The notes under the pieces were generated by a model, which saw only the letters and a program-made list of their open reading frames with translations, did not search any database and was not told the origin of the DNA. A DNA stretch of 64,000 bases from Echinarachnius parma (lineage: Eukaryota; Echinodermata; Echinoidea; Clypeasteroida; Echinarachniidae), in assembly GCA_037951105.1 (NCBI GenBank), contig JBAMJV010007378.1, positions 1 to 64,000 on the forward strand. Reading direction: 5' to 3'. Position 1 is the first letter of the stretch; the number at the start of each line of letters is the position of its first letter. Positions 1 through 64,000 of this stretch are shown here, piece after piece. The position numbers were made by a program, and so were the translations under genes.

Positions 1-838
1 GATGGGTTGTCGATGGGGGGGGGGGGGGGGGGGGGGGAAGGAGGACGAATAAACTCAGTTTGTATTGATCCACGGTCCACCACGCGGAAACGTGATGTGA
101 TGCATGAGGCGAGCAATAGGGTTGAAAAAGTAAAAGTGCATTTTCCCCCCCACTTCATGATTAGAATTGCGCATGAGTGGGGTACCCCTTGTTGCAGGTG
201 TGGGTCCATTGCAACACAAATCCAATATTTGATTATGTATACATGCCATTTTAAATTGATACAGGCATGTGGGTGTTTGCCCTAAAGCAGCTCTTTGACC
301 TTTAAGAGGATGACATGTCCACATTTACTTAGAAAATATCAGTTTGCAAAATCTGCACAAATGTTGTCATCTTGTGACTATTTATATATGATATGATATA
401 GCTTTTAATAAAGTGTTGCTTTTTTGTAAACATTCATGCACATCTATCTTCTCCTAATATGAATCAGGTGATGAATTTTTTTTTCAGTGATCCATAAACT
501 GTGGTAATATTTACTGTGGGAGTTATTTAATTTGGATATAGACATGAATAAGAAATGAACTCCCAGTGAAAGCAATTTCATAAGAAGTTGTGTGAATGAT
601 GATGATGATGTGTGTATACTACTACACATAATATGTATGTCTGTGAGAGTCTTGTGTATGTATGTATGTGTCGTTTATGTCAGTATTGTACCAATTTCAC
701 CTGCTGTTTGGCCAAAATGCATTGAGCAGCCTAATCTTTATTCACCATCTAGATAAATAATAGAACAATGGAGAGAGGTGAACAGAGAGAGATGAGAAAT
801 AGGAATGAGAAATATAGAGTGGGTGGATGGGTGGGTGG

Positions 839-874
<36 letters not shown>

Positions 875-1943
875 ATGGATAGATGGATAGATGGATGGAT
901 AGATAGAAACAAATATCTGAAGAAAAACGGGTAGAGAAATTTATACCAGAAAGAGAGATAGAAGGAGACTGAGAGAGAAAAATATGCATGAGCATAAGGC
1001 AAGGTTCCTAGTCTATGTCATCCAGCCTGCTTGTACATGTGCATGTCACACTACACAATAGGATGGGACAATATAGGAGGGAGAGGGATATCCAGACTTA
1101 GGGGGAAATTCTTCAATTTAATTGTTTTCACTTACTTGTATTTGTCAGTTTGTAGGCTGGGGTCTATGACCAATGCAAGTTATGGGGAAAAGTCAAATAC
1201 AAACTGAATTATGGAAAGATGCAGTGTTGATTCATTGTCTAATCACTGAGGGACACCTACACAGGTATGATTGGTGCCTTTAATTGGGAAATTTTCAGAA
1301 GGGCGCATATATTACCACAGGATGTGGCGGTTTAGGATGCAGTGAAGCATTGTCATGTAGCCTCAATCCTCATGTCATCAGAAATGAGGTGAACAGAATG
1401 ATATGAAGGTGTAAGGAAAAAAAACATGGTTGAACCCTTCAACATGATCTGATTTGAGTATAACATGCATTCTCCATAGACCCTAGATCAAGTAGTTTCT
1501 AAACCAGTCCTGAAGACCCAAAGGCATTTCCCTCTGGAGACAAACGAAGACTGATTATTCTTTTAAAATTCTATACATATTGAAAGAATAACTGCCTCTG
1601 CAAAGGACAAGGCTGTGTTTCTATGTGACCCAGTTATGTTGCATTGGTATGTTCGATGCGATGAGGCCTCCTCAATTATTAAGTCTTCCTCAAGGGTTGG
1701 ACAAAATCAATTCTTTAACATGCTTGTCAAAGTGTCTCATTCTATATTTACTTGAGGGTTTTTTGTGGTTAGGGAAGATTTGTTATTATGGGAAGTTCTC
1801 TGTATGGTCCAATGTAGCTCTGTTCGATGGGGTGTAAAATATCCAGCACACATGAAGTATGCAACGTCAGGACTTTTTTTGTGTGCAAGAAATGGAGGTT
1901 GGCAAAATATGTGCAAAAATAATACCAAGCAAAAATGTTCCTT
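1..1943. other. noncoding DNA left of the repeat cluster
   Basis: No exon of the calcium pump or of any other recognisable gene is visible. The stretch holds a G-homopolymer (about 17-37), a GGAT microsatellite (820-906) and a degraded copy (about 1432-1520) of a short inverted-repeat element seen better at 23683-23774. It is probably intron of the pump gene, whose N-terminal exons are not in the window, but it could be intergenic. Confidence 0.5.
820..906. repeat. (GGAT)n microsatellite
   Basis: About 20 copies of a tetranucleotide, with occasional GGGT, GGAC and AGAT variants. Open frames across it on the other strand encode only His-Pro-Ser-Ile periodicity and are artefacts. Confidence 0.95.
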
Positions 1944-1947
1944 TTTA

Positions 1948-3107
1948 GCTCATCCGGCCCGAAGGGCCCGATGAGCTTATGCCATGGCGTTGCGTCCGGC
2001 GTCCGTCCGTCCGTCCGTCCGTCCGTCCACAATTTTCAAAATGCTTCTTCTTCGTTATTTTTCAACCGATTTTGATTCTGATTGTTTCATAAGATAGGGC
2101 TAGGAAGGGGATTTAAAACTTCTACACAGAATCGTGAAATTCAATATATATGCTAATTTATGCAAATTTATTCGAAATCACAAAAAATGCTTCTTCTCCT
2201 TCATTTCTTGACCGATTTTGATTTGATTTGATTTATCTGGTAGAGCTAACTTTGGTACACTAAACTTCTACACAGAATTTTGAAATTTTTCTCCATTAAT
2301 TAATTATGGTAATTTATGCAAATTTATTCCAAAAATCACAAAAAATGCTTCTTCTCCTTCATTTCTCGACCGATTTTGATTTGGTTTGCTTTATCTGGTA
2401 GAGCTAACTTTGGTACACTAAACTTCTACACAGAATTTTGAAATTTTTCTCCATTAATTAATTATGGTAATTTATGCAAATTTATTCCAGAAATCACAAA
2501 AAATGCTTCTTCTCCTTCATTTCTCGACCGATTTTGATTTGGTTTGCTTTATCTGGTAGAGCTAACTTTGGTACACTAAACTTCTACACAGAATTTTGAA
2601 ATTTTTCTCCATTAATTAATTATGGTAATTTATGCAAATTTATTCCAAAAATCACAAAAAATGCTTCTTCTCCTTCATTTCTCGACCGATTTTGATTTGG
2701 TTTGCTTTATCTGGTAGAGCTAACTTTGGTACACTAAACTTCTACACAGAATTTTGAAATTTTTCTCCATTAATTAATTATGGTAATTTATGCAAATTTA
2801 TTCCAGAAATCACAAAAAATGCTTCTTCTCCTTCATTTCTCGACCGATTTTCATTCTGTTTGGTTTATCTAATAGGGCTAGGTTTCATAAGATAGGGCTA
2901 AGAGGGGGATTTCAAACTTCTGTACAGATTCATGAAATTCATTATCTATGGTAATTTATGCAAATTATTCGAAATCACAAAAAATGCTTCTTCTCCTTCA
3001 TTTCTCGACGGATTTTGATTTGGTTTGCTTTATCTGGTAGAGCTAACTTTGGTACATTAAACTTCTACACAGAATTTTGAAATTTTTCTCCATTCATTAA
3101 TTATGGT

Positions 3108-3145
<38 letters not shown>

Positions 3146-3325
3146 TTAATTTTTATTTATTTTTCTATTTTTATTTTTTTAAATTTTTATTTTATTTTAT
3201 TTTTTTTTTGTTTGTTTGTTTGTTTTGTTTGTTTTTGTTTTTTATTTATTTATTTTTTTTGACCAGTTGAAAAGTGTACCACATGAAATTTGCGATATTT
3301 GATGTTGCGAGATGGCGGATGAGCG
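1948..3325. mobile_element. Helentron/pearl-like element with tandem core
   Basis: The left end is a hairpin (AGCTCATCCGGCCC, GAA, GGGCCCGATGAGCT), followed by a (CCGT)n microsatellite at about 1998-2027 and then tandem copies of a ~158-bp unit. The right end at about 3313-3325 carries GGATGAGC, the inverse of the left hairpin sequence, as a subterminal inverted repeat. Hairpin, then ACGG-type microsatellite, then ~160-bp core repeats is the layout known for pearl/Helentron-associated elements of marine invertebrates. No transposase is encoded, so it would be non-autonomous. Family assignment is by architecture only. A T-rich tail (3109-3260) interrupts the right part. Confidence 0.6.
2176..3110. 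repeat. ~158-bp tandem array (about 6 units)
   Basis: The phrase AATCACAAAAAATGCTTCTT recurs near 2176, 2335, 2492, 2650, 2808 and 2973, giving a period of about 158 bp. The central units are nearly identical, suggesting recent expansion or homogenisation. The units at both edges are more diverged. The array ends in a long T-run. Confidence 0.9.
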
Positions 3326-3620
3326 CTACGTCATTGACGTTCTGGGGTGGTATTCTGTAAGGATCTTAGGAGGTGAAGTTGATCTTAAGAGCAACTTTGG
3401 TATTCTGTAAGTTGCTCTTAGAGTTGCTCTTAAGACCAACTCTGAAAAGTTGCTCTTAACTTAAGAGCAACTTTTCGAATATGTAAATGTATGCAAATAT
3501 ATGCAAATAAGCATCCTAAGATAAGAGGTATTCTGGAGATGAAGATAAGAGCAACTTTTTGATCTTATCTTAAGACTGCCTACAACCAGTCTTAGTTTGA
3601 ATTAAACACAACAAAAATAG

Positions 3621-3953
3621 GAAGTCCCCCCTCATCAAAACAGCGTAACCTTTTAACGAAACGGTTTTGAGCAAAATAACTTGGCAGAATTGTTTCTACA
3701 CTTATTGACTAACTTCTGTTTTAACATTAAATTGGTCCGTCAAGTCATGCATGAGTGAGTAACATTTTGACTCTTGTTACTTTTGATAAGTGACAATTTT
3801 GCCTTCAATTTGTGCTCACTCATGCATGACTTGACGGATCAATCTCATTTTCACAGAGAAGTTAGCCAATAAGTGTAGAAACAATTCTGCAAAGTTATTT
3901 TGCTCAAAACTGTTTTTACGCTATTTTGATTAGGGGGGGGGGGGGGGGAACTT
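3621..3953. repeat. ~330-bp internal inverted repeat
   Basis: Two arms of about 130 bp are near-mirror images. Left-arm phrases such as GTCAAGTCATGCATGAGTGA and TTGAGCAAAATAAC reappear inverted in the right arm. The outer ends are a C-run and a G-run. It looks like a foldback MITE nested in, or a structural part of, the surrounding element. Confidence 0.8.
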
Positions 3954-4207
3954 ACTTTTTTTGTTGTTTTTAGAACGCGTGATCAAATTTGGCCGACGAA
4001 TTATTGTTATATCAACTTTGGCGGCGGCAGGAGCAGCTAAATCGCAAAGGTCAATTTTAAAAAGTAGAAGAAAATTCTCCCTCTATGATGCTCCTACAAC
4101 TTTCGTTGCATTTTCGCAACGCACTTTGATGACATGTTTGACTGCAGTTGACGTAATGCAATTTTGGACGAATTATTCTGTTACTAGGTGTGGTACAGTG
4201 GGTACAT

Positions 4208-4284
4208 CATAGAATTATGATATGAATAAACAAACAAACCCGTTTATAAACGGGTTGGTTTGTTTATTCATAATTAATTCTATG
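4208..4284. repeat. 77-bp imperfect hairpin
   Basis: CATAGAATTA at the left and its complement at the right bracket a stem whose centre is AACCCGTTTATAAACGGGTT. It lies inside the Harbinger-like element. Confidence 0.8.
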
Positions 4285-4787
4285 GGGTACACAGTTGCTA
4301 AGGCATAAGCATATTTTGCGCGCAAATTACTTATTGCGCGTTGTCGGTGCGCGCACGATGCGCGCAACACACTTTCATGTACCATCTATATTGCTCAGTA
4401 ACATAATGATTGACTGAACTTGACTTCATAAATGCACGTTTTTATTATTGATCCTTGAGAGTTTGAGCAATAAATTGTATACGTGTCCGTATTTAAAACA
4501 TGTAAAAATAAATATGAACAAATATTTTCTTCAAACACTTATAGATAAGCAGATATTATTACATCTCAATTACATCTTAATTCCATCTCAAGGAAATAAA
4601 GGACGCTTAAACTTATTTTTATTTTCTATGAGAGTTTGTTCAATTACACATTTCTTTATTAACTGAAGTTTGTTTAAATGAGTAATATGATTGCTGTTAT
4701 AATGTCATACTGTTAAAAGATATGTTGTAGTACTGTAATATACTTTGCAACAATGTGAAAAAAGAATATCCATGAACGATATGAACC

Positions 4788-4916
<129 letters not shown>

Positions 4917-5207
4917 GTGATGTGGCCACGTGGTATCTACTTGACAATTCTGCAAAATGATTAGTTGTTCATCAATGAAAACAAAGACGATGATTGGTCG
5001 AATGGTTATTAATGGGCGTGGCTCATGAATATTTATGAGCTAATTAATTATTCATTATTCATGCTAAGAGCAACTTACAGAATACCACTTAGGCACATCT
5101 TAGGGAGCTCTTAGAGTTGATCTTAAGGGCAACTCCTAAGAGCAACTCTAGGATGAACTTACAGAATACCACCCCTGGTTCCAAGTTGGAACACAAATTC
5201 TACAGCA

Positions 5208-7225
5208 GGGCAATTCCAAGCAAACGCCGTGACGGTCAGAGGGTGTTTCTCACAATGAAAGTCCAAATAACTCATAAAATCTAAATATCTAGAACCAACT
5301 TTTGATATGCATCTGTAACCACTATCCTACCAATAATTTACAATAGGCAAGAAAACCAAAATTCCCAATAAATTATTAATTATGAATATCAATATCTGCC
5401 GTAACACCGTGACGGCAAAAAGACATGGGTTTCTTACATGCTAAGAAACTAAGTAAACTCTGTGAACTACAGGAACATTTTGCACTTTTGTCACATTGAT
5501 TCTTTGTACTAGACATCAAGCTAGAACATCCAAATAAAAATGTAGACAAAATCCAATGCTCATAGTAAATATGATATCATAAATGTATTTATGCACTGTA
5601 ACGCCGTGACTGTAACGCCGTGACCTCTGAATTGTACATGTTATATATATGGGAGATATTAAAGAGATGAATAATATGATATAATTTTAATGTAGTGATC
5701 CAGAAGCAATAAAGAACTAGATGAATGGGTGATATAACCAAGATGCTATTAAATGATCATCCGCATGACACAAATTTGCAGCACAGCGCCCTCTATTGAT
5801 CAAAAAATCTTTTAGGACATAATTGAAATTCTTATCTATTTCAGAAGTTAGTTAATGGAACCATCAAATATTAAAACCAAAATACATACTTAAATGTAAC
5901 AATGAAATATGAGACCTTTGACATCTGACCTTTGACCTTGTTTCTCAAAATAACATACAAATGTTTAATTTTTGGTCTGCACAGTGCATATTTGCAAGTG
6001 ATTTGTTTCATGTAACACGATTTCAGAGTTAGTAAATGTTTGTTTTTGAATTGGTAATTATCCGAGTGATCTTTGACCTGTGCCCCAAACAGTTTCAGAA
6101 AATTGTCTTTTGCCTACAGTACTCTTTCTAACATTGATTCTGGAACTTAATTGTGAGAACAAAACACAACAACAATATTTTGACCTGTTGACCTATGACC
6201 TCCCATGACACCATTCCCTAATCAGGTCATATACTTCACTGGACGCATACCAGTATTATTATCATGTTATCCTTCAAGGATTCTCAAACTATCTTGATAA
6301 TAATATAATTTTTGCATATTTGTTAGCTATGTGACCTTTGACCTTTGACCTCATGGACCAAAATCATATCCAATAATCCGTACCTCTAAATACATGGATT
6401 GTACAAAGTTTGAACGAAATCCATCCAACGATTCTTGAGATATTGCACCAAAAAAAACACTGATGTACAGATGCACATACAGACAGACAGACATACAACC
6501 CATACACATAATGTACATGACTCGGGTAACTTTGAGATGGAAACATTATCAACTGACCCTATTCATATAATTATAGCATGAGCAATGCCCAAGCATACCT
6601 ACAAAAAATATCTTACACTATTTGATTATGTCTACTGTGTTATGTCAATGGGAATCCAGTAGGTAGCGTCACGGCGTTACACAAAACGTAACGCCGTGAC
6701 CAAATTGATATTGATTATATTAATAAGTAGTAAAAGATAATGCTGCTATTCAGCATGCATATTATAGCCCTATGGGCTAATACAGAGAAAACAAAAAATT
6801 ATTTCATTCCCATTCATATTTTTCCAGAAATATTAAAAATATATGTTTTTAGTGTAACGCCGTGACATATTAATGATTGTAAATGAGACAGTCACTGAAG
6901 CGGAACGAAGAGCGAAAATGACGAAATTGATATTTATCTGAAAAATTGAAGCAATGATCCTATCAACACTGAAATAAAATTTTATGAAAACTCCTTTTCG
7001 CAGTTCTTTTATGCTTAATATTTAATTGAATGTTTTGTGAAAATAACTGAAAATTAATTTATGCTATATATTAACAATAAAATAATAGTTTACAATTTTT
7101 TTTTTCAAAAACAAAATACATTTTTGGAAAGTTCAATCTTTTAGCTTTCATTTGATACCAAATTTGTTATGGTACAACGAATTTGAAAAATCAGTGGTTA
7201 TGTCAATGTTTGCTTGGAATTGCCC
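5208..7225. mobile_element. 2.0-kb TIR transposon with repeated 13-bp motif
   Basis: The perfect 18-bp terminal inverted repeat GGGCAATTCCAAGCAAAC lies at 5208-5225 and 7208-7225. A 4-bp duplication AGCA directly abuts both ends (5204-5207 and 7226-7229). Inside, the motif GTAACGCCGTGAC or a close variant occurs at 5223, 5401, 5598, 5612, 6688 and 6854, and inverted at 6668. A stretch rich in TGACCTTTGACC (5915-6350) and a degenerate ACAG run near 6475 are also internal. No transposase frame survives. I cannot name the superfamily. Confidence 0.75.
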
Positions 7226-7401
7226 AGCATTCTTATTATCCTGTTAAAGTATTTTTTGTTCTATTTTATTGTTCTATTGCTTTATGAATAATAAGGCTAT
7301 GAATTTGTTATTCATAATGCACAATTTATCAATATTTTGAAAGTTTTTGTAAATAAAAATATATTTTCATTTTCTGATTTTATCAAATTGTTCCTATGCA
7401 G

Positions 7402-26691
<19,290 letters not shown>

Positions 26692-26732
26692 AACGTGAGT
26701 CGCTGTTTTACACGAGAACGTTATTATCCCAT

Positions 26733-26930
26733 TCAGGGCTGGTCCCCTAAATAGTCGGCATTGGGGTCTATGGAGGATGCATGGTTTACTCAAATCAAGT
26801 TGCCTTGAAAGCATGGGCGTCGATATTTACGTAATACCCATTCATCAGGGGGGGATGGATGAATGGATCATCCCCCCCTGATCAATGGGTATCAATGACA
26901 GATCGACGCCCGTGCTTGAAAGGGTTACAC
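26733..26930. mobile_element. TTAACCC-family MITE interrupted by a 103-bp element
   Basis: The outer element starts CCCATTCAGGGCTGGTCC and ends near GAAAGGGTTAC. It is split at 26812-26914 by a hairpin element with CATGGGCGTCGAT / ATCGACGCCCGTG ends. An 8-bp duplication CTTGAAAG flanks the insert (26804-26811 and 26915-26922), as expected of hAT-type insertion. The insert contains a stem ATCAGGGGGGGATG / CATCCCCCCCTGAT. Confidence 0.8.
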
Positions 26931-27010
26931 TTACAAAATGTGAGCCAAAATGTTACACAATCTGCAGGGAAGTTATTAACTCTTTCACTACAGGAAGCTG
27001 GTGTACCATG

Positions 27011-27106
27011 TATTAACTCTATGGGGAATGCACAATCTTGTAGGCAAGGGGTTTAATGTATTAACTCTATGGGGAATGCACAATCTTGTAGGCAAGGGGT
27101 TTAATG
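27011..27106. repeat. 48-bp tandem duplication
   Basis: Two identical copies starting TATTAACTCTATGGGGAATG. The unit derives from a TTAACC-type short element whose left end is at about 26978. Confidence 0.9.
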
Positions 27107-28884
27107 TACTCTTTCAGGGCTAGTCCCAAACATGGATGCCATGATGGTTGTGCCAACAACAACAAAATTGCCAATATTGTCATTTTTTATTGGATTTACA
27201 TAGATTTGCAATATTAGTATGTGATGGTTATGATATGAACATGTGCATTCAAAAGGGATATGTTTGAAATTAAATTCTCATGTTGAAGAGTCATAAGATG
27301 TGATTTACATATTTTAGAAATCAGTTGTGGCCACCTTTATCACTATATATACAGAAAAGTTATTGACACTTGGCAAAAACCTAAATCTCATTTTGTCAAG
27401 GCTTGAAATTAAAAGCTTTGGGCCATCAAAATTACAGCAATAAAATATGTATTTCCCCCGACTGAGCAACCAGTTAATACAAAATTGTTCCTGTTTTTTC
27501 TTTGTTTAGGGTTGATTTAGAGCCTTACCTGTATTTTGCTGTATATCAATGATTCAAATTGTATTCTCTTCTTATACATTGTCCCTTTTGTTTGTTGTCA
27601 ATAGTGGATATTTAGGGATGTTGCTGTGAAAGCTGACCTGCCACAACTACCACACCTTCCTACCCCGATAGGGAGTGGCTAGAGTCTCAACAACAAAGCA
27701 ACTACAAAGCAAGCTACAGCTGTTACCACCAAGGCGTACAACATCTTGCACATTCACCGTGGCATACAACATGTGTGGCTGGCGCATAGCAACAACATCT
27801 TTACGTGATCTGTAGGGAGTGCATCTGATGACTCTGATGTATCTGTATAAAAGGGTGCCACAGCAGGCAATAAATCAAACTTGGAAAGGCACTGTGGACC
27901 ACTTAGTGAGACATTACAGGAGAAATGTTATTGATAAGTCTCTATGAAATGTGATAGATTGGTCATCATCAAATGTCTCTATGCATACAAAATGAGAACA
28001 TTTATATGCACCTGCAGTTTACCTTGTTATGCTATATATATATATATATCTAATCCGATCTGTATGTACTCAATGGTAATGGTTATTTGATTTTTTAATG
28101 TAATAATTCCTTTGTAGTACGTAATCTTTTTAAATTTGTCCCTCACCTTTATTTTGAGTGATATGTGGAGACATTTATAAGTCTGCACTACCAGCATAGT
28201 ATATATCTTATGCAATGCTGCTGTTAGTTGTATAACCAGATGTAGCCCCAGTTGAAACCCTCTAATTTCTTGTTTATCCAGAGAATCATTTTGATATGAA
28301 GTGTTGCAACCTTTATCAGGTATTTAGCAAGTAGGGTATAAACAATGATTAATCACATTAACAACAATTAATATGTATAATGTTTGTCTCTATGCCCCTC
28401 TCTCTACACACGCATATATGAATATATATTATATATCCAATGCGTATGAGTATGCTATTCATAGATAAACAAATATTCAAAAGTCAGGTGTTGTGTGTTT
28501 TTTAATGATCATTTATAAGATTTGGTAGTGATTAGAAGTATTAGATGCAACAATTGTTCACTCAATAACAAAAATGGTTTCTGTTTTCATCTACCACTTG
28601 CCACTTTGCTATGTGGTGTATATATATAGCTTGTACATAGCGCCTGAGGACGATTTCACCCAGGTGGCAAATAACGCAAAAATAATAACTCTTGTAGCTT
28701 TGTACTCGTGTAGCGTTGTCTTGCAAAATATTGTGGCGTCTTTGTTGGACGCTTCCCGGACAAAGGTAATAAAGCCAAGCAAAAGCTGTTGATCTGATAT
28801 GTTGTCTTTCATTATTATCTTTTAAAGTAATAGTAATTATATGTCACCATTCCCTTTCTTCCTCTTTAGTTGTTTTATTTTCTT

Positions 28885-29040
28885 CTGTTTGTTAACAGTT
28901 AAGGCAAACTGTTTTGTTTGCTTTGTTTGTCAACAGAGTAAAGACAAACTGTTGTTTTCTTTGTTTGTTAACAAAGTAGTAACAAACTGTTTTGTTTCCT
29001 TCTGTTTGTTTACAAAGTAGTAACAAACTGACTTGTTTTG
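28885..29040. repeat. ~50-bp imperfect tandem repeat, 3-4 copies
   Basis: Copies of ACAAACTGTTTTGTTT followed by CTTTGTTTGTTAACA and AAGTAGTA, each with a GTTAAC-like palindromic centre. They lie in the presumed 3' UTR. Confidence 0.8.
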
Positions 29041-30284
29041 CAATGAGCAAATGGCAAGTGTACAATATTGTGTTGAGTTTACTTTTGGCAAGAGTTTTGC
29101 TAGCCACCATGCATAGTAACAATGTGTACTTGGGTATATGAACAGACAAAGATAATGTATTCGCACAGTCAGATTATTTTCTTCTGTAATAGTAGTAGTG
29201 CATTTCTTTCTTTCAGATTTCTTTGAATGTCAGGTTGGCTTATATATCAAAGCCGTATATATACCAGTTAAACAGTGTAGTGTACATACAGATTATATAA
29301 ATACAGTGTACCGTAAGAATTCAAAATACTATGAGAAATAATTTCTTTTTTATGCAGTGTACCGTTCAATGTGAATATGCTGGCTTTGTTTACCCTCATT
29401 TTTTATACAGAATAATGTATGTATTGTATACATGTATGATAGAGGACAATGTAGCAAAATAGTCTCATTTGAATATGTGTTTTCTCTGCTATTAGCTCAA
29501 TAGTAGTGCGCATTCTGGAACATGTGTCATATAACCTGGCTAACGAGTGGAATATGTTTTTCTTAAACTTTGACTGGAAGAATAACTGTTTGATAATGGT
29601 GGGACATATCTTAGTCTGGACTGGTTCATTTATAAGTATATTGGGAAGGTTTAGAAATGCCACCAAATATATACAAGTATTTATATTCTAGAATGCCATG
29701 TCAGCGAGTTGAATCAAACTCATGCAGTAGATACTATTGGAATGTTTCAGTGCTATGTATTTAATAAATGAAACATGCTGTAAAATAGAAAGCAGCTTTT
29801 TCGTAACTGTTCCAAAAGAAAACATGGAGCTCGATCATATTCATGCTATTGAGAACAATAACCAACACTTGTCTTTTTATATATAGAATGTAGCTGTTGC
29901 ATAATACAACGTTGCAATGACTTTGGTGTGTATACAAGATATGTATGTGTATTCCCAGGGAGTGATCCCCTCCTGTGTATCAAAGGTATGCTGTAACATG
30001 GATGGAACATACACCAGGGCAAGTTGCTAGTCTTGAGCGCAGACTTTTCTTTTCTGGTGCATGCTTGAAACTTGGCTATTATTAAACTCTTTATCATTTA
30101 TTTATCACATTGTTCCATCTTTAGTTCAGTTTTTTTAGTTCAGTTTATTTAGTGGAACTGCATGTGCCAATACGCGCTGACTGGGCAGTACGCATTAAGA
30201 ATATTTTTTTAAGTTAAGAATAGTTGTTCCAAAAACCTGGTCTGAGTCTGCAGACTAGTCACACCCATTTCCATAATTATTTGT

Positions 30285-30671
30285 GATACCCTACCTTCTG
30301 AATGTACAAAATTGACAACATAATGCTGATGAAGAATGTGAGGTGAAAATTACAACTTTACTTCGAAGGATGGAAAGTCCTGATAGTTAAATTCAACATG
30401 GTATTCCATTTGATAATTTGCTCAACACTCTAAAGGTGCTCTGGTCATTAGCATAATAAATAATTAGTATTATTAAAATTATATTTGATACCCTACCTTC
30501 TGATTGTACAAAATTGACAACATAATGCTGATGAAGAATGTGAGGTGAAAATTACAACTTTACTTCGAAGGATGGAAAGTCCTGATAGTTAAATTCAACA
30601 TGGTATTCCATTTGATAATTTGCTCAACACTCTAAAGGTGCTCTGGTCATTAGCATAATAAATAATTAGTG
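30285..30671. repeat. ~185-bp tandem duplication
   Basis: The block starting TACCCTACCTTCTGAATGTA recurs 200 bp later almost unchanged, with a short AT-rich spacer (30470-30485). The near-identity shows a recent event within the presumed PMCA 3' UTR. Confidence 0.92.
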
Positions 30672-33560
30672 ACTTTAATAAATGCAATGTTAAATGTATA
30701 CATGAAAACGACAACAACAAAGAAGACTAATATAGAGGTTAATGCATTTATTGTGATAAAATAGCTGCCAGAAAGATTTGTTTCTAAAGAGATGTTCCAA
30801 GACTAATGTTTGTTTTGGATCGGGTGATTTAGGGCAGAAATGATCTCCATAGCAAGCTGTATATTCAGGGATACTTAGATACTATCATTGCTTACAATCT
30901 CAAAACTCTTTATTATGTCGCCTTTGATAGCAATGATTCATAGTTTAATTTTAGATTTTCAAAATAAAAACGATTCGAAGAGACCTTTTTGTGTGCTTGT
31001 TTAAAAATGGGTATTAAATCTCATGACATGACATGGGAATACTGGAGTGCTTGATCAAAACTTTTGGCTGTTCTTAGGGTTCATGGTATTGTCTAGAATC
31101 GTAGTAAATGTAGAATAATCCAACCAGTACGAGGAGGGGAAAGTAACATGATAACATGTCTCCTGTTTAAAAGCATCACTTTGAATGAGTGAAAGAGAAA
31201 GGGAGGTATGCAAGTGTTTTTATCTTTGATTTCAAAACAAATATATTGTACAACAGGATGATGCGAATCCTGAGCATTGCATATTGATATATAATAGTAC
31301 TGTTGTCTTGATGTCTGAAGAGTAATGTCATACTGTACAGTTATGAGTGTGTGATATTACAACTTATTTAGAGGACTTTCTTTGCAAATACAGTATAGCG
31401 TGCTCGGTTTATGTTGGTCTTAGACGACCCAGACTGATGGTAACTCATTTTACAAAGCAGATTTTGAAAAGCATGGAGACTAAAGAAAAGGAAGCTTGTA
31501 TTAATAGTTAGGTGTTGCGTAGGTCATAACATACAGCATAGAAACTTTAGCGGAACACTTCAATTTAGCCTTGCATCAAAGCTGAATAACTTAATTCATG
31601 AGAGGTATGTAAGCTTCAAAATGTTTCCCGTTTCTGCTGTATGATCGTGACAATGTCTCTTCATTTTTACTAGATTTATAATTGAAGTACTGCAATGTTC
31701 CCAATCAATCTCTCAAATGTAAGTTTTGCAATTAAACTTATTTCTTTAGATTTGAAAGAAATTGTAGAGCAGTAAAAAAAAATGGAAAAGAAAAAAACTT
31801 TGAAAAGGGTATAACCATCAAACATTGCTACAAATGCTATCATATGATACTTCTGCTTCTTTGTTGGTTCATACTACAGGTTTATATGTAGGATGAATAA
31901 AAACAAGTTTTCTTTTGATTCCTTTATACAATACCAGTGTTCCTAGTATGTTATTCTAGTTCTAGGAGTGAATTTATTCAATAAATTTGGCATATCTTCC
32001 AGCTTTGTTTTTTTTTTTATGTTGCAAAATTTTGTTGACAAATTACAAGTAGAGCATTGACATTATGTTTGCTGAGTGTATTTGTATGTTGTTACAATCA
32101 TTAATGAGACAGTAAAACAGTCAACTATGAGCAGTAATAACAGGGAGAGATTTAAAGCCATGCTAGTTTATAGCACCTTGCTAGCATGTTTTCATTCTTT
32201 TTTTTTTCAAGTTTGCTTGTGATCGCGTGTATTCTGTGCATGATCTCACCGAAGTGCTGACCATTTTATATATACGACAGAGACAAAAGTTATGTTTTGT
32301 AACGCTTTATTGATTATTTTGTTTGTCCTCGTCTTGTTGATTCTAATGTGCTTTGTCAACGATGCAAACTTTTGTGAAATCTAAAAGATGATTTGCAGAT
32401 ATGTTCTTTGCAATCATTTGCTCAGCTATTTGCTCACGGAAGAGATTGTACGTAATAAAGAAGTTGAATCTATCAAACGAGTATACTTGCAGTAATATTA
32501 TCTATAGTTGTTAGATTGTTTACCGGTAGTGGGTTTTAGGTGTGTATACTTCAAGCATACTAACCTCAGACTTTTGTATAAACGATGTTTTGATTTTTGT
32601 ACAATGAATTTGAAGTTAGCCATTTAGGGTATTTTGTGTGTGTCATATGCTTAGCTCTGAGACTTACAACTAGTAAGTCAAAAGAAATTACTTTTCAAGA
32701 TTATAAGACCCGTGCTAAAAAAAAACACAGATCACCAGGAAGAAATTATGGCAGTAATATTCATGTTTTTTGGAAACTTGTTGAAAAGTGATGAAACAAT
32801 ATCTTCAGATGTTAGCTTTTGTCGGAGTTTTCAAAATCAGCTTGACTATACCTTAGACACTTCTTCAGGACATTCCATAATCTGTAGGGGTTTTTTACAA
32901 AGAGAAGCAGTATGAAGAGGAAAAAAAGATTCCAAAACAGAGATGAAAAAAAATGCTTGAAAATACAAAAATGCGACTTGGTGCGTGTATGAAATTTTAT
33001 CATGCAAAATTGGGTTTCATCATTGATATTGTAAAAGACATCAGAGAACCGATCAGGAATATTTCAACAATGAAACCAATGTCATATTTCAATGTTTGAT
33101 AGGAATTGATTGAGGGGGCTATTCAGCATATTTAAAAGTAGATGTGGCTGGAGCATTTTCAGCTATAAATTGATTTCTTAGAATCGGTAAGTTATGTCTG
33201 TTTATCAATTTTTATCAATCTTTGTGTTTATATTTAATCGTGAGTGGACTTATGTCCTCTGTAAATAAATCAGTAATAACTTCTAATGTATAAGAATATT
33301 GAATATAATATGCAACTATATAGGGATTTTCTGTGAAGCGAACAGTTGGTTAGGTAAATGGTCATTTATCAGGTAGCTTTTCAACTGATTGCATATTAAT
33401 CTTTAGGATTGTCTTCATATTACAATGACATCCTTTGATAAATATACGGAACTGTGAAAACCTCTTTTTCCTATTGTGATCATATTATGCACTGTAAATA
33501 CTGCAAAAACAAGCGTGATCTCCTTCAATAAACAAAACAAACTTTTCAATATTTACTCAT

Positions 33561-34987
33561 TTAATTGTAACATTAGTAAGTCCTGCTGTTAATTGTAAAT
33601 TAGTATAGCCCACAACATTTACACTGTGGGACTAGGGAAAGATCTGCACTGCTCAAGAGGAGCATAGTTAAACCTATAAATAGGAAAGAAACTTGGCAAG
33701 TCTCAAATTAAAAATCAAAGTGAGGACAAAGTTAAAGTAGTAAATTGTTCATAGGGTGCAAGTTTAATATTTGTGTATAAAACTAAGAATGTGTTGCATT
33801 CCTAAGCATTTTCAAGTAGATGAAGGAATCTTTAGATGTATACATAACCATGTATGACTAGTTTGGTGAAGTTATGAAATGAATGCATATTGATTCATTA
33901 ATATATTATCATTATTATGGTTATTATCATACTCTGCAAAAATGTTTTTCCAAAAAAAGGTGTATGTATTTGAATTATATATATATATGTATGTCATTTT
34001 GTTTTCCTGATTTTGATTTTGAATTTGAATGAACGAATTAACTTGTTGCGTTATGCGAAACATGGGCGTGAGAATCGACCACGTTGAACTGTGAGAGTCT
34101 GTGGAAACGTCCCATCTGGGTTCTACAGCGATCTTCTGCCATTGTCTACCGTACACGCAGACTATTGACTGCTTTTGATATGTTTTGTGTTTATTTTTTA
34201 CTACTGAAAAAACATGGTGGGTTTCTCTATATACACATACATATATATTGATATGTACGAGTATTTATATATGTGTATGTATATAGTGTCAGTGTGTAGT
34301 GTTGGACTTAGGGACCGTTCCTTTAATCCTCTCCTCCTTGATGGGAACGTCGGCCGACATTTTGCGGTCTTCGTTACTGATGACATGATTCTCCATTTAG
34401 TGATATGGAATGTTATGATACTTAAACAAAAGATATTGGAAGTTAACCCCAGTTTGTGTAGATCCTTGCAGTGGTACTGTTATGACTGGAATAACAATAA
34501 ACGGTTCATTCAAACAACAAAATACACACCTATTTGCATTGCCTGCCATTCTTGTGTCTCATTTATTTATACTGGAAAATGAATCTTTGCGTATGTGTGT
34601 GTGTGTTCCTGACATACATGTGTGTGTGTGTGTCTGACATACATGTGTGTGTGTGTGTGTCCTCTGAGGGTAATAATGTGTATGTTTGTGTGGTTAGAGC
34701 ATCAGTCTTATTATATAATTAAATAGGGGAAAGAGCAAATAAGCCATTTTTGCTAGTGACCTGGGCCCTGTTGCAGAAAGAGTTGCGATTAATTCCAAGT
34801 CGGAACATGTGACTAAATGCACAAATCGGCTTGTTTCAAATGAGTATATTTTCTGACTTGCAATCCGATTGCAACTCTTTCTGCAGGTAAAATAATTTTT
34901 CATGACCCAAAACAAACATTTAACGGCCCCAAGATAGCATTTCATTTGTAAACAGGCTACTTTTCAAAACCTCACTCCCTTCATTGA
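33561..34987. other. intergenic, AT-rich
   Basis: No gene is recognised. It contains short AT and TG tracts (33977-33990; 34588-34662, two copies of CTGACATACATGTGTGTG) and a truncated MITE at 34763-34886 whose left end is GGGCCCTGTTGCAGAAAG and whose right end is CAACTCTTTCTGCAG. Confidence 0.6.
34763..34886. mobile_element. GGGCCCTGTTGCAGAAAG MITE, right end clipped
   Basis: AGAAAGAGTTGCGATT at the left mirrors TTGCAACTCTTTCT at the right. The terminal GGGCCC is present only at the left. It belongs to the same type as the element at 22830-22990. Confidence 0.7.
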
Positions 34988-35044
34988 CAACTATAATTGT
35001 ATCCCCCGAACCACTTCGGGGGATACTATGGATTTGGCCTCGTC

Positions 35045-35078
<34 letters not shown>

Positions 35079-37969
35079 GTCCGCCGCAGAGATTTTCTTG
35101 TGAACGCTCTACAGGTCCGAGTTCTTGTCCGATCATTTTCTAATTTGGTATGAAGGTGTATTAAGGAAAGAGGATGAAGCCTATTGATTTTGGTGTGGGG
35201 CGGAGTCCTGGTTGCCATGGTAACCATGATATAAAGAAATAGTTAAGATTACCTTGTGAACGCTCTACAGGTCCGAGTTCTTGTCCGATCATTTTTTAAT
35301 TTGGTATGAAGGTGTATTAAGGAAAGAGGATGAAGCCTATTGATTTTGGTGTGGGGCGGAGTCCTGGTTGCCATGGTAACCATGATATAAAGAAATAGTT
35401 AAGATTACCTTGTGAACGCTCTACAGGTCCGAGTTCTTGTCCGATCATTTTCTAATTTGGTATGAAGGTGTATTAAGGAAAGAGGATGAAGCCTATTGAT
35501 TTTGGTGTGGGGCGGAGTCCTGGTTGCCATGGTAACCATGATATAAAGAAATAGTTAAGATTACCTTGTGAACGCTCTACAGGTCCGAGTTCTTGTCCGA
35601 TCATTTTCTAATTTGGTATGAAGGTGTATTAAGGAAAGAGGATGAAGCCTATTGATTTTGGTGTGGGGCGGAGCCCTGGTTGCCATGGTAACCATGATAT
35701 AAAGAAATAGTTAAGATTACCTTGTGAACGCTCTACAGGTCCGAGTTCTTGTCCGATCATTTTCTAATTTGGTATGAAGGTGTATTAAGGAAAGAGGATG
35801 AAGCCTATTGATTTTGGTGTGGGGCGGAGTCCTGGTTGCCATGGTAACCATGATATAAAGAAATAGTTAAGATTACCTTGTGAACGCTCTACAGGTCCGA
35901 GTTCTTGTCCGATCATTTTCTAATTTGGTATGAAGGTGTATTAAGGAAAGAGGATGAAGCCTATTGATTTTGGTGTGGGGCGGAGTCCTGGTTGCCATGG
36001 TAACCATGATATAAAGAAATAGTTAAGATTACCTTGTGAACGCTCTACAGGTCCGAGTTCTTGTCCGATCATTTTCTAATTTGGTATGAAGGTGTATTAA
36101 GGAAAGAGGATGAAGCCTATTGATTTTGGTGTGGGGCGGAGCCCTGGTTGCCATGGTAACCATGATATAAAGAAATAGTTAAGATTACCTTGTGAACGCT
36201 CTATAGATCCGAGTTCTTGTCTGATCATTTTCTAATTTGGTATGAAGGTGTATTAAGGAAAGAGGATGAAGCCTATTGATTTTGGTGTGGGGCGCGGTCC
36301 TGGTTGCCATGGTAACCATGATATAAATAAATAGTTAATATTACCTTGTGAACGCTCTACAGGTCCGAGTTCTTGTCTGATCATTTTCTAATTTGGTATG
36401 AAGGTGTCTTAAGGAAAGAGGATGAAGCCTTTAGATTTTGGTGTGGGGCGGAGTCCTGGTTGCCATGGTAACCATGATATAAAGAAATAGTTAAGATTAC
36501 CTTGTGAACGCTCTACAGGTCCGAGTTCTTGTCCGATCATTTTCTAATTTGGTATGAAGGTGTCTTAAGGAAAGAGGATGAAGCCTATTGATTTTGGTGT
36601 GGGGCGGAGTCCTGGTTGCCATGGTAACCATGATATAAAGAAATAGTTAAGATTACCTTGTGAACGCTCTACAGGTCCGAGTTCTTGTCCGATCATTTTC
36701 TAATTTGGTATGAAGGTGTATTAAGGAAAGAGGATGAAGCCTTTTGATTTTGGTGTGGGGCGGAGTCCTGGTTGCCATGGTAACCATGATATAAAGAAAT
36801 AGTTAAGATTACCTTGTGAACGCTCTATAGATCCGAGTTCTTGTCTGATCATTTTCTAATTTGGTATGAAGGTGTATTAAGGAAAGAGGATGAAGCCTAT
36901 TGATTTTGGTGTGGGGCGGAGTCCTGGTTGCCATGGTAACCATGATATAAAGAAATAGTTAAGATTACCTTGTGAACGCTCTATAGATCCGAGTTCTTGT
37001 CTGATCATTTTCTAATTTGGTATGAAGGTGTATTAAGGAAAGAGGATGAAGCCTATTGATTTTGGTGTGGGGCGGAGTCCTGGTTGCCATGGTAACCATG
37101 ATAACCATGATATAAAGAAATAGTTAAGATTACCATGTGAACGCTCTACAGGTCCGAGTTCTTGTCCGATCATTTTCTTATTTGGTATGAAGGTGTATTA
37201 AGGAAAGAGGATGAAGCCTATTGATTTTGGTGTGGGGCGGATTCATGGTTGCCGTTGTGTGTAAGAGATTTAGGTTCAGACATCAAATCCAGAAATACAT
37301 GTCTAAAAAGTACCAGGGCCATGCACAATTATTGCAAATATCTCAGCTGAGGGATGAAAAGAAAGATCAGGGGATCTACTTTGCATAGGTATAGATTGTT
37401 AGAATGAGAAAAAAATGAAGTAATATTTTCAATAAATCCATTATCAAACAGCAAATTAATTAATACTTGAGTCATTTGAAAACTTACTTGACATTAAAAT
37501 AATGTTTTTTAAACTGAATGAGATATATGATTCTCTAGAGACTCTAGTACACTTGAATACTGATCCCCCTATAATTGATAAACAAATCCAAGTATAACAC
37601 CTTGTTCAAAACCCTAAACAATGACAATTGGCTGCAATTGTTTTTAACTGCTGCATAATGTAAGAGCCTGTTACATATGCCAATATTAATGAGCTCCGCA
37701 AGTTAGCAAAGGCCTCGCCGCTGACGCGGCTCAGTCCAGCGATCACTGCTGTAAGCGCACATCGCCTTGTCTATTAATCAGACCCTGCTCGGAGGACAAA
37801 CAGCGCGCGAGGCCTTGCCCAAAGGCTACTGCCAGCCTAGTAGAACAACGTACACCACCAAACTTGTTCAGTTCACAATATTACAACCCACAAAAGTGCA
37901 ATGCAATTGGTTCGGGGGATACATGTGCTCGGCTGCGCGACCCGCCGAGCGCGCAATTTCTAGTTGTGA
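34988..37969. mobile_element. Helentron/pearl-like element with 156-bp tandem core
   Basis: The left end reads ACAACTATAATTG, then TATCCCCCGAACC folding with GGGGGATAC as a hairpin, then a (CCG)n run (35044-35078), then the tandem array. The right end (about 37907-37969) carries GGTTCGGGGGATACA and later CAATTTCTAGTTGT, the inverse of both left-end blocks, i.e. subterminal inverted repeats. Between the array and the right end is unique DNA containing a GC-rich patch (37690-37850). The layout matches the element at 1948-3325, although core and terminal sequences differ. Confidence 0.7.
35097..37243. repeat. 156-bp tandem array, about 14 copies
   Basis: CTTGTGAACGCTCTACAGGT recurs every 156 bp (35097, 35253, 35409 and so on). 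Each unit contains the palindromic GGTTGCCATGGTAACC. Copies differ by a few substitutions, and recurring variants (CTATAGATCC with TTGTCTGATC) are shared by non-adjacent units, as expected if blocks of units were copied together. One late unit has an 8-9 bp duplication of CCATGATAA. Confidence 0.95.
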
Positions 37970-38046
37970 ATGCGGCTTGCTGTGGAGGAGGACGTGTGTA
38001 ATATTTTCTCATTCTGTCTTTGTCAATTAAATATCTAGGATTACGG

Positions 38047-38551
38047 TTAAAGGGATAGTTGAGTATTGGTCAAACTAACTTTAGTAACCAAAACCTGCAT
38101 CATTACGGTACAAACTAATAGTTATAACTCCACCATGCTCGAAAGGTATACACAATTACAAATGACTAAGTAAAAACCCTGTTATCATTAAAAAAAATAG
38201 CCATTACAACTCAAGAGGGCACTCTCTAAAAACTCATTGGTTTTAGTCATTTTTTCATACAAAATTGTACCTTTTGATATTTTGTTAAAATAATGATTCA
38301 ATAGAGATACCATCAACAACTATTTAAAAACCTATTTAAATTATTTTCAAAGTAGTCTATTTATTTTTGTATTTTTCAAAAATGTATGACTAAAATATCT
38401 TGAAATCAAATTTGTAAACTATGAGAGCATTTGAAAAGGAATAATTCTCATTTTACATGTTTTATTCAAGGAACTTTCATATGGACTTAAACCAACCAAT
38501 TTAGTGTCAAGGGGCATTTCAAGAAGTACCAATACTCAAGCGTACCTTTAA
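38047..38551. mobile_element. 505-bp TTAA MITE
   Basis: TTAAAGGGATAGTTGAGTAT at the left; right end CAATACTCAAGCGTACC then TTAA. It belongs to the same family as 43778-44340 and the diverged copy at 47127-47594, sharing AGAGGGCACTCTCTAAA-like internal sequence. Confidence 0.85.
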
Positions 38552-38944
38552 CACTGATGTTCAAGTAACAAAATTAAAAGTTAGGCATACTTCTAGCTTT
38601 AAAAAAAGAAGTTAAAAAAGAACAAGAAAACAATGAAAAGAAAACAACGCCAAACAAAATATAAATGTTAGACAGACGAAGAAAATGGGCAAGAAAATGG
38701 AGGAAAATAATATGATTTTTGTTTATTCTTCCTAGATACCATTTATATATTACAAATTGTATATATCACACTGCGCAGTTCCCTTTATCTATGCAACAAC
38801 TACTGTTCATAACATTATCTCACAATCTACCGTTCAACATATCTATGCATTTTATATTGGCTATTGTCACATCATGCTTTACAGAACATTAACAAATATA
38901 TTCAGTTTTAAAAGCTCATATTTATACATGCATTATAACTTTAC

Positions 38945-39125
38945 TAGTAAATAAATGAAAATCAGCAAAGAATGTGGGGCTTGAGTATAATTAATTATAC
39001 GATGCTGTTACGATGCTAAGAGAGCTACGTTGGGCTTCACAGGCAATAGAACCCATGACCTCCAGATTGCTATCCCAGTGCTCTAACCACTGGGCCACAA
39101 GGCTCTAGTAATGGTGGCACTTTAT
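38945..39125 (-). mobile_element. tRNA-derived SINE copy
   Basis: On the minus strand a tRNA-like body shows an A-box-like TGGCCCAGTGGTTAGAGCAC and a weak B-box GGGTTCTATTGCC. The tail (TTTGCTGATTTTCATTTATT) is shared with the tandem copies at 10086-10405, with an extra AT-rich insert between body and tail. Confidence 0.65.
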
Positions 39126-39313
39126 AACATACTACTGATGGTTTAGGAAATGGAGAAAATTGCATGCAGAATGGGTGTTTGAAATTCATTGCCTCAATAC
39201 ACTTCTTTATTTGAAGGTTGCCTAGTTTATACCTGTGATAACATTGAAAGTGTTATATTACATAAAGTGTGGAATTGAAATGCCAATATATATAACTATT
39301 CATATAACCCCTT

Positions 39314-39619
39314 GGGGGTGTTTCACAAAGATCCTAAGTTGAACTTAACTCTAAGTAAGGCTTAAAAAGTATGGAAAGCCACTAGTTCTTTTGAAAAATT
39401 GTTGTAAAAGTCCTTTTTCAAAGGCATTAAAATGTTGATTCAAATCATTAATATTTTCTATTCTAAAGGAGATTTCATGTTCTTGATGCAACATTTATGA
39501 AAAGTCTAAAATTATTGCTTTTTTGCTTTTTAATATATTTTATTCGAAGGCTACAAATGGCTTACCATACTTTTTAAGTCCAACTTAGAGTTAACTTAGG
39601 ATCTTTATGAAACACCCCC
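39314..39619. mobile_element. ~306-bp GGGGTGTTTCACAAAG MITE
   Basis: The left end GGGGTGTTTCACAAAGATCC and the right end GGATCTTTATGAAACACCCC are inverse. Inner arms AAGTTGAACTTAACTCTAAG and CTTAGAGTTAACTTAGG extend the stem. It supplies the intact reference for the interrupted copy at 40126-40502. Confidence 0.88.
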
Positions 39620-39814
39620 ATGACTTGTAAATAGTAAAGTACCCATATAGTTACACCATGGTCCACCAGGTTCCCACAGGCATGGGCTTAAGAACTACAA
39701 CTGTGAACATCTATTGATGATTTACTTTTCCATAGCAAATGTGAACTACATGTATCATATATATTACAATAATACAAATCTGAGAATGCGTCTTTAACCC
39801 ATTCAAGACTATTT

Positions 39815-40065
39815 GTGACCGGCTATAGCAAAACCCGGCACTGGTCGGTAATTCATGTTTTGAAGAAATGGGCATTTTAAGTTCACACAATGTGTGTAAA
39901 AGACCTATGATTGTAAAATTGAAACAATCATATCTTCGTTAATTATTGACCAATTAGTTAGAACAAAGCATCAAATGAAAGCTTGTGATGAGGCCTTTGT
40001 AATGGTATGAAAACCTACATTTTGATTTTTACCGTCAAGTGCCGGGTTTTGCTATAGCCGGTCAC
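39815..40065. mobile_element. 251-bp MITE with ATTT target duplication
   Basis: Perfect inverted ends GTGACCGGCTATAGCAAAAC and its complement, flanked by ATTT on both sides (39811-39814 and 40066-40069). It lies inside the outer TTAACCC element. Confidence 0.9.
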
Positions 40066-40125
40066 ATTTAATTTGAGGATGATATGCATGCTCCATAGAC
40101 ATTTGCTGAGTTCTCTCAGGACCAG

Positions 40126-40502
40126 GGGGGTGTTTCACAAAGAGCCCAAGTAATACTTAAATCCTAAGTTGGACTAAAAATTATGGTAGGCCATTTGTAG
40201 CTTCAGAATTCAACATATTCAAGAGCCCAAATATTCATAAAAAATATACATCAATATAAACTTGGAAGTGTCTTTGATATAAAGAAAATATTAATGATTT
40301 TTATCGAAATTGTATGCCAGTTTAAAGAACTTGTTTAACAATTTTACAAGGAAACTAATGACTTTCAATACTTTTTAAGTCCAACTTAGCGTTAACCCGT
40401 TCACTACGAGTTTATGAAATCCCCATAGACTTTGTACACAACCCACTCGGTTCCCGTAGTCAATGGGTTAAGTTTGACTTGGGATCTTTATGTTACACAC
40501 CC
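40126..40502. mobile_element. GGGGTGTTTCACAAAG MITE, second copy
   Basis: Same family as 39314-39619. The right end is slightly decayed (TTACACACCCAAG). A CAG triplet precedes the left end, consistent with a CWG-type target duplication. It hosts the 80-bp insertion at 40392-40471. Confidence 0.8.
40392..40471. mobile_element. 80-bp micro-MITE in a TTAA target
   Basis: TTAACCCGTTCACTACGAG and CCCGTAGTCAATGGGTTAA are inverted ends. Comparison with the paralogous empty site at 39314-39619 (AGAGTTAACTTAGGATC) shows TTAA was duplicated on insertion. An inverted relative is at about 8828-8905. Confidence 0.9.
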
Positions 40503-40617
40503 AAGTCTTGAAAGGGTTAACTGCTTGCCAGCAACTTTTTCAAAGATTACTTTAAAACAAAATGGAATGGGAACAAATGGAATAACTGTCAACAATGGAC
40601 AATGATGAAACAATATA

Positions 40618-41152
40618 AACTGGGCTCCAAAAGAAACTTATCACTTTTTCATACGACGCTCACTAAAATCCATAGCATCAAATTGATTCATATTTAGACA
40701 CAGATAAGCTTTCATTCTCCTTTATGAAGCATATCTGAACAATTAAAAGTTTGCTTTTGCCAAAAAAGAGAAAAATGCCGTGGAATCACTACAGGTCACT
40801 TTTCAAAAATCACAGAAACTGCTCGCTGCGAACCTCCACGAAAGGCGGTCTATTCAGAACTTTCAATAGCGATTCATTCAACTTCAAAGCGGGTTATGTA
40901 ACCACTAGACTGGCTATTGTCCGTACCGAGCTCTGTGCCCGGAAAGCGAGCAGTTTCTGTGATTTTTGAAAAATGACCTCTTGCGATTTCACCTTATTTT
41001 ATTCTTTGTTGACTAAAGCAAATATAATCTTTTTTAGATGAGGTTGCTAAGGAGTATTATAGCTAATCTATGCCCAATTATGATTACTTTTTATGCTTTG
41101 GATTTGAATGTGTCGCTCTGAAGAAGTGAGAAGTTTCTTTTGGAACCCAGTT
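40618..41152. mobile_element. 535-bp mariner-like MITE with inner palindrome
   Basis: The ends AACTGGGCTCCAAAAGAAAC and GTTTCTTTTGGAACCCAGTT are inverse and flanked by TA on both sides, typical of Tc1/mariner targets. A second inverted repeat sits inside: CACTTTTCAAAAATCACAGA (40797) with its complement ending near 40976, so it is either nested or composite. The 72-codon open frame inside is not recognisable. Confidence 0.82.
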
Positions 41153-42180
41153 TATGAGTGGAAACACAATCCTTTGGTAATAAAAGGGAAATAACATTTC
41201 AATATGTGGATTTTCATTGTCAAACCACAATTTTGTATCATAATCTTTGCAATCATAGTGATGTTTTTTCTTGATGCTTTCCTTCTTGGTGTTAGAAACA
41301 ATTACAGTACATGAAGAATAAAACAATACTTTGTTTCTTATAGAGCAGCGATAGTACATAGCTAGTGATAACTTATTACACACATGTGGAAAGCAACATA
41401 CAATGTAAATAAAGGAAATTCATAGGATGTTACTATGTATATTTTAGAGTTGATTGTAATCACCTATAATTTCATACTATATACATACAATAGAATAACC
41501 AAACTTATGTTCAGTCCTCGACAATTCAACAAATATGATAGTATGTTAGGTTATTACTGTAGATGTGCAGTCAATTTTTAAGTTAATATTCAATTTAACT
41601 AAATCTTTTATGGCAAGCATGGTCCTACATCTAAGTGCATGAAAATATCAATGATTGTAGAATGAAAGTTTTGAAAAACACAATAAATCTTGAAAACTGA
41701 AATATCTTTCTTTCTTCATTTGTTCAACATGAAATACATTCCAATCCTTATAACAATAGAGTGATATTATTATACAGTGGTCTGTATTCTTCTAAATTCA
41801 TCAAATTGAGCTCGACTTAAAAGAACAAAATTACTAGTAACCAGTCAAACCATTCCACACCGGTGAATATTTTGTCTAGCCCATTGATGGTTGTCACGCA
41901 CCACTGGATATATGCTATTTTTTTCTCCTCAGATTAACATTCCAGCAAGTGACAGGTAATGTTATCTCCTTTAATCCTCGGATCAAAATGACATACTATT
42001 ACTGGTGACTTTTTACACCATTTCATTAGAATTTTAAACAGCCCTTTGTCTGGAAGGCTAATAATGAGGGGAAACAATATGTGGTGGTGCATGACAATCA
42101 TCATCAATAGGCTAGTCTAATACCACAGGCGTGAAATGGTTTAACTGGTTACTGGTAATTTAGGTTTTTTTTTAGTATAG

Positions 42181-43572
42181 CCAACGCTCGAAATTAGCAC
42201 AGGCCCGATGGCCCGGGGCCACCAAAAATTGCTGTCGGGCCAGTAAAAAACTCATAATTCCAATGTTTGCTGGCCCGATCGGGCCATCATATGTTGAAAC
42301 AATTGTGCACAATATTATGGTTCTTATTGCAAATTTGATACCTCACAGAAAATACTTGATTTGTGGTTTAAAAAGAGAGGAAAGAGAGAGGTCAATAATG
42401 AACAGTTTTGTGTGATTTTTTCTCTTCTGCCTACAGCTTAGAAAAGGCGCAAATTATTATAATTAGCATTATTTCTGCCCCGCCCCCATGTAAAATTTGT
42501 ACAGCATGTTCCACTTGGGATAGGTAGAAGGATATCAAATTAATTCTGTTATCAGTTCAGTTTGTTTATAAAACTTGAATAAATAATAGGAAATATCAAG
42601 AATAATATTTGCTATACTTGCGGAAATAAGTTAAGAGAAATGTTGTCCGATTTGTAAAAGTTTAAGTTGTGTTTTTTTTTTCCATTCTGTTTATCCCCAC
42701 ACCCCCGGTTTTGTGAATGGAGCTTTCCAATTCCAAATATGGAATGTAGTGAGTGTGCATGCATATTTACGTGAGCATAGAATGTTTACGATCAATTCAT
42801 CAATGTTTGACACCAAAATTTCAACAAAAAAAACCCACAATTTGAAAATATTTAATTTATGTGAGCTTTATAAACAATAATCCATGGTAAAGTGAGGTTA
42901 AAAGTCTGAAATGTGAGAGGATATTTTAATAATCGATCAAATTTGGTTCGCATGTAAAAAATTCACAATCTGCATTGTCTACGTTTTGTGTTGCCGCCGA
43001 TGTTGTGACTGTGTCTGTGTAAGTTCACGGAAGAATTTATAAATGTTTGACTAACAGTTTTACAAATATAACACCACAATTTGGAAAATGTGTCATTCAT
43101 GACAGGTTTCAAAACAATATTCTACGGAATTGTGAGATTAAAGTCTGATATATAAGTACAAATTTCCATTATCAATCAAATTTGTTATGCATGTAAAACT
43201 CAATAAATCATGTTTGCCGTATTCGAAATCGGATACAGTAGATCGGTGACTTGTCAATGTTTGCAGCCGATGAATCGGCTTTTTGCCTTACAATTATTAG
43301 CTTAAAACACCACAATTTAAAAACATGTTATTTGTCTGAGATTTTCACATGACATTTACACAGAATGTTGAGGTCAAATTTGTATAATAACAGTGAATTT
43401 TCCACTTTTCCACAGTTTTGAATGTGCTATGAATTTTCTCGTTTTTTTCTTTTGTTTTTCTTTATTTTCTTCGGGCCAGTAGATTTTGGTTTCGGGCCAC
43501 CAAAATTGGAAAAATACTAATTTTACTGGCCCGACCGGGCCACCAGCAAAAAAAGTTAATTTCGAGCGTTGG
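42181..43572. mobile_element. 1.39-kb TIR element, CCAACGCTCGAAATTA ends
   Basis: Inverted ends CCAACGCTCGAAATTA / TAATTTCGAGCGTTGG, flanked by TATAG on both sides (42176-42180 and 43573-43577). Subterminal GGCCCGAtnGGGCC-type palindromes occur at both ends. No open transposase frame. It contains the palindrome TTCGAAATCGGATA (43222), also seen near 51343. Confidence 0.82.
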
Positions 43573-43777
43573 TATAGCTCAAGTTGAACAAATTAGTAGA
43601 ATACCGGCCACTGAGATAAAAGTGAGAAAGTTTATTTCATGTATAGCTCACCTTGATCATTATTTTGGATATATAAATAACACTTCTAAAATATAAACCT
43701 TGTCACCTCATGAAAATACATGGCATTTTTGTACATGATTTCAAGGAAATACACTGATTTTCTAAATGCATATATTA

Positions 43778-44340
43778 TTAAAGGGATAGTTGAGTTTTGG
43801 TATAGAGGGTGCTACACAAAATAATTTTTTGTGAGATAATGAAAAACTGAGTGTCAAATTCGAAAGAGCATACAATTTTAATGACAGAATAAACATTATT
43901 TGATCAAAATCGGTTCAGAAATGGCTGAAATATCCATAAAATAACCATTTGTAATAAATGTGGGGCCCCACAATTATTAGACAATTTTGAATCGGCCGTT
44001 AAATTTTTTTTTTAATGTTTCCTCGTTTCAAAAATGTACAAAATAGATTTTTATATAGTTGTTGATTATCTCTCTATCTAATCACTATTTCAACAAAACA
44101 TCACATGCACAATATTTAATTTAAAATGGTTGAAACCGATGAGTGTTTAGAGAGCGCCCTCTTGAGTTAGAACGGCTCTTTTTGAATGATAACAGGCTTT
44201 TTACAAGTAGTAATTTGTAATGTTTTATTCCTTTTTAGTTATAATTATTAGTTTGTAATGTAATGGTAGAGGTTTTGCTTACTAAAATTCAGTTTGACCA
44301 AAACTGTACTCTCATTACCAGAACTCAACTATCCCTTTAA
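43778..44340. mobile_element. 563-bp TTAA MITE
   Basis: TTAAAGGGATAGTTGAGTTT at the left and CAGAACTCAACTATCCCTTTAA at the right, TTAA included. It shares the internal AGAGCGCCCTCTTGAGTT with the copy at 38047-38551. Confidence 0.9.
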
Positions 44341-44635
44341 GTTGCTACCTTAAGGCTAAGTCTACCCTATTTATATATAAGCATAACTTCATACACTGCT
44401 AGAGTTTGATAAATACAAATTTTGCAGAAAAAAACACTGATGTTTGCAGAGATCAGCTTACAATGCTGAACTAGTACTTGGCACTCTGACTTTTAGACCG
44501 TTTCTTCATTTTAATATGACAAAAATGAGAATGAATGTTTTTCTTGCGAGGCCCTTTTGTTACTTCATTTTGTATTCATGATACTGCATGTGAGTTTCAT
44601 GCCATATCAGATATGCCAGGCACAAATTTATGCAA

Positions 44636-44641
44636 TTTATT
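44636..44641 (-). terminator. candidate poly(A) signal of ARL6IP5-like gene
   Basis: AATAAA on the minus strand, about 270 nt beyond the readthrough frame. It is the nearest canonical signal I see, and use is not shown. Confidence 0.35.
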
Positions 44642-44908
44642 TTGCCAATTTTCCGGCCAAATACTAGCAGTGCTGTAATGTTCTTATCTACTACTATGTT
44701 TTAAATACATTTCATATCTTTTGATTGCTTGTGACAGATTAAAAAATCAAAACAAATGGTCTGCATTGGGATGACAAATGTCCATTAGAGCATTAGGCAA
44801 AAAAACAAATATGATTAAACCCATCAGTACCCAGCCATCAAAAGACCACATAGTAACTATACTCTAGGATTACACACTGTAGTACTGCTGGTACTGAAAC
44901 TGAAAGGA

Positions 44909-45238
44909 TTAGTCCAACTTGGGTTTAAGCGGAGCGCTCTTCTTGGGCTGGCAGGTAATAATCTCCCTCTCCTTTGCTTCAACCGCATACTCAACTGGAC
45001 CTGGAGAGACCCCCACACTCCGGGGAGAGCTCTTCCAGAACACGGGGAAGAACTTTCTGAGGAGGAGCCACACGCCACTAGACCTTTGCCTTGACTCGCG
45101 CTGGATCTTACTCGTATACTTCTCTGACTCTGCTCCTCTCACTCCGTTGCCATTTCTCGCTTCTAGGTTGAGCTGGAATGTGTGCTCGTTGCCTGCCAGT
45201 AGCCGCCTGTCGCACATCCGCACCCCGAGCTGAGCTAG
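44909..45238 (-). CDS. candidate stop-readthrough extension of ARL6IP5-like protein
   Basis: Directly after the UGA of the ARL6IP5-like gene the same frame stays open for 109 codons, ending at TAA (44909-44911). The stop context is UGA followed by CUAG, the best known readthrough-promoting context in metazoan mRNAs. The stretch is GC-richer than the flanking UTR-like DNA and has coding-like composition. The peptide starts LAQLGVRMCDRRLLAGNEHT, has a hydrophobic/aromatic patch VWLLLRKFFPVFWK in the middle and a basic end CQPKKSAPLKPKLD. I recognise no domain. Sequencing error at the stop, or plain 3' UTR, are the alternatives. Confidence 0.55.
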   Translation of the reverse strand, partial: LAQLGVRMCDRRLLAGNEHTFQLNLEARNGNGVRGAESEKYTSKIQRESRQRSSGVWLLLRKFFPVFWKSSPRSVGVSPGPVEYAVEAKEREIITCQPKKSAPLKPKLD

Positions 45239-45378
45239 TCATGAGCGTGCCTGCTCCTCGAGACCCATGTTGAAGAGGATGATGCCCATTGGCGTTCTCT
45301 TCAGACCCAGGGACTCCAGTCGCTTGCTCATCTTGTTCTTCATGTTACGCATCCTCGTCGAGGCATGGACAAATATCA
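45239..45378 (-). CDS. ARL6IP5: ARL6IP5-like exon 3
   Basis: Acceptor TTTATTACAG. It encodes [34 protein letters not shown] and [11 protein letters not shown], then UGA at 45241-45239 with CTAGCT following. KRTPMGI is the signature shared with vertebrate ARL6IP5. Confidence 0.93.
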
Positions 45379-46779
45379 CTGTAATAAACAAACAAAAATA
45401 CAAAAAGAATAACAGAGAGGGCAGAGATGGCAAGAATGAGACTAAACCATAACACTTAGAAAGATTTAGAAAAGCAAACATGCAGGGATTTTACATTAAA
45501 TTTTGTTTTAATGAAACAATCAAAATTATACTTTTAAAAATATTAAAATTGGAATCAGCAAACATTACTGTAACAAACACAATCTAGCTCTTTGCTTACT
45601 TACATATGTGTACAAGCAAAATGGTACATGTACTTAAAAAACCCAACATTTTCATTAACTCTATATTTCCTACTGCATGTCACGTCTGACAGTGACAGAA
45701 CTGTGGTCTTGACTTCTCTTTATTCTACTTACCAGCAAGAGGAACAGCCAGCCCCCAGATGAGAACAAGGATGCTTCCAAACAGATACATGAGCAACCAG
45801 ATGACCGCCAACAGGACCAGCAGACACATGACAGGGTGCTCCTTCTTGAACTTATTCACATCCCGCTTGTTGCTTGTCCAGTAGCTGAATCCGATAAACG
45901 CTCCGGTCACAATGGCAAGACCCCACAGCATCTGACCCGGGTTGATGCATCTGCAGATTGGTGTGTGGATGGAGTATGCATGTCAGAATATAACTAGGCT
46001 ACATGTGACCTTACAGCACAAAACGACCGTTAAGTTGCAGTAGTAGTTACTCTTTTATTAGCTGAATATATGAGATTTGGGCTTTTGTTATTCTCTGAAT
46101 TAGGGTATCTTAATCAATCGCTTTAAATTTATGGTAACTTTTACGAGAAGGACCCTCATTATCAAATAAAAGTAAAATTTTGCTGGTGTATTAAAGTCAA
46201 ATCTCTTTAACTAGGAGAACAGGATCACTGGAGACACAATATTTCACTAATTGTGCCGAGATAGCTTAGTGGTTTTGGCCCATGACTCATGAGACATGAG
46301 TGGTCACCGCATATCGCATCAGAGTTCAGACATTACAAATGAATACTGATCAATTTTGTCAAATTAAATGGAACGGCTAACCTAAAGTAAACTAAGGCAA
46401 CCTAAACCATCCACTTTTATTCCATCTACACACACACACACACACAGACGCAGACAAGTTTACCGTTAATATCCGTATTACCAAGGCTTATACTCTATTA
46501 CAAACACAATTAGTCATGAGTAAACTTAACTAACAAGAATTCAAGTCAAATCGCATTTTCAACAAACACAAATGTGTATGAGTGGGACAGTAACACTAAC
46601 CCCACTATCAGGAAAATTACCACCAGAACAAGAAAATAATTTGTTTGGTAGTAAAGAAGGTTGTCGATTACTCGATTTGCCCATCTCTCAGGATTGCTGA
46701 CCGCTGGCACTGAAAATCTGGCCGATTCTAGGATAAAATCGTCTACACTTCGAAGGCCCGGAATCTCGATATCGTCCAT
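45239..46779 (-). CDS. ARL6IP5: PRA1-family protein 3 (ARL6IP5/JWA-like)
   Basis: A small ER membrane protein of the PRA1/prenylated-Rab-acceptor family; the vertebrate ARL6IP5 regulates ER trafficking and glutamate transporter activity. Three minus-strand exons (46779-46601, 45950-45733, 45378-45239) splice to 178 codons. Vertebrate ARL6IP5 has 188 residues. Clear family matches are [25 protein letters not shown] before the first membrane pair, [12 protein letters not shown], and the C-terminal [13 protein letters not shown] and [13 protein letters not shown]. Introns have GT-AG ends in phases 2 and 1. The start has AAA before ATGG. The vertebrate KVKE-type ER-exit tail is missing from the 178-codon form, which stops early at a leaky-type UGA. 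The gene is divergent from SELENOK. Confidence 0.93.
45733..45950 (-). CDS. ARL6IP5: ARL6IP5-like exon 2: membrane domain
   Basis: Acceptor CCAATCTGCAG, donor GTAAGTAG. It encodes [20 protein letters not shown], a cytosolic loop with [14 protein letters not shown], then a second hydrophobic hairpin ([20 protein letters not shown]). It enters after two bases and leaves one. Confidence 0.93.
46601..46779 (-). CDS. ARL6IP5: ARL6IP5-like exon 1 with start codon
   Basis: The start ATGG at 46779-46776 is preceded by GCAAA. It encodes the N-terminal acidic segment and [17 protein letters not shown], then the first hydrophobic helix, ending at donor GTTAGTGT. An upstream TTTATTAG may be a 5' UTR acceptor. 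Confidence 0.92.
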
Positions 46780-48500
46780 TTTTGCTCGTTGACGTATTCA
46801 CTCGATCTAATAAATACAGAAATAGTAAAAAACAACAAGCACAAAGATCACCAAATTAGAAATGGGGCGGGGTCTGAGGCGGATGCTATTTTTAGAAAAG
46901 GGGGAATTTCGGGGAAAAACGCGATTATTTATAAATTAGATTATAATATGAGTGTTAACCTCTTGCTTGTAAAACATCTCCATTGTGGCCTATAATTTAC
47001 TGCAGGAAATTAATAACAATTAAACATGGATCCAGTTGTGTTTTGTATTCGAATTTGCACGAAGTAATAACGTAATACATAGGATAGCAAGACATTCATA
47101 ATTATGCAGTGCCAGTGACGGAATATGGGTAGTTCAGTTTTGGTTTAGAGAGCTCTTCAAGAAATAGTTTTTGTGTGAGGTAATGACAAACTCCTGGGAA
47201 AAACTAAGTGTCAAATTTGAAGAAGAAAAAAACACAAGTTTCATGACAGTAGAGTCAACTTTTTGTTCTTCTTCAAAATCAGTTTAGAAACGGCTGAGAG
47301 TGAGATACCCATAAATATATCTGATTTATTTTATTTATTTTTAAATCCTACACATTTCAGAAAATATACCAAAATGTTTTTTTAATTGTTTTTTTGTATC
47401 ACTGATTGAATTTTTATCAAACATCACACGCATATTAATTTGATTAAACAATCGTTGAAACTTGAGGTGTCTGGAGGGAGCCCAGCCGTTATATGTTTTT
47501 CTACAATTCAAGCATCATTGAATTATATGACTGTTGCCGTTTTAAATGATAACTGGCAAGTTTTGGTTTCATATTCTCTTGAACTATCCATTTAATAGTT
47601 ACACCAGGACAAAACACAAACATGAACATCGAGCACAAAAGTGCAGCTTATATTAGTGCAGCATATATATTTTATGAACGAACTTTTGATTAAAATTCGC
47701 ACTTCAAACTTCCCAAATGTCATTAATTCCAAAACACAGTGAATAATAATAGTTTAAATTCACACACCCTTTCGTTGTAAATATCATTAGTACTAATCGA
47801 CCAAACTAACCGTTCCATACCTAACTTGGTTCTTCCATGCCTGACTGGCAGTTGTGCAATTTCTAATAATAATAGAACTTAGAAGTATATAATTATGAAA
47901 CCAGCTAATTTGATGTTCCACAAATCGAGATATCAATGATTTAATTTGAAACACTTCCTGGGGACCATTGCAACTGTGCACAAACTTGCAGCAATGAGTT
48001 AGCAAATATCACTTTGCATCAAGTTCGATCGCTTATAATATGGAATTTTAACGCAGTCATCATTACGCAGTGGACATAATACAAACACATTCAATCAACC
48101 CATTGTCAGTTTGTGTATAATTATGAACTACAGTCATATTATGGTTACGAAATATTCACACATTACTTAGTGGAGAAATCTGATCACAACAATCCATTCA
48201 TCACGTTTTGCACTTGTCAACAAAGTTACTAGATCCCTCATCCCTTTATTGACAAAAAAAAAGAAGATAATTTCCCATATTGATTTCTATATAGCTGTCC
48301 ACTTTCAGTTAGGACTATAAACAATTATAATGAAATACACATTATTTTATCATGGTGACAGTTACCTCTACGTCTAAAGAACAAAATATTATCATGTACA
48401 CAACTGTACAAGTTTTTATAATTATAGTCATGAAAGTAAGTGTGTTGCAGAAAATTACCCGGGAAAATTACACGCTCAAATCACTTTTAGCCCTTACCCA
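46780..48500. other. ARL6IP5 upstream region
   Basis: Contains the 5' UTR/promoter side of the ARL6IP5-like gene and a diverged relative (47127-47594) of the 43778-44340 element, recognisable by TAGTTCAGTTTTGGT and CTTGAACTATCCATTTAA. Otherwise it is AT-rich with no gene seen. Confidence 0.5.
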
Positions 48501-48512
48501 GGAAAATCCAGT

Positions 48513-48750
48513 TGAAACCAATTAGAATTTCAATGGGTACCCATTGGTTTCAATGGGTACCCATTGAATTTAATGGGTAGGCCTACCCATTGAAAACCAA
48601 TGGGTACCCATTGAAATTCTAATTGGTACCCATTGAATTCAATGGGTAGACATTGAAACTGAATTCAATGGGTAGGCCTACCCATCGGCATTGGTTTCAA
48701 TGGGTACCCATTGATTTCAATATTGGTACCCATTGATTTCAATTTGTCCA
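48513..48750. repeat. array of CAATGGGTACCCATTG palindromes
   Basis: At least seven exact or variant copies of the palindrome CAATGGGTACCCATTG (GGTACC centre), alternating with AATGGGTAGGCCTACCCATT and linked by TTTCAATGG-type steps. Dense self-complementarity means either strand could fold into many alternative hairpins. Confidence 0.9.
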
Positions 48751-49030
48751 AATTGTTTCATTTTCCATATGCATGCTCTTCGATTACCAATTGATTTCAA
48801 TTGGTAATGGGAATTTCACCCTGGGTAGATTGCCTCTGCTATTATATACCGGCATTGTCAGTGACAGTCAATGACATTTTCATAATTATACATGTTATGA
48901 CGTCACACGTCCAAATCAAGGATTACAAAGCGTAGCGAATGATATTATAATCACACATTTTAATAAAAACATGCCCATTTCCGAAAATTCACTGATCACA
49001 CTTCTCACTTCACGCTCCCATCTACTATAC

Positions 49031-49557
49031 TTAAAGGGCAATGCAACTCAAGAATAGAGTTTATCCGTACTTGATATATCGTAATATGCCTTTTTATTAT
49101 TAACATAACTCCGACTCGGATTTCTGCTTTGGGAGAAATATGTGAAAACTCTATCGGGTTTACCACTATTCATGCGAACACTGGATGCCGCCATTATTAG
49201 GTGTGTGCGGACTTATGGTCAGTGATATGCACTAATTTCAATAGCTTCTATTGAAACCATTGTCTGAATACTTGTATATGCTTTGACGAGTCTGTAAATC
49301 AGTGAAAAGCTTTTTGTTTGGCCCGTAGCACACTCGTCATAGTTTGCAAAGCATGTCGGGCAAATACAAGAACATGGCCGCTCTCATCATCTTTTGCCGC
49401 CGTAAGAATTAGTAAAATGTGGGTATGTTCACGTAAGGATTTCATGGGATCCAGGAGGCCAAAATTGCGAAGTTATGTATCAAATAAAATGTCTGGGGGT
49501 CTGTTCACCCTCTAAACGATAATAATAGCCGAAAGCCATAGTTTCATTGCCCTTTAA
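49031..49557. mobile_element. 527-bp TTAA MITE
   Basis: TTAAAGGGCAATGCAACTC at the left and GTTTCATTGCCCTTTAA at the right, TTAA on both sides. The interior has no recognisable gene. Confidence 0.8.
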
Positions 49558-49852
49558 CTATCACTTTTACACTCCAATGACTTCATCATCCTAAACACCA
49601 AGAGAAAAAGGAGGGGGAATGCATTCCCCCCCCCCCCCCCCACACTGTTTCTATTTTGTTTGCACCTTTCAAGGTCTTCAAGGAGTGTCACAAGTTTAAC
49701 GGTGGTGCTCCTAATGCCCACCGACGTACTCTGTTACGCTCCTGCTCACAGCAACACAATAATAGAAACAGTCAGACTCTGCGATTATAATACAATAAGT
49801 GTAGGGTCTTTATTCATTCTACTAACAAGCTGTGAGTTATAAGAGAGTGGCA

Positions 49853-50068
49853 TTAAATTCCACTCAATGAGCTGCATCGATATACATGTAAGTCATATGT
49901 TACTTCGATGATTGTAACTTCGTGCTGTACACAAAACTGGACTGCAAGACTTAGTGCTCCAATGTCAACTGACCGCTGGTCTCCACCAGCTAACTCCCCC
50001 AACCACTCTTCCACTGCTGACAGTGCAGTCATATATCCCTTCCCCTCCCCAGCAACACTTTTAACCAA
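49853..50068 (-). CDS. unrecognised 71-codon open frame
   Basis: The translation (for example GYMTALSAVEEWLGELAGGD, QRSVDIGALSLAVQFCVQHE) looks like ordinary globular protein with balanced composition, unlike the surrounding noncoding DNA. I recognise no family. No splice sites or neighbours support it. It could be an exon of an unseen gene, a transposon remnant or chance. Confidence 0.2.
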   Translation of the reverse strand: MVKSVAGEGKGYMTALSAVEEWLGELAGGDQRSVDIGALSLAVQFCVQHEVTIIEVTYDLHVYRCSSLSGI

Positions 50069-50833
50069 TCATAGCCCCTGATATATAATACATTTGCATA
50101 ATGTCATAACTATGGGCCAAACAAACATGTATGTGTCCAAGATTCCTGCTTCTCTGCATAATATCATAAATCTACCCTGGATGTACCGATGGTCGTTAAC
50201 CCTTAACCCTGTGTCCTCTACTGCTCATGTGCTTAACCCTGTGCACTCCGTCACAAGGAGCTACAAAATAGCAAGGCCAAGGGTTTGCAGTTGCACCTTT
50301 ATTTTTGTAATACAAAGATTTTATTCCAGAAGATATTCAAAAGTTTAGTTGATGACAAATATGACCTTTTTGAAATATATTCATGAATGAATAGTACATT
50401 TTTAATTTGTGGTGAATTGCATACTGTATTACAATTTTCATACACTTCCGTAACCAATAGCCAACAATGAAACTGAAAGTATGTCAATCATCGATAACGA
50501 TTGCAAAATGGACCTAATGCATACATTATGTTTTATTTTTGTGTCATTTTTCTTAGAGTAGGATATTCCTTTAAAATTGTTAACATTTTTATTTCTTGAT
50601 GTTTGTATCCCCTTCCCTTCCCCCTCCCCCCCCCCCCCCCCCCCCCCCGCAAACTGCCCAGCGTGTGTGTGCATGATACACACAAATTGCGTAACGCACA
50701 ACGATTACGTGGCTTTATTTTTACGTTGCAAAAAAAAAAAATACAAGCACAATCACAATCAGTCAGATCACGTCGTCATCGCTATATCGCATCGGGAAAA
50801 CAAGTTAACTAGTTGCATTATTTTGAGTTAAAA

Positions 50834-50855
50834 ATGCCGTACCTCTCCGAGAGTG
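50834..50855 (+). CDS. SELENOK: SELENOK exon 1
   Basis: AAAATGCCG start, seven codons plus one base, donor GTAAGTGA. The N-terminus MPYLSES aligns with MVYISN of human SELENOK. Upstream are a long C-run (50624-50648) and AT-rich DNA. Confidence 0.88.
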
Positions 50856-53800
50856 GTAAGTGAAAACCAACGCAATGTTCTTTCGATCTTTCAAATGTAA
50901 TTATATTGCCAGAATGTAAATCTAATATTTTGTTGAAGAAGTTGTATATTTTGCCGTAGCTTACATGGATTTCTTTGTATGGGACCACACAACACTACAT
51001 TGTAATGCTGCGCTATACGGGAACAATGTGGGACAGTACAAAAAAAGTTTGTCAAAATTTCACACAAAATTCTTATCTTAAATTCAACAAAATCAATCAT
51101 GACTGGCCCTAAAAATGATACAAGTGTTATATGAACTTACCAAAATGGTCCAAATTATTCTTCAAATGTCGAAAAAAATGGAAAATCTGCAGTTTTGGAA
51201 AATAAAAAGACTGAGAAAATCTCAGTCGTGATCCCTCTCGAAAGTGTTGCTGCTATCTGGATGACTGTCATGTATTTCCCGCAAGCTTCCCACACCACAC
51301 GTGTTACCGTATCCGAATTCTGACACGGCGTATCCGAATTCTGATACGGCGTATCCGAAATCGGATACGGCGGGCATGCTTGCAGATCGCGAGTTGGCTT
51401 GTTTTGGACAATAATAAGCGGCCTCCGCATGTTGCGGGCGGGCTTTCTTTGTTTACGATGGGACATCGAGCAGGAAGAGAAAGAAATGGAACTTATATGA
51501 CGATTTTTGTAAGTATGACTTATCATTTTGAAAATGAAATTTTGTACAATAAATCATAAAATCAGCTTCAATCTAGGTATGCAATTTTTTACTTTAGATA
51601 TGCCGTTCTTTTCTCTCTGTTTGTAGTTCAAATTGTGTCCCGTAGATTTTTACCACTGTGAGCAGTAAATGGTCCATCAGGACCATTTACAATACATTGT
51701 AGATGTGTATGGGACTGACTATTGACTATTGTATTGGAAATCGAATAGCACGAACATGACGAAGTGCGCTCAGAAAAAGTTTAGTCTAATTGCCCATAAT
51801 ACATTTGGGTTAAAAGGAGCATGATTGCCAAGAAGAAAACAATATTGCGACTAAGCTAAGTTGTAACAAAACGCGACAAAGGCAAAGCCACATACTTGGA
51901 GGTGCATGTAATTGTAAAAAATAAAAAAATAATAAAAAATGCAACTAAAAATTTGAAATTAATTTTTTTCACCACAAAAACAAACGGAACGCATCTTCAA
52001 TGACAATGACATCATTATAATTTATACTTATTATAGCAGATGCATAAACTCCAATAAATAATATGGTATTGGGTCCTATTACCGGATACCATTTCTTTAC
52101 GCCATGACAACGATCAACATGAAGAACAGAGATATGAATAAAACAAAAATAAGTGATCTATATATTCTCAAGATAAAGAATTGATAACTTATTTCGTAGA
52201 AAAAAGCGGCAAACTTACGCAAATTGAACTTTTACGGCACCCTTTCAAGAAGCAGAATTTTTTGTAGCGCACAAACCGGGTTGTATTAACCGGACGCACC
52301 AAACGTGAATGTTTTGCATGGGAATGTCATTGACATGCGCGCTGCCACTGGTGCGCGGCAAAATGCGCGTATAACGCCTCAGGGCGCTTATTTTCTTCGG
52401 GAAATGGTGGGAAATGTTTGCTAAACATCCATTTATTATCCTCCGTTAATGCCGACTTTCAAATTCAACTTTCAAAATTCGAACGTTTTTCCTATTGGAA
52501 TTTGCATGTACGGTAATACAACCCGTTCGGTATTGCAACCCCTTGCTATACAATAAATAAGAAGGCCCTGAAAACGGTAAATTTATCGATTAAGCAGATG
52601 GTCCAGTCAGCTGGACCATTTACACGCTATATATGCTAATGTGCTGGATATAAGCTAGATCGACAAATCTATCGCTTTCATGGCCTTTTTGACATTATTA
52701 TTGTTATTTTCACTGTCGGCATTCTAGCGATAGACGCGACCGATACGCGGTGCCTTAAGAGGCAAGAACACCGTAGCTCTACAGTAAAAGTTACTTACGG
52801 AAAATCATTTTTTTTTGCACATAAAACACAACATATTTAGTATTTTGAGCGACATTTGTAGCCCTATCAATACATTTAGGGCTGTTATAATACTTTAACT
52901 CACCGATCTCGTGTGTCACTATACATGTCATTCTATAATTACGGCGAATTGTGAGATTTTCCACAATTTTCCATCACTCTTCGTCGGTCTTTCGCCGTTC
53001 AAACTGCCGTTATCGTACACAGATGCAATAATTACGGTATCGCTAGCGTGCACACAAAAAAAAAAAAAAAAAAAAACGACGCAAAATTTAAATGAGTTAT
53101 TTGACTTGACAAACTGTTACCGCTACCGAATAATTATTGGAATCACTGGCCCACAATTATTTGCTAAAAATGTAGCGGTAACAGTTTGTCAAGTCAAATA
53201 ACTCATTTTAATTTTGCGTCGTTTTTTTTTTTTTTTTTTTTTGTGTGCACGCTAGCGATACCGTAATTATTGCATCTGTGTACGATAACGGCAGTTTGAA
53301 CGGCGAAAGACCGACGAAGAGTGATGGAAAATTGTGGAAAATCTCACAATTCGCCGTAATTATAGAATGACATGTATAGTGACACACGAGATCGGTGAGT
53401 TAAAGTATTATAACAGCCCTAAATGTATTGATAGGGCTACAAATGTCGCTCAAAATACTAAATATGTTGTGTTTTATGTGCAAAAAAAAATGATTTTCCG
53501 TAAGTAACTTTTACTGTAGAGCTACGGTGTTCTTGCCTCTTAAGGCACCGCGTATCGGTCGCGTCTATCGCTAGAATGCCGACAGTGAAAATAACAATAA
53601 TAATGTCAAAAAGGCCATGAAAGCGATAGATTTGTCGATCTAGATATAAGCTAACTCAGGTGAGCGCTACGCTACAGCGTAGCGCTCAGGGTCGGGCTCA
53701 TAGTGCCCCCGATTTTTTGCGGTAATGTGCACAATAAGTGTGCTTAAAATTATAGATATGATACGGTACTTTCCACCGTGTAGATGATACATATGTTATG

Positions 53801-56800
53801 CAACTATGGGGTGGATCAGAATGATGATTTTTCGCTCCATTTCGCATCAAAATGAGTGATTTATGCACATCATCGACTTCTATCTGTGTTGTATCGCGAC
53901 TTCTGAACGATCGATTACCGTACGACCACTAAACGCGCGAGTCAGATCTGCCATCTATTCGGCGGGCGCGGTACATGAATGGAGACCGTACCCGCGCGTT
54001 CGCCTGATCATCGCTCGTTCCTAAGTCGCGATACAACACAGATAGAAGTGGAGGAGGTGCATAAATCACTCATTTTGATGCGGAATGGAGCGAAAAATCA
54101 TCATTCTGATCCACCCCATAGTTGCATAACATATGTATCATCTACACGGTGGTAAGTACCGTATCATATCTATAATTTTAAGCACACTTATTGTGCACAT
54201 TACCGCAAAAAATCGGGGGCACTATGAGCCCGACCCTGAGCGCTACGCTGTAGCGTAGCGCTCACCTGAGTTAGATATAAGCATACCACCCATTCGTACA
54301 CTGTAGCGTTCAACAGTTGAACGCTGTGTTTTAGGACGCATCCATCGCTACAGAAAACTGTCAGGAAATTTTCATTTTTTCTACATTTTTTGGTCTTCAA
54401 AACAACATAGTCGGTCATTATTTTCAAATTATATGAATTGTGAATCACATAAACGAAAGCATTTGCATTTGCATTTACTGGTAAATGGAGGGAGGAATTG
54501 GCCGACAAAAATATTTTTGTGTTGGATAGTGCAGCAGGTACTACAGTACTTTTGTTGCGATGGCAATGTAATATTATAAGTGAGTATGGTGTCTCAACTC
54601 GTGCATACTTGCTTATGCATTTACTGTTGCAATAAAAGTTCTGGTGCATGCTAGAATAAATTGGAATGCAGGTGGCCGAGTTCCCTCTCTGATATAACTA
54701 AGAAACAATGATATTTCATAATATTTTTCTCCTTTTCTTTGAAGGGCGAATGGTTGATGCAAGGTCATCATGGAGACTGTCGGCCATTCCAGAGATGTTC
54801 TGGGGGTTTATTAACTTTGTTATCCTTTTGTAAGTATAACCCCCCCCCCCCCCCCAAAAAAAAATATATATATATACAGTGTATATAAATAAATAAATAA
54901 ATCAAAATCAAAAAATCAAAAAATTTTAATTTTTTGATTTTACTTAAAGGGTACCACCACCCAAACATAATATTCATATTAAAGAAAGGTAACATCTTTA
55001 GTATTCCATTCCATCAACAAGTTCACAAAAATATCTTTCCAGAAAAAAAAAAAAAATTGGAAACGCATCACCATTCTAAAGCATGCGTTCATGCGGTCTG
55101 AATTACGCAGACTGCTATGTGTGAGGTGAATTGCAATGTGTGCAGAGCGAACGAATCGCCCGGGAATCTATTGTTTACAAACGTGCGCGTGAATAGCATT
55201 GGCGCACTCGCAAATGGTTGGCCCGTATGGAACCAGGAAATAGCAGTGGTTCCGTAAGTGGTGGAATTTAATTGCTTTGTTTATGAATTACACAACCCTT
55301 TGCAAAATGTTGGGTATCTATTTGATATCACAAAATGGTACCAAAACATATAATAATGTGTTGTTCTTTGCCTGTGGTCCCCTTTAAACTAAGTGAGGCC
55401 TGTAAAGTTTCTAACTCCACGAAAATTCCTTGGAGCTTCCTCGTTTCTCTTCTAACGTGTTGTTTATCTTATAAATGGTAAGAGAAGAATAAAATAGGGT
55501 TAGATTTTTTCAAATGCCCCATTAGTATGACGATATCTATCATTCAGCTCAAAAGCGTTAACAAATGGTCATAAACCTCATAGTCGTCCGTTGTAAAAGC
55601 TGACGCATATTTTCGCTTTTTTAACCAGGAAAGCAGTGTCCTTTTTCAATGAAACTTTCACACATCATTCGGACATATCTTACAATGATGTTGGTACAGG
55701 ATTGAAGTCTCAAATGTCATTTTGGGCAATATCTGACACTTTACAGGCCTCACTTTAATTTTCTGTTATTAGAATGTGTCTCCTAAATATTATTGGGTGA
55801 TTTACTAGTTATTAAATATTCCTTCATGAAAAGTGTTGCAATAGGATAGAAATATATTATCTGTATTGAAGGTTTCATTTAAAAAATGGTTGTTTCTTTT
55901 CCATGTTGAGATTTTTTGCAACTTTTACAGATATTGAAATGAATACCTAATGTACGGCTACAAAATAATATAAATTATGTAGTGCAAGATGAGTGTTCTA
56001 ATAACCCTTTTAATTCCCGGCATTCCAGTGATTGCAATTTGTTTTTGTTTGTAATATATATCTCTTATGATGTATACTTTTATTAATTTGCTACTAATAA
56101 AAAATTGTTATTTTGTGTTACAGGGCAAAATGTTGGTTGCCTTATTTCTTATTTGATGTATGAAGAAAAAATTAGACTGCTCTTTCCTCTTTCATGTTAT
56201 GATCTATTCATTGTCATATTGCCTGGTTTGGAAAACTTACACTTGATTTCTCAACTTTTCTCATGCATTTTATCTACAGTTTCAGGACAATGTATTCGGT
56301 GAGTTTATTTTATAAGACCATTTTCCCAACAGCAAAGCATCCTTACTTAATTAATGAAAATTAAAGATGAATGTCTGAATCATATTGTATTTATCAGGGT
56401 ATTTAAAAAAATTGAAATTCGTTAATTTAATCTTTACTATGAGTTACTATGAGTGTTACTGTAGTTTGTTTTTATGATCTGTTGCAAATGTATGTCAAGG
56501 TAATTCAATTCATTTATTAATTCCGCTTTGATCATATCATTTTTTTTCCCTTGTGATAATATAAGATTTGACAAAGAATATGTCATCTATATCTAGAAGT
56601 GTAGCTTTGAATAATGCTGTCCTAATAACATCGCTCTTATGTTTAAAAATATATATATATTTTTTAAATGGCTGAGCCGCTGACACCAAAGGTACATTGC
56701 TATATACTATAATTTTTCATTTTCTATCTGTCTTTATGTTCATGTTGTATTAAATAACTTTCTAATTTTGTTTGACTGCAGCCTGAGCTTACAAACAAAG

Positions 56801-58088
56801 GTACAGGCCACTCGTCAGACTACAGGCAAGGGTTGACTAGCGACAGAAGAGGGTAAGCTGGACTATGTCAGTATAATATCACACAATTTGTTGTGTCTTT
56901 GATAACCCCCCCCCCCCCCCCCCCCCCAATTTGATGCAAGCATTGTATGTTTTCTAGCCAGCTGAGTATCGCATACTGGGCCCTGTTTCATAAAATTGTT
57001 GTTAATGTCCTATTATTGTAACTACTCTGTCAACAGCCAATCAGCACGGAGCATTTTAGCTGTTGCCATAGTATTTACTATAATTGAACATTTACAACAA
57101 AATTTAAAAAGCAAGCATTTTATGTTTTCAAATTTCAAGCCAGCTGAGTACCACATATAATGCATTTCCTATCAAAGATCTGTAATCCCCACTTGACGCC
57201 AATAAGAGTGAAATTTAATTTTAAAACATATACATGTACATTGAAGCTTATGTCTATGTTCTCTTAAGTTTCCATTATCGTTATTAATTTCTTGTTCTTC
57301 TTTGTTCTTCTCCCTCCCCTCTTCTCTCCCCCCCCCTCATATTCTAGGCCTGGTGGGCCCCCTCCCCCACCCAGGAGAAGAATGGGAGGCTTTGGAGGCA
57401 GGGGGTCAGGACCCGCCCCACCCCCAGCAGCAGGTGGTGGATGAGGAAGGTGAGTACGACATTGAAAATGAAATGCAATGCTCAAAATTAGCACAGTCCT
57501 TAAGAATCATGTTCTGAATCGGTCAAGGACTGGTAAGTGATAACTTCAAACTAAAATTGTCAAATGAATATTCATCATGATTTTACTCTTGAAGAATTTG
57601 TTTGTTGAGTATTTGATACTGGTTTATGTCAGCAGGAAAACTGGAGTGGCCACAATGTGTAAAGTTCAATACTAATTTTTCATCTTTAGGGAGTGGAGCT
57701 GAAAATATTTTCATGCAACCTACATGTATTTCTTTGGAGATAATTTCCGCTTGCACAGAGTTATAATTTAGTTGCATAATCGTTTGAGTGCCCAGAGGTT
57801 TAATCAAAACTGCCTGCATCCTCTCAAAGTCAGTTTTCATATAGATTCAGTTGTCCCGGGCCCCGTTTCATAAAACTTTTGCAATTGTTGTAAAAGTCTA
57901 ATTATTGTAACTAGTAGGTCAATATCCATCAGCATGGAGAGCACTGCAGCTGTTGTCATGGTCGTTACACTAATTTGACACTTGCAACAGTTGCAAAGGT
58001 TTTCTGAAACCGGGCCCAGATCTCTAAAAAAATAATGATGCATAATGTTTAATTTGCTACCCTCCTTCCCCTTTCTTACTGCAGGTAA
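50834..58088 (+). CDS. SELENOK: selenoprotein K
   Basis: A small single-pass ER membrane selenoprotein that in vertebrates works in ER-associated degradation and as cofactor of the DHHC6 palmitoyltransferase. Six exons: 50834-50855, 54745-54829, 56280-56298, 56782-56852, 57348-57449 and 58085-58088. Together they give about 100 residues (human 94). The order fits the family: MPYLSESGRMVDARSSWRLS, an FWGFINFVILFFRT membrane helix, a hydrophilic linker, a Gly/Pro/Arg-rich tail with PPPPPRRRMGGFGG, and finally G-U-G-R. U is the in-frame UGA at 57442-57444, at the same place as selenocysteine in human SELENOK. The final arginine codon is split by the last intron and is followed at once by TAA. 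A gene finder treating UGA as stop would lose the last three residues and mis-call the 3' end. Confidence 0.95.
51306..51370. repeat. three ~22-bp direct repeats
   Basis: CGTATCCGAATTCTGATACGG is repeated three times with small changes. The third copy contains the palindrome GTATCCGAAATCGGATAC, which is also found (one change) inside the transposon at 42181-43572. Confidence 0.85.
52275..52525. repeat. ~250-bp inverted repeat pair
   Basis: CCGGGTTGTATTAACCGG at the left and CGGTAATACAACCCG at the right are inverse. It may be a small DNA transposon, but no target duplication is evident. Confidence 0.4.
52656..53642. mobile_element. foldback element 1 (near-perfect 987-bp palindrome)
   Basis: Two arms of about 470 bp are near-exact inverse copies (ends TAGATCGACAAATC / GATTTGTCGATCTA), with a central spacer at 53127-53171 and opposed A- and T-runs near the middle. 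The 9-bp sequence GATATAAGC flanks it at 52647-52655 and 53643-53651. Long-armed foldback structure plus 9-bp duplication fits Mutator-type elements. No protein is encoded. Confidence 0.9.
53652..54273. mobile_element. foldback element 2 (622-bp palindrome)
   Basis: Ends TAACTCAGGTGAGCGCTACG and its complement, arms of about 245 bp, unique centre around 53895-54030. It is flanked by the same GATATAAGC (53643-53651 and 54274-54282). Close to each end an inner palindrome GAGCGCTACGCTACAGCGTA-like sequence could fold separately. It abuts element 1 through a shared target copy. Confidence 0.9.
54745..54829 (+). CDS. SELENOK: SELENOK exon 2: membrane helix
   Basis: Acceptor TTCTTTGAAG, donor GTAAGTAT. 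It encodes RMVDARSSWRLSAIPEMFWG and FINFVIL. SSWRLS and FWG match the human SPWRLS and FWG. Two bases are left over. Confidence 0.95.
54944..55387. mobile_element. 444-bp TTAA MITE
   Basis: TTAAAGGGTACCACC at the left and GTGGTCCCCTTTAA at the right. It abuts the next element and shares its TTAA, so one probably inserted at the edge of the other. Confidence 0.7.
55384..55758. mobile_element. 375-bp TTAA MITE
   Basis: AAGTGAGGCCTGTAAAG at the left and CTTTACAGGCCTCACTTTAA at the right. Internal GAAGTCTCAAATGTCATTTT (inverse orientation) relates it to 7664-8343 and 60831-61208. Confidence 0.82.
56280..56298 (+). CDS. SELENOK: SELENOK exon 3, 19-nt micro-exon
   Basis: TTTATCTACAG acceptor, then TTTCAGGACAATGTATTCG, then GTGAGTTT donor. 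It completes a Phe codon and adds FRTMYS, matching FKTLLQ of the human protein. Phase and homology both require it. Confidence 0.85.
56782..56852 (+). CDS. SELENOK: SELENOK exon 4
   Basis: Acceptor GACTGCAG, donor GTAAGCTG. It encodes PELTNKGTGHSSDYRQGL and TSDRR plus two bases of Gly. SSDYR parallels SSDSRYD in human SELENOK. Confidence 0.9.
57348..57449 (+). CDS. SELENOK: SELENOK exon 5 with selenocysteine UGA
   Basis: Acceptor ATATTCTAG, donor GTGAGTAC. It encodes PGGPPPPPRRRMGGFGGRGS, then GPAPPPAAGGG, UGA at 57442-57444, then GGA and AG. GG-U-GR is the invariant SELENOK C-terminus. The UGA is internal to a spliced exon with a functional continuation, so it is not an ordinary stop. Confidence 0.94.
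57858..58018. mobile_element. 161-bp GGGCCC-GTTTCATAAA MITE
   Basis: GGGCCCCGTTTCATAAAACT at the left and TTTTCTGAAACCGGGCCC at the right, lying in the last SELENOK intron just upstream of the terminal exon. A half copy is visible at 56978-57105. Confidence 0.82.
58085..58088 (+). CDS. SELENOK: SELENOK exon 6: last base of Arg and stop
   Basis: The acceptor TTCTTACTGCAG is followed by G, completing AGG (Arg), and TAA at 58086-58088. Only four coding bases lie in this exon. The rest is 3' UTR. Confidence 0.92.
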
Positions 58089-58090
58089 AT

Positions 58091-58124
58091 GCCTACTCAT
58101 CATGGACACCACATGCGAGTAGGC
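58091..58124 (+). promoter_or_regulatory. stem-loop just downstream of the Sec codon
   Basis: GCCTACTC and GAGTAGGC form an 8-bp perfect stem with an 18-nt loop. In the spliced mRNA it begins 11 nt after the UGA. Some selenoprotein mRNAs carry a Sec-codon redefinition element at such a position. Function here is inference. Confidence 0.4.
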
Positions 58125-58694
58125 CATAGAAGACCTCATGAAACATCACCCTCCAAACATTTTGAATGACCTTACTCTGTCTTCTAAAGCCCAATAATGG
58201 CTGACAGATTGAATCAACTTAACAGTGTTTATATACTATAGACATAGTAGTTCCATTAATATATTCTTACATTTTACTTGTTAGTATTTGTATTATTCAA
58301 AGATTATAACTCATTTTGTATAATGACATGTTTGACATTTTTCAAACTCTGATATGATTTTTCATTTTTGATAGGTTTGTTTTAGAATTTAGGAAAAATT
58401 GCCCTGCCAAATGTTTGCTTAGTTACATTTAACAACTTAACAAAATCCTTTAACTTAATCTTAATGAATGATAAATCTTTACTTTCTGTTTTCTAGAACT
58501 TGCAGTCTTGCAGTTCTAGGGATGTTGATATAACATTTCGGTATATTACAAATGATACTTTCTCTTTGGAACTGTGCAATCTGATATTCAAACATAAATA
58601 AGAAATCATTTATAGATGTAATAATACTTGAATCAAATGATGGTATGGTGATGTTTCTTGTGGTTTTCACAACAAATTGTTTTCTTTGTCTAGA

Positions 58695-58765
58695 AGTACC
58701 AGCTAATGATGTCTTGTTAGTAAACTCAGAACCTTGAGTCTTGCTTGACTGATGCAAAATGGTAT
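58695..58765 (+). promoter_or_regulatory. candidate SECIS element (form 2)
   Basis: Helix I is AGUACCA (58695-58701) with UGGUAU (58760-58765). An internal loop GCUAA/GCAAAA leads to the non-Watson-Crick quartet UGAU (58707-58710) opposite UGAU (58750-58753). Helix II is GUCUUGUUAG with CUUGCUUGAC (seven pairs, three U-U). AA follows 11 nt after the quartet, and a small apical helix ACUCA/UGAGU tops it. This is the eukaryotic SECIS layout: AUGA, about 11 nt, unpaired AA, opposing GA. Confidence 0.65.
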
Positions 58766-59125
58766 ATACATGTAACAATCTATTCAAAGAGAATGATTTA
58801 GACAAATGTATAAATCATATATTTCTTGTAACAAATATTTTGTTGTGCATATTTATGAAATTATTAATGTTTTTGTACAGGGATGCACAAGGATACCAGT
58901 TTTGACTTTGAGGCAAAAGCCTGAATTCAGACCCTGTTCACCTGGAATTCTAGGCTATTTTTGGTAATTTTCCTCACAAATCAGGTTTCATGGCTCAGTT
59001 TTCAGGCTCTCCACTTGTAGCCAGCTGGCATCCCTGAATACCTTTAACACGTATTTTTATGATAATTACTAATATTTTGTATTAGTAGTTTGTTAATTGT
59101 GTTATTGTTGTAAATATTCTTCTTC

Positions 59126-59128
59126 TTC

Positions 59129-59191
<63 letters not shown>

Positions 59192-59340
59192 TTAGTATTA
59201 TTATTATTATTATTATTAGTAGTAGTAGTAGTAGTATTAGTATTGGTATTGGTATTATTTGTATTATTTGTATTATTATTTGTATTATTATTATTATTAT
59301 TATTATTTGTATTATTTGTATTATTTGTATTATTACATGT
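59126..59340. repeat. (ATT)n microsatellite with variant tails
   Basis: Runs of ATT, AGT and TTGTATTA-type units. Confidence 0.95.
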
Positions 59341-60830
59341 ATTATATTTATAATGATTGTTTTTTGTTTATATTACCATTATTATTGTGAATACTAAATG
59401 AAAGTGGTAAAAGGTGTAGTTTTATAAATATACAGTATAATTTTCTTCTGATAATGGAAGATTAGAGAATATAGATTATAGGCTACTGATTATTGCTGCA
59501 TTTGCATTGCAATACATGTGCATCAATTTTAAATTTAGTTTCTGATGTCATTACTATTACTTTTGCAAAGTCAGGTTACTACAGTAGTATCTGATTATAA
59601 AATATTCATGAATGTGGAAATAGCATTCAGAAACATTGTCATGTACCTACATTTGCATATATATGTATTTATTCTTGCTTCTTCGTTGTCTATTGTAGTA
59701 CAGTCCACCTACTGGTGCATTTAAGTTTAAAAGTAGGATACAAGAAATAAGAGAAACTGTCAAAGTATGACAGATTGGTTTATTTTAAATAAGTTATGCA
59801 TGTAGGTTTGTAATCCTCAAGGTGTATTATATTTATTAAAAATTGCTCTTAAGATAAAAATGTGTACAAACCTGAATTGAGCCTTATATGTATTTCATTT
59901 TTAGATAAATGTACCATCCTATATAAAACCCTCAAAGCAATAAGTTAGTCTTTTTTTCTTTCTTTTTTACTACCAGTGATCTTAGAAATTCCATTATTAG
60001 AATCAATCCATCACTTGACATGTTTTATTTTCTGTAATATCCATTTCTCTTTTTGTAATGCATTTAATTCCATGTGTTATTGTTGACATTTTATACTTAC
60101 AGGATAATTTATAATATACAGTATGTAAGGTTGCTGAACTGAAATGTTGCATTTTAGTTTAATAGATTGTACATTGTAATTATCTGCTCCTGCAGAACAT
60201 GGAAGGTTTCAGGGAGAAATATTACTTTAATACAAAACTTTGGAAACTTATTTGTGATTTCTGAATATGCTAACTGTTTATTATTAGTACAATGTCATAA
60301 TGTATAAGGAAAAGTCAGAAAAAACAAGATTATTACTCTTCTCATCTTGGTATACAGATCCAGTACGGCTATGATGAAAGTATAGTAAACTTATATGTAA
60401 TGTATATGTACTAATAAAATATTCTTGTTTACATAGTCAACGTATTGATGTCAATTATTAAGTAACTCTAACAATTATTTGTAAGTAAGTGTATTTCCTA
60501 CCATGGAACCCTACATATACATGTGCCACCCTCCCACCCCCTATAATTTGACAAAAACAGTAGAAAACATAAGGGTTGGAATTAACGAAGGAGGTATGTA
60601 AATAGACCATAGTTTTAATGATGTCATATGACGCAGATAAACCATGGTTTATTTACAAACCTATGTGAATTCCACCCAAGGGGTACACCACTGCATAGAG
60701 ATGTATGTTTGTGTTCTTGGGTGTGTTTATTTCTATGTGGTTTAGGGTTGATTAGATGTGTAATGCACATTTCGCCCTTACTATGTTACAACAAAACAAA
60801 ACATTCTATATAATTATGATAGTATGTTGA

Positions 60831-61208
60831 TTAAAGGTGCACCTGTAAAGTGTCAGATCATTGCCCAAAATAACATTTGAGACTTCAATCTTATACCAAA
60901 ATCATTGTAATATATGTCTGAATGATGTATTTAAGTTTCATTGAAAAAGAACACTGCCTTCCTGGTTTAAAAGCGAAAATTTGCTTCAGCTTTTACAACT
61001 AAATGCAGTATGACGTTTATGACAGTCTGTATAGACGTTCTTTAGCTGAATGATTATCAATGATAGATATCTTCATACTAAAGGGGCATTTGAAAAAAAT
61101 CTAACCCTATTTTATACTTCTCTTACCATAAGCTAAACAAAACGGGAGAAGAGAAATGTGGAAGCTCAAAGTAATTTTTGTGGAGTTAGACACTTTACAG
61201 TTGCACCT
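60831..61208. mobile_element. 378-bp MITE, AGGTGCACCTGTAAAGTGTC ends
   Basis: AGGTGCACCTGTAAAGTGTC at the left and GACACTTTACAGTTGCACCT at the right are inverse. TTAA lies at the left edge only. The interior is homologous to 55384-55758 in the opposite orientation. Confidence 0.82.
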
Positions 61209-63092
61209 GTGACTTATATAGCTTCAGTTCACGGGTACACACGAAATTTGCTTGTCATAGTTTTAAGCAAAAGAGAAACAGTTGCCCCCCCCCCAAAAAA
61301 AAACAAAACAAAACAAAACAACAACAACAAACAAAAAAGAACAACAACAAAATACAAAAAAGAAAAGAAATAGAATACATTCATAAATAAATATAAAAAT
61401 CAATAAGCCGCGCCTACTTTACATTATACATAAACGACACCATAGATGAAAATTGAAAAACTGAACTTATCGATCAAAATTTTGTAGAGGTGATGAAACT
61501 TTGTGAAATATTGTTTTTAATTGTTTTAACATGCTTGAAATGGGGGACTTAATGTCTAATTATTAAATTAGCACGAAATAGAAATCTCAAACAAAACGAA
61601 ACGTAATTAGGGGTGATTAGTAATATTTTCATAACAAAATCCTAAACGTGGCAGTATAAATAATTGTTGCTAACTTCAGTTACGGCGAAATTAAATGGCC
61701 ACATGTGTGAGTCGGCAAAGTGAAGCCGTGCTGCCGTGAATTAGAAGTCGTGTTTTACTCTCAAAACAGGTAATGTTCGTTTATACTTTTCTAATTCAGT
61801 TGGGCTGATCTGATGATCATGATATAACAGTGCACTTTTAAGAGAGATATTTAAAAAGATTTGGGTCGATCGTAACACGAAAATAATCTGAGCTGAAGAG
61901 CGAACGTCCCAAGCCAAGACTCCACCCAGTACAATCAGCCCTCCCTGGCCCTGCGTCTCGGCGCGGCTGCTTTGCACGGTGAATGCCATGAGCTGCTTCG
62001 CGGCGCGGCAGCTGTTGTTGGAGCTCTTTTCTTGTGTTGTGTGTGTTTGTGTGTGTAAGTAAATGATCGAGTGAGACCGAATGACGAATCTGAGCGAACA
62101 TGGCGAATGGGTTTAATGTGCTGTGATAATCAAAGTGTGATTGTATTTAATTATTCCAAGACCAAGTACAATATTATTGTATTGGAGTCGGATACAATTC
62201 TAAGAAGAGTAAATCCCAGCGCAGAGCCGCAGACAGAGCCGACTTGACCCGATCCGACTGGTTTCAATCAAGCTAGGCCTAGAGTTGGGCCTGGTCGGTC
62301 GGAGCAGATTTATCGTGTCGAATCGGCCCCAACTGGCATCCGACTGTCTCTCGACTGGCAAAATGTGTGTCGCAAGGCACTGAAAACTGAGCCGATCGGA
62401 AGGACAACCAGTCGAGTCGGCTCTGTCTGCACCGGGCATAAGTAAGAGTAGACTAAGATAAGAGTTAAGACCAGAGGCAGAGAGTGAGGGACAGCAAGAT
62501 CTGCTACCGTTTTCTTTGACTTGTCTTTGTCTTTGAGTTTGACTTTGTACCCCCGGACCATTCCACTCTGCCTCTGGAATTCACTGCTCTCAAACTCAAA
62601 CATTGAAACGGCGGCTGCTTCAACAAATTAAGCCAAGGATCTGCTTGAAAAAGCAGAAATCTAGTGCATAGCCTTGATTGCACGAAGGCCTGCACGCTTA
62701 TAAAAATTATAGCCACCATCTGGTCTCTAGAGACTGGAGGCAATTTGTGCAGTTAACAAGACAAGACAAGACGAGGCAATAATTTCCCTCAAAAATGAAA
62801 ATTAAGTTATTTTACTCATGAGAAAAGTAGTTAGTAGTTATGAATTAAACAAATCAAACCTTTTTGTTGATAAATGCGACTTTTGACCTTGTCGCACTGT
62901 TCAAGGTTTTTCAATGCAAGTCATTACAGCGGTGTGTAACAAATTGTATGCTTTCCTCTTGATTAAGAAGTGCTTGTATTTTCCAACTTGACAAATACTA
63001 ATTTTAATTGTGTGCCTCCATCTACTTCCCTTTTTTAGATTTTTAATTGAAGTACTACAAGTTGGTGAAACCGGCTGTAGCCCTCTGTTGCC
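61209..63092 (+). other. IARS1 upstream region
   Basis: Holds a C/A-rich low-complexity tract (61285-61375), a CpG-rich stretch (61860-62760) and a ~200-bp inverted repeat (62229-62430). Two consensus donors (after CTCAAAACAG at 61770, and GTAAGTAA near 62056) could end noncoding first exons. An acceptor CCCTTTTTTAG at about 63039 precedes the start-codon exon, so a 5' UTR intron is likely. Confidence 0.45.
62229..62430. repeat. ~200-bp inverted repeat
   Basis: GCAGACAGAGCCGACTTGAC at the left and GTCGAGTCGGCTCTGTCTGC at the right are inverse, with GATCCGACTGG-type inner repeats. Probably a MITE in the CpG-rich region upstream of IARS1. Confidence 0.75.
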
Positions 63093-63890
63093 ATGGTGCA
63101 ACCAGTCCCAGAGCATATGAACTTCCCCAAGGAAGAGGAGGAGATTCTAAAGCTGTGGAACGAACTTGATGCATTCCAGACATGCCTCAAACAGTCCAAG
63201 GGAAAACCTAGGTGAGAACCATTCATATGCAATATACCATACTGCTGTGTGTCGTAGGCAATGCTAAGAGTAAGACAATGCCCGGCTTTGCAGGCACTTT
63301 TGACCTGCCAGCGCATGCATTGTCTATGTACCTATAGAATACAATCAGGAAATTATGCTTATCGCATATAAATGGTCATACAACCTAGCATACTTGTAGT
63401 TGATGTCTCTAGCATCATTTTTCTAAATGCCTACATTAGGATCATGCCATTTTAAAGTAATAATGTTATTGAGCTGCTAAAATGTATCTTGTTCCATATA
63501 TTGGAATTACATCAATCTAATTGGCAAGTTGACGATGACAAAACACATTCGGAATCTGCATGGAAATCTGAACTTAGACTCTTCAGTTAGATTTTAGATG
63601 GAATCCACATGATCATAATGAGTTCTTTTTTTTTATCCTACTCTTCACTAGATTTTGCAATGCCCAAAGAGTTTATACAAAGCCCACCATGCAGGTGTCA
63701 CAATTTACTTTCATTCATTTTCTGATCTCCCAGGTATGCATTCTATGATGGCCCACCCTTCGCCACTGGCCTGCCGCACTACGGCCACATTCTAGCTGGA
63801 ACCATCAAGGACATCGTGACAAGATACGCCCACCAAAGTGGTTACCATGTCGACAGGAGATTTGGATGGGACACCCATGGCTTGCCTGTG
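63093..63890 (+). CDS. IARS1: isoleucyl-tRNA synthetase, cytosolic (N-terminal exons)
   Basis: A class I aminoacyl-tRNA synthetase that charges tRNA-Ile. Two coding exons are in the window: 63093-63211 (start ATGG after [25 protein letters not shown], then CLKQSKGKP) and 63734-63890 ([50 protein letters not shown]). PHYGH is the class I HIGH motif, which binds ATP. They join within an Arg codon (phase 2), and the next donor GTAAGTTG follows in phase 0. Human IARS1 has CHGLPV where this has THGLPV. About 90% of the protein lies beyond the right edge. Confidence 0.96.
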
Positions 63891-64000
63891 GTAAGTTGTC
63901 GCATATTTGGGGTTCTTAAAAGTCAATGCTGTAAACTCTTTAATTTTAGGATTTCGTAGAGCCTAGCTTTATTATTTCAGAGACCATTTCTAAAATGGTT

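Follow-up and report, generated by a model that had tools for sequence, protein, structure and literature searches.

The closest described systems are vertebrate genes in which translation can proceed past a UGA stop codon followed by CUAG. This context is common to four efficient human readthrough cases, and UGA-CUA alone supports readthrough of about 1.5%, with a purine ahead of the stop codon favouring the process (PMC4132726). Similarly, an independent human study identified UGA CUA as the consensus by regression, and reporters gave values of about 0.6-2.3% (PMC4359377). According to the account in PMC5100048, abundant readthrough has been reported in Pancrustacea alone, and the catalogued cases come mainly from insects and crustaceans, with a few from human and worm.

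Here, we describe a sea urchin gene of the PRA1 family in which the stop codon lies in the same seven-base context as in the vertebrate genes OPRL1, OPRK1, AQP4 and MAPK10, and also MDH1 and LDHB (PMC4132726). As in these genes, the sense frame continues past a genuine, conserved stop codon, and the preceding base is an A, consistent with the preference for a purine (PMC4132726). By contrast, the urchin extension spans 109 codons, compared to 13 codons in MAPK10 (PMC4132726) and 18 nucleotides in LDHB (PMC4359377). Furthermore, unlike the vertebrate cases, it concerns an unrelated gene in an unrelated phylum and is known here from the sequence of one genome. As in the case of LDHB, where readthrough adds the peroxisomal signal PTS1 (PMC4359377), some copies of the urchin protein would acquire a short sorting motif at the C-terminus through the extension. 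Unlike the PTS1 of LDHB, the urchin motif is a candidate COPI signal of the KxKxx type on an ER membrane protein. MDH1 represents a further readthrough case in which a C-terminal targeting signal is added.

The evidence on the urchin gene is similar in kind to that available for the abundant readthrough of Drosophila and Anopheles, namely, coding potential in a single genome, and intermediate scores were obtained there as in the urchin tail (PMC5100048). Unlike the insect set, which falls within Pancrustacea, the present case comes from an echinoderm. The PRA1 domain of the 178-amino-acid urchin protein is shared with ARL6IP5/PRAF3 (JWA, GTRAP3-18) and PRAF2, and ARL6IP5 shapes ER tubules via this domain (PMC12136792). 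Unlike the putative urchin long form, the nine relatives that we fetched end at the position of the UGA.

Host gene and genomic context

The gene is located on the minus strand of the window, that is, the whole 64,000-nucleotide stretch of Echinarachnius parma DNA analysed here. It is a sea urchin PRA1-family gene of the ARL6IP5/PRAF type with three exons and a product of 178 amino acids:

46601..46779, minus strand: coding exon 1 (ATG at 46779; donor GT at 46600), the exons being joined in frame to give the 178-residue PRA1 protein
45733..45950, minus strand: coding exon 2 (acceptor CTGCAG; donor GTAAGT)
45239..45378, minus strand: exon 3, coding part (first base 45378; acceptor TTACAG; protein end ...QARS)

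The PRA1 domain (PF03208) covers most of the length of the protein (residues 7-150; 116.8 bits; E 7.3e-34 in Pfam), and in a protein search the full 178 residues were 81%, 78% and 77% identical to PRA1 family proteins of Lytechinus, Strongylocentrotus and Diadema, respectively, the three urchin sequences among the best 120 of 123 matches listed. The description of this gene as ARL6IP5-like in the earlier note is thus upheld at the level of the PRA1 family. The depositors named the three urchin relatives PRA1 family protein 2 or 2-like and three starfish relatives 3-like; that is, PRAF2-type and 3-like names occur alike among the relatives.

The host gene was found at one place only in its own genome and, therefore, there is no allele to compare. 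Other places with a PRA1 domain, on contigs C9472 and C2352, were considered as a second haplotype of the host gene and rejected, as they are two versions of a different gene of the RABAC1-like type. The two regions (L004 and L005) are about 91-95% identical over long pieces, which suggests that the haplotypes of a highly polymorphic animal were assembled separately. Upstream of the host gene, positions 48520-48820 contain arrayed GGGTACCCATTGAAATTC-like units, which occur in either orientation.

Elsewhere in the window, a gene for a plasma-membrane calcium ATPase (PMCA) has exons at 7378-26688 on the plus strand. Of eight stretches tested with Pfam, five gave a match, and the remaining ones are presumed to belong to this gene. 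The last of the stretches (26431-26688, plus strand) lies 12 kb further on, ends in ETQL and is probably part of the same gene. Three partial tandem duplications on the plus strand, 9107-9515 (80% identity), 12932-13093 (85%) and 13794-14024 (77%), overlap or just precede PMCA coding exons and may represent either exon copies that have decayed or spare exons for alternative use. The same region contains a tRNA-like match at 10281-10352 on the minus strand (Rfam RF00005, 34.4 bits), perhaps a tRNA-derived repeat. Finally, a long ATT/AAT simple-repeat tract with a GC content of about 0.12 and several open frames is found at 59047-59394.

Stop codon and its context

The end of the main frame and the sequence beyond it comprise the following features:

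45239..45241, minus strand: stop codon TGA
45235..45238, minus strand: CTAG straight after the TGA, the readthrough-promoting context, a motif tested in human cells (PMC4132726, PMC4359377)
44912..45238, minus strand: in-frame extension (tail) of 109 codons, GC about 0.56, with a frame-specific coding signal
44909..44911, minus strand: second stop codon TAA, with a GC change point nearby at 44929
44636..44641, minus strand: first AATAAA downstream of the gene

The TGA is directly followed by CTAGCT and preceded by an A. The earlier note placed the UGA at 45241-45239, followed by CUAGCU and 109 open codons up to a TAA, and these coordinates are exact: exon 3 begins with base 45378, and the TAA closes with base 44909. 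Its figure of about 287 residues for the long form gave the approximate size, but the exact count is 288 (178 + 1 + 109). The recognition of UGA-CUA(G) as a known leaky context likewise agrees with the two human studies (PMC4132726, PMC4359377).

The C-terminal residue (...ARS) is identical in all nine fetched echinoderm and hemichordate relatives (P0001-P0009). Because these nine proteins share their end residue, the TGA is neither a mis-sequenced sense codon nor the result of a recent truncation, and both a sequencing error and a recent nonsense change at this position are ruled out. Judging from these aligned ends, the TGA is a genuine stop codon at an old, conserved protein end, and the tail is an addition past that end. 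The three urchin relatives among the matches listed are 178 residues long each and, hence, none of them is annotated with the tail.

No polyadenylation signal (AATAAA or ATTAAA) is present between the TGA and the TAA, and the mRNA likely spans the whole tail, because the first AATAAA (44641-44636) is situated past the TAA. No stable stem-loop was detected 3' of the stop codon: the fold of the 79 nucleotides past the TGA is ordinary (z -0.41), being equalled by 68 of 200 shuffles, which rules out readthrough driven by a stem-loop.

Frequency of the context and of long open runs

The CTAG motif and the open frame are separate features, and their frequencies were assessed in the window together with 200 kb of another contig (264 kb in total, six frames). 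In this set, which includes the host-gene case, CTAG follows 21 of the 10,669 in-frame TGA triplets, and 88 of the 30,257 runs between stop codons, real exons included, are at least 109 codons long. The host gene is the sole one among the 21 TGA-CTAG sites with at least 60 open codons behind it. Based on composition, the probability of 109 open codons is 0.008 if the tail's own base frequencies are used and 0.0005 with those of the window, although such chance figures overstate the surprise, because the case was picked after the fact. Nevertheless, the counts of runs (88 of 30,257) and of sites (one of 21) support the original contention that a long open run behind such a stop codon is unlikely by chance.

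Composition and coding signal of the tail

The GC content of the tail is 0.555, compared to 0.521 in the exon 3 coding sequence, 0.300 in the preceding intron and 0.337 in the 409 bases past the TAA. The best single change point in GC is at 44929, 18 bases ahead of the TAA (support interval 44820-44935). There are three places in the window where GC reaches at least 0.54 over 330 bases, and the other two overlap exons of the PMCA gene. Within the tail, GC at the first, second and third codon positions is 0.56, 0.46 and 0.66, respectively. The same order (third, first, second) is displayed by all 12 stretches of our first training set, host gene included, and by 16 of the 20 kinase stretches that were added later.

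General measures of coding potential gave middling values. The tail shows weak three-base periodicity, with p = 0.084 in comparison with shuffles, and 16.8% of 310 windows that are presumed to be non-coding reach the same level. The Fickett value of 0.91 (p = 0.048 against shuffles) is attained by 2.9% of those windows. Given that these two measures were indecisive, we trained models on the animal's own genes. With the first 12 training stretches, among them the host gene, the tail obtained p = 0.020 under the codon model and p = 0.0026 under the position model, the latter changing to 0.0034 upon removal of the host gene. Synonymous codon choice alone gave no significant coding signal in the tail under the 12-stretch model (p = 0.31).

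The final position and codon models were built from 5,510 codons in 31 stretches of the same genome, 20 of them from kinases and 11 from other genes, with the host gene left out. The kinase stretches were hand-picked from 138 matches, being mostly high-scoring and stop-free, with one taken per seeming pair. Two of the training stretches, L029 and L030, look near-identical (the protein start is the same and the codon-position GC nearly so) and, therefore, the count of independent exons is slightly below 31. For the calcium-pump exons, we placed the boundaries by visual inspection of the translation, guided by the general layout of that protein, and five of the eight were confirmed by Pfam.

Under the final models, frame 0 of the tail is the best of the six frames. 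Compared to 5,000 stop-free Markov sequences with the dinucleotide make-up of the tail, the signal is significant in both the position (p = 0.0016) and the codon model (p = 0.0038), and the tail outscores six and eight of the 31 real exon stretches, respectively. As controls, we used 63 open stretches, each 80 codons or longer, from window parts that are presumed, rather than proven, to be non-coding. The position score of the tail was reached by one of the 63, the codon score by none and both scores together by none, in a control set that is not well matched, because just six of its stretches are as GC-rich as 0.5. Codons 28-54 of the tail score as non-coding-like. Overall, the composition of the tail is coding-like, best in frame 0, and this character ends near the second stop codon. 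Readthrough regions of insects also score between coding and non-coding sequences (PMC5100048).

Predicted tail protein and candidate sorting signal

The tail is basic, with a net charge of +9, and its translation includes the peptides EIITCQPK and SVGVSPGPVEYAVEAK. Two further segments were located:

45035..45073, minus strand: aromatic/hydrophobic patch VWLLLRKFFPVFW, tail residues 56-68 (translation and hydrophobicity scan)
44912..44926, minus strand: last five tail codons, K-P-K-L-D, fitting the KxKxx dilysine motif (translation; rule from PMC3521961)

An aromatic/hydrophobic patch and a basic end had both been noted in the tail before; the former corresponds to VWLLLRKFFPVFW, and the latter can be narrowed to a C-terminus of the KxKxx type. 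In this class of COPI retrieval motif, lysines occupy positions -3 and -5 from the C-terminus and the reader is beta'-COP (PMC3521961). Shuffling of the tail residues produces a KxKxx or KKxx end in 1.3% of cases, a figure to be read with the fit of K-P-K-L-D having been noticed after the fact. According to a review, PRAF3 depends on its extreme C-terminus, which contains basic residues, for its location in the ER and its retrieval from the Golgi (PMC9437294). Considering that K-P-K-L-D fits KxKxx and that the C-terminus of PRAF3 governs ER localisation, it is reasonable to regard this end as a candidate COPI dilysine signal on the long form. Alternatively, by analogy with MTCH2, the readthrough form of which is unstable (PMC7863902), the hydrophobic patch may serve to destabilise the long form. 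The predicted fold of exon 3 and the tail alone has a mean pLDDT of 39.9, which is too low to be informative.

Searches for relatives of the tail

Two word-seeded searches of 5.8 billion protein sequences yielded no homologue of the tail at E values up to 10; such empty results are weak evidence, because unannotated 3' regions are absent from the protein database. Neither the tail nor the frame antisense to it has a Pfam match. Together with the empty Pfam result, a DNA search of the animal's own genome, which skipped very common words and matched the window alone, argues against the tail being a copy of another sequence. No relatives were found in viral contigs searched with the main protein of Lytechinus or in prokaryote contigs searched with the tail. 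In the open-licence literature, we found no paper on readthrough of an ARL6IP5-type gene and, going by title and the start of the abstract, none on stop codon readthrough in echinoderms. Hence, the context is already known, and the host gene with its long coding-like tail is new as far as these searches reach.

Alternative explanations

The stop codon could be leaky without any function, such that a per cent or so of the ribosomes pass into a plain 3'UTR that is GC-rich and open by chance, and the longer product either serves no purpose or is broken down. Human genes offer a precedent, as 23 of them have UGA-CUAG and just four of these have a positive coding-conservation score in the analysis of PMC4132726. 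The absence of a tail homologue from the two protein searches, the non-significant synonymous-only score and the non-coding-like codons 28-54 point in the same direction. However, this explanation does not sit well with the frame-specific coding signal (p = 0.0016 and 0.0038), with the fall of GC near the second stop codon or with the fact that the other two places in the window with GC of at least 0.54 over 330 bases overlap PMCA exons, and we consider it unlikely. The coding-like composition would also be compatible with the tail being real code that is reached by another route, for instance, by alternative splicing from an acceptor in the CTAG joined to exon 2, or as a separate short open reading frame or an overlapping gene. 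As derived by hand from the coordinates, exon 2 could be joined in phase to an exon with 45234 as its first base, and a donor-like site, GTAAGA, is present within the tail. Yet, upstream pyrimidines make up 40% and 50% at the two candidate acceptors versus 65% and 70% at the two natural ones, the three urchin matches are all 178 amino acids long, with no such isoform among them, and the tail's first ATG stands in a poor start context, with a C at -3. Another route would, moreover, leave the UGA-CUAG context as a coincidence, and we regard it as improbable.

The identity of the stop codon, UGA, is what would be expected if it were recoded, either by selenocysteine insertion or by A-to-I editing to UGG. 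However, no SECIS element was found in the window at the gathering threshold or in the region 43300-45400 at E up to 5, whereas the candidate A for editing follows a G, which is a disfavoured 5' neighbour for ADAR, and the local fold is ordinary, so that recoding appears extremely improbable. Comparably little weight can be given to a real gene on the opposite strand with the sense frame as its shadow: the plus strand is indeed open over the same stretch (44913-45230, 106 codons), but this frame has no Pfam match and its position and codon scores are below those of the sense frame. Taken together, we judge functional UGA-CUAG readthrough in this sea urchin PRA1-family gene to be fairly likely.

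Proposed mechanism and implications

Under the readthrough model, translation of the urchin ARL6IP5/PRAF-like mRNA would normally stop at the UGA. The CUAG that follows would render termination inefficient, and a near-cognate tRNA would be accepted in a small share of passages, which human reporters would put at about one to a few per cent. In those passages, the ribosome would continue for 109 codons and synthesise 288 residues in all; the resulting C-terminal tail would be basic, with an aromatic patch and K-P-K-L-D as its last five residues. The KxKxx end might then allow the long form to be brought back to the ER by COPI, and a fraction of an ER-shaping, cargo-retaining protein would thereby gain a stronger retrieval signal.

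What the sequence establishes is the gene, its genuine stop codon, the context, the open frame and a coding-like composition that is best in this frame; readthrough in the animal, maintenance of the tail by selection and return of the long form by COPI are inferred. Readthrough in the urchin, at least at a low level, is likely, because the context acts through the ribosome and the release factor. Furthermore, small quantities of the longer form are probably produced in the animal, given that ribosomes are known to skip stop codons of this type in other animals and that the 109 codons look protein-coding. The complete scenario, in which an echinoderm uses programmed UGA-CUAG readthrough to add a 109-residue tail with a COPI dilysine signal to a fraction of a PRA1 protein, is more speculative, and we put it forward as a tentative and somewhat doubtful proposal.

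The known spread of functional readthrough would become wider with a sea urchin gene that has a long, coding-like extension, and it would be a case of a leaky stop codon giving an ER-shaping protein a membrane-traffic signal. If the complete scenario is true, ribosomal leakiness would set the ER-held share of a PRA1 protein in this animal, just as in mammals the fraction of LDHB that is peroxisomal is determined by readthrough.
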